Assembly (NCBI GenBank): GCA_026393115.1
Contig: JAPLAU010000006.1
Span: 1 to 64,000, forward strand
DNA: 64,000 nucleotides
Direction of reading: 5' to 3'
Source of the DNA: Actinomycetota bacterium
GTDB taxonomy: Bacteria; Actinomycetota; Actinomycetes; S36-B12; CAIYMF01
Positions within the stretch are counted from its first letter, which is position 1. The number at the start of each line of letters is the position of its first letter. Below are positions 1-64,000 of this stretch, in pieces. The notes under the pieces are model-generated. The model did no database searches and was not told the DNA's origin. It saw nothing but the letters and a program-made list of their open reading frames with translations. Both the position numbers and the translations under genes were made by a program.

Positions 1-91
1 CCACCGCAGCGGCCTCCACGATCGTCAACCCCGAACGGATCCCCGCCCAGAACACCCGCTCCACATCACGACCCAACCAACGACCACCCAC
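1..91 (-). CDS. IS30-family-like transposase, N-terminal fragment cut by window edge
   Basis: Read from a GTG at 89-91 on the minus strand, the frame stays open to the window edge and gives a peptide with GRDVERVFW and SGLTIVEAAAV. This resembles the N-terminal helix-turn-helix of actinobacterial IS30 transposases. A GGAGG motif lies about 9 bases before the GTG, and a TGA in the same frame lies just upstream, which fixes the start. Only about 30 residues are visible, so the family call rests on this short segment. Confidence 0.55.
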   Translation of the reverse strand, partial: MGGRWLGRDVERVFWAGIRSGLTIVEAAAV

Positions 92-131
92 AACAGCACC
101 CCTCCACGCTCAGGGTGTTGCATCACTCCCT
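1..131 (-). mobile_element. Right end of a putative IS30-like insertion sequence
   Basis: The partial transposase runs off the left edge, so only one end of the element would be in view. The stretch 113-131, with GGTGTTGCATCACTCCC on the plus strand, could hold the terminal inverted repeat. The partner repeat lies outside the window, so the boundary is a guess. The last codons of the neighbouring NAGPA-like gene fall inside this stretch. Confidence 0.35.
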
Positions 132-946
132 AGAACCCACCCACACTTATAGGCCGAACACGGAGTGTCGATTGGCGACATGTTCCCGTTGAGAATGCTG
201 GCCGAACCACCGGGTGACGAGTAGGTGTACGCACGCGGCCACGCCTGGTTCATTTCGAGCACCATGCCGCGCTTCACGCCGAAGTGAATGAGCGCCCGCG
301 CAAGGTCATTCGCGTAAACGCGGTATCCGTAGACATAGACGACCTGGCCACTTGATGTAACGCCAACCGCCGATCGCTCGCCGGGGCAGTGGCGATACTG
401 AGCGCCGACAGCTCCCCAGGAGTCGCAACCGTTGCCGCGCGACGAGGTCTTGTTAACGCCGTTGTCGACAAGTAAAGGAAGGTTCTGACGCACGACGCGG
501 TAATTCGAGGCGCTCATCCCACTCGTCCACTTAATGACGTTGAGGTGACCGGACTTGTCGACAACGAGCGATCCGTAGCCGCTGCGGAGTGACTTGTAGA
601 TGTTGCCGCGAAGGGCGTAGCCACCTGCATCGGAATTCAGCAGGAAACCCCCGTTGAAGGCGGCGGTCATGCGATTGCGATAGGTACTCGGACTGTCGTA
701 GGACGAGGAGTAACCGCCCGGGGCAGAAGTGCCGGGCACGAACTGGAACGAGTTGAGAGATTGGCTGATCTTGACGATCGACATACCGCCCCAACTGGCC
801 CGGACGACGCCAGGTGCGCTGAGCGGCGACACCGACGACTTCACGACCGGCGCGGGCGCCGCGTGGGCCACACCACCTGCTGCGACCGTGAGCGGAATTG
901 CGATTGCTGCCGCGGCGAAAGCTGCCGTGTACCGAGCCCGTGACAT
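110..946 (-). CDS. Secreted phosphodiester glycosidase-like protein (NAGPA domain)
   Basis: A 278-residue protein with a signal peptide (basic start, hydrophobic stretch, AHA cleavage region near residue 30). The mature part resembles the NAGPA domain, with FNGGFLL, ERSAVGVTSSG and MVLEMNQ segments. NAGPA enzymes cleave phosphodiester-linked sugars; the substrate here is unknown. The start at 944-946 is chosen because AAGGGGAG sits a few bases upstream and the signal peptide begins there; the reading frame continues far upstream without it. The last residues (GSDATP then TGA) read into the presumed IS end, so the natural C-terminus may have been replaced. It is divergent from the hydrolase at 1040, with 93 bases between them. 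Confidence 0.72.
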   Translation of the reverse strand: MSRARYTAAFAAAAIAIPLTVAAGGVAHAAPAPVVKSSVSPLSAPGVVRASWGGMSIVKISQSLNSFQFVPGTSAPGGYSSSYDSPSTYRNRMTAAFNGGFLLNSDAGGYALRGNIYKSLRSGYGSLVVDKSGHLNVIKWTSGMSASNYRVVRQNLPLLVDNGVNKTSSRGNGCDSWGAVGAQYRHCPGERSAVGVTSSGQVVYVYGYRVYANDLARALIHFGVKRGMVLEMNQAWPRAYTYSSPGGSASILNGNMSPIDTPCSAYKCGWVLGSDATP

Positions 947-1039
947 GTTTCTCCCCTTATCGATTAATCGACGACGTATTTCGATGGTAAGCGACGTTCC
1001 AGCGCCGGCGGTCACCCCTCCGAATGACATGCTGGAGCC

Positions 1040-1909
1040 GTGGCCATCGAATTTCGCATGATCGAGACCAATGGCATCCGCCTTCACGCGGCCGTCGCTG
1101 GCCCCGATGACGGCGAATTGGTGATCTTGCTGCACGGATTCCCCGAATTCTGGAAGGGGATGCTCGCCCCTCTCGAAGCGTTCGCGGCCGCCGGTTACCG
1201 CGTCGTAGCGCCCGATCAACGCGGCTACAACCTCAGCGATAAGCCTGCAGGAATTCACTCGTACGCCATCGAAAACCTCGCGAACGACGTTGTCGGACTC
1301 ATCGACGCCTTCGGTCGCGAGCGCGCCCACGTCATCGGCCACGACTGGGGGGCGGCGGTCACCTGGTGGCTTGCCATCGCGCATCCCGACCGACTCGCTC
1401 GCGTGGCAGTCGTCAACGTGCCGCACCCGGCCGTACTTCTCAAGCAACTCCGTAGTAACCCGAAGCAACTCGCGAAGAGCTGGTACATGCTCAGCTTCCA
1501 AATACCGTGGTTGCCCGAGCGAGTGTTCGGCAGCCTCGCCGGAAGGGGCTTCGCTAAGGCGTTGGCCCGTACGGCCAATCCGGGCTCATTTACCCCTGAC
1601 TACATCGCCGACCTCGAACGCGCGTGGGAACAGCCGGGTGCCGCGGCCGCGATGCTCAATTGGTATCGCGCGGCGTTCCGAAGTCAGCCCTCCGGACCGC
1701 ACGAGCGTCGGGTCACCCTTCCCATCCTGATTCTCTGGGGAGTCAACGACATCGCGCTGAATCCCTCACTCGCTACCGACAGTTTGCCCCTCTGCGATGA
1801 GGGCCATTTGATGTTTTTCGACGACGCCACTCATTGGCTGCTGCACGACGAACCCGAGCAAACGTGTGCCGTTCTGCTCGACTGGGTGGCAGATCGACCC
1901 GTCGACTGA
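1040..1909 (+). CDS. Alpha/beta hydrolase, epoxide hydrolase-like
   Basis: A 289-residue alpha/beta-hydrolase fold protein of normal family length. Visible motifs are HGFPEFW (oxyanion region, near residue 31), the nucleophile elbow GHDWG near residue 101 with Asp as nucleophile, and a likely catalytic His in DDATHWL near the end. An Asp nucleophile with HGFP fits soluble epoxide hydrolases or haloalkane dehalogenases; which substrate is used cannot be read from the sequence. The GTG start has CATGCT exactly 6 bases before it, which suggests a leaderless transcript; an ATG at 1058 is the alternative start. Confidence 0.82.
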   Translation: MAIEFRMIETNGIRLHAAVAGPDDGELVILLHGFPEFWKGMLAPLEAFAAAGYRVVAPDQRGYNLSDKPAGIHSYAIENLANDVVGLIDAFGRERAHVIGHDWGAAVTWWLAIAHPDRLARVAVVNVPHPAVLLKQLRSNPKQLAKSWYMLSFQIPWLPERVFGSLAGRGFAKALARTANPGSFTPDYIADLERAWEQPGAAAAMLNWYRAAFRSQPSGPHERRVTLPILILWGVNDIALNPSLATDSLPLCDEGHLMFFDDATHWLLHDEPEQTCAVLLDWVADRPVD

Positions 1910-2012
1910 GGAATGGACGGGTGCGGTCGAGACGTTGTGATGACACGATGGATACGAAAGCACCCAGATCAGTCGACGCGACTCGCAGGACGCAACTCAC
2001 AGGAATGGAGGG

Positions 2013-2927
2013 ATGACCGTGCAGCCGCCTGATGACCTGTACGAGATCTACTCCGAAGACATTCCTCCGGGCCTCGTGCTGATTCACAACCTCACGGGTT
2101 TCCTCGACGCCGGAGCAGCGGGCGGCTTGGCCGTCAACCACCTGCTCACCACGCTCGAGAGCGAAGTCGTGGTGCGCTTCGACATTGACGCCCTCTTTGA
2201 CTACCGGGCACGCCGACCGCGCATGACCTTCCTCGGCGATCACTACGGGCAGATCGACATGCCCGATCTAGTCATTTCCATGCTGCGCGACCAAACCGAC
2301 ACCCCGTTCCTGCTGATGCATGGCCCCGAGCCCGACTTCGGGTGGCGGCGTTTTGCGGCGGCCGTTGAAGAGGTCGTCACCGAACTCGACATCAATTTGG
2401 TACTCGGAATGCACGCGGTTCCTTGGCCAGCCCCGCACACCCGACCCATTGGCGTCACAGTCCACTCGGCTGATCCAGTACTTCTGGCCGGTCGCCAACC
2501 GTGGGTGGGCGACCTCGAGGTTCCCGGGCACGTAGCCGGACTGCTCGAAATCACCCTCGACGCGGCCGGTCATCGGTCGATGGGGTTTGTCGCGCACGTG
2601 CCGCATTACCTCTCGGCCTCCGAGCACCCGTCCTCGTCGGTGGCGCTGCTCGAAAACGTCATTGCCCAGACCGGGCTCGCCCTTCCTCTCGACGTCCTTC
2701 GCGAGGCGGCCCGCCGCAACGACGTCGAAATCAACGCTCAGGTGCAGGGCAGCGACGAAAACGGCGAAGCCGTCAGCATGCTTGAAGCGCAATTCGACGC
2801 GTTGATTGCCACCCGGGGGGCTGATCTGACCTTGCTCGACCAAACCGAATTACCCAGCGGGGACGACATCGCCGCCCAGGTCGAGCAGTTCCTCGCCCAG
2901 CGAGACGCGCACGGCAATGATTCGTAG
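2013..2927 (+). CDS. PAC2-family protein (proteasome assembly chaperone-like)
   Basis: A 304-residue cytoplasmic protein matching the actinobacterial PAC2 (DUF75) family: LVLIHNLTGFLDAG near the N-terminus, LLMHGPEPDFGW in the middle and a helical C-terminus. The fold is shared with eukaryotic proteasome assembly chaperones, but the function of bacterial members is not settled. AGGAATGGAGGG precedes the ATG. No proteasome genes are seen in this window, so a role in proteasome assembly is not supported by context. Confidence 0.8.
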   Translation: MTVQPPDDLYEIYSEDIPPGLVLIHNLTGFLDAGAAGGLAVNHLLTTLESEVVVRFDIDALFDYRARRPRMTFLGDHYGQIDMPDLVISMLRDQTDTPFLLMHGPEPDFGWRRFAAAVEEVVTELDINLVLGMHAVPWPAPHTRPIGVTVHSADPVLLAGRQPWVGDLEVPGHVAGLLEITLDAAGHRSMGFVAHVPHYLSASEHPSSSVALLENVIAQTGLALPLDVLREAARRNDVEINAQVQGSDENGEAVSMLEAQFDALIATRGADLTLLDQTELPSGDDIAAQVEQFLAQRDAHGNDS

Positions 2928-3060
2928 CCAACGTCAGCACATCGTCAAGGAATGTCAGGGTTCGGTTCGGAACATGGTGAGAGGGGGTTGAGTCGTGGTC
3001 GAGTGGGAACAAGGGCAGCGCGACGCACAACCTGAACCGAACCCGCTAGGAGACCCTGAC

Positions 3061-4329
3061 ATGACGAACATGCCCTTCCCGCCAGAACTTCCTGTTCCGG
3101 CAGGCCCGCCGGTGGCACCGTGGCCCGACAGCGCCACCCGTGTGCTCGACGCCCCGCCTCCCACCGCGAGCCCGTACACCCATATTTCTGCGCCCCCACT
3201 GCCGCCCACTGCTCCTCCGCCCGTGACCCCCGTGGGTTCTGCCCCGAGTGGCTCACGAAGTTCGGGTGGGAAAATTATCGCTGGAGCCGCCTTGGCAGCG
3301 CTGCTTGTCGGAGGTGTCGGCGGTTTCGCCGGTGCCACGGTCGCCAACCACAACGCACCGGCCACCACGTCGGCGTCCATCATCACGACCGGTGGCACGA
3401 CCAACGCTGGAATGTCCCGCCCGGCCGATGGCTCGATCGCGGCCGTTGCCGCGGCGGTGAGCCCGTCAGTGGTCAAGATTGAGGCCCGCAACGGAAACAG
3501 CGGTGGTACCGGTACCGGCTTCATCATTAAGGACGACGGCTACATCCTCACTAACAACCACGTCGCTGCCGCCGGTGGCGACGGTGGAACGCTCAAGGTC
3601 CAGTTCCAAGACGGCAGCACCGCGTCGGCCAAGCTGATCGGCGCCAACGCCGACTACGACGTTGCGGTGATCAAGGTCGAGAAGACCGGCCTCCCGGCGG
3701 TCAAGGTCGGCGACTCGAATTTGGTGAAGGTCGGAGACACGGCCATTGCGATCGGTTCGCCGCTCGGACTTGAGGGCACCGTCACGGCCGGCATCATCAG
3801 CGCGCTGAACCGCCCTGTGACCGCCGGTGGCGAAGGTGAAGGCACGTCGTACATCAACGCCATTCAGACTGACGCTCCGATCAACCCCGGAAACTCGGGC
3901 GGTCCGCTGGTCAACGGTGCCGGCGAGGTCATTGGTATCAACTCAGCGATCGCCTCGCTCGGATCCTCCTCGGGCGGTCAAAGTGGTTCGATCGGCTTGG
4001 GCTTCGCGATTCCGATCGACACCGCGATTCGCCTCGCCAACGAACTGATCTCGTCCGGAACCTCGACCACACCGATCATGGGCGTCAAGCTCAACATGGG
4101 TGCCGACAAGGCCACCATCAGTGAAATCACCGCTGGCGGTCCTGCCGAGGCCGCGGGCCTGAAGTCCGGCGACGTGATCGTCAAGGTTGACGGTCGCACG
4201 GTTGGCAGCAACACCGACCTCGTGGTGGCAGTTCGCGACCACAAGCCGGGCGACTCGGTGAAACTCAGCATCGAGCGCGACGGAGACACTCAGGAAGTCA
4301 CGCTTACGCTCGGTTCCCAGAAGGGCTGA
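3061..4329 (+). CDS. HtrA/DegP-like membrane-anchored serine protease with PDZ domain
   Basis: A 422-residue protein: a Pro-rich cytoplasmic N-terminus (about residues 1-65), one membrane segment (about 72-95), a trypsin-like domain and a C-terminal PDZ domain. The triad is visible as His in NNHVAA, Asp in ADYDVAVIKV and Ser in GNSGGPL. Such proteases degrade or process misfolded envelope proteins. The start at 3061 is chosen because AGGAG lies 8 bases before it; the frame also has an earlier GTG at 2995 without such a signal. A hairpin follows the stop. Confidence 0.9.
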   Translation: MTNMPFPPELPVPAGPPVAPWPDSATRVLDAPPPTASPYTHISAPPLPPTAPPPVTPVGSAPSGSRSSGGKIIAGAALAALLVGGVGGFAGATVANHNAPATTSASIITTGGTTNAGMSRPADGSIAAVAAAVSPSVVKIEARNGNSGGTGTGFIIKDDGYILTNNHVAAAGGDGGTLKVQFQDGSTASAKLIGANADYDVAVIKVEKTGLPAVKVGDSNLVKVGDTAIAIGSPLGLEGTVTAGIISALNRPVTAGGEGEGTSYINAIQTDAPINPGNSGGPLVNGAGEVIGINSAIASLGSSSGGQSGSIGLGFAIPIDTAIRLANELISSGTSTTPIMGVKLNMGADKATISEITAGGPAEAAGLKSGDVIVKVDGRTVGSNTDLVVAVRDHKPGDSVKLSIERDGDTQEVTLTLGSQKG

Positions 4330-4346
4330 CGCGTCGCACTCATCGT

Positions 4347-4381
4347 CCCCCGATGGCCGCTCACGAGGTGGCCGTCGGGGG
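4347..4381 (+). terminator. Hairpin after the HtrA-like gene
   Basis: CCCCCGATGGCC pairs with GGCCGTCGGGGG across an 11-base loop, with one G-T pair. No T-run follows, so this would be an intrinsic-like or Rho-assisted terminator. Confidence 0.5.
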
Positions 4382-4408
4382 ACTGCGGCGTCTGACGGAC
4401 ATGGCACC

Positions 4409-4972
4409 ATGAAGTCAATGAAACGGTCACTGCGCTGGCTGCTCGTGCTGGGGGCACTGCTCCTCATCGCGGGCGTTGCTGTGCTGGGTATGCGTATGGC
4501 CATGCAAACCGTTGCCCGCCCGAGCGAGTCGATGCCGAAGGAATACAAGGCATTGATCCTCAAATCCGCCAAGCTCTGCCCGCAGTTACCAGCCTCGATT
4601 CTCGCCGCTCAGATCGCTACCGAAAGCGGCTGGGACCCCAAGGCAGTCAGTGGCGCCGGCGCTGAAGGCATCGCCCAGTTCATTCCGCAAACGTGGAAGG
4701 ACTACGGGTACGACGCGAACGGTGATGGAACGGCTGACGTCTTCGACCCTGCAGATGCGATTCCGTCGGCAGCCAAGTTCATGTGCGGATTATTCGACGA
4801 AACCAGCAAGGTTCCGGGCGACCCCATCAACAATGCGCTCGCGGCCTACAACGCGGGCCCCAACAAGGTGCGCAAGTACGGTGGCATTCCGCCCTTCCCC
4901 GAGACGCAGAAATACGTCGAGCGCATTCGCGCGCGAGCAGCCACTGAGGCGTTCGCCTCGCTCGATACCTGA
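4409..4972 (+). CDS. Lytic transglycosylase (SLT-type)
   Basis: A 187-residue protein with one N-terminal membrane or signal segment (about residues 9-30) and an SLT lysozyme-like domain. The catalytic Glu is in QIATESGWDP, followed by GIAQFIPQTW and NALAAYNAGPNKVR, both typical of the fold. It would cleave peptidoglycan glycan strands outside the membrane. The segment DANGDGTADVFDP in the middle looks like a calcium-binding loop. The start is the first ATG; the second ATG at 4421 would leave the membrane segment intact too. Confidence 0.87.
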   Translation: MKSMKRSLRWLLVLGALLLIAGVAVLGMRMAMQTVARPSESMPKEYKALILKSAKLCPQLPASILAAQIATESGWDPKAVSGAGAEGIAQFIPQTWKDYGYDANGDGTADVFDPADAIPSAAKFMCGLFDETSKVPGDPINNALAAYNAGPNKVRKYGGIPPFPETQKYVERIRARAATEAFASLDT

Positions 4973-5037
4973 TACCTGCCCAGAGCGACATCGCGAATAG
5001 TGCGCGTTGGTTGCGGTTCACGCGGCAGAGTGGGCGT

Positions 5038-6252
5038 ATGGAATCCCCCGTTGCTGAGTCGCCGACGACCTCTGATCGACGTGCGCGTCTGGCCGGCGCC
5101 GTTGCGTACGCGGGTCAGGGAGTCTGCTTCGCAGCGCTCGTCACCCGCATTCCGGCGCTCAAGGATCGGTTCGGCCTCGATGACGCCTCTCTCGCCCTGC
5201 TGCTCGCGGTGGTGCCCATCGTCGCTGGCATCGGAAGTGTGCTGGCCGGTTCGGCCGCGTCGCGGATAGGTGCAGCTCCGGTCTTACGCGTCATGGGACC
5301 GGTGGTACCGCTTGCACTCGTCGCGGTGGGGTTCAGCCAGTCGCTTCCTGTACTGGTCGCGGTCTTAGTGGTGTTAGGGCTTGGGCTCGGATCGGTTGAC
5401 GCGGTGATGAATGCGCACGGCATTGCTGTGGAGGCGCGCTATCACCGCAGCATCATTGCGTCGTTCTACGCGGTGTTCAGTCTCGCGGGAATCGCGGGCG
5501 CAGGACTTGCGGCGTTGTCGGCTGATTCCACCCTGTCGCTCGGCCTGTTCTTTCTGCTGATCGCGGTGGCGCTCATTCCAGTGCAATTGATTGCGGGCCC
5601 GTTTCTGTTGCGCGGCCTAGTCGAAGTGGACGGCACCGTCGATGAGGCGTCACCTGACCATCCGGCCCCTGGCCGCGTTCACATTCCGTGGCGCCCCATC
5701 GTGTTGATCGGAATCGCACTGACGTGTGTGTACATCGCCGACTCTGCGGCTTCGAACTGGAGCGCTGTGTACCTCACCGATGGGTTGGGGTCCGCGGAGT
5801 CGGTCGCTGCGTTGGCGTACTTGCTCTACGCTCTGACAACTCTCGTGGCACGCGTGTTGGTTGACCGCGGCGTGATGCTGCGTGGTCCCGTTCCCCTTGT
5901 GCGTGCTGGCGCACTCATCGGAGTGGTCGCCGTGCTGATCGTTGCGCTCGCACCAACGCCAGCGGTGGGTCTCATCGGATTCGCACTACTGGGAATCGGC
6001 GTGGCCCCCGTCATTCCGTTGGCGTTCGCCGCTGCCGGATCACATGACCCGGGTGGTACGGGTGTGGCCGTAGCGCGGGTCAACGTGTTCAACTACGTCG
6101 GTTTCGTTCTCGGTGCGCCGCTGATTGGCATCGTTGCGGAAGTGTCGTCACTTCGGCTGGCTTTTGCCTTGCTCGTTCCGCTGTTGCTGCTTGCAGCATT
6201 CTTGGCACCGCATTTCGCGCACAAGATCGTTCCGGCAATCGAGACCGCTTAG
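5038..6252 (+). CDS. MFS transporter, YbjJ-like
   Basis: A 404-residue integral membrane protein with about 12 hydrophobic segments and a short cytosolic N-terminus. LVTRIPALKDRFGL and the first-half pattern with VLAGSAASRIGA match the FucP/YbjJ-like branch of the major facilitator superfamily. The substrate is unknown. CAGAGT lies 6 bases before the ATG at 5038, so this start is preferred to an upstream TTG at 5011. It converges on the tsaC-like gene with one base between the stops and no visible terminator. Confidence 0.82.
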   Translation: MESPVAESPTTSDRRARLAGAVAYAGQGVCFAALVTRIPALKDRFGLDDASLALLLAVVPIVAGIGSVLAGSAASRIGAAPVLRVMGPVVPLALVAVGFSQSLPVLVAVLVVLGLGLGSVDAVMNAHGIAVEARYHRSIIASFYAVFSLAGIAGAGLAALSADSTLSLGLFFLLIAVALIPVQLIAGPFLLRGLVEVDGTVDEASPDHPAPGRVHIPWRPIVLIGIALTCVYIADSAASNWSAVYLTDGLGSAESVAALAYLLYALTTLVARVLVDRGVMLRGPVPLVRAGALIGVVAVLIVALAPTPAVGLIGFALLGIGVAPVIPLAFAAAGSHDPGGTGVAVARVNVFNYVGFVLGAPLIGIVAEVSSLRLAFALLVPLLLLAAFLAPHFAHKIVPAIETA

Positions 6253-6253
6253 T

Positions 6254-7258
6254 TCACTCAGCGGCGGCGCGTTGCAGTCGATCGCGAATCGCAACCGCGA
6301 GACCGTCACTGCCCTCAGGGGCAACGGCTACGACGGTGCGAAGCCCAAGATCGTCGGCCGATCGAAGTGCGGCGTAGAGGGCGTAGGCGTATTCAGTGAG
6401 GCCCGTTGGTTGCGCGAGTCGGTGGACGCCCTGAGGCGTGGGCACACCCGCTTCAGCGATGAGTCCGGTTGTCGAATCGCCCTGCCAGCGATCAACCGAG
6501 TCGGCTTGCGCGATCACAACAGATGCATGCGGTGAGTAGTGCGCGGCCAAGGTGCCGGGCGCGCGCACACTTCCGTCGGCGGGTAGCACGCGCAGGCCGG
6601 TGATGGTGGTGATGTCGAGTTCGGAAATGGCACCGGGGCGCAACAGGCGAGGCTGTTCACCGGTTGCCAGCACGATGGTCGACTCGACACCGACAGGGCA
6701 GGTTCCGCCGTCGAGTACGAGGTCATGCGCCGAATCGAGGTAGCGACCGAGTTCGCTGACGACGTGTGCGGCCGAGGTTGCCGACACGCCACCAAAGCGA
6801 TTGGCACTCGGTGCTGCGACACCCGTTGCCACTGCCGTCAGCAGTGCCAGCGCCACGGGGTGATCAGGAACGCGCAGTCCTACTGTGTCTTGTCCGCCCG
6901 TCACCGAATCACTGACGTGGGCTGTTCGCGGGAGCACCAGGGTGAGCGGTCCGGGCCACAGTTGTTCGGCAAGGGTGGCCGCCCAGGCTGGAAAGTGCCT
7001 AGCCCATTGCTCCAGCTGGGTGACAGATCCGAGGTGCACGATTAACGGATGCGAGCGTGGTCGGGCCTTGATCTGGAAAACGCGGGCGACCGCCGACTCG
7101 ATCGTGGTGCAGGCACCGAGACCGTAAACGGTTTCGGTCGGAAAGGCCACCACTGCACCACCTAGCAGGGCTTCTGCGGCCGCATCGACCGACGTGGTGA
7201 GGAGGGGCGATCGCTCTGGTGACCGCTCGACGGGGGTCGGCTGCGCGGTCTCGCTCAC
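6254..7258 (-). CDS. L-threonylcarbamoyladenylate synthase (Sua5 type)
   Basis: A 334-residue enzyme that makes threonylcarbamoyl-AMP for the t6A modification of ANN-decoding tRNAs. The YrdC domain shows GGAVVAFPTETVYGLGA, KARPRSHPLIVH and APSANRFGGVSATSA. It also has the C-terminal Sua5 domain (APGTLAAHYSPHA), so it is a long Sua5 form rather than a short TsaC. The GTG at 7256-7258 has CACAAT 6 bases before it and is preferred; an ATG at 7304-7306 would add 16 residues. It is divergent from the L,D-transpeptidase gene. Confidence 0.9.
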   Translation of the reverse strand: MSETAQPTPVERSPERSPLLTTSVDAAAEALLGGAVVAFPTETVYGLGACTTIESAVARVFQIKARPRSHPLIVHLGSVTQLEQWARHFPAWAATLAEQLWPGPLTLVLPRTAHVSDSVTGGQDTVGLRVPDHPVALALLTAVATGVAAPSANRFGGVSATSAAHVVSELGRYLDSAHDLVLDGGTCPVGVESTIVLATGEQPRLLRPGAISELDITTITGLRVLPADGSVRAPGTLAAHYSPHASVVIAQADSVDRWQGDSTTGLIAEAGVPTPQGVHRLAQPTGLTEYAYALYAALRSADDLGLRTVVAVAPEGSDGLAVAIRDRLQRAAAE

Positions 7259-7392
7259 CTCACCATTGTGTCGGCGTTTGTTCGGGAGGTGTAATTCGAC
7301 GCTCATGTCGGACCGTTGGATGCAGGAATTCGCAAAGCGGTGACGTATCGTTGAATTTGAAACTTCCCCGTAGTGAGAGGCACGATCCGGCC

Positions 7393-8997
7393 ATGGTCCC
7401 CATTGTCCGACGCCTGAGTTTGGCAGTAGCGACTGTTGTCATTGCGTCAACGGTCGCGATTGGAACGGCCTCGGCAATTCCGACTCCCGTTGCGGCACCG
7501 ACTGTCACTCCCGGAGTGGCCAAGGTGACGGTGGGCTGGAATACGAGTCCTTCAGGTCCCTACGGGAGCGCTCCAGATCGCACGTACACCGTTCAACTCT
7601 TCCTCGCAGGCACTCCGGCTACTGCAATCCTGACAAAGACCGGCCTCACCTCGTCGCCCGCTGTGTTTAAGGTCGACCCCAGCGTCAGCGTGATCGCGTC
7701 GGTCATGGCGTACGACGGCCCCACGCCCGCTGCGACTTCCGACCAATCCACTCCCGGTGTGAAATCGACGGCGCCCGCGGCACCCACGGGCCTTGCGGCC
7801 ACGTACCCCGCGAGCGGTGCGGTTCGTCTTTCTTGGAACTCCGTGGCTGGCGCGACCAGTTACGCGATTTACCGCGGTGGAGTGAAGATCGTCAACTCGA
7901 CTCAGCGCCTGTACTTCAACGACAGCGGCCTCACTAACGGAACGTCGTATTCGTATTACGTGGTTGCTCTTGTATCCGGCCTGGACTACCAGGCCGGCGG
8001 TGTCGCTACGTCGTCGAAATCGGCCACGCTCACTGCGGTTCCTGCCACCGTTCCCGCCGCTCCGAACCACGTCACCGGAACTGTGGGTGATCGGCTGGTC
8101 AACCTCCGGTTCCGCGGTGGTGCTGCGAACGGCCGGCCGATCATGAACGTGTATGTGTACATCGGTACCGACACGAGCCGCGTGCCTGCGTGCACGCGCA
8201 CATCGACCGACGTGTGCGCAAGTACCACCACTGCCAACGGCATTCAGGTACGCAATCTCAGCGCCGAGCGCGGTTACCGATTCCGACTCCGTGCGCGCAA
8301 CATCATCGGACTCTCGCCGTACTCGTCTCAGACTCCTATGCTGCAGCCGTTCACCATCAAGCCCCCGTTCACGCAGGGAATGCGTGGCGCGACGATTGTT
8401 GAACTTCAGAAGCGACTTACGTGGGCAGGCCTGCCGACGCCGATCACCGGTGTCTTCGACTCGGCTACTCGCAAGCAGGTCAAGCACCTGCAGGAGAAGT
8501 TCCTCTACAACGAGACTGGAGAAGTCAGCGTCTCAACGTGGTCGTTGCTCAAGCGCATCACGGTCAAGGGTGCGGCCCTTCCGTCACAATGCCGCGGCAC
8601 CATGATCTGCATCTCGAAGACCCAGCGAGTGTTGCGATTCCTCGAAAAGGGCAAGATCACGCGCTACCTTGATGCCAGGTTCGGTCCTGAAGGCGGCGGC
8701 TTGGCCACCGGTGAGGGAATGTTCTCGATTGATTACAAGGATGGCTGCTCTAGTGGAGCCAACCCCAACGACTACGGGTCGCTGATGGCGAACTGCCATG
8801 TGTCGAGCGGATTCGGAACTCCGATGGCGTGGTCGATGTTCTTCAACGGCGGCCAGGCGATTCACCATTCGTGGTACTTCGCACGCGATGGGTACTGGGG
8901 CAACTCACACGGATGTATCAATATCCGTGACTGGGAGGGCCTTCGCTACCTATACGACCATGCGCCGACAGGTACTCCGGTCTACGTCTACTGGTAG
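7393..8997 (+). CDS. Secreted L,D-transpeptidase with FN3-like and peptidoglycan-binding domains
   Basis: A 534-residue exported protein: signal peptide (about 1-29, ending ASA), two fibronectin-III-like domains (about 125-215 and 220-325), a peptidoglycan-binding domain (about 330-395; GMRGATIVELQKRL, GVFDSATRKQV) and a C-terminal YkuD domain. The YkuD signature is complete: HHSWYFARDGYWGNSHGCIN, with catalytic His and Cys. The enzyme would form 3-3 crosslinks in peptidoglycan. The start at 7393 is chosen because the signal peptide begins there. Most mycobacterial L,D-transpeptidases have Ig-like N-terminal domains instead of FN3 repeats. Confidence 0.9.
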   Translation: MVPIVRRLSLAVATVVIASTVAIGTASAIPTPVAAPTVTPGVAKVTVGWNTSPSGPYGSAPDRTYTVQLFLAGTPATAILTKTGLTSSPAVFKVDPSVSVIASVMAYDGPTPAATSDQSTPGVKSTAPAAPTGLAATYPASGAVRLSWNSVAGATSYAIYRGGVKIVNSTQRLYFNDSGLTNGTSYSYYVVALVSGLDYQAGGVATSSKSATLTAVPATVPAAPNHVTGTVGDRLVNLRFRGGAANGRPIMNVYVYIGTDTSRVPACTRTSTDVCASTTTANGIQVRNLSAERGYRFRLRARNIIGLSPYSSQTPMLQPFTIKPPFTQGMRGATIVELQKRLTWAGLPTPITGVFDSATRKQVKHLQEKFLYNETGEVSVSTWSLLKRITVKGAALPSQCRGTMICISKTQRVLRFLEKGKITRYLDARFGPEGGGLATGEGMFSIDYKDGCSSGANPNDYGSLMANCHVSSGFGTPMAWSMFFNGGQAIHHSWYFARDGYWGNSHGCINIRDWEGLRYLYDHAPTGTPVYVYW

Positions 8998-9060
8998 GCC
9001 GTGGGTCCCCGTAGTTAGCCTCACTCACCATGGCACCCCTGCTAGTGGCATGATCACGCC

Positions 9061-11733
<2,673 letters not shown>

Positions 11734-11812
11734 ACGTTCGAACCCGGTAAGGAAGTAGTTGGGAGCTCGATGCGACTACGTCGAATGACCGCGTTACTGA
11801 CATTCTGAAGAC

Positions 11813-12871
11813 ATGGCGTTTTCCGATTCAGTTGCTTCGTGGCGTGATCGCTTCAGTATCTCGGGATGGGCGCTGCTTCCACTGCGCCTCTTTCTGGGTT
11901 TCACCATGGTGTACGCGGGCTTTCTGAAGATCAGCGACCGTACGTTCCTCGATGCGTCGAACCCCGCCAGCATGCAGGCGCAGATGCTGCATGCGATGAA
12001 GAGCAGCCCCCTGTCGGCGCTACTGCCGCACATTTACGAGCATGCCGCATTGTTTGGGTGGCTCATCTCTTTGGGAGAGGTGGCCGTTGGTGTCAGTCTC
12101 CTGCTCGGCATCTGGGTGCGGCTCGGAGCAGTCGGTGGATTCCTGCTGTCGTTCTCGTTCTTCCTCACCGTGAGTTGGGGGACAACGCCTTACTTCTTCG
12201 GCCCCGACATCGTGTTTATGTTCGCGTTCATTCCCTTGGTGCTCGCCGGCGATGGAGGAGTCTGGTCGCTGGCTTCCAGCATCAGGGCAGCGGTGGTGCG
12301 CACGTCGAACCTTCCGAATCGCCCCGTCGAGCAAATTGCGCCCGCGAAACTGGCCGAAGTTGATCGCCGCGTGCTGCTGCGCACCGGTGGTGTAGCGGTG
12401 GGTGCTGGCTTGATCGCCGTTGCGGTGGGTGTCATTGCCCGCTCGTTCGGTGGTTCGTCGTCAAGTACCACTGCCGCAAAAACGACGCCGACCCCGTCAA
12501 CGTCGGCATCCTCATCGGCGTCGGTATCCCCGTCGGCAAGTGCGAGCCCAACGCCTACCGACAAGCCCTCGGGAACCAAGGTCGCGACCACCTCACAGGT
12601 TGCGGTTGGCACCGCCTTCGCCTTCGACGCGCCCGATGGCTCGCCTGCCTTCATGGTGCAACCTCAGGCTGGCACGTACATGGCGTGGAGTCGCGTGTGC
12701 ACGCACGAGGGATGCACGGTTGACTTCGACGGCGGCCAGAGCCAATTTGCGTGCCCGTGCCATGGGGCCACATTCTCGGAAGACACTGGTGACTGCACAG
12801 GCGGACCTGGGCAGGGGCCGCTGCAGAAGTACACGGTGGTGAAGGCCGGAAACGACCTCTACGTCGCCTAA
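11813..12871 (+). CDS. DoxX-like membrane domain fused to a Rieske [2Fe-2S] domain
   Basis: A 352-residue two-part protein. Residues about 15-155 form a four-helix DoxX/DoxD-like membrane domain (LRLFLGFTMVYAGFLKI, GWLISLGEVAVGVSLLLG). A fifth hydrophobic segment (about 187-207) leads into a Ser/Thr/Pro/Ala-rich linker, and residues about 255-352 form a Rieske domain with CTHEGC and CPCHGATF, the complete 2Fe-2S ligand set. It would be a membrane redox protein with the cluster on the outer face. DoxD is a subunit of thiosulfate:quinone oxidoreductase, so a quinone-linked role is possible but inferred. CATTCT stands 6 bases before the ATG. Confidence 0.85.
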   Translation: MAFSDSVASWRDRFSISGWALLPLRLFLGFTMVYAGFLKISDRTFLDASNPASMQAQMLHAMKSSPLSALLPHIYEHAALFGWLISLGEVAVGVSLLLGIWVRLGAVGGFLLSFSFFLTVSWGTTPYFFGPDIVFMFAFIPLVLAGDGGVWSLASSIRAAVVRTSNLPNRPVEQIAPAKLAEVDRRVLLRTGGVAVGAGLIAVAVGVIARSFGGSSSSTTAAKTTPTPSTSASSSASVSPSASASPTPTDKPSGTKVATTSQVAVGTAFAFDAPDGSPAFMVQPQAGTYMAWSRVCTHEGCTVDFDGGQSQFACPCHGATFSEDTGDCTGGPGQGPLQKYTVVKAGNDLYVA

Positions 12872-12931
12872 TGAGGGCGCGCCACGTGGCATGCTGGCTG
12901 ATCTGAGTCGCTTTACACGGGGGAGCCCTTC

Positions 12932-14566
12932 ATGGTGCAGTGCATTCCGCCTGATCCGTCATTCGCCCACGCATCCGAGCGTGAGGTGTGGCAGGCGCTG
13001 AGAGCGGGTTTGGGCGACAGCGATGTCTTGCTCGCCAACGTGCGTTTCACCGATGCAGCGGGTGATCATGAGGCTGACCTCATCGTCGGTATCGACGGTG
13101 CTGGTGTCGTCGTGATCGAGACCAAGGGGGGCAGCGTTTCGCACGATGGACACGTCTGGTCCCAGCATGGTGGAGCGAGTAGAACCATTGATCCGGTGGC
13201 ACAAGCACTGCGGGCCAAGTATGTGCTGCGCGGTTTCCTCGACAGTGATCCACGCTGGAAGCGACGCCGACTGCGCTTTGGGCATGCGGTCGCATTTCCC
13301 TATTCGCGGATCTCAGCGGACTTCGCGATTCCCGACTGCCCGCGCGCGATGGTGCTCGATCGAGATGACATCGCGGGAAATCCCGCGGGGCTGCTGTGGG
13401 ATCTTTTAGTTGAGCGCGACGACCCTAACCCCCAGGCGACGGCAGATGACCTCGCCGACCTCGTTGACATCCTTTCCGGTCGCCTACGTCCCCAGCGCGA
13501 TGTGCTGGCCATTGCAGCCGACCACGAAGCACAGGCCAATCTGCTCACTGAGCGTCAGGCGATGATTCTGCCTGCGTTGCGACTGCTCAACCGCGTCGAA
13601 GTTCGCGGTGGAGCTGGTTCTGGCAAGACGTGGCTCGCGGTTGAACAGGTACGCAGGCTGTCAGCTGCGGGCCAACGTGTGGCGTTGATGTGTTACTCGC
13701 GTGGACTGGCCGAATTCCTCATACGTTGGGTGGCGAGCCTTCCGAAGAAAGAGCAGCCGGCCTACGTCGGTACCTTCCATGGCCTGGGCTATAGCTGGGG
13801 TGCTGAGCCGGGCGACGACAATGACTCGGGGTATTGGGAAGAAGCACTGCCGGCGGCCATGGTGGCGTTGGCTCGAAATCTCGAGCCCTCTGAACGCTTT
13901 GACGCCATCATCATCGACGAGGCGCAAGACTTTGGTGCTGCGTGGTGGCCGGCAGTGCAAAGTGCACTTGCAGATGATGAAGAGGGAGCGATCTACGCGT
14001 TCTTCGATGAGGGGCAGCGAGTGTTCGCGCGTGGTGGACCACCGCCCATTCCACTGGTTCCAATCGTTCTTGACGAGAACGTGCGCAATACCAAACCCAT
14101 CGCGCAGACGTTCGGATCGCTCGCGCCCATCCAGATGCGCTATCGCGGTGCCGATGGTGATCCTGTTCGCTTCATCGCGTGTTCGGAGGATGCGGCGGTA
14201 TCAATGGCAGATGACGTGGTCGATGAGTTGTTCTCGGAAGGTTGGCTGCCCGAGCACCTTGCGCTGCTCACTACTGGGTCGCGGCACCCCGAACAGAAGG
14301 CGCGTCAAGAACTCGGACAACAGGAGTACTGGTCAAGTTTCTGGGATATCGATCAGGTGTTCTACGGTCACGTGCTGGGCTTCAAGGGACTCGAACGTCC
14401 GGCCGTCGTACTTGCGGTGAACGGATTCGGTGCCGATGGGCGAGGCAAGGAGAAGTTGTACGTCGGACTCTCGCGTGCCCGAGACCGACTGGTGGTGTGC
14501 GGAGACCCGGAACAGATCCGTGCGGTGGGGGGAGAAGCGGTCTACCGCCGACTGGTGGGAGGGTAG
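12932..14566 (+). CDS. NERD-domain UvrD-like helicase/nuclease
   Basis: A 544-residue protein with an N-terminal NERD nuclease-related domain (about 12-125; SEREVWQALRAG, EADLIVGIDGAGVVVIETKGG) followed by a superfamily I helicase core. Walker A is GGAGSGKTWLA, Walker B is IIIDEAQDFG and the C-terminal motif is LYVGLSRARDRLVVCGD. The domain order fits proteins that process DNA ends. GGGGGAG precedes the ATG. The gene lies 4 bases upstream of the decarboxylase gene, so the two are probably co-transcribed although no functional link is obvious. Confidence 0.85.
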   Translation: MVQCIPPDPSFAHASEREVWQALRAGLGDSDVLLANVRFTDAAGDHEADLIVGIDGAGVVVIETKGGSVSHDGHVWSQHGGASRTIDPVAQALRAKYVLRGFLDSDPRWKRRRLRFGHAVAFPYSRISADFAIPDCPRAMVLDRDDIAGNPAGLLWDLLVERDDPNPQATADDLADLVDILSGRLRPQRDVLAIAADHEAQANLLTERQAMILPALRLLNRVEVRGGAGSGKTWLAVEQVRRLSAAGQRVALMCYSRGLAEFLIRWVASLPKKEQPAYVGTFHGLGYSWGAEPGDDNDSGYWEEALPAAMVALARNLEPSERFDAIIIDEAQDFGAAWWPAVQSALADDEEGAIYAFFDEGQRVFARGGPPPIPLVPIVLDENVRNTKPIAQTFGSLAPIQMRYRGADGDPVRFIACSEDAAVSMADDVVDELFSEGWLPEHLALLTTGSRHPEQKARQELGQQEYWSSFWDIDQVFYGHVLGFKGLERPAVVLAVNGFGADGRGKEKLYVGLSRARDRLVVCGDPEQIRAVGGEAVYRRLVGG

Positions 14567-14570
14567 TGAC

Positions 14571-15998
14571 ATGACCGAACGAAATACCCCCCTCGTTGAC
14601 GCTGTTCGTGAGGCTCGATCACAGAATCGGCATCCCTTGCTTGTGCCGGGGCACAAGATGCAATACGACCAGGATCCCGCGACGATCGGGTACGACCTCC
14701 TCCACGATTTGGTGCGCGATGACGTGGGGATGCAGGGCGGTGCTGACTCAACGGCGTACACCGGCGGATTTCTCGATGCTGCCGAGCAGTTGTACGCCGA
14801 CGCCATCGGTGCCGATCACACGCGGTTCCTCGTGGGTGGATCCTCACAAGGCAATATCTCCGGGCTGTTGACTGTGGCGATGCCCGATCGCCCCATTGCC
14901 GTCGATCGCACGTCGCATCGCAGTGCGTTGGCCGGACTGGTGCTGTCGGGCGCGATGCCGGAGTGGATCTTCCCGGAGGTTCACCCCGACCTCGGTATTC
15001 CGATTGGTGTGACGGCCGCGGCAGTTCGCGCGGTTCGCCCTGATGTGACAGCTGTCTTCATCACGTCGCCGTCCTATGTAGGCACCCTCAGCGATATCTC
15101 GGCACTCGCAGAAGCTGCGCACGCACTCGGAGTTCCGCTCGAGGTCGATCAAGCGTGGGGTGCGCACCTGGATTACATGCCCGGACTCGGAGCCTTCGTC
15201 CAGGGCGCCGACGTCGTGGTCACGAGCATTCACAAGGCCCTGATGGGGTACTCGGCCACTGCCATCGTGTCGTGCCGTGGTGAGCGAGTGGATCCAAACC
15301 GCCTCGATCGTTCGGTCGACATCACCAATACCACCTCTCCGTCTGCGACCTTGCTGGCATCGATCGACGCCACGCGTCACATCATGCAGACCGAGGGACT
15401 TGCTGCCATTGAGCGCGTCATAGAGGCGGTCTCGAAGGCGCGCGCGGTGTTGCGCCGCGTTCCCGGTGTCGTGGTGATCGACGACGCCACTGCCGGAGTT
15501 CCAGTCGACCCGACCAAGCTCACGCTGTGGCTTCCGCCGACAGGGACGACCGGCACGGCTTTGAGTGACGCGCTCTGGGGGCACCACTACGCCGTCGAGT
15601 CATCAGATTCGGACACGATCGTGATGACCTTCACCGTGGCCGATTCCTCCGAGTGGATTGTCGACATTGCCGGTTTCGTGGCTGGGCTGATCGAGGGATT
15701 GCGGGGGACTCCTCGCACCCCGACGCCTGCGGCCACCTGGCAGGTGCGCCCCGACGTGGTCATGACGCCGCGAGAGGCTGTTTTTGCCCCGCGTCGGCGG
15801 ATTGCGCTGGAAGAAGCGGTCGGCGCCGTGAGCGCAGAGCAGTTTTGTCCTTACCCTCCGGGAGTTCCACTCTTGGGACCCGGTGAGCGGGTAACTGCCG
15901 AATTGGTGGCCGATATTCGGTTGGCGGGCACTCTTGGCCGGGTGGCCTACTGCTCCGACCCGACCTTGGCGACTATTGAGGTCGTCGACGGCTCCTGA
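14571..15998 (+). CDS. Orn/Lys/Arg decarboxylase-family PLP enzyme
   Basis: A 475-residue fold-type I PLP enzyme. HPLLVPGHKMQ and DLLHDLVRDDVGMQGG at the N-terminus match the actinobacterial Orn/Lys/Arg decarboxylase branch; the PLP lysine is in TSIHKALMG, with VDQAWGAH before it supplying the conserved Asp. The C-terminal small domain has FCPYPPGVPLLGPGE, a typical segment. The substrate among basic amino acids cannot be told. The start at 14571 follows GGGAGGG; the frame is open further upstream inside the helicase gene. Confidence 0.82.
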   Translation: MTERNTPLVDAVREARSQNRHPLLVPGHKMQYDQDPATIGYDLLHDLVRDDVGMQGGADSTAYTGGFLDAAEQLYADAIGADHTRFLVGGSSQGNISGLLTVAMPDRPIAVDRTSHRSALAGLVLSGAMPEWIFPEVHPDLGIPIGVTAAAVRAVRPDVTAVFITSPSYVGTLSDISALAEAAHALGVPLEVDQAWGAHLDYMPGLGAFVQGADVVVTSIHKALMGYSATAIVSCRGERVDPNRLDRSVDITNTTSPSATLLASIDATRHIMQTEGLAAIERVIEAVSKARAVLRRVPGVVVIDDATAGVPVDPTKLTLWLPPTGTTGTALSDALWGHHYAVESSDSDTIVMTFTVADSSEWIVDIAGFVAGLIEGLRGTPRTPTPAATWQVRPDVVMTPREAVFAPRRRIALEEAVGAVSAEQFCPYPPGVPLLGPGERVTAELVADIRLAGTLGRVAYCSDPTLATIEVVDGS

Positions 15999-16013
15999 CG
16001 GCAACCTGCCGTC
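15997..16013 (+). terminator. Small hairpin overlapping the decarboxylase stop
   Basis: GACGGCA and TGCCGTC form a perfect 7-bp stem with a 3-base loop that includes the end of the TGA codon. There is no T-run, so termination is uncertain. It separates the decarboxylase from the ole operon. Confidence 0.25.
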
Positions 16014-16078
16014 ACGACGGCGGCATGAGAGACTAGAGGACCAGAGTTACGCGGCCCACCCTTGGCGAACGGATTCAC

Positions 16079-17101
16079 ATGCGAGGCAATGCCCTGTACC
16101 GGTTCAGCAACGCCTGCGTCGTTTCCGTCGCCGCCGTTGATGCACCGATCACCGTCACTTCCGCCGAGATCGATGAACAACTGGCCGCTGTGTACGAGCG
16201 GCTCGGTCTCCGGTCCGGAATGCTCGAGAACGTCGCGGGCGTTCGCGAGCGTCGCTGGTGGCCGGAGGATGTCACGTTCGAAGACGCCGCGGTACTCGCC
16301 GGCGAAAAGGCTCTGATCGAATCGGGTATTCCTCGCGATCGCATCGGCATGCTTATCGACACCTCCGTGTCGCGTGCACACCTTGAGCCGTCGGCTTCCG
16401 TTGCCGTTCACCATCGACTCGGAATGCCGACAAGCTGCCTGAACTTCGACCTGTCGAACGCGTGCTTGGGTTTCGTTAACGGAATGCATCTCGCGGCAAC
16501 GCTCATCGACGCCGGTCAGATCGATTACGCGCTCGTGGTCGACGGTGAAGGAAGTCGGCAGCCGCAGCAGAGCACCATCGCGCGCCTACTGGCAGGTGAG
16601 CCCACTGTCGAAGATATCTTCGACAACTTCGCCACCTTCACTCTCGGATCAGGTGGCACCGCGATGGTGTTGGGGCGCGCTGATCAGCATCCCGAGGGTC
16701 ACCGTGTTGTCGGGGGCGTTGCACGGGCCGCCAGTCAGCATCACACGCTGTGCGTGGGTGACCTCGACGGAATGCGCACCGATACGCGTGCCTTGTTTGA
16801 AGCTGGCCTTGAGTTGTCGGAAGATGCGTGGAAAGAAGCACTGCAGGATTTCGATTGGCACGACATGGATTGCTACATCATTCATCAAGTGTCCCTCGTG
16901 CACACCGCCGCGATTTGCGAGCGGCTGGGCTTCGATCCGGCTCGGGCTCCGCTGACCTTCCCCACGCGCGGCAACATTGGTCCCGCATCAGTTCCTTACA
17001 CGCTCGCAACGCACGCACCCGAATTGTCGAAGGGCGACCGGGTGCTCGCAATGGGTATCGGTTCTGGCCTCAACGTGTCGGCGCTCGAGATCGTCTGGTG
17101 A
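16079..17101 (+). CDS. oleA: OleA: thiolase-fold acyl-CoA condensing enzyme
   Basis: A 340-residue thiolase-fold enzyme of the OleA branch, which joins two fatty acyl-CoAs head to head to give a 2-alkyl-3-ketoacid. Visible residues: catalytic Cys in SNACLGFVNG, Glu in VDGEGSRQ (the OleA-specific glutamate region), His in IIHQVS and Asn in RGNIGPASVP. ERRWWPEDVTFEDAA is typical of actinobacterial OleA. It is not a FabH of fatty acid synthesis because the oleBC and oleD partners follow directly. It overlaps oleBC by 4 bases (GTGA). Only a weak ribosome site is seen. Confidence 0.9.
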   Translation: MRGNALYRFSNACVVSVAAVDAPITVTSAEIDEQLAAVYERLGLRSGMLENVAGVRERRWWPEDVTFEDAAVLAGEKALIESGIPRDRIGMLIDTSVSRAHLEPSASVAVHHRLGMPTSCLNFDLSNACLGFVNGMHLAATLIDAGQIDYALVVDGEGSRQPQQSTIARLLAGEPTVEDIFDNFATFTLGSGGTAMVLGRADQHPEGHRVVGGVARAASQHHTLCVGDLDGMRTDTRALFEAGLELSEDAWKEALQDFDWHDMDCYIIHQVSLVHTAAICERLGFDPARAPLTFPTRGNIGPASVPYTLATHAPELSKGDRVLAMGIGSGLNVSALEIVW

Positions 17102-19776
17102 CATCCGTAGCCGTGCCGTTCCCGCTCGATGGGGTCGACCCCGCGTGGTCGCGCACGGTGAGTTTCACCGAGAGCAATGGCATCGCCCGTACCGCGCATG
17201 TGCTCGATTCTTGGAACGGCCGAGAGTCCGGTGTTCCCGAACTCACTGTGCTCTGCGTTCACGGAAATCCCACGTGGTCATATCTGTGGCGCCGGCTGCT
17301 GTCACTCGCCCCAGCGCACTGGCGCGTTATCGCCGTCGACCAGATCGGAATGGGCTTTTCCGAGCGCACTGGTTCGATGCGTCGACTGGCTCAACGCATC
17401 GACGACCTCGCTGCGATCACAGCCGCCCTCGAGATTGACGGACCCGTTGCGACGGTGGCGCATGACTGGGGCGGGCCGGTCTCTCTGGGCTGGGCACTGG
17501 CGCACCCCGAACTTCTTGTCGGTGTGGTGCTGACCAACACCGCCGTTTCGCAGCCGCCGAACTCGCCGGCGCCCCGCTTGATCCGTGCGGTGCGTTCGCC
17601 TGGTGTGTTGAATGCGATGACGGTGCGCACGCAGGGCTTCGTGCGCGGCACACTACGGCTCGGACCTCACCGTATGTCCCCGGAGATTCGGCGAGGATTC
17701 CTCGCCCCCTATGCGACTGCGCAGAGCCGAGAGGCCATCGGTGACTTCGTTGCCGACATTCCGCTCGACGCCTCGCACCCGTCCTACGCGGTCCTGGAGG
17801 CCGTGGCCGAAGGAGTGCGCGGGTTGCAGGTTCCGGTGCTGCTCGCCTGGGGACCGTCCGATCCTGTCTTCAGCGATCTCTACCTCAACGATTTACTGCA
17901 ACGCATGCCACACGCCGATGTGCATCGTTACGTGGGCGCCAGTCACCTCGTCACCGAGGATGCGCCGCAGGCAATCCCGGACATCCTCACCTGGCTCTCC
18001 ACCCTCCCGCTCCCCTCCCCCCTCCCGCATCGGGAGCACCCCTCCCCCCTCCCGCATCGGGGGCACCCCTCCCCCCTCCCGCATCGGGGGCACCCAAGCG
18101 CGCACCTAGCGCGCTCAGACGCCCCAGCAGTTACTGACGATGCGCCCGATGCCCGTCACGATCTGCTCGAAGGCCTGCGGTCGCGGTCGCGCGATGAGTC
18201 AGCGGCCGTTGTCGAACTCGGTGGTAAGCCGCGCATCGTTTCGTGGCGCGAACTGTCTGACACTGTCGACTCATTGGCGGCCGGATTCATGGCCGTCGGG
18301 ATTACTGCCGGCGATCGGGTGGCGGTACTCATTCCGCCCGGCGCCGATCTCACCGCGTGTGTCTACGCGTGCTGGCGCATCGGAGCGGTTGTCGTTGCGG
18401 TTGATACCGGTCTCGGAGTGCGCGGCATGGGACGCGCCCTGCGATCAACCGCACCGCGCCACCTCATCGCCATTGGCCGTGGGCTCGCCCTCGCGCGAGC
18501 GGTGCGATTGAGCGTTCCCGGTCAACGGATTCTCGTCGGAACGGCCACAGCACGCTCACGGACACTCGGAGCGGACGCACTTTTGCGCGATCTGATTCCA
18601 CTCGGTGCTGCCACGGAACTTCCAGCGATGCCCTCAGCAGACGACGAAGCGGTAGTCGTGTTCACTTCCGGTGCCACCGGCCCTGCTAAGGGTGTCGTCT
18701 ACCGCCATGCGGCTCTGGAAGCGCAACGCGATGCACTGCGCTTGCTCTATTCGATCGAGGCTGACGACGCACTCGTGGCCGCCTTTCCTCCCTGGGCAGT
18801 ACTCGGACCCGCCCTGTCCATCGCCACTGCCGTTCCTGACATGGATCCCACCTCACCCGGAACGCTGACAGCGCGCGCACTTGCCGATGCAGTGCAGGCT
18901 GTGAAGGCGCGACTGGTGTGGGCCTCTCCCGCCGCTCTGCGATCGGTGGTTGAGACCGCTGACGAACTCAGCCCGTTGCAGCGGCGTGCCCTCGGACAGG
19001 TGCGGCTGCTGATGTCGGCTGGCGCGCCGGTGCCCATGTCGTTGCTCGAACGTTCACTGGTGGTCGTACCCAACGCCGAACCGCACACTCCCTATGGCAT
19101 GACCGAAGCACTTCCCGTCGCCGACATTTCGTTGAGTCAGCTTCGTGAAGCAGGCACCGGAAACGGCGTGTGTGTCGGTTGGCCCGTTCCTGGCGTCAGG
19201 TTGCGCATTGATCCACTCGACAGTGTGGGCGAGCCGCGTGGTGAGCCCACAGATGCGGTCGACGTCACCGGTGAAATCTGCGTGCGCGCACCGCATCTTA
19301 AGGATCGCTACGACCGGCTGTGGGCAACCGAACGCGCGGCGACGACCGACGACGGATGGCATCGCACAGGCGACGTCGGCCACGTTGACGGTGAAGGACG
19401 CCTTTGGGTCGAAGGGCGGCTGCAGCATGTGGTCTCAACAGACCATGGGCCGGTGACCCCCGTGGCCATCGAGCAGGCAGTTGAAGGTCTCGCCGGAATC
19501 TCGCAGGCCGCCGCCGTCGGCGTTGGCCCGCAAGGCACCCAGCAACTTGTCATCGTGGTGGTGACCGATGCTCCGACGCGGCAGCGATCGCCGCTCGCTC
19601 CACTGGAACTACTCGATCAGGTGCGTGCGGCGGTTGAACGTGAGTCGGTATCGACGGTACTGATTCGAAAGTCCCTGCCAGTCGATCGACGACACAATTC
19701 GAAGATCGATCGACAGGAATTGGCGGCGTGGGCCGCCGATGTGTTGGCCGGCAGCCGACAATCGGCGCGGCTGTGA
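17098..19776 (+). CDS. oleBC: OleBC fusion: beta-lactone decarboxylase (alpha/beta hydrolase) plus beta-lactone synthetase
   Basis: An 892-residue fusion. Residues about 1-300 are an alpha/beta hydrolase (CVHGNPTWSYLWRRLL; nucleophile Asp in AHDWGGPVSLGW), the OleB part that removes CO2 from the beta-lactone to give a cis-olefin. Residues about 345-892 are an AMP-ligase-like OleC part (FTSGATGPAKGVVYRH, YGMTEALPV, WHRTGDVGHVDGEGR), which closes the beta-hydroxy acid to a beta-lactone. OleBC fusions are known from actinobacteria such as Micrococcus. GTG start overlapping the oleA stop is chosen for coupling. The linker (about 305-332) is coded by three 27-base tandem repeats. It shares TGATG with oleD. 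Confidence 0.9.
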   Translation: MTSVAVPFPLDGVDPAWSRTVSFTESNGIARTAHVLDSWNGRESGVPELTVLCVHGNPTWSYLWRRLLSLAPAHWRVIAVDQIGMGFSERTGSMRRLAQRIDDLAAITAALEIDGPVATVAHDWGGPVSLGWALAHPELLVGVVLTNTAVSQPPNSPAPRLIRAVRSPGVLNAMTVRTQGFVRGTLRLGPHRMSPEIRRGFLAPYATAQSREAIGDFVADIPLDASHPSYAVLEAVAEGVRGLQVPVLLAWGPSDPVFSDLYLNDLLQRMPHADVHRYVGASHLVTEDAPQAIPDILTWLSTLPLPSPLPHREHPSPLPHRGHPSPLPHRGHPSAHLARSDAPAVTDDAPDARHDLLEGLRSRSRDESAAVVELGGKPRIVSWRELSDTVDSLAAGFMAVGITAGDRVAVLIPPGADLTACVYACWRIGAVVVAVDTGLGVRGMGRALRSTAPRHLIAIGRGLALARAVRLSVPGQRILVGTATARSRTLGADALLRDLIPLGAATELPAMPSADDEAVVVFTSGATGPAKGVVYRHAALEAQRDALRLLYSIEADDALVAAFPPWAVLGPALSIATAVPDMDPTSPGTLTARALADAVQAVKARLVWASPAALRSVVETADELSPLQRRALGQVRLLMSAGAPVPMSLLERSLVVVPNAEPHTPYGMTEALPVADISLSQLREAGTGNGVCVGWPVPGVRLRIDPLDSVGEPRGEPTDAVDVTGEICVRAPHLKDRYDRLWATERAATTDDGWHRTGDVGHVDGEGRLWVEGRLQHVVSTDHGPVTPVAIEQAVEGLAGISQAAAVGVGPQGTQQLVIVVVTDAPTRQRSPLAPLELLDQVRAAVERESVSTVLIRKSLPVDRRHNSKIDRQELAAWAADVLAGSRQSARL
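18012..18092 (+). repeat. Three tandem 27-base repeats inside the OleBC linker
   Basis: Copies at 18012-18038, 18039-18065 and 18066-18092; the last two are identical and the first differs at one base. Each can fold as CCCCC-TCCCGCAT-CGGGGG and encodes nine residues of the type PSPLPHRGH. The core resembles the intergenic repeats at 38080-38139 and 38902-38960. Confidence 0.9.
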
Positions 19777-20741
19777 TGCGGGTACTCGTGACGGGCGGCA
19801 CATCGATGCTTGGGGCATCGGTGGCACGTACGCTCGCCGAGCGCGGCGACCAAGTCACACTGCTCCAGCGGTCGCCGAGTGGAAGTGGTCTACGCGAGGT
19901 GCTCGCCGACATCAGCGACGCTGACGCCGTGTTGGCCGCAGTCGCCAACCACCACGCCGTCGTGCACTGTGCAGCACGCGTGGGAGTGGTCGGAAGTGCA
20001 GCTGATTTCGAGCGCACCAACGTCACCGGCACTCGGGTACTGACTGAGTCGATGGTACGACACGGAATTGAACGACTTGTGCATGTGTCGAGCCCGTCAG
20101 TGGCACATTCTGGAAGCGCGCTGGTGGGTGTCGACGCCCAGCCCGCGAATCCTGCAACGGCACGCGGTCACTATTCCCGAACGAAGGCGGCTGCCGAGCT
20201 GCTCGCGCTCGCAAGCGGCGTGCCGGCGGTGGTGGTCATTCGACCGCACTTGGTGTGGGGACCTGGCGATACCCAACTCGTTGGCCGCATCGTCGATCGC
20301 GGTCGAGCGGGCCGGATGGCCTTGATCGGAAACGGAACGGCACTTATCGACACCACCTACATCGATAACGCGGCTGACGCACTCGTGCACGCGCTCGACC
20401 GTGCACCCCAACTGCGCGGTGAGTGCCTCGTGGTCAGCAACGGCGAACCGCGCACGGTGGCCGAACTCATCGAGCGCATTCTTCGAGCTGCTGGAATCTC
20501 AACCCGCCTGCGCAGTGTGCCGGCATCGGCGGCCCGGGGCGCGGGGGCCGCTGCCGAAACGGTGTGGAGTGCCACTTCGCGTGACGATGATCCGCCCATG
20601 ACGCGGTTCCTCGCCGAACAACTGTCAACCGCGCATTGGTTCGATCAGCGTCGAACGCGCGAACTATTGCATTGGCGGCCGCAGGTGACGCTGGCTGAAG
20701 GATTCGAACGGCTAGCGCAGTGGTATGCCGAGCGAGCATGA
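19776..20741 (+). CDS. oleD: OleD: NADPH-dependent 2-alkyl-3-ketoacid reductase
   Basis: A 321-residue extended short-chain dehydrogenase. It has the nucleotide-binding motif TGGTSMLGASVA at the N-terminus and the catalytic YSRTK (Tyr-x3-Lys). In the ole pathway it reduces the keto acid made by OleA to the beta-hydroxy acid used by OleC. The ATG overlaps the oleBC stop (TGATG), supporting translation coupling; a GTG one codon earlier is possible. Position directly after oleBC makes the assignment firm. Confidence 0.88.
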   Translation: MRVLVTGGTSMLGASVARTLAERGDQVTLLQRSPSGSGLREVLADISDADAVLAAVANHHAVVHCAARVGVVGSAADFERTNVTGTRVLTESMVRHGIERLVHVSSPSVAHSGSALVGVDAQPANPATARGHYSRTKAAAELLALASGVPAVVVIRPHLVWGPGDTQLVGRIVDRGRAGRMALIGNGTALIDTTYIDNAADALVHALDRAPQLRGECLVVSNGEPRTVAELIERILRAAGISTRLRSVPASAARGAGAAAETVWSATSRDDDPPMTRFLAEQLSTAHWFDQRRTRELLHWRPQVTLAEGFERLAQWYAERA

Positions 20742-20748
20742 TGCTGTC

Positions 20749-22245
20749 ATGCAGCCACACCTCACGATCGACGGTGCACACCACCGGGCCCTCATCATCG
20801 GAGCGGGATTCGGTGGGTTAGCCGTTTACCGCGAACTCCTCCGGGTTGGCGTGACTGACGTGCGAGTACTCGAGCGTGCCGACGATGTGGGTGGGGCCTG
20901 GTGGGTCAACACCTACCCGGGGTGCGCGTGCGATGTGAAGAGCAATCTCTACTCGCTCTCGTGGGCACCCAATCCGCACTGGAGCCGGTCGTACTCGCCC
21001 CAGGCCGAGATTCAACGCTACTTGCGGCATGTGAGTGACGAGATCGGAATGACGGCCGCCACTTCATTTGGCACTGAGGTCATCGAGTCGCGGTGGGATG
21101 CCGCAACCTCCGTGTGGCGCGTGAGTACCACGCGGGGTGAGATCACGGCGGACATCCTCGTGGCGGCAACCGGAGCCCTGACTGTTCCGACTCTGCCCGA
21201 TATCGAGGGCCTTGCGCAGTTCACCGGCGAGGTCGTTCATACGGCGCAATGGCCGGCCGATCTGAACCTGCAGGGGCGCCGCGTGGCCGTGGTCGGAACG
21301 GGAGCGTCAGCGATTCAAGTGGTTCCGGGCATCGTTGAGGACGTTGCTGAACTCACCGTGTTTCAGCGCACACCGGCGTGGATTACCCCGCGAGGCGATC
21401 GCGGTTTCGGGGCTCGTCAAGAGGATCTCTTCCGTCGAGCTCCGTTGGCGCAAAAGGCGGTGCGCGGCCTCATCTATGCGCGCAACGAAGCGCTGGCACT
21501 GGGTTTCACACGTCGGCCCGAACTCATGGATCTTTTCTCTCGCGTTGCGGTCAAGCATCTTGCCGCGCAGGTGGCCGACCCTGCCCTGCGTGCCGAACTC
21601 ACCCCGGCCTATCGCTTTGGTTGTAAGCGCATCCTCAGTAGCGACGATTTCTATCCGGCACTGCAGCGACCCAACGCGCGGCTTATCTCAAGCGCGCTCG
21701 CGCGCGTCGACGGCGGTACCCTCATCTCTGCCGATGGACAGTCCGCCGAAGCCGATCTCATCGTTCTGGCAACGGGCTTCGATGTTGCCGAACCACCGAG
21801 TGCTGAGGGAATCTTCGACGATGACGGAATCTCACTCACAGCCCGTTGGCAGGGCGCGCCCAACGCGTATCTCGGAACAGTGGTGAGCGGGTTTCCGAAT
21901 CTGTTCCTCATCACCGGCCCGAACACCGGCCTTGGTCACACCTCCATGGTGTACATCATCGAATCGCAGGCCCGTTACATCGCAGATGCGGTGCGCACGA
22001 TGCAGTCGCGCGGATGGCGCACGATCGATGTGCGGCCGGAAGTGCAAGAGGCATTCAACGCCGAGGTTGACGAGCTGATGCAGCGAACGGTGTGGACGAA
22101 CGGCAGTTGCCAATCGTGGTACCAGACTCCCGACGGTCGAGTGCCAACGCTGTGGCCGGGCTACACCTTCCAATTTCGACGTCGCACTCGCCGTTTCGAC
22201 CCTGCGTCGTACCGCGTCACCACCGGTGTCAAGGTCAGCGCATGA
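20749..22245 (+). CDS. Flavin-containing Baeyer-Villiger-type monooxygenase
   Basis: A 498-residue FAD/NADPH monooxygenase. GAGFGGLAVYREL is the FAD Rossmann motif, FTGEVVHTAQWP matches the Baeyer-Villiger fingerprint FxGxxxHxxxW(P/D), and GTGASAIQ is the NADPH-binding motif. TYPGCACDVKSNLYSLSW is typical of this class. Such enzymes insert oxygen next to a ketone. It sits 7 bases after oleD and overlaps the next SDR by ATGA, so it belongs to the ole operon. Action on an Ole intermediate or a derived ketone is inferred. An ATG at 20725 is an alternative start. Confidence 0.85.
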   Translation: MQPHLTIDGAHHRALIIGAGFGGLAVYRELLRVGVTDVRVLERADDVGGAWWVNTYPGCACDVKSNLYSLSWAPNPHWSRSYSPQAEIQRYLRHVSDEIGMTAATSFGTEVIESRWDAATSVWRVSTTRGEITADILVAATGALTVPTLPDIEGLAQFTGEVVHTAQWPADLNLQGRRVAVVGTGASAIQVVPGIVEDVAELTVFQRTPAWITPRGDRGFGARQEDLFRRAPLAQKAVRGLIYARNEALALGFTRRPELMDLFSRVAVKHLAAQVADPALRAELTPAYRFGCKRILSSDDFYPALQRPNARLISSALARVDGGTLISADGQSAEADLIVLATGFDVAEPPSAEGIFDDDGISLTARWQGAPNAYLGTVVSGFPNLFLITGPNTGLGHTSMVYIIESQARYIADAVRTMQSRGWRTIDVRPEVQEAFNAEVDELMQRTVWTNGSCQSWYQTPDGRVPTLWPGYTFQFRRRTRRFDPASYRVTTGVKVSA

Positions 22246-23246
22246 ATCGAATCGTGATCGTGACGGGTGGTGCCTCCGGAATCGGTCGGGCACTGAGTGC
22301 GGAGATGGTGCGCCGAGGCGACACCGTAATCGTGGCTGACATTGACGGCGAGGGTGCGCACCGTGCCGCTTTGACAATGAGTGGTTCGGGAAGTGCACGT
22401 GCTGCGGTTCTGGATGTACGCGATGCCGATGCGGTGCTGGCGCTGGTGACGTCGGTGTATGACGAATTCGGTCGACTCGATGTCATGGTGAACAATGCCG
22501 GCATCGGGTTGGGTGGATTCGCCGAGGAATTGTCGGTTGACCATTGGGACAGCGTGATCGACGTGAATATCCGAGGTGTGGTGAACGGCGTGGTCGCCGC
22601 GTACCCCGTGATGGTGCGGCAAGGCCACGGTCACATTGTCAACACCGCTTCTCTTGCTGGCCTGGTCCCAGCACCCGGACTGACGCCGTACGCCATGACC
22701 AAGCACGCCGTCGTGGGTCTATCGACCTCACTGCGGGTCGAAGCGGCCGGGTACGGAGTCAAGGTCACGGCGGTGTGTCCCGGATTCACTGACACGGCGA
22801 TTCTCGATACCCCGGTAGCCCCTGGTCTTGCGCCGACGTCTGCCTCCGGACGGGGGCGCGAATTGGCGTCGAAACTTCCAGGCGGCCTGTACGACGCCGA
22901 TTTGCTGGCCCTCGACATTGTCAACGGAATCGACCGAAACCGTCGATTGGTCATTGCTCCACGGTCGGCGCGGGTGGCGTCTCTTGCGAATCGGTTGATA
23001 CCCGCTCTCGTGGAACGACAGGTACGCAAGGGTATCGGCGCCATGCGTGGGCGGCCGTTGAAACACTCACGCCAACCTCTCGCTAACCGAATCGTTTCAG
23101 CGCGAAATTGCATCAGGCGGACAGATACTGTCGGCCTGACGGGCGAACGTCCCGACAGACTCAAAGGAGTTCGGCAATGGCTGGAATTGAAGATGTTCTG
23201 GGTGGACTCACGGGCGGCGAAGGCGGCGCCGGTGGGATGGATCTGA
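22242..23246 (+). CDS. Short-chain dehydrogenase/reductase at the end of the ole operon
   Basis: A 334-residue classical SDR with VTGGASGIGRA (cofactor), NNAGIG, catalytic Ser in NTASLAG and Tyr-Lys in YAMTKHA. It would oxidise or reduce a carbonyl/alcohol pair. Its start overlaps the monooxygenase stop (ATGA), so coupling is likely. The core ends near residue 280 (MRGRPL); a further ~50 residues of unrelated composition run 70 bases into the next gene. That tail could be a frameshift or simple readthrough drift, so the true C-terminus is uncertain. Confidence 0.8.
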   Translation: MNRIVIVTGGASGIGRALSAEMVRRGDTVIVADIDGEGAHRAALTMSGSGSARAAVLDVRDADAVLALVTSVYDEFGRLDVMVNNAGIGLGGFAEELSVDHWDSVIDVNIRGVVNGVVAAYPVMVRQGHGHIVNTASLAGLVPAPGLTPYAMTKHAVVGLSTSLRVEAAGYGVKVTAVCPGFTDTAILDTPVAPGLAPTSASGRGRELASKLPGGLYDADLLALDIVNGIDRNRRLVIAPRSARVASLANRLIPALVERQVRKGIGAMRGRPLKHSRQPLANRIVSARNCIRRTDTVGLTGERPDRLKGVRQWLELKMFWVDSRAAKAAPVGWI

Positions 23247-23593
23247 GCCAGTTGCAGAGCATGGCCGGTCCGCTCATGGAGATGGTGAACCAGAATGGTG
23301 GCCTCGAAGGCATTCTGGCGAAGTTGCAGTCCGGTGGTCTGGGCGACCTCGTGAGCTCGTGGTTGGGTCAGGGTGCCAACGCACCTATCAGCCCCGACCA
23401 GTTGTCGCAGGCGCTAGGTGCCGAGAATGTGGCGCAGATGGCCAGCCAGGCGGGTGTCTCACCCGAGCAGGTCAGCACCGACCTCAGCACCATGCTTCCT
23501 GGCCTTGTCGACCAGCTGTCGCCCAACGGTGAGCTTCCCAGCGCTGACGATCTCGGCAGCATGCTGGGCGGACTCTTCGGCGGCGGAAAGTAA
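23177..23593 (+). CDS. YidB-like (DUF937) small protein
   Basis: A 138-residue Gly-rich soluble protein with helical segments (LVSSWLGQGANAPISPDQLSQ, VAQMASQAGVSPEQV) characteristic of the YidB/DUF937 family, whose function is unknown. AAAGGAG lies 6 bases before the ATG, which fixes the start. It begins inside the 3' end of the SDR reading frame and converges on the EamA gene with 3 bases between the stops. Confidence 0.8.
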   Translation: MAGIEDVLGGLTGGEGGAGGMDLSQLQSMAGPLMEMVNQNGGLEGILAKLQSGGLGDLVSSWLGQGANAPISPDQLSQALGAENVAQMASQAGVSPEQVSTDLSTMLPGLVDQLSPNGELPSADDLGSMLGGLFGGGK

Positions 23594-23596
23594 GCT

Positions 23597-24559
23597 CTAG
23601 CGCGCACGCTCGGCGAGGTACACGCCCAGTAACACCACGGCACCGCCAAGGAGTTGTACGGGTGTCAGTACCTCGCCGAGCAGCACGAAGGCAAAGAATG
23701 AGGCGATGACCGGCTCGCTCATGCCGACGGTCGATGCTTGAGATGCGCGCAAGTGACGCATCGACGATACGACCAGCCAAAACGGCACGACGGTTCCGAG
23801 CACCACCATGTACGTGAGTAAGAGCGGCTGCGGAACGGGCGCCAAGATGCCGGGGCTCGTCGACACGCCGCCGAACACATTCCAAGGAAATGTCCACCAC
23901 GGCTGCACGATTGCCCAGAACGCCGCGGCCGCGACGAAACCCCACATGGTGAGCGACACAGGATCGCGAGCAGACTTGCCGTTGACGGCCTTTTCGCCGG
24001 TGACGTAGTAAACAACGAGGGCCACTGCAGCTGCGAATGCCGCGGCGACTCCGATGACGTCGAGAGTGAATCCCTGCCAGATCTGCGCGACCATCGCTAA
24101 TCCGATGAGTGCCAGAATCAGTGCCCACCACACGCGGCCACCGACCGCTTCCTTCAACCCAAATCGGAACCAGAGGGCAACCATGATCGGCGCTGTGAAC
24201 TCGATGAGAAGTGCCACTCCCACGGGAAGACCGCGATCGAGAGCCACGAAATACAGCCACTGGGTCATGACGATTCCGAGGACGCCGTATACCAAGAGGC
24301 GACGTATCTCACTGCGGCGTAGCCGGAATGCAGGCCTGTTCGTGAGGGCGACAATCACTACCAGAATGATCATCGCGGCAGTGACACGAACTTGAGACAG
24401 TCGTGCTGCGGGAATACCTGACTCAAGCAGAATCTTCGCTATAGATCCATTGAGAGCGAAGAGAGTTGCCGCCGTGATGTAGAGCGCGTACCCAACGATC
24501 GGTCGCCGGTTGAATTGGCGAGCGTCTCCGACCAAATGTTTACCGGCGTCTCGGTTCAC
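23597..24559 (-). CDS. EamA-family (DMT) transporter
   Basis: A 320-residue membrane protein with about ten hydrophobic segments and two EamA repeats (GYALYITAATLFALNGS at the start of the first; GTVVPFWLVVSSMRHL in the second). DMT exporters move amino acids or metabolites; the cargo is unknown. The GTG at 24557-24559 overlaps the glgA stop (GTGA), so it is preferred over an ATG at 24625 inside glgA. Cotranscription with glycogen synthase is implied. Confidence 0.83.
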   Translation of the reverse strand: MNRDAGKHLVGDARQFNRRPIVGYALYITAATLFALNGSIAKILLESGIPAARLSQVRVTAAMIILVVIVALTNRPAFRLRRSEIRRLLVYGVLGIVMTQWLYFVALDRGLPVGVALLIEFTAPIMVALWFRFGLKEAVGGRVWWALILALIGLAMVAQIWQGFTLDVIGVAAAFAAAVALVVYYVTGEKAVNGKSARDPVSLTMWGFVAAAAFWAIVQPWWTFPWNVFGGVSTSPGILAPVPQPLLLTYMVVLGTVVPFWLVVSSMRHLRASQASTVGMSEPVIASFFAFVLLGEVLTPVQLLGGAVVLLGVYLAERAR

Positions 24560-25728
24560 GTCGAACGGTGAACCTGCTCGGCGCTCTGGTACACGTCCAC
24601 CGTTTGTTGGGCGATCGAGTCCCAACTGAAGTGGCTCTCAGCGCGATCGCGACCTGCGGCTCCGAGAGTGGAAGCCAATTCAGGATTGGAGACCACCTCG
24701 TTGACTCGGGCGGCAAGGCCTGCTTCGAACGCCTCGGGCTGATCAACGTCGTAGTGGACCAAGTACCCCGTGGCGCCATCGACGACAACCTCGGGAATTC
24801 CGCCGACGTCGCTTGCCACTACTGCGGTGGAGCTGGCCATCGCTTCGAGATTCACGATGCCGAGCGGCTCATACACCGAGGGGCACACGAACACGGCGGC
24901 CGCGCGGTAGAGGGCGGCGACCGAAGGGCGGTCGAGCATGTGGTCGATCCAGACCACTCCGGCTGATCTGCTGGCCTGGAGTTCGGTGATTGCCTTGGTG
25001 GTTTCTTCGCCGATTCTGGGCTCGTCGGGTCCTGAAGCGCACACCACAATCTGCACATCAGGGTCGAAGAGGGCTGCGGCACGACAGAAGTGGCCGATGC
25101 CCTTCTGACGAGTAATGCGCCCGACGAACAGGGCGAACGGGCGACTTGGATCGACACCGAGTTTGGCGATATCGACTTCCTGAGCAGGCGGCGCGTAGGC
25201 GGCCATGTCGATTCCGTTGTGCACGACATGCACACGTGCGGGGTCGATGAAGGGGTAGCAGTCAAGTACATCGCGACGCATTCCGTCGCTAACGGCGATG
25301 ATGGCATCGGCCGAGGCGTAAGCGGTCGATTCGACCCAACTTGAAACGCGGTAACCGCCGCCGAGTTGTTCGGCCTTCCACGGTCGTCGGGGTTCGAGCG
25401 AGTGGGCGGTGATGATATGCGGGATACCGTACATCAAACCGGAAAGGTGACCGGCCATATTCGTGTACCAGGTGTGGGAGTGCACGACGTCGACGTCGCC
25501 AGCGGCCTCCACAATTTCGAGGTCGACTCCGAGCGTCTGCAAGGCGGCATTAGCGTCGCTGAGTTCGAGCGGAACCGCGTGGGCGGTGGCATCGAGGCGG
25601 GCCTGGCCAAAGCAATGCACGTCGACATCGACCAGTCGCCGCAATTGAGGCACGAGGTGCTCGACGTGAACTCCGGCCCCACCGTAAACATCCGGGGGCC
25701 ATTCCCGGGTCAAGATCGCCACTCGCAT
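24556..25728 (-). CDS. glgA: Glycogen synthase / alpha-maltose-1-phosphate synthase (GT4, GlgA/GlgM type)
   Basis: A 390-residue GT4 glycosyltransferase. REWPPDVYGGAGVHVEHLV at the N-terminus and VYEPLGIVNLEAMA at the nucleotide-sugar site are typical of the actinobacterial enzyme. In mycobacteria the orthologue (GlgM) links ADP-glucose to glucose-1-phosphate to make maltose-1-phosphate for the GlgE route; either name could apply here. It is divergent from glgC, which supplies ADP-glucose. The ATG at 25726-25728 is chosen; a GTG three codons earlier is also possible. Confidence 0.88.
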   Translation of the reverse strand: MRVAILTREWPPDVYGGAGVHVEHLVPQLRRLVDVDVHCFGQARLDATAHAVPLELSDANAALQTLGVDLEIVEAAGDVDVVHSHTWYTNMAGHLSGLMYGIPHIITAHSLEPRRPWKAEQLGGGYRVSSWVESTAYASADAIIAVSDGMRRDVLDCYPFIDPARVHVVHNGIDMAAYAPPAQEVDIAKLGVDPSRPFALFVGRITRQKGIGHFCRAAALFDPDVQIVVCASGPDEPRIGEETTKAITELQASRSAGVVWIDHMLDRPSVAALYRAAAVFVCPSVYEPLGIVNLEAMASSTAVVASDVGGIPEVVVDGATGYLVHYDVDQPEAFEAGLAARVNEVVSNPELASTLGAAGRDRAESHFSWDSIAQQTVDVYQSAEQVHRST

Positions 25729-25750
25729 ACGCCACACAGTAGTGGCGGGC

Positions 25751-25756
25751 TAGTCT
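25751..25756 (+). promoter_or_regulatory. -10 element of a leaderless glgC promoter
   Basis: TAGTCT followed by exactly 6 bases and then the GTG of glgC. This spacing places the transcription start at the start codon. No ribosome binding site is visible. Confidence 0.55.
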
Positions 25757-25762
25757 GAGCAA

Positions 25763-26980
25763 GTGACTGCACAGCCAAGCGTGCTCGGAATTGTCCTCGC
25801 CGGGGGTGAGGGTAAGCGACTCATGCCCCTGACCGCCGACCGCGCCAAGCCTGCTGTCCCGTTCGGGGGGGCCTATCGGTTGGTCGACTTCGTACTGTCG
25901 AACCTCGTGAATGCGTCGTACAAACGCATTTGCGTGCTGACGCAGTACAAGTCGCACTCGCTTGACCGGCACATCACCACGACGTGGCGCATGTCAGGAA
26001 TTCTGGGCGACTACATCACTGCGGTTCCGGCCCAGCAGCGGTTGGGTCCGCGTTGGTATACCGGTTCGGCCGACGCCATCTTCCAGAGTCTGAATCTGGT
26101 CTATGACGAGAAGCCCGACTACGTCGTGGTTTTCGGCGCTGACCACGTGTACCGCATGGATCCGCGCGACATGGTGGAGCAGCATCTTGCGACCGGGGCA
26201 GGCGTTACTGTCGCCGGAATCCGCATGGCCCGCGAAGGTGCCTCGTCGTTTGGTGTCATCGAGCAAAGCCCCAACGACACCAAGGTGCTGGCGTTTCACG
26301 AAAAGCCGGCCGACCCGCCGGCCGTTCCTGGTTCACCCGATCAGGCTTTCGTTTCGATGGGTAATTACGTCTTCACCACTGACGTGCTGATCGAAGCACT
26401 TCGCATTGACGCGGCCGATGAAACGTCGCTGCACGATATGGGTGGAAACATATTGCCGATGCTGACCGAGCAGGGGCTCACACACGTCTACGACTTCGAC
26501 AACAACCATGTTCCGGGTGAAACCGATCGCGACAAGGGTTACTGGCGCGATGTCGGAACGCTTGACTCGTATTACGAAGCGCACATGGATCTTGTGTCGG
26601 TGCACCCGATCTTCAATCTGTACAACCGGCATTGGCCGATCCTGTCCGACGCCCCGTCCCTGCCGCCGGCCAAGTTCGTTGAAGGCGGTAACGCACACGA
26701 ATCGATGATCGGTCTGGGTTCGATCGTGGCCGGTGGGCACGTACGTAACAGCGTGGTGTCGTTCGACGTTCAGGTCCGCGAAGGTTCGTACGTCGAGGGC
26801 GCGGTGCTTTTGCCGGGTTCACGCATTGGCCGAAATGCCGTGGTGCGTAACGCAATTCTCGATAAGAACGTCATCGTGCCCGATGGTGCCACCATCGGCG
26901 TTGATCTCAATGTCGATCGAGAGCGCTTCACGGTCAGCCCGGGTGGCATTGTCGCCATCGGCAAGGGCACCATCCTGTGA
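25763..26980 (+). CDS. glgC: Glucose-1-phosphate adenylyltransferase
   Basis: A 405-residue enzyme that forms ADP-glucose, the first committed step of bacterial glycogen synthesis. [25 protein letters not shown] is split over the nucleotide-binding region, [10 protein letters not shown] is the metal/substrate motif, and the C-terminal left-handed beta-helix has hexapeptide-like repeats ([20 protein letters not shown]). It is divergent from glgA. A GTG start with a -10 element 6 bases upstream suggests a leaderless mRNA. Confidence 0.95.
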
Positions 26981-27774
26981 CATCGTCGACCGGCTCCTCG
27001 TTACGCGTTGCGGTGGTGACGGGTGCCGCTGGAGGGCTCGGTCAGCAGATCGTTTCCGATTTACGTGGGCAGGGTTTCGACGTGGTGGCGACCGATGTCG
27101 TGGCCGCGCACGGCTGCCGTGAGCTTGATGTACGTAGCGCTACGCAATGCCGGGCCTTAGCCGACGAGATACGACCCTCGGTGTGGGTCAACTGCGCTGG
27201 AATTCTTGGCTCTGGCGATGCGGCAACGCAAGAAGACGATCTTGTTGAGCGTGTAGTGATGGTGAACCTGCTCGGTGTCATGAACGGAACGCGAGCAGCG
27301 ATTGAGGTGATGCGTGCTGACGGCGTACGCGGTCACGTCATCAACATCGCATCACTGGCTTCGTGGGTGCCGGTTCCGGGCGAGTGTGTCTACGCAGCCA
27401 CGAAGGCCGGAGTGTTGTCGTTCTCGTTGGGCCTGCAGGCGGAATTGCGCTCTCAGGGTGTCGACATCCACATCAGCGCGATCTGCCCCGACGGAATGTT
27501 GACGCCCATGCTCAGCGATGTCATCGATGACCCCGCGATCGCTCTGAGTTTTTCAGCCCCGCGACTGACAACGGTTGAGGAAGTATCTGCTCGACTCGTT
27601 AGGTTGCTAGAGCGCCCGCGACTCATCGCGTCGGTGCCTCGGTGGCGTGGTGCGCAGGTTCGGCTCCTCGGGGTAGTTCCCGAATTTGGGGTGCGAGCGT
27701 TGCCGCTCTTCCGCCGTATGGGACGCGCCCAGCAAGTCAAGGCGCGCGAGCTGCTGTCGTCGCGCGGGCAGTAA
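26977..27774 (+). CDS. Short-chain dehydrogenase/reductase
   Basis: A 265-residue SDR with [13 protein letters not shown] (cofactor), NCAGILG, Ser in NIASLAS and Tyr-Lys in YAATKAG. It starts with a GTG overlapping the glgC stop (GTGA), so it should be translated with glgC, yet no role in glycogen metabolism is obvious. It resembles the SDR at 22242 in its C-terminal part ([15 protein letters not shown]). The substrate is unknown. Confidence 0.8.
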
Positions 27775-27780
27775 GAGCTC

Positions 27781-27834
27781 GACTCAGCCGACTCAGCCGA
27801 CTCAGCCGACTCAGCCGACTCAGCCGAATCGGCC
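27781..27834. repeat. Five tandem copies of a 9-base unit at the pstB/SDR 3' ends
   Basis: GACTCAGCC is repeated perfectly five times (27781-27825), followed by a degenerate copy. On the minus strand each unit contains TGA in the pstB frame, and the pstB stop lies in the fifth copy. It fills the gap between two convergent genes. Confidence 0.9.
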
Positions 27835-28608
27835 TGACACGTAGTCTTCGGTCGCCTTCTCCGTGGGGGTGGAGAAGATCTTGGCCGTTGGACCCATTTC
27901 GACCATCCGACCAGGCTGGCCAATTCCAGCGAGGTTGAAGAAGGCCGTCGTTGAACTGACGCGGGCCGCCTGCTGCATGTTGTGCGTGACAATCACGATC
28001 GTGTAGCGCTCTTTCAAATCCTCAATGAGATCCTCAATCGCCAGCGTCGAGATGGGGTCAAGTGCCGAGCACGGCTCATCCATGAGAAGAACCTGCGGCT
28101 CGACTGCGATCGCTCGAGCGATGCACAAGCGCTGCTGCTGACCACCTGAGAGCCCTGAGCCCGGTCGGCTGAGACGGTCTTTGACTTCCTCCCACAGATT
28201 GGCGCCGCGCAGCGATTTTTCGACCACGGCATCCATCGACGCTCTATCGCGTTTGACGCCCTTGGTGCGCTCAAGCTTGATTCCGGCAATCACGTTGTCG
28301 TAGATCGACATGGTGGGAAAGGGGTTGGGACGCTGGAACACCATGCCGATGGTGCGGCGCACGTTGACGGGGTCGACGTCAGAGTCGTAGATGTTTTCGC
28401 CGTCGAGCAACACCTTGCCATTAACGTAGGCACCCGGAATCACTTCGTGCATGCGGTTGAGTGTGCGGAGCACCGTTGACTTGCCGCAACCCGACGGACC
28501 GATGAAGGCCGTGACCGTTCGTGGTTCGACGCTGAAGGTGACGCCCTCGACCGCGAGGAACTTGCTGTAGTAGATGTCGAGGTCGCTGACATCAATTCGC
28601 TTGGCCAT
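27820..28608 (-). CDS. pstB: Phosphate ABC transporter ATP-binding protein PstB
   Basis: A 262-residue ABC ATPase: Walker [10 protein letters not shown], signature LSGGQQQR, Walker B LLMDEP and the PstB-typical [12 protein letters not shown] and [12 protein letters not shown]. It powers high-affinity phosphate uptake through PstA/PstC. The ATG at 28606-28608 is chosen because homology starts there ([14 protein letters not shown]). It is last in the pstSCAB operon, 28 bases after pstA. Its stop is embedded in a tandem repeat. Confidence 0.95.
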
Positions 28609-28636
28609 GGGTCTACTTTCAGTGTGAAGGTTGGGT

Positions 28637-29719
28637 CTAGCGTGCCTTGGGAGCGAACACTCGCGCAAGCAGGCGAGCCCCGATGTAGAAGATCATGACA
28701 AACAGGATGAGCACGAAGGCGCCGCCCCACGCGCGAGCCACAGAAGCGTCGGTTCCGTTGGAGATCTGATCCCAGACGAAGGTGGGTAGTGCCGCCTGGG
28801 GCCCACTGAAGGGGTTCCAGTTCATGCTCTGCGACAGGAAGGTGGTGAGCAGAAGCGGGGCGGTTTCGCCGGCAACGCGTGCGACTGCGAGCATCACGCC
28901 GGTGATGATTCCCGACAATGCGGTGGGTAGCACGATGCGCACGATCGTCTTCCACTTGGGAATGCCGAGGGCATAAGACGCCTCACGAAGATCGTTAGGC
29001 ACAATCTTGAGCATTTCTTCGGTGGTGCGCACGATCACGGGGATCATCAGAATGACCAACGACAGCGCGGCAGCGAAGCCTGATCGGTCGAAGCCCAGTA
29101 CAAGGATCCAGAAGGTGTAGATGAACAAACCGGCGACGATCGACGGCACGCCGGTCATGACATCAACGAAGAACGACACCCACTTGGCCATGCGTCCGCG
29201 TCCGTACTCGACGAGGTAGACCGCGGCCATGATGCCGATGGGTACCGCGATCACAGCCGAGATCGCAACTTCCTCGATCGTGCCAACGATGGCGTGAGCG
29301 ACACCACCACCGGGTTTGCGCGGGCTGACATTACGCATGGTCTCGGTGAAGAAGCTAGGAAAGTCGGTGAAGACCACTCCTGCGCCTTTGGTGATGACCG
29401 AGAGGAGGACGGAAAGCAGCGGTGCCAGCGCGACGATGAAGCAGGTGTAGATCAGCGTGGTCGCCAGTCGATCGATCGCGTGGCGACGCCCCTCGACAGC
29501 GAACGACCACGCAGTTTGTCCGATCAAGAAGAGCAGCGCTGCGACCACGAACCACGCGAGTCCGAAAATGCTGCCCGCGGCACCGATGCCATAGCCGATG
29601 ACAACGGCGGCAACGGCAGTTGCCAGTGGGGCCCATCGCGGCAACTTCTTACCGGCCAGCGACTCACTGATCGAACGACTCTCGGGTGAGCGAGTCGGTT
29701 CAGGAGAGATGACCGTCAT
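28637..29719 (-). CDS. pstA: Phosphate ABC transporter permease PstA
   Basis: A 360-residue permease with an unusually long N-terminus carrying two or three extra membrane segments (about 35-100) before the usual PstA core. The core has the permease loop [19 protein letters not shown], which contacts PstB. It forms the phosphate channel with PstC. The ATG follows the pstC stop by one base. The start at 29719 is preferred to a GTG further upstream within pstC. Confidence 0.92.
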
Positions 29720-29720
29720 G

Positions 29721-30704
29721 TTAGTTCGCCCCCGAGAAATCCTTGCGGCGCGACACAATCCAGCGCGCGAGCATGTTGACGACCAGGGTGATGAGGAACA
29801 GCACGAGTCCGGAGGCGATCAATGCCGACAGTCCGATCGGACCGGCTTCATTCCACTTCAGGGCGATGTTGGCGGCAAAGCTGTTTCCACCTGGCTCGGT
29901 GATGTGCCAGTTGATGGTGAAGGCCGCCGAGAGGATGAGCGCGACTGCGATCGTCTCGCCAAGCGCACGCCCGAGGCCTAACATGGCGGCCGAGATCATG
30001 CCAGGCAGTGAGAAGGGGAAGACTGCCATTCTCACCATTTCCCAGCGGGTGGCTCCGAGTGCCAGTGCGCCTTCAACGTGCTCCGAGGGCACCTGAATGA
30101 AAACTTCGCGGGTGACGGCGGACACGGTGGGCAGGACCATGATCGCGAGGACGACTCCGGCGATGAACAGGCTCTTGGAGTAGATCCCCAAAGTGTTGTC
30201 AAAGATGGGAATCCAGCCGAGGTAGTCGTTGAGCCACTGTGCTGTTCCTTGCATGTTCGGCATCAGCACTGCCAAACCCCACAGGCCGAAGATGATCGAC
30301 GGCACAGCAGCGAGGAGGTCGGTGATGAAGGCAAGAGTGGAGGCCACCGGACGCGGCGCGTAGAACGCGATGAACAGCGCGATGCCGATTCCGACGGGTA
30401 CCGCGAGCACCATCGCAATCGTGGCGCTAATCACCGTGCCGAAAAGCAGGGCAGCAATTCCGAACACGGCGGGGTTGTCGTCAGGAAACCATTCAGTGGT
30501 CGTGAAGAAGTTGGTTGAATCGGCTTGCAGCGACGGAATCGACTTCCAAATCAGGAAGGCTCCGATCGCTCCCATGATGACGAGGACGAAGATTCCTGCG
30601 CCGCTTGCGAAACCGCGGAAGATCCGGTCGCCGACGCGTCCGGTTTGCTGATGGCCGTGGGGAATGAGCGGATCGTGCTCATTCTCGGTAGCCGTGTTAC
30701 TCAT
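29721..30704 (-). CDS. pstC: Phosphate ABC transporter permease PstC
   Basis: A 327-residue integral membrane protein with about six segments and the permease loop VPSEHVEGALALGATRWE. It forms the phosphate channel with PstA. It is the first gene after the pstS hairpin, so its level should be lower than that of pstS. Confidence 0.93.
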   Translation of the reverse strand: MSNTATENEHDPLIPHGHQQTGRVGDRIFRGFASGAGIFVLVIMGAIGAFLIWKSIPSLQADSTNFFTTTEWFPDDNPAVFGIAALLFGTVISATIAMVLAVPVGIGIALFIAFYAPRPVASTLAFITDLLAAVPSIIFGLWGLAVLMPNMQGTAQWLNDYLGWIPIFDNTLGIYSKSLFIAGVVLAIMVLPTVSAVTREVFIQVPSEHVEGALALGATRWEMVRMAVFPFSLPGMISAAMLGLGRALGETIAVALILSAAFTINWHITEPGGNSFAANIALKWNEAGPIGLSALIASGLVLFLITLVVNMLARWIVSRRKDFSGAN

Positions 30705-30754
30705 GGGTCCTTCTTACCGCGAGGGGGGTCGTGCGTGGGAATCGCCTCGTCATA

Positions 30755-30802
30755 CAGGTGACCCTGACCCTGACGTGTACAAGCCGGGGTCAGGGTCACC
30801 TG
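30755..30802 (-). terminator. Strong hairpin between pstS and pstC
   Basis: Two perfect 16-base arms, CAGGTGACCCTGACCC (30755-30770) and its complement (30787-30802), separated by 16 bases. There is no T-run. It lies 8 bases after the pstS stop and probably causes partial termination or protects the pstS mRNA, as expected where the binding protein is needed in excess. Confidence 0.75.
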
Positions 30803-30809
30803 AGACACA

Positions 30810-31904
30810 CTAGGAGATTGCTGAAACTGCCGTGCGCACCTTCGTGAGCAGGTCGCCAGTGATCGGGACGTAGCCGTTGTCAGCCAGACCACCCTGACCA
30901 GCATCGCTGGCCGTGTAGGTGAGGAATGACTTCACAAGAGCCGACTGGTCGGCCGCGAGTCCCTTTTCACAGGTGATCTCGTAGGTCACCAGGACGGCCG
31001 GGTAGTTGTTGGGCGCCTTGGTGGTGCGGTCGATCGTGAGTGAGAGGTTGTTGCCGGTACCGGTGACGGTTGCCGCCGCGATTGTGGCTGCTGCGTTGGC
31101 CGAGGTGGGCTCAACTGCGCCGCCGCCGTTGTCGAGCCAGGCAGCTCCGACGCCTTGGGCGCCCTGCACGAAGGACAACTCAACGTAACCGATTGAGTTC
31201 GGCGTCGACTTCACCGAAGCGAGCACCTGGTCTGAACCCTTGGAGCCCTGACCGCCTGGAGCCTTCCACTCCTTGCCGGTATCTGACGTCCAGTCAGCAC
31301 CAGCGGTGTCCTTGAGCCACGCGGTGAAGTTCGCGGTGGTTCCGGAAGCATCGCTGCGGTGGAACTGAGCGATGGTCGCGTCGGGCAGTGTGACGCCGGG
31401 GTTGAGCGCGGCGATCTTGGGGTCGTTCCACTTGGTGATCGCGTTGCTGAAGATTCCAGCGGTCACGGCGGGGTTCAAGATCAACTTGTCGACACCGGTG
31501 AGGTTGTAGGCCACGGCGATTGCGCCGCCGACCATGGGAATGTTGATGGCGGGGCCACTCGCGCATCGCTTGTCTGCCAGGGGCTGCTCAGTGTCCTTGA
31601 GGGCCGAGTCAGAGCCAGCGAAAGCGGTCTGAGCGTTGGTGAAGTCCTGAACACCTGCGCCCGAGCCATTGGCCTGGTAGTTGATGGTGGTGCCGCTGCA
31701 TGCCTGCTGGTAGGCGTTGATCCAGTCGGTCATCGCGTTCTTCTGGGCGCTCGAGCCGGAAGCCTTGATGGAGCCGGTGGCGCAGTTGACGCTGGCGCTC
31801 GCGCTGGTGGACGATCCGCCACCTGATGATGAGCCACAGGCAGCGAGGGCGAGGGCCCCGGCAGCGGCGATGAAGGTGAAGCGGGCAGTGCGTGAGATGG
31901 TCAA
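30810..31904 (-). CDS. pstS: Phosphate-binding lipoprotein PstS
   Basis: A 364-residue lipoprotein: signal peptide ending in the lipobox LAAC (Cys near residue 22), a Ser/Gly-rich linker, then a periplasmic-binding fold with ASGSSAQ, GSGAGVQDF and FHRSDASGTT, all PstS phosphate-contact regions. It captures phosphate outside the cell for PstCAB. It starts with TTG; GGAGG 7 bases upstream supports this. A three-unit PHO-box-like repeat lies 70-102 bases upstream. Confidence 0.94.
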   Translation of the reverse strand: MTISRTARFTFIAAAGALALAACGSSSGGGSSTSASASVNCATGSIKASGSSAQKNAMTDWINAYQQACSGTTINYQANGSGAGVQDFTNAQTAFAGSDSALKDTEQPLADKRCASGPAINIPMVGGAIAVAYNLTGVDKLILNPAVTAGIFSNAITKWNDPKIAALNPGVTLPDATIAQFHRSDASGTTANFTAWLKDTAGADWTSDTGKEWKAPGGQGSKGSDQVLASVKSTPNSIGYVELSFVQGAQGVGAAWLDNGGGAVEPTSANAAATIAAATVTGTGNNLSLTIDRTTKAPNNYPAVLVTYEITCEKGLAADQSALVKSFLTYTASDAGQGGLADNGYVPITGDLLTKVRTAVSAIS

Positions 31905-31973
31905 GGTGGATCCTCCGTGAAGTGGGTGTTTGTGAAAACGACACTAAGCAACCGGAGTGACCGAACCTCTCCG

Positions 31974-32006
31974 CGCACATGAACGGAAGATGAACGTCGA
32001 ATGACG
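31974..32006 (-). promoter_or_regulatory. PHO-box-like triple direct repeat upstream of pstS
   Basis: On the minus strand three 11-base units follow each other: CGTCATTCGAC, GTTCATCTTCC, GTTCATGTGCG. The GTTCA core at 11-base spacing matches the PHO boxes bound by actinobacterial PhoP/RegX3-type regulators. A RegX3 homologue is encoded at 54993-55676, so control by phosphate limitation is likely. Confidence 0.7.
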
Positions 32007-32023
32007 AAACGGTGCGTGATCGC

Positions 32024-32971
32024 TCAGGGAGCGTGACGCTCTGCCGCGACCGCTTTGACGGTGCCCGAACTGAAGTCGCGGTGGATTACCACGAATCCGC
32101 CGGCGGGAAGTTCCGGGTCGATATCTATTCCGCCGATATCGCGGCGCAATTGCTCAAAGAGTGCGGGCAGCACGGGTCGGTGCGTGCAGACGACCATCGG
32201 GGAGGGGTCGTTGAGAAGTTCGGTAACCCGCTTCATGGCCTTCTTGCGTGATTCGTTGAAGCCCTCCTCCGACAACAACGGCTCTTCAACGATGTCGACA
32301 CCTGACTCGGTGCAGTAGGGCAGCACGGTTTCACGGCAGCGCACCGATGGTGACGAATGTGAGCTGGTGACCCCGAAGGCGGCCAGTACCGGGGTGAGGT
32401 CTTCGGCCTGGCGCTCACCAACTCGAGAGAGAGGTCGCAATGAGTCGGGGAGGGCTGATTCGTATCGACGCGCGAACTCGCGCCGCTTCTCGGCTTGGCC
32501 GTGGCGCAGGATGATCAGTGACGACGTGCCCCGACGCTTCTTGACTGCTGACTTCACCAGATCGGCGTCGCGGGGGTAGGAGAGAAGTTCGGCTGCTTCG
32601 CCTACATCGACCCACCGCACCTCGTCGACCTCGCGATTGGGCTCCCACGCACTCTGGCCGACGACTCGAGCCAGCCAATACGACACTTCTTTGGTCTTGT
32701 CGCCGATCGAATACCGCTGGGTCTTGAGCGGCATTCCTAGAACGACGTTGAACCCGGTTTCCTCAGCCGCCTCGCGAACAGCGGCCACCGCCACATGCTC
32801 GCCGCGATCGAGTTTGCCCTTGGGTAGCGACCAGTCGCGAATTTGAGTGCGGTGAATAAGTAGGACTTCGGTGCCTGGTGGTTCGTCGTGTGTGTGACCG
32901 CCTGGACGTTCACGTAAGCAGACGACTCCTGCGGCGCGGATGATGTCGTTGTCGGGGGCCACAGAAATCAC
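32024..32971 (-). CDS. Nudix hydrolase fused to SixA-like phosphatase (MutT1 type)
   Basis: A 315-residue two-domain protein like mycobacterial MutT1. The N-terminal Nudix box is complete (GKLDRGEHVAVAAVREAAEETGF), written here as its two parts GKLDRGE and REAAEETGF. The C-terminal part is a histidine-phosphatase domain with LRHGQAEKR and CTHRPVLP. MutT1 cleans 8-oxo-dGTP and diadenosine polyphosphates. The GTG at 32969-32971 overlaps the CHAD gene stop (GTGA) and is preferred. It is the third gene of a ppk operon. Confidence 0.88.
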   Translation of the reverse strand: MISVAPDNDIIRAAGVVCLRERPGGHTHDEPPGTEVLLIHRTQIRDWSLPKGKLDRGEHVAVAAVREAAEETGFNVVLGMPLKTQRYSIGDKTKEVSYWLARVVGQSAWEPNREVDEVRWVDVGEAAELLSYPRDADLVKSAVKKRRGTSSLIILRHGQAEKRREFARRYESALPDSLRPLSRVGERQAEDLTPVLAAFGVTSSHSSPSVRCRETVLPYCTESGVDIVEEPLLSEEGFNESRKKAMKRVTELLNDPSPMVVCTHRPVLPALFEQLRRDIGGIDIDPELPAGGFVVIHRDFSSGTVKAVAAERHAP

Positions 32972-34644
32972 CGTAGCCGTGAACGTCGATGCACCTTGAC
33001 GGCGGCCGCCCACACGGGGATGAACTCGATGCGTGAGCGCTGCTCACTGTCGATCTCAACACCGTGTAGCAGACCCAGTCCCCATCCTTCGACTCCGGTG
33101 AGAGTGGGATCGCTGGCCATCAACCGGATGGCATCTTGGGCGACGGACGCATCCTGATGTTCACCCAATAACTCGGTGACTGCTTCCAACGACTGAGCCA
33201 GGGTTTGAGCGTCGGCGCCAAACACCGGTTCGAGGGCCTCGGCCGCGTAACGTGCGCGTTTGGCGATGATGCGGGTGCGGTGCCATTGCTCAGCCTCGGT
33301 GTCGTGTGTGAGCCACTCACCCTCGCGCTTGAGCCTCTTCCACGCATCCCAAGACAGTGCTGGTAGCACGGCGCGGGCGGGACGTGACGCCTCGTCGGTG
33401 AACGCCGGTTCGCGCACAGCCACGACAAGAACGTCGAGGAGTGTGCGGTACCGCTCGGAGCGGAGTGCGTCGAGTGCCGAGGCCCGGGCGGTCACCAATT
33501 GGGCGCCCAAGGCTCGATCAACAACACCGCGTGCGGCTTCGCGGCCCGCTTGGTCATCGATGAGATCGCAGTGGGCATCGAGTCGCTTCAGCAGAACCTC
33601 GGTGTCGCGGATAGCACCGAGTTCGCCTGCCAGCCAACCGAGTTCGTCGCGCAGGTGGTCGGCCCACTCGCGGTCGACGAGTGGACGGAACGTGCGCATC
33701 GAGCTGCGCAGTCGTCGGGCGGCGACGCGCATTTGGTGTACGGCATCGGGAAGATCGCGGCGCATGCGCACGTCGTTCAGCAGCAGCCGACGGGCTTGGG
33801 AGAGCAGGTGCACGTGAACCGCGGCGGACGCGGGGTCACGCGGCCCCGGGATGGTGACGGGTGCAGGGACGTCCGGCGGCGCAGTTGCGCGCGGGCCGAG
33901 TGCATGAGCCGCCTTACTCGTTGTTCCGGGTTCGGCGCCGGCAGCGAGTAGCACGGTGAGCACCCGGTCGAGGTCGTCGGTGTCTCCGTCGCGGGCTTCA
34001 ACTTCAATCTCGCGGAATCGTCCGGCCACGCGCTCGCCGTCAAGCACAGAGACGACATCATCAACCAGTTCAGCGATGAGTCGATCGTCGTGATCGCGCA
34101 GCAGGAAGGGGGTACGTTCGGTGCGCAAGGTGGCAACTTCACGCAAGGGCGCGCCACGTACGAGCGCTGAGACAAGTTCGACGAGTTCGCTCGGTGGATT
34201 GCCCGGCTCACCTGCGTCGAGGGGAAGTGTGACCTCGTCGCGGTCGCCGGGGTGGCCGCCGGCGACGGGCAGTTTCAAGTGCCAGCCGGCGTCGGACCCG
34301 CCTTCGCGCCGCCTGAAGGTGACGCCCCAACGGGCCAGACGCAGGTCGTCGGTGTCGTAGTAGGCGGCCGTGAGAACAAAGGGTGGGCGCGCAACCACGC
34401 GCGCTACTCCGGTGTCTTCGCCAGTGATGGGTGGCAGCGTGAACAGCGGAGGCACTCGAAGCTTGCGTTCGATTTCGCGATCAGTGCGCGGTTTCTTTGG
34501 TTCTTTGGCAATCGGAGTTTCGCCCGATTCCGCGCCAACGATCTCGTCGGTCGCTTCAGTTGTGGCTGTCTCGTCGGTAGCCTCGGCCGGCTCTTGTGCG
34601 GATGACGCGTCAATCTCAGGTTCGTACTCGTGTGGTTCGCTCAT
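32968..34644 (-). CDS. CYTH and CHAD domain protein
   Basis: A 558-residue acidic-tailed protein: about 50 acidic/Ala/Thr-rich residues, a CYTH triphosphate-tunnel domain (signature EIERKL near residue 55) and a C-terminal CHAD helical domain rich in conserved His, Arg and Lys ([18 protein letters not shown]). CHAD binds inorganic polyphosphate and CYTH domains hydrolyse triphosphates. The ATG overlaps the ppk stop (ATGA), placing it directly in polyphosphate metabolism. Confidence 0.9.
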
Positions 34645-36794
34645 GGCATGACCGCCGTCGGTCGTCGGTGCTTGGTAATGATTAAGCCGGCTTGATAGTC
34701 GCGCAACGGGTTGCCTGCCGCATCGTGCGTGCGACGTACCCAACGGCTGTCGGGCATCAGATCCCAGGCCGCGGTGTCGGGGTCGAGCGCGAGGTCGAGC
34801 AGGTCGCCAACTTCCGACACCTGCTCAGGCGCATCGAGTCGCACGAGCGTTTCGACGCGACGGTCGAGGTTGCGGTGCATGAGGTCGGCGGAGCCGATCC
34901 ATACCTCGCGAGCGCCGCCGTTGGTGAATTCGAAGATTCGACTGTGCTCGAGGAATCGACCCAGAATCGACACAGCGCGGATGTTGTCTGACAGACCCGG
35001 AACTCCGGCGCGCATCGCGCAGATTCCACGCACGACTAGGTCGACGGGTACGCCGGCCTGCCCTGCGCGGTAGAGGCTGTCAATGATGGCTTCGTCGACG
35101 ATCGAGTTGCACTTGAAGCGGATGCGGGATTCACGGCCTGCTTTGTGGTGCTCAACCTCGCGTTCGATGCGCTCGATCAGTCCGCTGCGCACTGAGTGTG
35201 GGGCGACGAGGAGCCGATTGTACGACGTGTTCATCGCGTAGCCCGAGAGCTGGTTGAACAGGTTCGCAACGTCGGCGCCGACATCGGGGTCGCTGGTGAG
35301 CAGTCCGAGGTCTTCGTAGAGGCGCGCAGTCTTGGGGTGGTAATTGCCGGTTCCGATGTGACAGTAGCGACGCAATTGACCGCCATCGTTACGTACCACC
35401 ATCGACAGTTTGCAGTGAGTCTTCAGACCAACAAGGCCGTACACGACATGCACGCCGGCCTGCTCAAGTTTGCGTGCCCAACTGATGTTGGCTTGTTCGT
35501 CGAAGCGCGCTTTGAGTTCGACGAGTGCCAGCACCTGCTTGCCAGCCTCGGCCGCGTCGATCAGTGCGTCGACGATCGGCGAATCGCCGCTGGTGCGGTA
35601 GAGGGTTTGCTTGATAGCCAACACATTCGGGTCAGTGGCGGCTTGCTCAAGGAATCGCTGCACGCTGGTGGAGAAGGAGTCGTACGGGTGATGAACGAGG
35701 ACATCCTTGGTGCGCATGACTTCGAGCACATCGGGTGCGAGCGAGGTTTCAACCTCCGCTAGGGCGTAACTCGTCTTGGGTACGAACGCGGGGTACTTGA
35801 GGTCGTCGCGGTTGAGGTCGACGATTCCCCAGAGACCACGAAGATCAAGCGGACCTTGTAGTCGGAAGACTTCCGATTCGGTAACACCTAGTTCGCGCAT
35901 CAGAAGGTCGAGAACGTAGGGGTCCATCGAGTCTTCAACTTCTAGGCGCACGGCCGGGCCGAACCGGCGACGCATGAGTTCGCGTTCGAGCGCCTGCAGC
36001 AAGTTCTCGGCGTCGTCTTCCTCAACCTCGAGGTCTTCATTACGAGTGACCCGGAACGTGTGCTGCTGCAGCATTTCCATTCCGGTAAACAATTCGTGCA
36101 AATGAGCGGCGATGACATCTTCCAGCGGAACGAACCGCGCCCCTCGCACATTGAGGAACCGGGGGAGGACCGGGGGAACCTTGACGCGGGCGAAGAGCTC
36201 GGTTCCGGTGTCGGGATTGCGCACGACGACGGCGAGGTTGAGCGAAAGCCCGGAGATGTACGGGAACGGGTGGGCGGGGTCGACTGCCAGCGGCGTGAGA
36301 ACCGGGAAGATCTGGTCGCGGAAGACCTTGGCGATACCTTCCTGCTCGCTGTCACTGAGTTCGGGCCAACGCACGAGTTCGATTCCCTCGCTGACCAAGC
36401 CGGGTAGAACGTCGCGGTGGAAGCACTCCGACTGGCGCAGCATCAACTCATGAGCGTGGCCGAGCGCTGCTTCGTGAACTTCGCGGGGCAGCATGCCGCT
36501 GGCGGCGCGGGTGGCGATTCCGGCTGCAAGTCGACGCTTGAGGCCCGCGATGCGCACCATGAAGAATTCGTCGAGGTTGCTGGCGAAAATTGCGAGGAAT
36601 TTCGCGCGCTCGAGAAGGGGGTTGTTGGCGTCTTCTGCCAGTTCGAGAACTCGGGTGTTGAAGGCCAGCCACGACAGTTCACGGTCGATGAATCGGTCAT
36701 CGGGGAGGGCGACCAGGACGGGCGCGTCCGGTGAGGACACATTTTCGTGGGTCTCGTCACTGCTGATCGGCGCAAATGAGTCAGTCTCGTCCAT
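34641..36794 (-). CDS. ppk: Polyphosphate kinase 1
   Basis: A 717-residue PPK1 of usual length. N-terminal [19 protein letters not shown], the catalytic region with HHPYDSF and [12 protein letters not shown] (active-site His), and the C-terminal [12 protein letters not shown] are all typical. It makes polyphosphate from ATP reversibly. It is the first gene of an overlapping operon with CYTH-CHAD and Nudix-SixA. CAGACT stands 6 bases before the ATG. Confidence 0.95.
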
Positions 36795-36873
36795 TGCGCC
36801 AGTCTGGCAGATGAACCCCAGGCGGTGGTGGGCTCCTCAGAGTGCTGACGTCGCCTAACCCTGCCATCATCGA

Positions 36874-38067
36874 GTGATGACCACACTTCCCTTACCTCGA
36901 TTGCTCATGGTGCTTGGCTCGGGGGAGACCAGTCCGACGATGGTCACTCCCCATCAGCGGGTGTTTTCGCGCCTAGGCGCTCCCGGTGAAGTTCCAGCGC
37001 TCCTCCTCGATACGCCATTCGGATTCCAAGAAAACGCTGATGAGCTCACCGAGCGCGTTCAGACCTATTTCCGTGAGTCGGTGGGACGTACGGTCGGCGT
37101 CGCGTCGCTGCGCTCCCGAGCGGCGATGCAGGCCGATCCAGTTGCCGCGGCACGTGCCCTGGCGGCGCTGGGGCAGGCTCGCTGGGTGTTTGCGGGGCCA
37201 GGATCGCCGAGTTACGCGCTTGAGCAGTGGAGCGGCACACCCGTCGTCGGCCTTCTCGACGAGCGACTGCGCACCGGTGGTGCGGTGGTGTTTGCGTCGG
37301 CGGCGGCACTCACATTAGGTGCTTTCACGATTCCGGTATACGAGGTATACAAGGTGGGTCAGGAGCCGCGGTGGCTCGAGGGGCTCGATGTTCTCGGACG
37401 TGCCACAGGGTTGCGGGCGGCGATTGTTCCCCACTTCGACAACGCCGAGGGTGGCACTCACGACACGCGCTTTTGCTACATGGGTGAGCGTCGACTGGCT
37501 TCGTTGATCGACCAACTGCCCGACGACGCATTCGTCCTGGGCATTGATGAGCACACGGGTGTGGTCATCGATGTCGCGTCAGGAGAGATCGAAATCGTCG
37601 GCCGGGGGCGTGTCACGGTGCGTACGCATTCGTCGTCAACAGAGTTCCGGCCCGGTGATGCCTTGACGGTGACGCGTATCGCAGAGATCGCGGGCTCGGG
37701 TGAGCGAGTCGTCTCGGTGCCGGTGGCGGTGGCTTCCGATGTCGTCGATGAGACCTCGATTGCGGCGAGTCTGGCTGCGGGCGATGTTGAGGCAGCGGTG
37801 ACTGGATTGCTCATGCTCCAGGCCGACCCTGAGGCGGATTCACGTACGGTGGGGGCGCTGATCGCGGCGTTGGGTGAGCGAGCCGCGAATGCGCCGGTTG
37901 ATCGCGAGTCGATCGTTGGTCCGTACGTCGAATTGCTGCTCGAGATGCGGATGGCAGCCCGCGCTGAGAAGCGCTTTGCCGATTCCGATCTCATCCGCGA
38001 TCGCCTTGCCGAGCAGGGGGTCACCATTCGCGACACGCCGACGGGCCCGGAATGGGACCTCGCCTAA
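36874..38067 (+). CDS. S51/cyanophycinase-like protein with a cysteinyl-tRNA-synthetase-like C-terminal tail
   Basis: A 397-residue protein. Residues about 1-225 are a class I glutamine-amidotransferase-like/S51 fold (VLGSGETSPTM, GPGSPSYALEQW, FASAAALTLGAF with a candidate nucleophile Ser, ATGLRAAIVPHFDNAEGGT). The last about 50 residues (MAARAEKRFADSDLIRDRL, then GVTIRDTPTGPEW) closely resemble the C-terminal tail of CysRS, including the one encoded at 58135-59550. A second S51-like gene follows. The function of this fused form is unknown to me; no cyanophycin synthetase is seen here. Confidence 0.75.
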   Translation: MMTTLPLPRLLMVLGSGETSPTMVTPHQRVFSRLGAPGEVPALLLDTPFGFQENADELTERVQTYFRESVGRTVGVASLRSRAAMQADPVAAARALAALGQARWVFAGPGSPSYALEQWSGTPVVGLLDERLRTGGAVVFASAAALTLGAFTIPVYEVYKVGQEPRWLEGLDVLGRATGLRAAIVPHFDNAEGGTHDTRFCYMGERRLASLIDQLPDDAFVLGIDEHTGVVIDVASGEIEIVGRGRVTVRTHSSSTEFRPGDALTVTRIAEIAGSGERVVSVPVAVASDVVDETSIAASLAAGDVEAAVTGLLMLQADPEADSRTVGALIAALGERAANAPVDRESIVGPYVELLLEMRMAARAEKRFADSDLIRDRLAEQGVTIRDTPTGPEWDLA

Positions 38068-38079
38068 TTCCGAACCCCC

Positions 38080-38139
38080 AACCCCCCAATTCCGCATGGG
38101 GGGACACTCAGCACGCATAGACGCAGTTTCTTTACCCCA
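38080..38139 (+). repeat. Left copy of a ~60-base inverted repeat, hairpin-forming
   Basis: It contains CCCCCC (38082-38087) and GGGGGG (38098-38103) that can pair, then the block AGCACGCATAGACGCAGTTT (38110-38129). The reverse complement of 38902-38960 matches it closely over almost its whole length. It stands between the two S51-like genes and could also end transcription of the first. Confidence 0.85.
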
Positions 38140-38181
38140 GCGCGGGCATGCTCTCGGCAAGGCGTCTGTGATCATGTCTGA

Positions 38182-38892
38182 ATGACAACCTCACTACCCG
38201 GTCCGATCGCTCTCGTGGGATCGGGCGAGTACTTGCCGCAGATGCTGGAAATTGAGCGCGCACTCCTCGACGGACGCGCGGGGCGCTACGTGCAGATACC
38301 GACCGCTGCCGGTCAAGAAGGCCAGAGTTCCCTTGACCATTGGGTGGCGCTCGGGCGGGCTCAGGCAGAGCGACTGGGGGTTGAGTCGGTGCCGGTCGTT
38401 GCGCGCAATCGCGAGGAGGCAGATGACCCTGCAATCGCCGACCTCATCGACGGCGCGGGGCTGATCTACCTCTCGGGCGGTGACCCACATTTCCTTGCAG
38501 GAACGCTGCGCGACACCCTGCTCTGGGAGCGCATTGAAAACGCGTGGCGCAATGGGGCAGCGCTCGCGGGATGCAGTGCCGGGGCGATGGCCATGACCTC
38601 GTGGGTTCCGTCGGTCAAACGCTTGGGGCTCAGTCCCGACCCTGGCCTCGGAGTTCTTCCCCATCTGCGCGTGATTCCGCATTTCGACAAGATGGCCGGC
38701 TGGATGCCCGACATGATCACTCGGGTGCTGCTTCACGCGCCGGAGGGTGTCACCGTGCTTGGAATTGACGAGGACACTGCGGTCGTTGGTGGGCCGCACG
38801 AATGGCGCGTGGAAGGCCGTCAGTCGGTGTGGGTTCTCGGACATGGATCTCGGCGTGAAGTTCGAGCCGGCGAGGCGCTCGAAACTCCGTGA
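38182..38892 (+). CDS. Type 1 glutamine amidotransferase-like / peptidase S51 family protein
   Basis: A 236-residue protein with the S51 nucleophile elbow AGCSAGAMAMT, GGDPHFLAGTLRDTLLW before it and VIPHFDKMAGWMPDM after it. The family includes dipeptidase E and cyanophycinase; the substrate is not visible. It is a likely paralogue of the first part of the preceding gene. The gene is enclosed by inverted repeats at 38080-38139 and 38902-38960. GATCAT stands 6 bases before the ATG. Confidence 0.8.
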   Translation: MTTSLPGPIALVGSGEYLPQMLEIERALLDGRAGRYVQIPTAAGQEGQSSLDHWVALGRAQAERLGVESVPVVARNREEADDPAIADLIDGAGLIYLSGGDPHFLAGTLRDTLLWERIENAWRNGAALAGCSAGAMAMTSWVPSVKRLGLSPDPGLGVLPHLRVIPHFDKMAGWMPDMITRVLLHAPEGVTVLGIDEDTAVVGGPHEWRVEGRQSVWVLGHGSRREVRAGEALETP

Positions 38893-38901
38893 CAGTGGAG
38901 T

Positions 38902-38960
38902 GATGGGGTAGAAAAACTGCGTCTATGCGTGCTTAATGTCCCCCCATGCGAAAAGGGGTT
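38902..38960 (-). repeat. Right copy of the ~60-base inverted repeat
   Basis: Read on the minus strand it gives CGCATGGGGGGACA, then AGCACGCATAGACGCAGTTT, the same order as the left copy, with few mismatches and a small indel at each end. The two copies point outward with their C-rich arms. It ends 2 bases before the mshD stop region. Confidence 0.85.
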
Positions 38961-38962
38961 TG

Positions 38963-39934
38963 CTACGAGGGGACGCGAGTAAACAGAACATCGGTGTCCC
39001 ATCGCGCAAACCCCAGCGACTCGTACACCTTGATGGCGTTGGTGTTGCGCGCGTCGACGTAGAGCATCGCTTGGTCGAGTCCGCGCGATCGGAGGTGCAC
39101 CAGCCCCGCCACCGTGAGCGACCGCCCGAGGCTCTTGCGCTGCCAGTCGGGGTCGACTCCGACCACGAAGACCTCTCCCAGTTGTGCGTGTCCGTGTCCG
39201 TGTCCGTGGTTGTCGCTTCCGTGCACCTTGGTCCAGTGGAACCCGGCGATCTGCTCGTCAACGCCGGTGCCCGTCACAGCCAACAGGAAACCTGTCGGAT
39301 CGAACCACGGCTCGCGCATGCGCAGATGGAGATCGTCGAGAGTCCAGCGCCCCTGATCGGGGTGGTTCTCGAAAGCGCGGGCATTGACTACCACCCAGGC
39401 ATCGTCGTCGTGGCCGGGCTCGAAGGCGCGAATGCGCACGCCTTCGGGAAGTACCAAACGCGGAAGTGCCGCCGACAGTGAACGCCGCATCTGCCAGAGC
39501 ACGCGTGTCGATGTGAACCCCATCGAGCCGGCCAGGTGCGCTGATGCCGTGCTCTCACCGTGAGCCCACAGCCGCATGTGGCCTTCGGAACACCGATCAA
39601 TGGTTGCCTGCACCAAACTCCGACCGATTCCTTGCCGGCGAAACTGCGGATGTACCGCGAGTTGGGCAACCGGCCCCGCGACCTCATCGGTGGAATCGAA
39701 GTGTGCGTACCCCACGAGTTGAGCTGCTGCATCGGAGTTCGATCGGTTCCACGTCAGCAGGTGGCGAGCGCCCACATCTCCACCGCGCCGGATGTGTAGA
39801 AGGGCGTGTTCATCCAAGGGTCGAACCCCATCAGCGTCAGTGACCTGTTCGATTAGAGAAAGTACCGCGTGCACGTCGTCGTGCTCGAGGTCGTAGACGT
39901 CGTCGAGCCAGCGTTCGTCGCCAGCCGTCGTCAC
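38963..39934 (-). CDS. mshD: Mycothiol acetyltransferase
   Basis: A 323-residue tandem GNAT protein. The two acetyl-CoA motifs are [15 protein letters not shown] (first half) and [16 protein letters not shown] (second half). It acetylates Cys-GlcN-Ins in the last step of mycothiol synthesis. The GTG overlaps the glnR stop (GTGA), the same order as in mycobacteria. A His-Gly repeat (HGHGHGH) sits between the beta-strands of the second domain, coded by 6-base repeats at 39187-39209. Confidence 0.9.
39187..39209. repeat. Short 6-base tandem repeat inside mshD
   Basis: CGTGTC occurs three times plus a partial copy, coding for a His-Gly run in a surface loop of MshD. Slippage could change the loop length in multiples of two residues. 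Confidence 0.8.
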
Positions 39935-40671
39935 AGCCGTGACGCAGTCGCGGGCGCTTCGAGCTGCTCGTCATCGCCGAGTGTCGCGAGCGTTGCCTCA
40001 TCTGTTTTTTGCGGAACAAACCGGTAGCCCACGTTACGTACGGTGCCGATGAGTGACTCGTGTTCGACGCCGAGTTTGGCGCGCAGTCGACGCACATGAA
40101 CGTCAACGGTGCGTGTGCCTCCGAAGTAGTCGTAGCCCCAGACTTCCTGCAACAACTGCGCTCGCGAGAACACGCGACCGGGGTGCTGAGCCAAGAACTT
40201 GAGCAGTTCGAATTCCTTGAAAGTGAGGTCGAGAGCCCGACCGCGCAGACGTGCGGTGTAACTGTGCTCGTCGATCACCACATCACCGCTGCGGATTTCA
40301 CCACTTACCTCATCGTCGACAACCAGTCGTGCGATAGCCAGTCGCAGGCGGGCGTCGAGTTCGGCCGGGCCGGCCGACTCGAGGACGAAGTCATCGATAC
40401 CCCAGTCGGAGGAGACGCCGACAAGCCCACCCTCGGTGGTGACCAGTAGCAGGGGAATGTCAATTCCGGTAGTGCGAATCAGCCGACACAGACTGCGCGC
40501 GCCGGCTAAGTCGCGACGACCGTCAACGAGTAGCGCGTCGGCCGAAGGTGCATCGAGGAGTGCGCTTGCCTCAGCTGGCAGCACACGGACGTGGTGGCTG
40601 AGCAGGCCAAGTGAAGGAATCACCGTGGTGGAGGCGTCAAGGGTCGAGGTGAGCAGCAGAAGCGTCGACAT
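39931..40671 (-). CDS. glnR: GlnR-like OmpR-family transcriptional regulator
   Basis: A 246-residue regulator with a receiver-like N-terminal half and a winged-helix C-terminal half ([43 protein letters not shown]). The receiver half lacks a clear acidic pocket pattern, as expected of GlnR, which acts without a cognate kinase. GlnR controls nitrogen assimilation genes in actinobacteria. Location before mshD supports the name. GGAGG lies 4 bases before the ATG. Confidence 0.78.
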
Positions 40672-40718
40672 TGCACCTCCTCAAAACACGAATTCCTGTG
40701 GTGACAGGATAGTTCACT

Positions 40719-41582
40719 GTGAAGTCCTCAGCCGCCGGTGTTCCCTCAAACCCTCGCGAGGGGCGGTTACTGACGACTGACGGAGTCGATATTTGTGCGA
40801 CTTATCGGCCAGCTCCGCAGGGTTTCCCGCACGATCCGGTGATCGTTGTTGGGCATGGATTCACTGGATTTCGCGCTAAGGCCGACAATTTGCGCATTGC
40901 TGAACGTCTCAACCAGCACCTCGCAGTTGTCGACCTTGACTACCGCGGACATGGTTCATCGGGGGGCACCAGTTCGCTCGGAATGCGCGAAGTGCTCGAC
41001 CTCGATGCGGCCATCGCTTGGGCACGTGATCAAGGGCATCAGAAGGTGGTGAGCCTTGGTTTTTCGATGGGATCGGCCATCGCGGTGCGTCAGGCAGCAC
41101 TCACGCGCACAACTGACCGAGGACCCTTGGCGCTGACCGCCGAGAACGCCCCTGACGCGGTGGTGTCAGTCAGTGGCACTGCGTTCTGGTTTTACCGTGG
41201 AACGGCGCCGATGCGACTCGTGCATCGCGCCGTATCAACTCCCGTCGGTCGCGCCGTGCTTGCGCGCGTCGCACACACGCGAGTCGACGTCGGCGACTGG
41301 GAAGCAGAAGAGCTCGGCTACAGCCCGGAAGAAGCCGCTGCGTACCTTGCCCCGATTCCCTTCCTGTTGGTGCACGGTGACGCCGATACCTACTTTCCGT
41401 TGGAACACCCAGAAGCCGTGCATCGAGGCGCTGTTCAGGGTGCTCGCGACCGAGGATTTGAGCCCAAAATCGATCTGTGGATCGAACCAGGTTTCGCGCA
41501 TGCGGAGGCCGCGGTCGACGATGAGTTACTCGACCGCATCTGCGCGTGGGCACTGTCGATGGCCGGTGGCGAAACGTCGTGA
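40719..41582 (+). CDS. Alpha/beta hydrolase
   Basis: A 287-residue alpha/beta hydrolase: VVGHGFTGFRAK (oxyanion), nucleophile Ser in GFSMGSAIAV, Asp in HGDADTYFP and His in PGFAHAEAA. No signal peptide. The substrate is unknown. The GTG start lies 47 bases from the divergent glnR start, with GATAGT 5 bases before it. It overlaps the thioredoxin-like gene by 4 bases (GTGA), suggesting a link to thiol chemistry such as thioester hydrolysis, but that is only inference. Confidence 0.8.
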   Translation: MKSSAAGVPSNPREGRLLTTDGVDICATYRPAPQGFPHDPVIVVGHGFTGFRAKADNLRIAERLNQHLAVVDLDYRGHGSSGGTSSLGMREVLDLDAAIAWARDQGHQKVVSLGFSMGSAIAVRQAALTRTTDRGPLALTAENAPDAVVSVSGTAFWFYRGTAPMRLVHRAVSTPVGRAVLARVAHTRVDVGDWEAEELGYSPEEAAAYLAPIPFLLVHGDADTYFPLEHPEAVHRGAVQGARDRGFEPKIDLWIEPGFAHAEAAVDDELLDRICAWALSMAGGETS

Positions 41583-42016
41583 GCACCGGACTTGGAATCC
41601 TTGTGGTGGTGCTGATCGCTGCCACCGCGTTCGGGTTGTATCGCCGTTTCACCGACGGCCACATCAAGGGCGTCGACTCGGTGCCTGACGCGCCGACCCA
41701 TGACGGTGAGGTGTTGAGCGCTGCCGATATCGGCGCACCTTTGGGTGAACGCGCGACTCTGGTTCAGTTCTCGACAGCCTTCTGCCAGCCCTGTCGTGCC
41801 GCGCGCCGCACGTTGGGTGAGGTAACGGGAATGGTTGAGGGGGTCACGCACGTCGAGATCGACGCTGAAGCGCATCTTGATCTTGTTCGCCGCCTTGATG
41901 TGATGCGTACGCCAACAATTCTGGTACTCGATTCAACCGGCCGTATTCGTCGTCGTGCGGTGGGCGCACCCCGAACCGCTGATGTGGTCGCCGCGCTCGG
42001 CGACGTCATCGACTAG
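41579..42016 (+). CDS. Membrane-anchored thioredoxin-like protein
   Basis: A 145-residue protein with one N-terminal membrane segment (about 5-22) and a thioredoxin fold carrying CQPC in STAFCQPCRAARR and the cis-proline in RTPTILVLD. It is probably exported and membrane-tethered, acting in thiol-disulfide exchange. The GTG start overlapping the hydrolase stop is chosen. In mycobacteria a thioredoxin (ThiX) is near glnR/mshD too. It precedes the leader peptide region. Confidence 0.85.
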   Translation: MSTGLGILVVVLIAATAFGLYRRFTDGHIKGVDSVPDAPTHDGEVLSAADIGAPLGERATLVQFSTAFCQPCRAARRTLGEVTGMVEGVTHVEIDAEAHLDLVRRLDVMRTPTILVLDSTGRIRRRAVGAPRTADVVAALGDVID

Positions 42017-42068
42017 GAAACGGCCGCCGGCTGGCAATGCCCTGCACTTGCGTGACCGACGCAGCCCT

Positions 42069-42085
42069 TGTCCAGAATGTGGACA
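42069..42085 (+). promoter_or_regulatory. Palindromic operator candidate TGTCCA-N5-TGGACA
   Basis: A perfect 6-base inverted repeat with a 5-base spacer, centred about 48 bases before the predicted start of the leader transcript. The position suits an activator or repressor site. The binding protein is unknown. Confidence 0.45.
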
Positions 42086-42112
42086 GGTCTGTGAGACCGA
42101 GTCATTCCCACC

Positions 42113-42118
42113 TATCGT
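42113..42118 (+). promoter_or_regulatory. -10 element for a leaderless leader-peptide transcript
   Basis: TATCGT followed by exactly 6 bases and the ATG of the leader ORF at 42125. Confidence 0.5.
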
Positions 42119-42124
42119 TTGCTC

Positions 42125-42208
42125 ATGACCAGTCGCCAGCCTGCGCTTACCAAGCGCCGCACTGTCGACTTTGGACGCCTTGCGTCCGGCTCCTGTCACA
42201 TGCGCTGA
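42125..42208 (+). CDS. 27-residue leader peptide upstream of the DUF4395 gene
   Basis: The ORF begins MTSRQPALTKRRTVDFGRLA and ends SGSCHMR. The QPALTKRR-VD-R-AS pattern matches short actinobacterial peptides found before sulfur-metabolism genes, which carry one or more Cys codons near the end. Here one TGT (residue 24) lies just before the stop. A hairpin GGACGC-CTT-GCGTCC (42173-42187) lies inside the ORF and a terminator-like palindrome follows the stop by 7 bases. The natural reading is cysteine-dependent attenuation of the downstream genes. Confidence 0.65.
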   Translation: MTSRQPALTKRRTVDFGRLASGSCHMR

Positions 42209-42215
42209 CCGCGTG

Positions 42216-42240
42216 CCCACCGATCGGTGGGTTTGTCGTT
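42216..42240 (+). terminator. Attenuator-like hairpin CCCACC-GATC-GGTGGG with T-rich tail
   Basis: A perfect 6-bp stem with a 4-base loop followed by TTTGTCGTT. It stands between the leader stop (42208) and the DUF4395 start (42263), where a regulated terminator is expected. Confidence 0.6.
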
Positions 42241-42262
42241 CGTGCCCCTGACAGGAGACCTC

Positions 42263-42727
42263 ATGACTACCGCAACCCCTCAAACCCACGTTTCGCCGAC
42301 CACGCCGTCTGGAATCGATCCCCGCGGCCCTCGATTCGGTGCCGCTCTCACAGTCATCGCCCTCGTGATCGCACTGCTGGCCGGATCCAATGTTCTGGGC
42401 ACGGCGGTCATCGCCTGGCAAACTCTGGTCTTCGCCCTCGGTGCGTTCGTCGGCCTGAGTGCGCAGCCGTACGGAGTGCTCTACCGCAAGGTGGTGCGGC
42501 CGCGTCTGGGCCCGCCCGCCGAACTCGAAGACCCGGCACCGCCGCGATTCGCACAGCTCGTCGGCTTCCTCTTCGCTGTCGTCGGTCTGATCTCGTATCT
42601 GCTGGGTGCCACAGTTGTTGGCCAGGTAGCAATCGGGCTCGCCCTCGCGGCCGCTTTCCTCAATGCTGCTTTCAACTTCTGCCTCGGGTGTGAGATCTAC
42701 CTCGTAGCGCGTAGATTGCGTTCATGA
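42263..42727 (+). CDS. DUF4395 membrane protein
   Basis: A 154-residue membrane protein with about four hydrophobic segments and the family signature GIDPRGPRFGAALT near the N-terminus and FCLGCEIY near the end. DUF4395 proteins usually neighbour thioredoxins and sulfurtransferases in actinobacteria, as here. AGGAG lies 6 bases before the ATG; an earlier GTG at 42227 lies inside the hairpin region and is rejected. It overlaps the DsrE-like gene by ATGA. Confidence 0.82.
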   Translation: MTTATPQTHVSPTTPSGIDPRGPRFGAALTVIALVIALLAGSNVLGTAVIAWQTLVFALGAFVGLSAQPYGVLYRKVVRPRLGPPAELEDPAPPRFAQLVGFLFAVVGLISYLLGATVVGQVAIGLALAAAFLNAAFNFCLGCEIYLVARRLRS

Positions 42728-43089
42728 CCCGATCCCTTGTTATTAAGTGCACGACTGGCACCGACGAGAATGTCGAGCGCGCATCGCAGGCGTTCACGGT
42801 GGCTGTCACCGCAGCAACGGCTGGAGCGCCCGTCTCGGTGTGGCTTACCGGTGATGCGGTGTGGCTTGCGGTGCCGGGCCGGGCTGAGGACGTGGTGCTC
42901 GAAGGTGGAGCTCCGTTCGCCGAACTCCGCGACGCTGTTCTCGCACTAGGAAGTCTCACGGTGTGCACTCAGTGCGCGATGCGTCGCAAGCTTGAACAGT
43001 CTGACCTCATCGAGGGAGTGCGCATTGCTGGTGCCCCCACGTTCGTTGAGGAAGCACTGGCCGAAGGTGCGCAAGCACTTATCTACTAA
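42724..43089 (+). CDS. DsrE-family sulfur-relay-like protein
   Basis: A 121-residue soluble protein of the DsrE/TusD fold (SLVIKCTTGTDENVERASQA at the N-terminus) with a CxxC-like TVCTQCAMRR near residue 80. DsrE proteins carry persulfide sulfur in relay or sulfur-oxidation systems. It overlaps the DUF4395 gene (ATGA); TAGATT also lies 6 bases before the ATG, so it may have its own leaderless start as well. Confidence 0.78.
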   Translation: MTRSLVIKCTTGTDENVERASQAFTVAVTAATAGAPVSVWLTGDAVWLAVPGRAEDVVLEGGAPFAELRDAVLALGSLTVCTQCAMRRKLEQSDLIEGVRIAGAPTFVEEALAEGAQALIY

Positions 43090-43113
43090 CGCGTGATGTG
43101 AGGGTGAGGTCGG

Positions 43114-43119
43114 TACCCT
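43114..43119 (+). promoter_or_regulatory. -10 element of a leaderless promoter before the nitrobindin-like gene
   Basis: TACCCT followed by exactly 6 bases and ATG at 43126. Confidence 0.5.
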
Positions 43120-43125
43120 GTGGGA

Positions 43126-43653
43126 ATGACTGAAGACGCAGCGCCCAAGGTCGCAGAGTCGCTCGTCCCGCTGTCGTGGCTGATTGGCCGCTGGGAGGGA
43201 GCCGGTGTGGGCGGTTACCCGACGGTTCCTGAATTTCGATTCGGCCAAGAGATCATCGTCACTCACGACGGCCGTCCTTTCTTGACGCACTGGTCGCGCT
43301 CGTGGTTGCTTGACGACGACGGCAACAAGGTGCGCCCACTGGCGACTGAGACCGGCTTCTGGCGCCCAGCACCTGATCACCGAGTCGAACTGTTGCTCGC
43401 ACACCCCACCGGTTACGCGGAAGTGTGGGTCGGCGAGGTCACCGTCAATTCGATTCAGGATGCGCGCATCACGGGCGCGAAAGCAGAGTTGCGCAGCGAT
43501 GTCGTGGCGCGCACTGCGACGGCGAAGGACTACACGGCCGGTCTCCGACTGTACGGGTTGGTCGATGGTGACTTGCTGTGGGCTTTCGACATGGCTGCGG
43601 TCGGTCACCCCCTCACCTCGCATCTTTCGGCGAAACTCAAGGCGGTTTCATGA
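43126..43653 (+). CDS. Nitrobindin-like heme-binding beta-barrel (FABP/DUF1794 family)
   Basis: A 175-residue beta-barrel protein with the nitrobindin entry motif LIGRWEGAGVGGYPTV and a late HPLTSHL with a possible heme-ligand His. The family binds ferric heme and scavenges or isomerises peroxynitrite; the Mtb orthologue lies in the same neighbourhood. The ATG at 43126 is chosen because of the -10 spacing. It overlaps the fur gene by ATGA. Confidence 0.85.
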   Translation: MTEDAAPKVAESLVPLSWLIGRWEGAGVGGYPTVPEFRFGQEIIVTHDGRPFLTHWSRSWLLDDDGNKVRPLATETGFWRPAPDHRVELLLAHPTGYAEVWVGEVTVNSIQDARITGAKAELRSDVVARTATAKDYTAGLRLYGLVDGDLLWAFDMAAVGHPLTSHLSAKLKAVS

Positions 43654-44123
43654 CAGAGCACGTGCACACTCACGACCGTGCGCGATCCTCGACCGACTCG
43701 GGCGAGTGGGAGCGACGTCTGCGTGCACGCGGTTACCGCATCACCCCGCAACGGCAGCTGGTGCTCGAAGCAGTTGAAACGCTGCGTCACGCAACACCAG
43801 ATGAACTTCTTGTCGAAGTGCAGCGCACTGCTGCCGGAGTCAATCTCTCCACGATCTACCGAACACTTGAAGTGCTTGAAGAAGTCGGCCTCGTGAGCCA
43901 CGCACACATCGGTCACGGTGCTCCGACCTACCACGCAGTCGAAGACGAAGCGCATATTCATTTGGTGTGCGATGGGTGCGGCGAAGTCATCAGCATTCAC
44001 GTCGATGTCGCTGAGCCATTCGTGCGAGTACTGAATGAGCAGGTCGGCTTCGACACCGACATCACCCACTTCTCAGTACACGGTCGGTGCGCTGAGTGTC
44101 GCGCGGCGACGACGCTGTCATGA
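43650..44123 (+). CDS. Fur-family metal-dependent regulator
   Basis: A 157-residue Fur-type regulator: DNA-binding part YRITPQRQLVLEAVETL and LSTIYRTLEVLEE; metal part with HIHLVCDGCGEV and the C-terminal CAEC, the structural zinc pair. A His-rich N-terminus (EHVHTHD) precedes it. Fur, Zur and Mur cannot be told apart from these motifs alone. It is coupled to both neighbours by ATGA overlaps. Confidence 0.85.
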   Translation: MTEHVHTHDRARSSTDSGEWERRLRARGYRITPQRQLVLEAVETLRHATPDELLVEVQRTAAGVNLSTIYRTLEVLEEVGLVSHAHIGHGAPTYHAVEDEAHIHLVCDGCGEVISIHVDVAEPFVRVLNEQVGFDTDITHFSVHGRCAECRAATTLS

Positions 44124-45139
44124 CCGCTCTGCGAAGTCAGGGTGTTCCGCATCCGGACCTAAATCACCCGGATTCCGGAGTGGCCTGGCATTACGGCGAT
44201 CCTCACGGTGAACAGCGCCGATTGGAGGGGGGTGGTGGTTACGTCGATCTGTCTCAACGCGGAGTGCTCACTGTTACTGGCCCTGATCGCCTTACCTGGC
44301 TGCACTCGTTACTGAGTCAGTCGATTGAACACCTGCAGCCTGGTGAGTCGGCCCTGTCGTTGCTTCTTGATCCGCATGGTCGCGTGGAGCACGAACTGCA
44401 CATCATTGATGACGGCGAGGTCACCTGGATCACGACCGAGTCGACAGCCACACAGCAAGTGCGCACTTTCCTTGACTCCATGCGCTTCATGCTGCGCGTT
44501 GAAATTGCCGATGTCTCTGATGCCTACGCGGTGGTGTGGCAACCCGTGCGGGTCGTCGACGACAACTTCCCCACGTGGCTTGTTCCTGAAGCATTCGCGG
44601 GTCTGCCGGCCCCCGATGCGGGAGGTGAGTGGAACCGCTTGTTGGCCGAGCGCCCTGCGCTGCTTGTGGGCCGCGAAGTGATCGTCTCGCGCGCTGAACT
44701 CGATACGTTTCTCGACAGTGCGGGGCAACCTGCCGGCACGTGGGCGCTCGAAGCGTTGCGCATTGCGGCCGGAGTTCCGCGAGTGGGACTCGATACAGAC
44801 ACGCGCACCATTCCAAACGAGGTGGGCTGGCTCGGTTCCGCGGTGCACTTAAGTAAAGGGTGCTACCGAGGACAGGAAACGGTGGCCCGCACGCATAACC
44901 TCGGCCGGCCTCCTCGCAGACTGGTGCTCCTGCACCTCGACGGCACCGAGGAACGCCTGCCAGCACAGGGAACGTTGGTGACTCTCGACGACAAGACCGT
45001 GGGCACCGTGGGCTCTTCAGCGCGACACCACGAACTCGGACCCATCGCCTTGGCGCTGGTTAAGAGGTCAGTTGCGATCGACGCTGTACTTCTGGCCGAC
45101 GGAATTAGCGCATCGCAGCAGCCGATCATTATCGGCTGA
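44120..45139 (+). CDS. ygfZ: YgfZ/GcvT-fold iron-sulfur maintenance protein
   Basis: A 339-residue folate-binding protein with the YgfZ signature KGCYRGQETVAR and the N-terminal VDLSQRGVLTVTGPDRLTWL. YgfZ (IBA57-type) helps to assemble or repair iron-sulfur clusters. The ATG overlaps the fur stop (ATGA), so it shares a transcript with the Fur regulator and nitrobindin, linking metal, heme and iron-sulfur control. Stop codons of this gene and the convergent DUF4388 gene are 2 bases apart. Confidence 0.88.
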   Translation: MTALRSQGVPHPDLNHPDSGVAWHYGDPHGEQRRLEGGGGYVDLSQRGVLTVTGPDRLTWLHSLLSQSIEHLQPGESALSLLLDPHGRVEHELHIIDDGEVTWITTESTATQQVRTFLDSMRFMLRVEIADVSDAYAVVWQPVRVVDDNFPTWLVPEAFAGLPAPDAGGEWNRLLAERPALLVGREVIVSRAELDTFLDSAGQPAGTWALEALRIAAGVPRVGLDTDTRTIPNEVGWLGSAVHLSKGCYRGQETVARTHNLGRPPRRLVLLHLDGTEERLPAQGTLVTLDDKTVGTVGSSARHHELGPIALALVKRSVAIDAVLLADGISASQQPIIIG

Positions 45140-45141
45140 CG

Positions 45142-46455
45142 TCATTTGTCGTCGCGCAGACCCAGACTGGTGAGTTCGCGCATGAGGGCCGCGGTGTCGG
45201 CGGGTTCGACGTTCTGCTCACCGTCGTCGTCGGTCGATTGGAAGGGCTCGGCACTCGGCGGAGGCAATTGGCTAAACGTCGAGGGCAGCGGCTCGGCGGT
45301 GACTGCAGGTTCGAAGGTCAGGGCCGGCTCAGCAGTCAGCGGGATCGACTCAACGATCGGTTCGTACGGCGCCTGGTATTCAGGCGCTTCGATAACAGGC
45401 GCTTGGATGAAGGCAGCCGGCTCGACCTCAGTGAAGCTGGGAGAATCGAAACTCTGGGAATCGAAGCTCGGGGAATCGTCGTAGACCGGTGCAGATTCCT
45501 CGGAGTCCTCCGTGACCAAGTGCAGCGGAAGTACTTCAGCCAACGGCTCGAAGGGGTCATCGACCAGCGAGGGGAAACCCGTTGGTCGGGGGTCGTGCAG
45601 AAGATCAGTGGCCGTCGTCACGAGTCCCTCTGCCGCCAAGCCGAGAATGATGTCAGCGGCTTCAAACAGGGTGTAGCCGCAGTCGTCGGCGATGTCGACC
45701 AAGGTGCGCAGTCCGTCGACGTAGCCGAGTACGGTGCGTTCGCTGGAACTGAGGGTGGCGTGCGGCACAGTTCCTGTGGGCAGCGGCACGACGTCAGCGC
45801 CGCCGATTTCGTCGACCACTATCGGCCATTGACGTTGGCGCGCGTGTGCCTGTTCGATCAAATCGGTTACGTCGGTGAAGGGTGCCAGATCGGTGCGGGT
45901 GCGGGCCCCATTGCGGAACCAGTGGTTCGTGACGGTCCAGCCCAAGAGGTCGGCGAGCATGTCGCGCTGTTGTTCGAGTGCGAATGCCTCAATGACCCGC
46001 CGATTGACTAGGCGCAGATGCACAAGTACTTCGCCGAGGCGGGCGGTATGCATTTCGCTGCGCTGCAATTCAAGGGCTGCGTTGAGTTGATCGGGGCTGA
46101 TGGCTCCAGCCGTGACGAGTCGCACACCCAAGAGGGGGCGGCGGCCGGGTACCGAGGCTGCATAGACCTGTCCATCGCGGAACCAGACCAGACCTTCGTC
46201 ACCGGAGGCGTTCGTGATGGTCAGGCAGCCGCTGGCTTCTTGAGCAGCAAATCCGAGGATGATTCCCTCAGCATCCGAGGGGGCTGGGTGCGCTTGGGGA
46301 GCGTCAACTGTGACGCCATCGAAACCAGGGTCGGGGGCGTCAGACTGCCCGGCGGAAGACTGAGCAGCATCACCAGCAGGAGGCCCAACAGGAGAATCGC
46401 TCATCAGTTGCTCGTCTTCTGGCCACGGCGCGGCTCGAGCCTGAGGTTCGAACAC
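45142..46455 (-). CDS. DUF4388-domain protein with acidic low-complexity tail
   Basis: A 437-residue soluble protein: a Pro/Ala/Ser-rich start, a DUF4388 domain (about 65-175; GFAAQEASGCLTITNASG), a winged-helix-like middle (VLGYVDGLRTLVDIADDCGY) and a long acidic, Pro/Glu-rich C-terminus (about 305-420) with FDS-repeat-like SPSFDSQSFDSPSF. DUF4388 (PatA N-terminal type) proteins are often linked to motility or polarity but the role here is open. GTG start with GGAGGG 8 bases upstream; an ATG at 46404 is an alternative. A promoter lies about 100 bases upstream. Confidence 0.78.
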   Translation of the reverse strand: MFEPQARAAPWPEDEQLMSDSPVGPPAGDAAQSSAGQSDAPDPGFDGVTVDAPQAHPAPSDAEGIILGFAAQEASGCLTITNASGDEGLVWFRDGQVYAASVPGRRPLLGVRLVTAGAISPDQLNAALELQRSEMHTARLGEVLVHLRLVNRRVIEAFALEQQRDMLADLLGWTVTNHWFRNGARTRTDLAPFTDVTDLIEQAHARQRQWPIVVDEIGGADVVPLPTGTVPHATLSSSERTVLGYVDGLRTLVDIADDCGYTLFEAADIILGLAAEGLVTTATDLLHDPRPTGFPSLVDDPFEPLAEVLPLHLVTEDSEESAPVYDDSPSFDSQSFDSPSFTEVEPAAFIQAPVIEAPEYQAPYEPIVESIPLTAEPALTFEPAVTAEPLPSTFSQLPPPSAEPFQSTDDDGEQNVEPADTAALMRELTSLGLRDDK

Positions 46456-46554
46456 CGCACCGTCCCTCCTTCATCGTGACTCCGTCTGCCGACGCAAAAC
46501 CCCGTCATACAGTCTTTCGGCACCCCATGGCAGGGAGTTAAGTCCATCACCCTG

Positions 46555-46583
46555 AGAATCTTCCCCGTGGGGTAATCCGTCAA
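46555..46583 (-). promoter_or_regulatory. Promoter of the DUF4388 gene with a ~95-base leader
   Basis: On the minus strand TTGACG (46578-46583), 17 bases, GATTCT (46555-46560). The spacing is ideal. It leaves a 5' leader of roughly 95 bases before the GTG at 46455. Confidence 0.55.
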
Positions 46584-46641
46584 CAATCACAGGTTAATGC
46601 CCACCCCTTGCGCTCGGGCCCACTCGTGACACGATGGGCCC

Positions 46642-47487
46642 ATGGCGAAAGGCACCCTCATCACGGTAGCCCCCACAGGGGCAGAGAGCGACCCTGCGCA
46701 GGCTCCTGGCCTTCCGGTCACCGTTGAATCGCTCATCGAGACCGGACGCTCCTGCCAAACGGCCGGAGCGGGCCTGATCCACGTGCACGTTCGTGACGGC
46801 CAGGGTCAGCCAACGCTTGATCTGGGACGAGTGACTGCTGCGGTTGAGGGCCTGCGTGAGGCCACGGATCTGGTAGTTCAGGTGTCGACGGGCGGCTCGG
46901 TTCATGATTCTCTCGAGGCGCGACTTGCAGTTCTTGAGGCCAATCCTGACTCGTGCTCGCTGTCGTGTGGCACGGTGAATTTTGGCGATGATGTCTTTCT
47001 CAATCCGTGGCCCTTCATGGTTGAGCTGTACCAGCAGACCCAGCAGCGGCAGATCGTGCCTGAGTTCGAGATCTTCGACCTTGGTCAGGTCACCTCAATG
47101 AAGCGGTTACTCGACAAGTACGGTCCGCCAGCGGGCGGCTCGGTGCATGCGGACCTCGTCATGGGCGTTCCCGGCGGGATGCCGGCCACGGTTGAGGCCA
47201 TGGTGGCAGCCGTTCAAGCGCTTCCCGAAGGGGCCACGTGGTCGGCCACCGGTGTGGGCCGTTGGAGCATGCCCGTGATGCTCGGTTCGCTCGCCGCGGG
47301 TGGGCACCTGCGAGTCGGTATGGAAGACACGCTCACGTTTGCGCCGGGGCGGCCGGTGGTCGATAACTCCGAATTGGTTGCTCGAGCGGCTAGCCTTGCT
47401 GACACGGCCATGAGGCCAGCCCTGACTCCCGAGGAGGCACGAGCCATGCTCGGCATCGTCGATCGTCGTGTAGATCGTTCGCGATGA
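46642..47487 (+). CDS. BKACE-family enzyme (3-keto-5-aminohexanoate cleavage-like, DUF849)
   Basis: A 281-residue TIM-barrel enzyme with the zinc motif LIHVHVRD, the carboxylate-binding STGGSV and the second metal region GGSVHADLVMGVPGG. BKACE enzymes condense a beta-keto acid with acetyl-CoA; the natural substrate cannot be read here. No lysine-fermentation partners are nearby. CACGAT lies 6 bases before the ATG. It overlaps the rsiG-like gene (ATGA), an unexplained pairing. Confidence 0.84.
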   Translation: MAKGTLITVAPTGAESDPAQAPGLPVTVESLIETGRSCQTAGAGLIHVHVRDGQGQPTLDLGRVTAAVEGLREATDLVVQVSTGGSVHDSLEARLAVLEANPDSCSLSCGTVNFGDDVFLNPWPFMVELYQQTQQRQIVPEFEIFDLGQVTSMKRLLDKYGPPAGGSVHADLVMGVPGGMPATVEAMVAAVQALPEGATWSATGVGRWSMPVMLGSLAAGGHLRVGMEDTLTFAPGRPVVDNSELVARAASLADTAMRPALTPEEARAMLGIVDRRVDRSR

Positions 47488-48047
47488 CCCGCCCACAGTC
47501 CGGTGGTCAGCGCCGCGTCGACAAAGTACTCGCCGACGACTTCCTCAACGAATTAACCGACCTACCCATCGAGGAACTGCGCGCACGACGCCATGAGGCC
47601 GAGCAAGAAGAGGCCGACTTGTCGTATCTGCGGCGAATGTTGCACGGCCGTATGGACATCGTGCGGGCCGAGATCGAGCGGCGGGCCACTCCCGGTGAGG
47701 GTGATCTGGTCAGCCGTTTGGCCGAAATCTTGGCCGATCCCACGCGCACGACGCACGGTGCTGGACGACACATCACGGTGCAGCCCAGTCGCGTCGATGA
47801 GCACCGCCGTCAGGTTGAGCAAGCAATTGCCGATGCGATGGTTTCTGATGTGAGCAATCGCAGTGACGAGGAACTTGTTGAATCGCTCGCCGCGTTGAGG
47901 GTGCACGAGGCCGAGGTGTCTGACGTTCGGCGCGACGTTCAACAGGTTGCCGATGCCTGCGCGGCCGAATTGGCTCGTCGCTACCGCGAGGGACTCGTGT
48001 CCGTTGACGACGTGCTGGCGCGAGTGCAACCCCCGACGCCTCGGTAG
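47484..48047 (+). CDS. rsiG: RsiG-like anti-sigma factor with two c-di-GMP-type motifs
   Basis: A 187-residue helical coiled-coil protein. In Streptomyces RsiG binds the sigma factor WhiG when loaded with c-di-GMP, through two E-x3-S-x2-R-x3-Q-x3-D helices. Here the second copy is perfect (E142, S146, R149, Q153, D157) and the first has His in place of Gln (E43, S47, R50, H54, D58). LSYLRRMLHGRMDIV is the family hallmark. No WhiG-like sigma gene is in the window. The ATG overlaps the BKACE stop. Confidence 0.78.
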   Translation: MTRPQSGGQRRVDKVLADDFLNELTDLPIEELRARRHEAEQEEADLSYLRRMLHGRMDIVRAEIERRATPGEGDLVSRLAEILADPTRTTHGAGRHITVQPSRVDEHRRQVEQAIADAMVSDVSNRSDEELVESLAALRVHEAEVSDVRRDVQQVADACAAELARRYREGLVSVDDVLARVQPPTPR

Positions 48048-48073
48048 CCTGCTCGCTGTAGCAAGCACCGCGT

Positions 48074-48102
48074 TTGCAATTGCAAGCACTCGCGGTTATC
48101 AT
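48074..48102 (+). promoter_or_regulatory. Palindrome TTGCAATTGCAA and -10 TATCAT before the XRE gene
   Basis: A perfect 12-base palindrome at 48074-48085 lies at the -35 position of a leaderless promoter whose -10 TATCAT (48097-48102) ends 6 bases before the GTG. Two GCAAGCAC words flank the site. Autoregulation by the XRE protein is the likely reading. Confidence 0.55.
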
Positions 48103-48108
48103 TGAGGT

Positions 48109-48525
48109 GTGAGTTCACGAATCGACGTTGCCACCCTCGGTGCCTATATCCGCGAACAGCGGGAGGCGGCCGAGGTGTCGCTACGACAGTTGGCCAAGAC
48201 CAGCGGGGTTTCGAACCCTTATCTGTCACAGGTCGAGCGGGGCCTGCGCAATCCCAGCGCCGAGATTCTCGGTCAGATCGCGAAGGCGCTGCGCATCTCC
48301 GCCGAGACTCTCTATGTTCGGGCGGGTCTCCTCGAAGAGCATCCCGCCACTATCTCCGTGGGCGAGGCGATTGTTGCCGACCCGCTGCTCACTGATCGTC
48401 AACGCGGTGTGTTGTTGGAGATATATAGCTCGTTCCAGGCCGAAAATGCAGCAAGCCTTGCGACGGAAACCCCGAAGCGAAGGTCAACACCTCGGCGGAC
48501 CACAACCTCCGCTGACGCCAAGTAG
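48109..48525 (+). CDS. XRE-family transcriptional regulator
   Basis: A 138-residue protein with an N-terminal Cro/C1 helix-turn-helix (about 10-65; LRQLAKTSGVSNPYLSQVERG) and a basic C-terminal tail (TPKRRSTPRRTTTS). It corresponds to the gene before hbhA in mycobacteria (Rv0474), which supports the neighbouring calls. The GTG start is chosen from the -10 spacing. Likely regulates itself and the downstream HbhA-like gene. Confidence 0.85.
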   Translation: MSSRIDVATLGAYIREQREAAEVSLRQLAKTSGVSNPYLSQVERGLRNPSAEILGQIAKALRISAETLYVRAGLLEEHPATISVGEAIVADPLLTDRQRGVLLEIYSSFQAENAASLATETPKRRSTPRRTTTSADAK

Positions 48526-48584
48526 GGCCGGGTTACACACCCGCCCAGCCAGCAACCCGGCTGGCCCACGTGAAAGGAATGCCC

Positions 48585-49112
48585 ATGGCTACCGCCACCC
48601 CCAAGAAGACCGCCACGAGTAAGACGACGGCGAAGAAGACAGCTCCCAAGAAGACCGCTCCCAAGAAGACCGCCACGAGTAAGACGACGGCGAAGAAGAC
48701 AGCTCCCAAGAAGACCGCGACCACGGAGACAACGACCACGCGCAAGCCTGTTGCGTCCAAGACCTCAGGCGCACGCAAGGTCACCGGTAACCGCACGTTC
48801 GCGGTGGCCCCGGCCGTTGTGGCTGCTGCTCCGTCATTCCTCGCCTCGTTGGTGGAGGACCTCGGCAAGTTCGACCTGCGCGAACTCAACCTCCCGGCAG
48901 TGGAGATCCCCGGCTTCGATGTGCAGAAGGCCGTTGCCGAATTCGACATGCACAAGGTGTTCGCCGATGTGGTCGCGTTGCCGGCCAAGGCGTCGGGCAT
49001 GGTCACAGAGTTTGCGACCGACGTGGCAACCGATCTGGCCAAGCGTGGTTCAGAGGCGTACTCCTCGGTCAACCACAGTGTCACCCTCGTACGTGAGGCC
49101 GTTGGCGTCTGA
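48585..49112 (+). CDS. HbhA-like Lys/Ala-rich protein with an N-terminal basic repeat
   Basis: A 175-residue protein. Residues 1-65 are Lys/Thr/Ala/Pro repeats (TSKTTAKKTAPKKTA) like histone tails; residues about 75-175 hold a helical region (EFDMHKVFADVVALPAKAS, EFATDVATDLAKRG) like heparin-binding hemagglutinin. In mycobacterial HbhA the Lys-rich tail is at the C-terminus, whereas here it is at the N-terminus. DNA or polyanion binding is likely. AAAGGA before the ATG at 48585 fixes the start. A terminator follows. Confidence 0.7.
   Translation: MATATPKKTATSKTTAKKTAPKKTAPKKTATSKTTAKKTAPKKTATTETTTTRKPVASKTSGARKVTGNRTFAVAPAVVAAAPSFLASLVEDLGKFDLRELNLPAVEIPGFDVQKAVAEFDMHKVFADVVALPAKASGMVTEFATDVATDLAKRGSEAYSSVNHSVTLVREAVGV
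48601..48720 (+). repeat. 60-base tandem duplication in the HbhA-like gene
   Basis: 48601-48660 and 48661-48720 are identical except for the last two bases, encoding a 20-residue Lys/Thr/Ala/Pro unit twice. This looks like a recent duplication; the copy number may vary between strains. Confidence 0.95.
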
Positions 49113-49123
49113 TCGCCTGACTT

Positions 49124-49162
49124 ACTGGCCCGTCCGCGCGATCCGCGGGCGGGCCAGTTTCA
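49124..49162 (+). terminator. Terminator after the HbhA-like gene
   Basis: Arms ACTGGCCCGTCCGCG (49124-49138) and CGCGGGCGGGCCAGT (49144-49158) pair with one G-T pair; the loop is 5 bases and TTTCATGT follows. Confidence 0.75.
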
Positions 49163-49195
49163 TGTCTGCCGACAGGTGCGAACCCGACCGTCGCC

Positions 49196-49201
49196 TAGGC
49201 T
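49196..49201 (+). promoter_or_regulatory. -10 element of a leaderless promoter before the DUF2516 gene
   Basis: TAGGCT followed by exactly 6 bases and ATG at 49208. Confidence 0.5.
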
Positions 49202-49207
49202 GTGCCC

Positions 49208-49489
49208 ATGCCGCCGCTGATCGAAACCCTCGTGTCGGGCCTGAACCTCGTGATCGCGTTCAGTGCGTTGTTCTGCTTCATCGACGCAGCCATCCGCCCG
49301 AGTCAGGCCTTCCCAGCGATCGATCGCCAGACCAAGGTGTTCTGGTTGATCATCTTGGGGCTGTGTTTTCTGGTGATCGGGGTGGGTTTCGGGGTGCTTG
49401 GCCTGTTCGGACTCTTCGCAGCAGTCGCGGTGCTGATGTACCTGGTTGATGTTCGTCCCAAGATTCGCGAAATCACCGGCAAGCGCTGA
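49208..49489 (+). CDS. DUF2516 small membrane protein
   Basis: A 93-residue membrane protein with three hydrophobic segments (IETLVSGLNLVIAFSALFCF, FWLIILGLCFLVIGVG, LFAAVAVLMYLV) and a basic C-terminus. It corresponds to Rv0476 downstream of hbhA in mycobacteria; its role is unknown. A GTG two codons upstream is an alternative start but the -10 spacing favours ATG. Confidence 0.82.
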   Translation: MPPLIETLVSGLNLVIAFSALFCFIDAAIRPSQAFPAIDRQTKVFWLIILGLCFLVIGVGFGVLGLFGLFAAVAVLMYLVDVRPKIREITGKR

Positions 49490-49498
49490 TTACGTTCG

Positions 49499-49522
49499 GC
49501 GACTAACTCAGCGACTAACTCA
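49499..49522. repeat. Two tandem copies of a 12-base unit at the alaX 3' end
   Basis: GCGACTAACTCA occurs at 49499-49510 and 49511-49522. The alaX-like stop codon lies in the second copy. Confidence 0.85.
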
Positions 49523-50243
49523 GGGCGATGCGCACGCGTCGGAAACCCTTGCCCTTGTTCTCGACCTTCACTATGCGCATGTCGCCGATCATTGCCGTTG
49601 CAGCGACGTGAGTTCCACCATCAGCCTGCACATCAAGCCCGCGAATATCGACAATGCGCACAATTTCGATATCGGGTGGCAGCAGGTTGGTAGCCGTACG
49701 AATGACGTCGGGGATGGCGAAGGCCTCTTCGCGACCTAACTCGTAGGCCTCGATGGCGCGATCTGCCACGACCTCAACATTGCAGGCAGCCTCGATCGCC
49801 TCCTTGAAACCCTCGGGAACTGACTCGAGATTGAAATCGAGTCGTCCTTCCAGCGGTTCCATATTTGAGCCCGTGACCAGTGCGCCAAAGTCGCGAAATA
49901 CGACTCCCGAGAGCAAGTGCAGGGCCGAATGTGTGCGCATGAGCGCGGTTCGACGGCCATCTTCGATTGCACCGCGTACGGCCGTTCCGACCGGGGGAAT
50001 CGGGTCTCCCTCAGCCGGGATCAGCACCGGGTCATCACCGCGACGCACGCCGACGATGCGCGTTTGTACTCCGCCCCAGAGCAGCACTCCGTGATCGGGA
50101 GGCTGACCGCCGCCGCCCGGGTAGAACGCTGAGCGGTCAAGCACGATACCGGGCTCGTCGTCGGGAGGCCCGAAAGCTGCGAGTACGGTGGCGTCCCACT
50201 CGCGCAGTGAGGAGTCAGCGAGTTCGAGGCGCTGGGTCGACAT
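49515..50243 (-). CDS. Alanyl-tRNA editing protein (AlaX-like)
   Basis: A 242-residue trans-editing domain protein. SAFYPGGGGQPPD, the zinc motif HSALH in MRTHSALHLLSG and the late GGTHVAAT match AlaX. It would deacylate Ser-tRNA(Ala) or Gly-tRNA(Ala). The ATG shares the sequence TGATG with the gpm stop, so it is coupled to phosphoglycerate mutase. Confidence 0.88.
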   Translation of the reverse strand: MSTQRLELADSSLREWDATVLAAFGPPDDEPGIVLDRSAFYPGGGGQPPDHGVLLWGGVQTRIVGVRRGDDPVLIPAEGDPIPPVGTAVRGAIEDGRRTALMRTHSALHLLSGVVFRDFGALVTGSNMEPLEGRLDFNLESVPEGFKEAIEAACNVEVVADRAIEAYELGREEAFAIPDVIRTATNLLPPDIEIVRIVDIRGLDVQADGGTHVAATAMIGDMRIVKVENKGKGFRRVRIALS

Positions 50244-51001
50244 CAGCGTCCTTGATTGGCCACGGCCGCGGCCGCGGTTGCAGCAGCGTCGGGGTCGAGG
50301 TACTCGCCACCCGGTACGAGGGGTCGCATCGAGTCGTCGAGCCGATAAACCAGCGGAATACCGGTGGGGATGTTCAGGCCGGCGATGTCGTCGTCGGAGA
50401 TTTCGTCGAGGTGCTTGACGAGCGCCCGCAACGAGTTGCCGTGTGCGGCAACCAGAGTGGTGCGACCGGCTCGCAGACTCTCACTGACGATCACATCTTC
50501 CCAATACGGAATGAGGCGACGCACAACGTCAGCGAGACACTCGGTGGCAGGGCGTGCTTGCGGAGGTAGAGGTGCGTAGCGCACGTCGTACGTCTGCGCC
50601 CACTCGTCGTCGGGATCGATGGGCGGGGGAGGCGTGTCGTACGAACGGCGCCACAGCATGAACTGCTCTTCTCCGTACTCGGCGAGCGTCTGCTTCTTGT
50701 TCTTTCCCTGCAATGCTCCGTAGTGGCGCTCATTGAGGCGCCAGTTGCGCACGACAGGAATCCAGTGGCGGTCGCACTCATCGAGTGCCAGATTCGCTGT
50801 ACGAATCGCCCGACGCAAAAGCGAGGTGTGCACGACATCGGGAAGTAGACCGTTCTCGGCCATCAACTGGCCACCTCGGCGCGCTTCTTCTTCACCCTTA
50901 GACGTGAGGTCGACATCGACCCAGCCGGTGAAGAGGTTCATCGCGTTCCACTCGCTCTCGCCGTGGCGGAGCAGGATCAGGGTGTGAGGTGCATCGCTCA
51001 T
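50243..51001 (-). CDS. gpm: 2,3-bisphosphoglycerate-dependent phosphoglycerate mutase
   Basis: A 252-residue glycolytic enzyme: [19 protein letters not shown] (phospho-His), [10 protein letters not shown] and [13 protein letters not shown] are diagnostic. It interconverts 3- and 2-phosphoglycerate. The start MSDAPHT at 50999-51001 agrees with the family; the open frame runs further upstream. It follows the ybjN-like gene with 17 bases between. Confidence 0.94.
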
Positions 51002-51018
51002 GGGTCCATCCTGCCCGA

Positions 51019-51555
51019 TCAGGTGCCCGGTTCGCTGCCAGCCTCTGACCTGCGCAGTGCTTCGGGGTCGGCGAGGTGACGGAACGCCTGCAAATTGCCC
51101 GTGGGCTCGCCTCGCGAGAGTCGCCAAGCCCACTCGCGTGAGATGGCTGACGAGAAACCGAGTTCAAGAATGGTGTTGAACGAACCGTCAGCGTTGTCGA
51201 GCACTGACCCGAGGATTCGATCGAGTTCATCGGGTGTGATGGAACTCAGCGGCAGGCGTCCGGACAGGTAGATGTCACCCAGAGGATCGATGCAGTACGC
51301 GACGGCGTACATGCGGCGATTGCGTTCGAGTAGCCACCGGTGCAAGCCATCGGCATTTTCGTCAGGGTGTCGCGCGACGAAGGCCTGGATCGTGACGTAG
51401 TGAGTTCCGATGGAGATTGAGGTGGTGGTGCGCTGTTTACGTTCGCCCGGCAAGACCACGACGAAGGCGTGAGGTGATGTCTGTTCCCATTCGAGGCCCG
51501 ATTCATCGAGCCATTCACGAACGTTGCCAGCAGCACTGTCAGCGGTGTCAGTCAT
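51019..51555 (-). CDS. YbjN-domain protein
   Basis: A 178-residue cytosolic protein of the YbjN/type III secretion chaperone-like fold ([36 protein letters not shown]). The function is not known; in mycobacteria the orthologue also sits between mshA and gpm. The ATG overlaps the mshA stop (ATGA). Confidence 0.8.
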
Positions 51556-52835
51556 ATCGCACTTCCGACGCGCCGCCAGTGTTGGTAGGCGCTCATGGCC
51601 TCGCTGTACACCTCGAGCATCTGGTCAGTCGTTGCCTGCCAACCGAAGTTCTCGGCATGGCCGCGTGCGCCGAGTGTCAGACGCGCGAGTTCGTCAGGGT
51701 CGGCAAGAAGTCGTGCCATGACATGTGACCAGGCCCGCGGGTCGTGTCCCTCGACAAGTACTCCGCTGATTCCGTCAGCCACAGCTGTGGGAAGTCCGCC
51801 AACTGCGGCGGCCACCACTGGGGTTCCGCACGCTTGGGCTTCAATGGCGACCAGCCCGAAGGATTCAGAATACGAGGGGACGACCGACAGGTCGGCAGCC
51901 GTGTACCACTGAGTCAGTCGGGCGCGATTGCTCGGAGGCTCAAAACGCACGAGATCGGCGATGCCGAGTTCGGCTGCCAGTTCGACGAGAGCGTCCGGTC
52001 GTGCCATTCCGTTTCCGGAGGGACCGCCGTTAATGACCACGACGAGTCGTGCGCGCAGCGCAGGGTCGGCAGACACCATCTCGGCGGCCGCCCGTACCAG
52101 GACATCGGGAGCCTTGAGTGGCTGGATACGGCCCACGAACAGCAGTACGACGGCGTCGTCAGCGACTCCGAGTTCGCGACGTGCCGAACTCTTGCCGCCG
52201 GGGCGGAAGACGTCGAGATCGACTCCTGGATGCACCACGCGCACGCGCTCGGGATCGGCGCCGTACATCGTGATCAACTCGGTCGCCTCAGTATCGGTGT
52301 TGGCGATGAGCCGTGAGGCCGCTTCGACAACCTGCTGTTCGCCGATGATGCGCAACTCGGGTTCGGCGGTGTCGTCGGCGGCCAGCGAAAGATTCTTGAC
52401 GCGCGCCATGGTGTGCATCGTGTGCACCAACGGAACGTCCCAGCGATCTGCTGCGAGCCACCCCACTTGGCCAGAAAGCCAGTAGTGCGAATGTACGAGG
52501 TCGTACCAACCCTCGTCGCGACTTGCTTCGGTGCGCATCACGCCCGCGGTGACAGCACACAGTTGAGCGGGAAGATCCTCTTTCAACATGCCCTCGAAGG
52601 GGCCGGCAGTGACGTGCCGCACGAGCACGCCCGGGTGAAGTTCGACCGTGAGTGGCTGGTCACTTGACGTGGCGCGCGTGAAGATCTCAACCTCAACACC
52701 TGCCTCCGCCAGACGGCGTGAGGTCTCGACGACGTATACATTCAGGCCTCCGGCATCGCCGGTACCTGGCTGATCGAGGGGGGATGTGTGCACTGAGAGC
52801 AAGGCAACCCGATGGGGAAGCTGCCGCTCTGACAT
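51552..52835 (-). CDS. mshA: D-inositol-3-phosphate glycosyltransferase MshA
   Basis: A 427-residue GT4 enzyme that transfers GlcNAc to inositol-3-phosphate, the first step of mycothiol synthesis. [40 protein letters not shown] and [15 protein letters not shown] are typical. The ATG at 52833-52835 is preferred: the family starts there and CACACT is 6 bases upstream. An upstream extension that reads HVVHVVHVV comes from a tandem repeat and is rejected. Confidence 0.93.
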
Positions 52836-52901
52836 GACTTGAGTGTGCCTCATGGAGCGCTGAACTGCGACGTTGAGCCTGCTGGGAGCGTGGCTGCCGA
52901 C

Positions 52902-52936
52902 TTGCACGACGTGCACGACGTGCACGACGTGCACGA
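52902..52936. repeat. About 3.8 tandem copies of a 9-base unit between mshA and phoU
   Basis: GACGTGCAC is repeated three times with a partial copy before it. The repeat ends one base before the phoU stop codon. Each unit contains GTGCAC. Confidence 0.85.
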
Positions 52937-52937
52937 G

Positions 52938-53603
52938 TTACAGAGAGTCAGTGTCGATTGTTCCGTAGGGCTCGCCCGTCACGATATGAATCACGCGGCG
53001 AGAGATGGTGACTCCGTGGTCGGCGAATCTCTCGTAGTAGCGCGAGAGCAACGTGACATCGATGGCAGCTTCGACACCGTGACTCCACGTGGGGGAGAGG
53101 ACGACGGTGAAGAGTTCGCGGTGGAGGCGATCAATTTCGTCGTCGTGTCGACGGATGTCGGCGGCGAGGGTGACATCGCGGGTTTCGATGACCGCGGCCA
53201 CCTTGGCCACCACTTCCTGACACAAACTTCCCAGCCGCGCGAATGTGGCGCGCAGTTCAGGAGGAACTGACTGGTTCGGGTAGCGCAGTCGCGCCTGCTT
53301 CGCCACGTGCGCGGCGAGGTCACCCATGCGCTCAAGTGAGGCCGAGATGCGCAGGCCGCTCATGGTGGTGCGCAGGTCGGTCGCCACCGGCTGTTGTAGC
53401 GCAGTGACCTCAAAGCACTTGTCTTCGAGTTCCTGATTAAGTTGATCAACGGCCTCGTCGTTGTTGATGACCTGCTCTGCGAGTGAGATATCGGCATCAA
53501 GCAACGACTGAGTCGCGAGCGCCATCGCGGTGCCCACGAGGTTGCTCATCTCGATGAGTTCGGCCGAAATGGCGTCGAGTTGCTCGCGGTAGTTTGCCCT
53601 CAT
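52938..53603 (-). CDS. phoU: Phosphate transport regulator PhoU
   Basis: A 221-residue helical protein with two PhoU three-helix bundles (MRANYREQLDAISAELIEM; ERFADHGVTISRRVIHIVTG at the end). PhoU connects the Pst transporter to the phosphate-sensing kinase and represses the Pho response when phosphate is plentiful. It is divergent from senX3. The ATG at 53601-53603 has TATTGT 6 bases before it, suggesting a leaderless mRNA. Confidence 0.92.
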   Translation of the reverse strand: MRANYREQLDAISAELIEMSNLVGTAMALATQSLLDADISLAEQVINNDEAVDQLNQELEDKCFEVTALQQPVATDLRTTMSGLRISASLERMGDLAAHVAKQARLRYPNQSVPPELRATFARLGSLCQEVVAKVAAVIETRDVTLAADIRRHDDEIDRLHRELFTVVLSPTWSHGVEAAIDVTLLSRYYERFADHGVTISRRVIHIVTGEPYGTIDTDSL

Positions 53604-53609
53604 CCCTCC

Positions 53610-53615
53610 ACAATA
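53610..53615 (-). promoter_or_regulatory. -10 element of a leaderless phoU promoter
   Basis: On the minus strand TATTGT, 6 bases, then ATG of phoU. Confidence 0.5.
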
Positions 53616-53641
53616 GATCCGCTGAGTACAGGAGGTACACC

Positions 53642-53674
53642 GCGACATGAATGGGATGCAACAGATTGATGAAC
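53642..53674 (-). promoter_or_regulatory. Degenerate PHO-box-like repeats between phoU and senX3
   Basis: On the minus strand 11-base units GTTCATCAATC, TGTTGCATCCC and ATTCATGTCGC; the TTCAT core recurs at a 22-base distance with a weaker middle unit. This would allow RegX3 autoregulation. It is weaker than the site before pstS. Confidence 0.35.
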
Positions 53675-53754
53675 ACCAAGTTCCCCACGCTGAAATCTGA
53701 CCTAACGATTGGCCTGATGGCACGGCGTGGGCGTTTGGTGGTTGAAAATCCTCG

Positions 53755-53760
53755 TATTCT
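53755..53760 (+). promoter_or_regulatory. -10 element of a leaderless senX3 promoter
   Basis: TATTCT followed by exactly 6 bases and the GTG of senX3. Confidence 0.6.
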
Positions 53761-53766
53761 GATTAG

Positions 53767-54996
53767 GTGAGCTATTGGACCGTCGCCCTCGTGGCCCTTC
53801 TGGTCGGTGCCGGACTCGGTGCCGTCACCGTGGCCCTGCTGCTGCGTCGACGTTCCATTGACCCTCCGGCGCCCATGATCGACCGCCCCTCAGGGGTGAT
53901 TCCCAGTAGTCTGACAGCTCTGCTTGAGGTTCTGCCTCAGAGTTCGGTGCTCGTCGACTCTTCGGGGTTGGTGGTGCAATCGACAGCCGAGGCGCAGGCG
54001 CTCGGAGTCGTGGTGGGCAACCGAATTGGCAATAGCGAAGTTGCCCGTCTACTCAGTGAGGTCGCCCGCACCGGAATCTCGCTGGAGCGCGACCTCGATC
54101 TCAATCGGTCACCGTCAGGACGCTCGCCGAGAGAAATGCGCTTTCGGGTAGCGCCGCTGACATCCGATGTCACGTTGATTCTCATTGAAGACCTGTCGGA
54201 ATCTCGCCGCATTGAAGCGGTGCGCCGCGACTTTGTCGCCAACGTCAGCCATGAACTGAAGACTCCTGTGGGTGCGCTCGGACTGCTCGCCGAAGCAGTT
54301 GAGGTGGCAAGCGACGACCCCGCCCAAGTACTTCACTTTGCTCGTCGCATGCGCATTGAATCGTCGCGACTCGCGGCTCTCGTCGCCGACATCGTCGACC
54401 TGTCGCGGCTGCAGGGTGACAACCCGCTTGAGCACGCGCGACCGGTGTCGATCGATGCTGTTATCGCGGAGGCCGTCGACTCAATGCGGATGTCAGCCGA
54501 CGCGAGCGCGATTGACGTGGTGAGAGGTGGCACGCCGGGGCTAGTAGTTTTTGGCGAGGAGAGCCACCTCTTGACCGCGCTGCGAAACCTCATCGGCAAT
54601 GCGATCAAGTATTCGCCCCAGAACACACGCGTTGCAGTCGGCACGCGGCTATTCGACGGCTCAGTTGAAATCAGCGTCTCTGACCAAGGAATCGGTATCG
54701 CGGTCGAAGATCAGGTACGAATCTTTGAACGCTTCTACCGCGTCGATCAGGCGCGTTCCCGCGACACCGGCGGTACTGGCCTAGGATTAGCGATCGTCAA
54801 GCACGTGTGCACCAACCATGGTGGAAGCATCAGCGTTTGGTCGCTTTCTGGCGAAGGCTCCACATTCACCATCCGCATTCCGGCACACCCGACGTCGCTG
54901 TCGCTTGTTCCCGAAACAGACGAGTCGGCGCGTTTTACCAACCCCCTCGAGGAGGGTGACATGCACACTCAGTCAACCATCGAGGCGGCATCGTGA
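53767..54996 (+). CDS. senX3: Sensor histidine kinase SenX3
   Basis: A 409-residue kinase: an N-terminal hydrophobic segment (about 5-25), a PAS-like region (about 45-145; LLEVLPQSSVLVDSSGLVV), the H-box FVANVSHELKTPVG, the N-box LRNLIGNAIKYSP and the G-box DTGGTGLGLAIVKHV. It phosphorylates RegX3 under phosphate limitation. It overlaps regX3 by GTGA. Divergent phoU and the pst operon in the same window complete the system. Confidence 0.93.
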   Translation: MSYWTVALVALLVGAGLGAVTVALLLRRRSIDPPAPMIDRPSGVIPSSLTALLEVLPQSSVLVDSSGLVVQSTAEAQALGVVVGNRIGNSEVARLLSEVARTGISLERDLDLNRSPSGRSPREMRFRVAPLTSDVTLILIEDLSESRRIEAVRRDFVANVSHELKTPVGALGLLAEAVEVASDDPAQVLHFARRMRIESSRLAALVADIVDLSRLQGDNPLEHARPVSIDAVIAEAVDSMRMSADASAIDVVRGGTPGLVVFGEESHLLTALRNLIGNAIKYSPQNTRVAVGTRLFDGSVEISVSDQGIGIAVEDQVRIFERFYRVDQARSRDTGGTGLGLAIVKHVCTNHGGSISVWSLSGEGSTFTIRIPAHPTSLSLVPETDESARFTNPLEEGDMHTQSTIEAAS

Positions 54997-55676
54997 CGCG
55001 TGTGCTCGTAGTGGAGGACGAAGAGTCCTTCAGTGATGCACTGTCGTTCATGCTTCGCAAGGAAGGCTTCGAAGTTGGCATCGCTGCCGATGGCAATGTC
55101 GCACTCGAGGAATTTGATCGCAATGGCGCCGACATCGTCCTGCTCGACATCATGTTGCCCGGCCTCTCCGGAACTGAGGTCTGTCGCGCGCTGAGAGCGA
55201 AGTCAACGGTTCCGATCATCATGGTGTCGGCCAAAGACGGTGAGATCGACAAGGTCGTTGGCCTCGAACTCGGCGCCGACGATTACGTCACCAAGCCTTT
55301 CTCGTCGCGCGAACTTGTTGCTCGCATCAGAGCGGTGTTGCGTCGTCAAGGTGACGACGAGGGTGAACTGATCAGCACCGTCATCGAAGCCGGACCTGCA
55401 CGGATGGATGTCGATCGCCATGTGGTGGCTGTGCGAGGCGAGCAGGTGGCGATGCCGCTTAAGGAATTCGACTTGCTCGAACTTCTGATGCGCAATGTCG
55501 GCCGAGTGCTGACTCGATCGCAGCTGATCGATCGCGTATGGGGAAGTGACTACGTGGGCGATACCAAGACGCTTGACGTCCACGTGAAGCGACTTCGGTC
55601 GAAGATTGAGTCAGACCCAGCCAACCCCGTTCACATCGTGACTGTGCGCGGGTTGGGTTATAAATTCGACGCCTGA
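54993..55676 (+). CDS. regX3: Response regulator RegX3
   Basis: A 227-residue OmpR-type regulator: receiver acidic pair VVEDEES, phospho-acceptor Asp in VLLDIMLPG, Lys in YVTKPFSSRELVARI and a winged helix (MPLKEFDLLELLM, TLDVHVKRLRSKIE, VRGLGYKF). It activates phosphate-starvation genes by binding PHO-box-like repeats such as 31974-32006. It converges on the lipoprotein gene with 4 bases between the stops. Confidence 0.94.
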   Translation: MTRVLVVEDEESFSDALSFMLRKEGFEVGIAADGNVALEEFDRNGADIVLLDIMLPGLSGTEVCRALRAKSTVPIIMVSAKDGEIDKVVGLELGADDYVTKPFSSRELVARIRAVLRRQGDDEGELISTVIEAGPARMDVDRHVVAVRGEQVAMPLKEFDLLELLMRNVGRVLTRSQLIDRVWGSDYVGDTKTLDVHVKRLRSKIESDPANPVHIVTVRGLGYKFDA

Positions 55677-55680
55677 GTGA

Positions 55681-56220
55681 TCAGGCAGCAGGCGGCGTGG
55701 GCGCGATGCCCTCGTAGTAACCAGCCGGTGGAACAACCAGCACCTGCAGGGTGGTTTGGCCCGCATCCTTGAACTTCAGCGTGACCGGCACGTATGAGGC
55801 AGTCGGCACATCGACGCTGTAGAAATTGACGAAGTCGGTGCTGTTGAAACCAACAGACGCAGCTTCGGGCCCGGGCACGATCGGTACCGCACTGTTGGTG
55901 ATTTTCGCGTCGGTACCCGGGGCGGTGCCAAGGTTGGCCCCGACGAGTGCGTCGGGTGTCGCGCCGGTGTTAAAAAGTCGCGCGACCAAAGTGAGTGATT
56001 TCGAGCCTGGCGGGCCCTGAACCAAGGTGACGTTCTGAGCCTGTAATGACCCGATGGTGGCAAACTGCCCGTTTCCAGAGGGGTTCAGACCCTCGTCGAC
56101 CCAGTCCTTACCGGTGCCGCAGGCGCTCATGCTGCCGACGACGGCCACCGCGAGAAGGCCAGCGGCCACTCGGCGCAACGGACGGGAGAGTGAGGGTCGG
56201 GCCAAGGCAGCACGGGTCAT
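55681..56220 (-). CDS. Putative lipoprotein
   Basis: A 179-residue protein with a signal peptide and a lipobox GSMSAC (Cys near residue 34). The mature part is beta-strand-rich (LTLVARLFNTGATPDALVGA, YVPVTLKFKDAGQTTLQVL) and looks like the PCuAC-like or DUF461-type copper chaperone fold, but it lacks the usual His/Met metal-binding set, so the name is kept general. It is divergent from carD with 127 bases between. Confidence 0.72.
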   Translation of the reverse strand: MTRAALARPSLSRPLRRVAAGLLAVAVVGSMSACGTGKDWVDEGLNPSGNGQFATIGSLQAQNVTLVQGPPGSKSLTLVARLFNTGATPDALVGANLGTAPGTDAKITNSAVPIVPGPEAASVGFNSTDFVNFYSVDVPTASYVPVTLKFKDAGQTTLQVLVVPPAGYYEGIAPTPPAA

Positions 56221-56347
56221 GGAGGCAGGCTATCGAATCCCCACGCTGCATGCCGAGGCCCCGGGTCCTTTTTGGGCCTGGTATCTCGGCGGGAGGGGCG
56301 TGCGATTCCCGTGGTAAACTCAAGATTCTGGAAAGGGGTCATCTCAT

Positions 56348-56830
56348 ATGGCGTTCAAGGTTGGCGAGACCGTTGTCTACCCACATCACGGGGCAGCCAA
56401 AATTGAGGCCGTAGAGATGCGGTCCATCAAGGGAGTCGACACGGAGTACCTCGTACTCAGGGTCGCTCAAGGCGACCTCACCGTGCGGGTGCCCTCCGAC
56501 AATGTTGATCTCGTCGGTGTTCGCGACGTGGTCAATGCCGAGGGCCTTGAGAAGGTCTTCGAGGTGCTGCGTCAGCCCTATACCGAGGAGCCCACGAACT
56601 GGTCTCGTCGATACAAGGCCAACCTTGAGAAGCTAGCTTCCGGTGACGTCATCAAGGTTGCCGAGGTGGTGCGCGACCTGTGGCGCCGCGATAAGGAGCG
56701 GGGATTGTCAGCCGGGGAGAAGCGCATGCTCTCCAAGGCCCGCCAGATTCTGGTCTCTGAACTTGCCCTTGCCGAGCACACCAACGAGGACAAGGCAGAG
56801 ACCATCCTCGACGAGGTTCTGGCTTCCTAG
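56348..56830 (+). CDS. carD: CarD/CdnL-type RNA polymerase-binding regulator
   Basis: A 160-residue protein: N-terminal RNA polymerase-interacting domain ([20 protein letters not shown]) and a helical DNA-binding domain ([40 protein letters not shown]). CarD stabilises open complexes, especially at rRNA promoters. AAAGGGG lies 11 bases before the ATG, and TAAACT at 56315-56320 may be its -10. It leads the carD-ispD-ispF-cysS-rlmB series. Confidence 0.95.
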
Positions 56831-56839
56831 GTTCACTCA

Positions 56840-57556
56840 GTGACCACGGCTGCCATTGTTCCTGCAGCAGGCCGCGGTGAACGGCTCGGGCCCGGAACCC
56901 CCAAAGCCTTTCGCGATCTCGGGGGCCTGCCCATTCTCGTTCATGCCGTCCGAGCACTCGTCTCGGCGCGTTCTGTTGACCTCGTGGTGGTTGCTGCTCC
57001 GCCCGACGATGGTGGAGTTGACGAGGTACGTCTGCTTCTTTCCGACCATGTTCCGATGGCGAATGTTGTGATCGTGCCGGGCGGCTCATCTCGGCAACAG
57101 TCCGTCGCACTCGCACTTGATCACCTGCCCATCACCGTCGATGTCGTTCTCGTGCACGACGCTGCCCGACCGCTTGTGCCCGTTGAGCTGGTCGATGCAG
57201 TGGCGTCGGCTGTGCGTGCGGGCGCAGGTGCCGTGATTCCCGTGCTGCCTGTCTACGACACGGTGAAGGAAATCGATCCCGGTGGTCGCGTCGTGCGAAC
57301 CATTGATCGCTCGGTATTGCGGGCCGTGCAAACTCCGCAAGGATTTGACCGCTCGCTGCTCGTGGAGGCACATCGCTCTGCCGCAGCCGAAGGAATCGAC
57401 GATCTCACCGACGACGCGGGACTTGTTGAACGCATCGGGCACACGGTGGTCGTGGTGCCCGGCCACGAGGAAGCGTTCAAGGTCACTCGACCCTTTGATC
57501 TGGTGATCGCTGAGGCAGTTCTGGCGCGACGGAGGTCTGCCGGTGTCATGGCCTGA
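56840..57556 (+). CDS. ispD: 2-C-methyl-D-erythritol 4-phosphate cytidylyltransferase
   Basis: A 238-residue MEP-pathway enzyme. The CTP-binding motif [32 protein letters not shown] and [10 protein letters not shown] are typical. It activates MEP with CTP for isoprenoid synthesis. GTG start 9 bases after the carD stop; it overlaps ispF by 14 bases. Confidence 0.94.
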
Positions 57557-58028
57557 ACTGCGCACCGGAATCGGTGTCGATGTGCATCCTCTGGTGGAAG
57601 GTCGCCCCATGGTGCTCGCGTGCCTAGAGTGGCCCGACATTGGTGTTGGTCCCGAGGGACATTCCGATGGAGACGTTGCGGCGCATGCTGTGTGCGATGC
57701 CCTGTTGACCGCAACCGGCTTGGGTGATTTGGGAGCTATTTTCGGAACGGATCGGCCCGAGTGGGCGGGTGCGTCAGGGTCGGCCCTGCTCGCTGAGACC
57801 GCACGGTTAGTGGCCGAGGCGGGTTGGCACATCATGAGTGTGGCCGTTCAAGTAGTCGCCGAAGTACCGCGCATCTCGGCGCGACGCGACGAGGCACAAG
57901 CGGCCCTTTCGGCAGCAGTGGGCGGTGCTCCGGTCGCGCTGGCAGCAACGACGACTGATCACTTGGGGTTCCTAGGGCGACGTGAAGGTGTGGCAGCGGT
58001 CGCCACGGCGCTTGTGGGCCGCGAGTAG
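57543..58028 (+). CDS. ispF: 2-C-methyl-D-erythritol 2,4-cyclodiphosphate synthase
   Basis: A 161-residue enzyme with the zinc motif [24 protein letters not shown] and the late [15 protein letters not shown]. It makes the cyclic diphosphate in the MEP pathway. GTG start inside the end of ispD. The stop codon lies in the first of three tandem 10-base repeats. Confidence 0.94.
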
Positions 58029-58049
58029 TCGCGAGTAGTCGCGAGTAGT
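58021..58049. repeat. Three tandem copies of a 10-base unit at the ispF 3' end
   Basis: GCGAGTAGTC at 58021-58030 and 58031-58040, then GCGAGTAGT at 58041-58049. The ispF TAG is in the first copy. Confidence 0.9.
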
Positions 58050-58076
58050 GAGGAATAGCAACGCTTCCTCGCCCAC

Positions 58077-58082
58077 TAGACT
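58077..58082 (+). promoter_or_regulatory. -10 element of a leaderless promoter before the cysS upstream ORF
   Basis: TAGACT followed by exactly 6 bases and an ATG at 58089, giving cysS its own promoter separate from ispDF. Confidence 0.55.
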
Positions 58083-58088
58083 GGGCCC

Positions 58089-58130
58089 ATGTCTGCTGTG
58101 ATTCTGGCCCCCCACCGCGTGGTGAGGTAG
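58089..58130 (+). CDS. 13-residue upstream ORF directly before cysS
   Basis: The [16 protein letters not shown] ends in TAG 4 bases before the cysS ATG. Its last codons and stop (GAGGTAG) contain the purine-rich stretch that would be the cysS ribosome site. With a -10 6 bases upstream it would be translated leaderless and then feed ribosomes to cysS. It has no Cys codon, so it is not a classic cysteine attenuator. Confidence 0.45.
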
Positions 58131-58134
58131 AGCG

Positions 58135-59550
58135 ATGGCACTCCGACTGCACGACACTGCCACGCGATCGGTGCGTGACTTCGTACCCCTACGCGAAGGT
58201 CAGGCCTCGCTCTATCTGTGCGGAGCTACTGTGCAGGCCGCACCTCACGTCGGACACATCCGATCAGGCGTGTGCTTTGACGTGTTGGGTCGCTGGTTAC
58301 GTGTCAGTGGTTACGAGGTGACCTTCTGCCGCAACGTCACCGACATCGACGACAAAATCATTGCGCGTGGTCGTGCTGAAGATCGTCCGTGGTGGGCGGT
58401 GGCAACGCAGTACGAACGCGAATTCGCTTGGGCCTACGACGTGCTGGGTTGCACGCCTCCTACGATCGAGCCTCGCGCGACGGGTCACGTTCCCGAAATG
58501 ATCGTGCTCATGCAGCGACTCATTGATGCCGGTCACGCCTATGCCGCGGGCGGCGATGTGTACTTCGATGTGCGGTCGTTGCCTGACTACGGGGCTTTGT
58601 CTGGCCAAAAAATTGACGATCTTTTGCCGGCTGGCGATTCCGAAGGTGACGATCTCAAGCGCGACCCGCGTGACTTCGCATTGTGGAAGTCGGCCAAGCC
58701 CGGTGAGCCGGCGTGGTCGACGCCGTGGGGCGACGGGCGTCCGGGATGGCACTTGGAGTGCTCCGCCATGGCGGGCAAATACCTCGGCGCTGACTTTGAT
58801 ATTCACGGAGGTGGGCTCGATCTAGTCTTCCCCCACCACGAAAATGAGATCGCCCAATCACACGCGGTGGGTGATGGCTTTGCCCGCTACTGGGTGCACA
58901 ACGCATGGGTGACTACCAGTGGCGAAAAGATGAGCAAATCCTTGGGCAACTCACTCTTGGTACGCGAAGTCGTGAAGCGAGTTCGACCCATCGAACTGCG
59001 CTACTACCTCGCCTCGGCCCATTACCGATCGATGATCGAGTTCTCCTTCGAAGCGTTGGAAGAGTCGGCCACAGGTTTCCGACGACTTGAGAATTTCGTT
59101 CGTCGTGCCACGGAAGTGCTGGGTGCCGATGCGCCGAGTACGGGCATGCTCTGCGCAGATTTCGTGGCGGCCATGGATGACGACCTCGGGGTGCCGGCGG
59201 CACTCGCTTCGCTGCACCAGATGGTGACCGACGGCAACACCTTGCTCGCTGACGGCATCAACCGCGTCGCGATAGCCGGCGTGCTGGGTGCGGTTCGGGC
59301 GATGCTCGACGTGCTCGGTGTCGATCCGCTTGCCGAGCCATGGGCGTCACGCGAGTCATCGGGCGGTGATGCGCGAGCGTTGGGTGCACTGGATGCACTG
59401 GTGCAGGTTGCCATTGCTGATCGGGCGAGTGCCCGTGAACGGCGAGATTTCGATGCAGCAGATGCAATTCGCGATCGACTTCGCGAGGCGGGTATCGCCC
59501 TCGAAGACACAACCGGCGGCGCACGCTGGTCACTTGAGGGCGGTTTCTAA
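58135..59550 (+). CDS. cysS: Cysteinyl-tRNA synthetase
   Basis: A 471-residue class I synthetase: zinc/active-site Cys in [18 protein letters not shown] (the HIGH box reads HVGH), [14 protein letters not shown] and the KMSKS loop [10 protein letters not shown]. The C-terminal tail [15 protein letters not shown] is present, which separates it from MshC, a related mycothiol ligase that is shorter. Position between ispF and rlmB matches mycobacteria. TAATG joins it to rlmB. Confidence 0.95.
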
Positions 59551-60503
59551 TGGCGGGTAACTCGCAGCGCAAGGGCGCCATGCGCAAAACCGGATCGAAG
59601 AAGGGTCCGACGGTCGGAAGCGGTGGTCAACGCCGGCAGGCCCTCGAAGGCAGGGGCCCGACGCCCAAAGCCGCCGACCGGCCCAAGCACAAGGCGCATA
59701 AGGCTGCCAAGCGCGCAGAGAAGTCAACGACGGCGCGCGCTCCGCGGCGCACCAACCGTGCTGCTGAATTCGTCGTAGGTCGCAACTCGGTGGTCGATTC
59801 GCTCAACGCCCGCATTCCTGTGGTGGGGCTCTATGTGGCGCTCAACATCGACGCCGACGATCGAGTGCGTGAGTCCCTGCGTATCGCAGGTAACCGTGGC
59901 GTCCCGATCATCGAGTCGTCGCGTGCCGACCTCGATCGCCTGTGCGAAGGGGCCAATCACCAAGGTCTCGCCCTGAAGATTCCCGCATACCAGTACGCCG
60001 AGCCGTCCGATCTCCTTGAGCGGGCAGCTGACGCTGGCCAGGCTCCCTTGATCGTGGCCCTCGACGGAGTCACCGATCCGCGCAATCTTGGCGCCATCGT
60101 GCGATCAGCCGCTGCGTTCGGTGCCCACGGTGTGCTCGTGCCTGAGAGGCGAAGTGCCGGCATGACGGCCTCAGCCTGGAAGACGTCGGCTGGTGCTGCG
60201 GCTCGGATTCCGGTTGCCCGCACGACCAATCTCACTCGCGCGCTGCAGGCGTATCAGAAGGCGGGTTGCTTCGTTCTCGGTCTCGATGCCGACGGTGATG
60301 TCGACCTCGCTGAACTCGATGCCGAGTTGGCGGCTGGCCCGCTCGTGGTCGTGGTGGGTTCCGAGGGCAAGGGCCTATCTCGTCTCGTGACCGAAGCGTG
60401 CGATCAGACGTTGTCGATCGCCATCACTGCTGACACCGAGTCACTCAATGCTGGGATTGCCGCCGGCATTGCTCTCTACGGAATCAGTACTCTGCGCGTC
60501 TGA
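59550..60503 (+). CDS. rlmB: 23S rRNA (guanosine-2'-O) methyltransferase RlmB / TrmH family
   Basis: A 317-residue SPOUT methyltransferase. Residues about 1-70 are Lys/Arg-rich and disordered, then a substrate-binding domain (VVGRNSVVDSLNARI) and the SPOUT core with LDGVTDPRNLGAIVRSA, GSEGKGLS and SLNAGIAAGIALYG. The ATG overlaps the cysS stop. Its 3' end overlaps the convergent antiporter gene by 63 bases. Confidence 0.92.
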   Translation: MAGNSQRKGAMRKTGSKKGPTVGSGGQRRQALEGRGPTPKAADRPKHKAHKAAKRAEKSTTARAPRRTNRAAEFVVGRNSVVDSLNARIPVVGLYVALNIDADDRVRESLRIAGNRGVPIIESSRADLDRLCEGANHQGLALKIPAYQYAEPSDLLERAADAGQAPLIVALDGVTDPRNLGAIVRSAAAFGAHGVLVPERRSAGMTASAWKTSAGAAARIPVARTTNLTRALQAYQKAGCFVLGLDADGDVDLAELDAELAAGPLVVVVGSEGKGLSRLVTEACDQTLSIAITADTESLNAGIAAGIALYGISTLRV

Positions 60504-61691
60504 ATCAGTCTCCTTCCTTGTGAGCCTCGATGCGACGAGGGGGAACACCAAGACTGACAGTGCACCGGCTCCCACGAGGGCCGCGGCGTTTTCGGGCAGC
60601 ATGATTCCAGCGTCGACCTGCACCGTGGTCACCGCGACAATGATCGGTAGCGCTGTGGCGATATACAGGCTCAGTTCTGCTCGAGGCCGCCAGTGCGGAA
60701 TGGCCCTGCGGTAGATAAAGAACTGTGGCAATCCACGAACGATCGCGAGCAGCAGGAAGAAGATCAGGAGTCGGCCGGGGTTTTCGATGATCGACTGGAT
60801 GTCGAGTTTGACTCCGGTAATCACGAAGAACAGTGGAATGAAGAAGCCGAACGCGATGGCCTCGAGTTTGTGCTCGACCACCGGTATCGAACCGTGGGGT
60901 ACGTAGAGACGCACGATGATGCCGGCGGCGAAAGCGCCGAGCACCAAGTCGAGCCCGAAGGCGCTGGCGAGGGCAAGAAGTCCGACCAGTAGCAGAATCA
61001 CGATACGCACTGCGGTCTGAGCACTTGTGCTGTGACCGCGCTCGATAATGGCAAAGAGGCGGTTGCTGCGGAACCTACTGGGTAAGAAGGCGATGATGGC
61101 GGCGATGATGAAGAAGGCCACCAAAACGAGGAACGAGAGCCATGAAGAGCGGGTTCCGAGCAGCAGCGAGATGGCCACGATTGGGCCGAACTCACCGATA
61201 GCACCGGCCGCCATGAAACTTCGACCAAAGACGCTGTCGAGTCGACCGCTATCGCGGATGACTGGAAGCAGGGTTCCGAGCGCAGTGCTTGTCAGTGCGA
61301 TCGCGACGCCGAGGGTGTCTTGGATGAGTCCAACGGAGTAGAGGATCTCGACGGCGATAATCGAAAGAATGACGGAGGCAATCCAGCCGATTCCGGCTAG
61401 TTTTCCGGTTGTCCCTTTGAGTACGGCACGATCAAGTTCGTATCCAGCGAAGAAGAAGAGGAAGCCGAGCCCGATATCGGCGAGCAGGCTGACTGAGTCA
61501 GTCAGATCGACTTTGTTGAGTATCTGGGGGCCTAGCAGGATTCCAAAGCCAATCAGGAAGACAATTTCGGCCACACGCAGATTGAGAAAACCCACGAGGA
61601 TAGGAATGCCAGCGGCAACGAGGGTGACCCACAGAAGTGACTCGAGGTCGTTGGTCAAGACTGCGTCAGCAAGGACGATGGCGACGGGCAT
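60441..61691 (-). CDS. CPA2-type cation:proton antiporter (KefB/Nap-like)
   Basis: A 416-residue membrane protein with about 12 segments. FLLGPQILNKVDLTDSVSLL-like N-terminal text (GILLGPQILNKVDL), FFFAGYELDRAVL, and the transport region AAGAIGEFGPIVAISLLLG match the CPA2 family. No RCK/TrkA-N domain is attached; the C-terminus is a short acidic tail. Ion specificity is unknown. Its last 63 bases overlap the 3' end of rlmB on the other strand. Confidence 0.87.
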   Translation of the reverse strand: MPVAIVLADAVLTNDLESLLWVTLVAAGIPILVGFLNLRVAEIVFLIGFGILLGPQILNKVDLTDSVSLLADIGLGFLFFFAGYELDRAVLKGTTGKLAGIGWIASVILSIIAVEILYSVGLIQDTLGVAIALTSTALGTLLPVIRDSGRLDSVFGRSFMAAGAIGEFGPIVAISLLLGTRSSWLSFLVLVAFFIIAAIIAFLPSRFRSNRLFAIIERGHSTSAQTAVRIVILLLVGLLALASAFGLDLVLGAFAAGIIVRLYVPHGSIPVVEHKLEAIAFGFFIPLFFVITGVKLDIQSIIENPGRLLIFFLLLAIVRGLPQFFIYRRAIPHWRPRAELSLYIATALPIIVAVTTVQVDAGIMLPENAAALVGAGALSVLVFPLVASRLTRKETDSDAQSTDSVESNAGGNPSIE

Positions 61692-61821
61692 GCGCCGACT
61701 GTAGCGGTTAACTTCACGGCGAAGAAGAGACGTCTAGTGGGCATGTCGACATCGCTCATCTCGACGGCTGACCGACCACCGCACTGCCTGCGTAGACTCA
61801 AGGTCGCATCGAGGAGGTGTG

Positions 61822-63039
61822 GTGGCGGGAATCGCAGTCTTTGCGTTGGTCGTGGTTCTGTATACGGCGTTCTCTCGGCGATTCGCATCGTGGAATCTCA
61901 GTGCCGCGATTGTCTTTGCGGCCGCGGGGACAGTTTTCGGGATTGGACATATCGCGCTGGGGATCGATGCCGCCATGGTGCGCACCATCGCCGAGGCCAC
62001 GCTCGCCATGATCTTGTTTCATGACGCGGCTCATTTACATCCTCGTCAACTCCTCGCGGACAAAGGCGTGTTGCTTCGTTTGCTGCTGATCGGCCTCCCG
62101 CTCACAATCGCCTTGGGTTGGATCGTGGCGCTCTTGCTCTTTCCCGAAGCCGGCGTCTGGCTCGCACTGTTCGTCGCGGCGGCGCTGGCACCGACGGATG
62201 CCGGGCTTGGGGCGGCGACGGTACTCAACCCCATCGTGCCCGTGCGCATTCGTCGCATTCTCAATGGCGAGAGTGGTTTGAACGATGGCCTGGCCACTCC
62301 GGTGGTGCTCTTCGCGCTGGCGGCCGCAGCGAATGCGCCCGGCTACTCGGATGTGTGGCACGCGGCGGAGGAGGCTCTCGTTGAGATCCTGATTGGCGGA
62401 GTGATCGGTGTCATAGCTGGCTTTGGCGCCGGCTGGCTGATGAAGCGAGCGCGCGATCGAGAGTGGGCGATTCCGGCACTGGTGCCTGTCAGTGTCGCCG
62501 TGATTCCGATCGTCGCCTACTTTGGCGCGTCCCTTCTCAATGGCAACGGGTTCATCGCGGCTTTCATCGCGGGAACAGCCTTTGCCGCAGTTGGTTTGGA
62601 TCACCATGAAGAAGACCTCGTGACAACGGAGTCGATATCGACACTCTTGGGTTATGCGGTGTGGGGTCTTTTCGGTGTCATCTTCGTGGCACACCTCGGC
62701 GAGTACCTCACGTGGCATTCCCTTGTCTTCGCGTTGTTGGCGCTGACGGTGTTCCGCATCCTTCCGGTGTGGTTGGTGTTGTGGGGTACGGGATTTGCCT
62801 CTGTGACGAAGGGTTTCATCGGCTGGTTTGGTCCGCGCGGATTGGCCAGCGTGGTGTTCGCTCTGATCGCATACGAGGAACTTGGCGGAGTGGGAGTGCT
62901 GGGTGACGCCACGGGTGTCTTGGGTGTCACGGTGCTGTTGTGCGTGATCGCCCACGGAATCACTGGAACTCCGTGGGCCTCGGCGTATGGGCGGTGGGTG
63001 CAGAGAACGTCGCCGGCGGCGGAAATGGCAGAGCCCTGA
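61822..63039 (+). CDS. CPA1-type sodium:proton antiporter (NhaP-like)
   Basis: A 405-residue membrane protein with about 12 segments. AALAPTDAGLGAATV, NGESGLNDGLATPVVLF and HHEEDLVTTESISTLLGY are typical of the CPA1 family; the Asp pair in ESGLND is the ion site. GAGGAGG precedes the GTG; a GTG one codon earlier is possible. It is divergent from the CPA2 antiporter at 60441-61691, and the two share a 130-base upstream region. Confidence 0.87.
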   Translation: MAGIAVFALVVVLYTAFSRRFASWNLSAAIVFAAAGTVFGIGHIALGIDAAMVRTIAEATLAMILFHDAAHLHPRQLLADKGVLLRLLLIGLPLTIALGWIVALLLFPEAGVWLALFVAAALAPTDAGLGAATVLNPIVPVRIRRILNGESGLNDGLATPVVLFALAAAANAPGYSDVWHAAEEALVEILIGGVIGVIAGFGAGWLMKRARDREWAIPALVPVSVAVIPIVAYFGASLLNGNGFIAAFIAGTAFAAVGLDHHEEDLVTTESISTLLGYAVWGLFGVIFVAHLGEYLTWHSLVFALLALTVFRILPVWLVLWGTGFASVTKGFIGWFGPRGLASVVFALIAYEELGGVGVLGDATGVLGVTVLLCVIAHGITGTPWASAYGRWVQRTSPAAEMAEP

Positions 63040-63211
63040 CGGCCGATCGAGTGCTCGAGCCGGTGGCCACGTTCCATCCAGCATCTTCCCGAGAGCGTCG
63101 ACGAGGCCCGAACCCCCTTCTGCGAGCGTAGAACTCCCGAATCGGGCGCTTCGCGCTCATAGAACAGAGGAATCGGGATCCCGCCGCCTGCTGCGCGATA
63201 GCGTGGAGAGC

Positions 63212-63808
63212 GTGACCTCAACCCCGCGCTGGTTCTCCGACACTGACGACAACCACTCCCAGAACTACATCGCGCGGATGCGTGGGCTCGCCGCAGACGG
63301 TGCCGACCTGGCCGGCGAAGCGCGCCTCATTGACGCCATGGTGCCGCCGCGTTCGCGAGTACTCGACGGAGGCTGTGGTCCCGGGCGGCTGGCCGGCGAA
63401 CTCAACGCGCGTGGCCATCGTGTGGTGGGTGTCGACGTCGATCCGGAATTGATCGACGCGGCGCGTGAGGATCATCCCGGTCCGGTGTGGCTGGTGGCCA
63501 ACCTTGCCGAACTTGATCTGGCCTCGATGGGTGAGCCGGAACGCTTCGACGCGGCTGCGTTGGCTGGCAATGTGCTCGCTTTTGTGGCGCCGGAGACAGA
63601 GGTACAGGTGCTCAAGCGCGTTGCGGCTCACGTGCACTCCGATGGATTCATCGTCACCGGCTTCCATACTGATCGGTACGACATGGCTCTGTTCGATCAG
63701 CACATTGCCGAAGCGGGGCTGACTCTCGAGCATCGTTTCGCTACATGGGACCTGCGCCCATGGCGTTCGGATGCCGACTTCGCGGTGACCGTGTTGAGGG
63801 TGCCGTAG
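63212..63808 (+). CDS. Class I SAM-dependent methyltransferase
   Basis: A 198-residue methyltransferase: SAM motif I VLDGGCGPGRLAGEL, acidic loop VVGVDVDPELIDAAR and post-motif AALAGNVLAFVAPET. The substrate is unknown. The GTG at 63212 is chosen because TAGCGT lies 7 bases upstream; a GTG at 63203 is also in frame. The long open frame upstream of it overlaps the antiporter gene and has no methyltransferase similarity. The 172 bases before it hold no other gene that I can see. Confidence 0.8.
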   Translation: MTSTPRWFSDTDDNHSQNYIARMRGLAADGADLAGEARLIDAMVPPRSRVLDGGCGPGRLAGELNARGHRVVGVDVDPELIDAAREDHPGPVWLVANLAELDLASMGEPERFDAAALAGNVLAFVAPETEVQVLKRVAAHVHSDGFIVTGFHTDRYDMALFDQHIAEAGLTLEHRFATWDLRPWRSDADFAVTVLRVP

Positions 63809-63836
63809 GGGTCGGTAGGCTCTGAGGGCACCGCCC

Positions 63837-63909
63837 GCCGGCGTGGCGCAATTGGCAGCGCACCTGTCTTGTAAACAGGGGGTTCCCGGTTCAAGTCCGG
63901 GCGTCGGCT
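63837..63909 (+). tRNA. tRNA-Thr (anticodon TGT)
   Basis: A 73-base cloverleaf: acceptor arms GCCGGCG and CGTCGGC with one G-T pair, D arm with GGCGCAATTGGCAGCGC, anticodon arm CCTGT-CTTGTAA-ACAGG with TGT, and T arm CCCGG-TTCAAGT-CCGGG. The discriminator base is T. CCA is not encoded. It lies 28 bases after the methyltransferase stop. Confidence 0.95.
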
Positions 63910-63936
63910 CAAGTATTACCGCAGGTCAGGGGCACA

Positions 63937-64000
63937 GTGAGACCGCGCAAGAACGTCGTCAGGGGTCGCGGCGTCGCGGCGTCACCAAGGACGTCACACG
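63937..64000 (+). CDS. Start of an unidentified ORF running off the window
   Basis: A GTG preceded by AGGGG opens a frame of 21 Arg/Lys-rich codons (start MRPRKNVVRGRG) without a stop before the edge. The product cannot be recognised from so few residues, and the frame may be chance. Confidence 0.25.
   Translation, partial: MRPRKNVVRGRGVAASPRTSH

Follow-up and report, generated by a model that had tools for sequence, protein, structure and literature searches.

The closest described system is the Ms5788A family of Cys-rich leader peptides (NF042933), leaderless short ORFs that precede MSMEG_5788-5790 in M. smegmatis and cysA2 in M. tuberculosis (PMC4633059); other papers cite Canestrari et al. 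2020 for the Ms5788A-type leader. The orthologous small ORF in M. smegmatis, described as cysA2/Msmeg_5788, shows ribosome occupancy (PMC4633059), and according to reviews M. smegmatis leaders of this type act by cysteine-dependent translational attenuation (PMC9031893, PMC13236596). In a microarray table (PMC5445863), MSMEG_5788 is annotated as integral membrane protein, followed by MSMEG_5789 (sulfurtransferase) and MSMEG_5790 (SseC). Two further systems are comparable: (i) the leaders of cys operons in Mycobacterium, P. acnes and B. longum (Seliverstov et al. 2005, PMC1262725), likewise short ORFs whose Cys codons lie close to the stop, with no conserved terminator, and (ii) uORFC-8-2 upstream of cysS in Rhodobacterales (PMC8632094), a ribosome-mediated attenuator with Cys codons, which differs in belonging to another phylum, in carrying an intrinsic terminator at its end and in the dominance of UGC, whereas UGU is the anchor codon in the family studied here.

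In the window (the whole stretch of 64,000 nt analyzed), a leader ORF of this kind and its predicted promoter are formed by the following elements:

42069-42085, no strand assigned: perfect inverted repeat TGTCCA-GAATG-TGGACA, about 40-56 nt 5' of the presumed start
42113-42118, + strand: -10 element TATCGT of a leaderless-type promoter, 6 nt 5' of the leader ATG (42125)
42125-42208, + strand: leader ORF of 27 codons, MTSRQPALTKRRTVDFGRLASGSCHMR followed by the stop, matching NF042933 and kept across Actinobacteria
42194-42196, + strand: lone Cys codon TGT, the presumed sensor

The repeat, -10 element, ORF, Cys codon and hairpin (see below) named in the initial annotation were all found again at or close to their annotated positions. 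The spacing of the -10 element corresponds to the leaderless sequence pattern (6-7 nt before the start codon), suggesting that transcription starts at the leader AUG and yields a leaderless mRNA. In 59 of 62 related leaders, a TAnnnT motif directly precedes the start (background 1.4 %), a proportion somewhat inflated by a start choice that favoured -10-like elements. The inverted repeat is a possible operator; among 232 loci, it occurs only in copies of the window locus and in the sister species.

The leader peptide matches NF042933 with an E-value of 2.8e-5 (23.7 bits) and NF042934 with 0.027, the latter under the curated cut-off. Since its score also lies below the curated, strict equivalog cut-off of NF042933 (45 bits), the window leader is filed as a homologous variant and not as an equivalog. 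It also differs from the Ms5788A family in having one Cys codon instead of the run of several Cys codons that is a strict trait of NF042933; at most one Cys is found in 11 of 130 related leaders. Leaders from loci of the Mycobacteriaceae/Nocardiaceae type, the Streptomyces type and the same family reach the NF042933 cut-off or fall just short of it. A profile built from 31 leader rows, the window peptide among them, retrieves the window leader from its own genome at E 2.7e-12 and a related leader from 302 of the 394 genomes sampled in the class.

Conservation of the peptide in relatives, on which the initial annotation had staked its reading, is evident from the 31-leader alignment: the core of all leaders aligns gap-free, with R11, R12 and D15 invariant and R18 and C24 present in at least 90 %, and the window leader shares the LTKRRxVDxxRxxxxxC core with the Ms5788A family. 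Within KRRxVD, the two Arg are encoded by four to five codons and the Asp by two; invariant residues despite varied codons argue for conservation of the peptide and not of the RNA alone. The leader peptide of the sister species is 93 % identical. The assignment as leaderless cysteine-type leader peptide is thus borne out by homologues upstream of the cysA2/Msmeg_5788 locus and by retention in relatives, and the window leader is a single-Cys variant homologous to a known cysteine attenuator.

To judge from its relatives, the window genome belongs to a Nanopelagicales-like order of freshwater actinobacteria. The leader is part of a run of genes in one direction (thioredoxin-like, leader, DUF4395, DsrE, nitrobindin-like, Fur-family, YgfZ-like), including:

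41546-42016, + strand: thioredoxin-like gene (Pfam; start codon provisional), located 5' of DUF4395 in most loci
42263-42727, + strand: DUF4395 membrane protein (PF14340; Pfam E 2.4e-43), first regulated gene
42724-43089, + strand: DsrE/DsrF-like protein (Pfam E 1.6e-10), start overlapping the DUF4395 stop (ATGA)
43120-43653, + strand: THAP4/nitrobindin-like heme-binding protein (Pfam E 2e-50; start codon provisional), neighbourhood conserved

Just upstream (38963-40671), a thiol-related neighbourhood encodes MshD, the mycothiol synthase (E 1.5e-94), together with a response-regulator-like protein of the winged-helix type. A protein encoded at 45142-46455 carries an MshE-type cyclic di-GMP-binding motif, scoring just above the cut-off.

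The initial annotation regarded DUF4395 as an extension of the set of genes under such control. This has to be abandoned: DUF4395 is commonly the first gene behind the leader, as in the Mycolicibacterium locus L093 (leader, DUF4395, sulfurtransferase, SseC, nitrobindin); the annotation of MSMEG_5788 as membrane protein points the same way, and cysA2 follows leader and DUF4395 in 42 of 59 leader loci, which derive from a DUF4395 survey and hence contain DUF4395 by construction. In Streptomyces-like genomes, the leader is located directly before cysA2. The window leader occupies the usual position between the thioredoxin-like gene and DUF4395 and/or cysA2-sseC, here with cysA2-sseC absent. No cysA2 ortholog was found in the window genome (the best match, elsewhere, is 32 % identical), and sseC is likewise gone in the genus. 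The dsrE gene is encoded on the opposite strand in most relatives, but co-directionally in the window's genus (L001/L002). Relative to known leader loci, only the missing cysA2-sseC and the co-directional dsrE in the operon are new. Presence of leader and of cysA2 are strongly associated (42/17/1/41, Fisher 2e-13), with too few independent changes on the tree for a phylogenetic test and hence for a causal claim.

Several further arrangements were observed. Comparison of L001/L002 with L008, L012, L019 and others indicates an inversion of dsrE into the operon; L124, L126 and L129, which have a co-directional dsrE without a convincing leader, apparently represent a separate case. In L083/L113 and L115, a peroxiredoxin-like gene replaces cysA2-sseC behind leader and DUF4395. 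The loci L041, L043, L046, L091, L095 and L100 are titled Bifidobacterium breve/Streptomyces griseus and look like mislabelled freshwater actinobacterial bins.

A connection between the leader and translation of DUF4395 is provided by complementarity between the following elements:

42188-42198, + strand: anti-Shine-Dalgarno (anti-SD) segment GGCTCCTGTCA in the leader, overlapping the Cys codon
42215-42232, + strand: apical hairpin GCCCACC-GATC-GGTGGGT with T-rich tail, the tip of the SD-sequestering hairpin
42249-42257, + strand: Shine-Dalgarno (SD) region TGACAGGAG of DUF4395

Together with its neighbours (CTCCTGTCA), the Cys codon is exactly complementary to the SD region, i.e., 42190-42198 is the exact 9-nt complement of 42249-42257, a relation missed in the initial annotation. 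Folding of the leader-to-DUF4395 RNA, which that annotation had proposed as a check, yields a stable structure (-69.7 kcal/mol, z = -5.6, for the 151-nt RNA from the leader AUG) with a long hairpin, in which leader positions 42188-42198 are predicted to pair with 42249-42260, so that the SD is buried. In the free RNA, the SD has a predicted accessibility of 0.00 at 42250-42257 and 0.14 as mean over 42252-42258, which rises to 0.54 when a 30-nt stretch around the Cys codon is blocked.

Predicted SD accessibility in the window is lower than in 100 recodings that preserve the peptide with synonymous codons (p=0.01, the lowest value this test allows); SD pairing exceeds that of recodings in both the window species and the sister species. 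At 12 loci of the same family, SD accessibility averages 0.07, compared with 0.31 in recodings and with 0.44 if a stalled ribosome is placed on the RNA (Wilcoxon p=5e-4), and across all 54 loci it is 0.24 vs 0.37 in recodings (Wilcoxon p=2e-6). In many members of the family, the offset of the anti-SD from the last Cys codon differs, which argues for function over mere shared descent. The helix of Cys codon and SD in the window is among the strongest found and ranks beside those of the mycobacterial/nocardial poly-Cys leaders (CTGTTGTTGTT with GACAACAACAGGAG), whose Cys codons pair with the SD region likewise, matching published descriptions of translational attenuation; complementarity of Cys codons to the SD region is a further feature shared with the Ms5788A family. 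In silico, one synonymous change of the Ser codon barely raises SD accessibility (0.14 to 0.21). In the footprint model, the SD opens with the A site anywhere from position 20 to 28, the stop included, so that a Cys-specific signal requires a real pause.

This pairing is not universal. Over 120 leaders, the mean score of the helix between Cys codon and SD (10.5) is below that of shuffled sequences (11.1), indicating a clade-specific feature, and in several other clades no SD pairing with the leader was found. Other clades pair the Cys codon with the leader's own 5' part. A helix between the leader 5' end and the anchor Cys region was observed in L172-L177, L193, L196 and L197 (CGACAGAGC), and the same type in L142, L144 and L148 (GCGACAG) as well as in L064, L208 and L209 (CGACACA). 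It shows compensatory change next to a UGU that stays constant, and it occurs in different peptide reading frames. This helix may represent an alternative structure of the switch.

From the CCCACC/GGTGGG hairpin and its T-rich tail, the initial annotation had deduced a transcriptional attenuator with a terminator. On such a reading, the hairpin would be an intrinsic terminator relieved by ribosome stalling at the Cys codon. The window does contain one terminator-like site at 42215-42232 (shuffled sequences, 0.1 +/- 0.3), but in the sister species (L002) the T-tract GGTGGGTTTGTCG is degraded to GGTGGGCGTCCG while hairpin stem and SD pairing are kept. Moreover, terminator-like sites occur at chance level in related leaders (3 of 62 vs 2.5 expected), a previous comparative analysis of mycobacterial cys leaders detected no conserved terminators behind them (PMC1262725), and the stem belongs to the longer hairpin ending in the SD. 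The hairpin at 42215-42232 is therefore probably not a terminator; termination as main mechanism is dismissed on account of the lost T-tract and the chance-level sites, leaving transcription attenuation unlikely, and a translational mechanism explains the locus better.

Transcription could also be controlled by Rho or polarity, if the untranslated spacer RNA served as Rho site shielded by translation of the leader. Rho-dependent termination was suggested for the mycobacterial cys leaders on weak evidence (PMC1262725), and spacers of relatives are C-rich; yet such control does not account for an SD that pairs with the leader more than in synonymous recodings, and it is SD sequestration that is supported in the window. 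Rho control is considered even less probable than a terminator, although it is not mutually exclusive with SD sequestration.

The preferred reading, assigned a probability of roughly 0.75, is that a cysteine-responsive translational attenuator governs DUF4395-dsrE by means of a leaderless start, sequestration of the SD, and its release by a pause at UGU. For this locus, computation shows the homology, the leaderless promoter, conservation at the peptide level, the SD pairing and the opening of the SD by a ribosome footprint. RNA polymerase would start at the leader AUG, and ribosomes would load on the leaderless mRNA and read the 27-codon peptide. By default, the Gly-Ser-Cys codons (GGCUCCUGUCA) would pair with the SD region of DUF4395 (UGACAGGAG), silencing DUF4395 along with dsrE, which is coupled to it in translation. 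Once charged tRNA-Cys becomes scarce, the ribosome would pause with the lone UGU codon in the A site and cover the anti-SD segment, setting the SD free. The cysteine signal, the pausing of the ribosome and the response of the operon are the steps that we infer. The leader thus very probably allows this freshwater actinobacterium to turn on a small sulfur/redox operon under cysteine shortage.

The presence of only one Cys codon and the absence of a cysA2 ortholog could also reflect decay, in which loss of cysA2-sseC was followed by loss of Cys codons, leaving a leader that regulates nothing; the nearest DUF4395 relatives, which lack both leader and cysA2 (gene tree, low support), would be in line with such a relic. 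However, the sister species retains the peptide, the leaderless promoter is intact, the anti-SD complementarity is among the strongest seen, and SD pairing surpasses recodings in both species, rendering a relic the least probable of these alternatives to translational attenuation.

In loci without a leader, a leaderless -10 element is found directly before DUF4395 in 19 of 43 cases, compared with 0 of 61 loci that have one; it looks as though DUF4395 had inherited the promoter when the leader was deleted. L032, L046, L048, L058, L063 and L074 are examples of loci without a leader.

The anchor Cys (core position 13) is encoded almost exclusively by TGT, with 123 TGT and 6 TGC at this position in the 130 leaders with -10 element (141 leaders in the fetched loci). 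In the same peptides, the Cys at core position 6 is encoded by TGC in 92 and TGT in 6 cases, and TGT accounts for 108 of 705 Cys codons (15 %) in neighbouring conserved genes. Among leaders with both Cys, 90 have TGC followed by TGT and one the reverse order (McNemar 7e-26); the p-values ignore remaining relatedness, with position 6 serving as internal control in the same genes. At the level of 80%-identity clusters, 39 have TGT and 4 TGC at the anchor. The TGC exceptions comprise L211, L228 and L229 (small genomes) as well as L150, L152 and L154 (poly-Cys, TGT at position 11). Base composition is rejected as cause by the ratio of 56:1 in loci of 68-80% GC and by the 15 % TGT in neighbouring genes.

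RNA pairing offers a second explanation. The third base of the anchor TGT is predicted to pair with A in 70 of 114 folded TGT leaders, the A being located in the SD region (as in the window) or in the leader 5' part (GACAG with CTGTC); in the latter helix, the pair next to it includes exchanges of C-G for G-C. In 38 of the 114, however, the third base is predicted to be unpaired or to face G, so that a C would pair at least as well, and replacing TGT by TGC in the window leaves predicted SD accessibility unchanged (0.143 vs 0.144). RNA pairing is thus insufficient as sole cause, while the predicted pairing with A suggests that a structural contribution to UGU choice remains. Persistence of TGT with a G partner or none makes a decoding constraint the better, but unproven, explanation. 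One may speculate, at less than even odds, that the switch reads a particular codon and not just the amino acid, with quick passage at the first Cys (UGC), a pause at UGU and aid by the nascent peptide: UGU would need wobble reading by tRNA-Cys GCA, while the invariant KRRxVD would reside in the exit tunnel. If true, such tuning by codon and nascent peptide would let a single Cys codon suffice, as in the window. The UGU bias looks unreported, as literature text searches, with Canestrari et al. 2020 outside their scope, retrieved no report of it.

For the family, the window adds a single-Cys leader whose regulatory anatomy was kept after loss of the sulfurtransferase genes and through which cysteine would control DUF4395 and DsrE. 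Of greater weight than this variant is the wider result, the UGU rule being the part worth following: a switch usually described as cysteine-counting displays a strict codon at one position and strict amino acids at four or five others, neither of which is predicted by a simple 'Cys supply' model, and why KRRxVD is conserved becomes a directly testable question.
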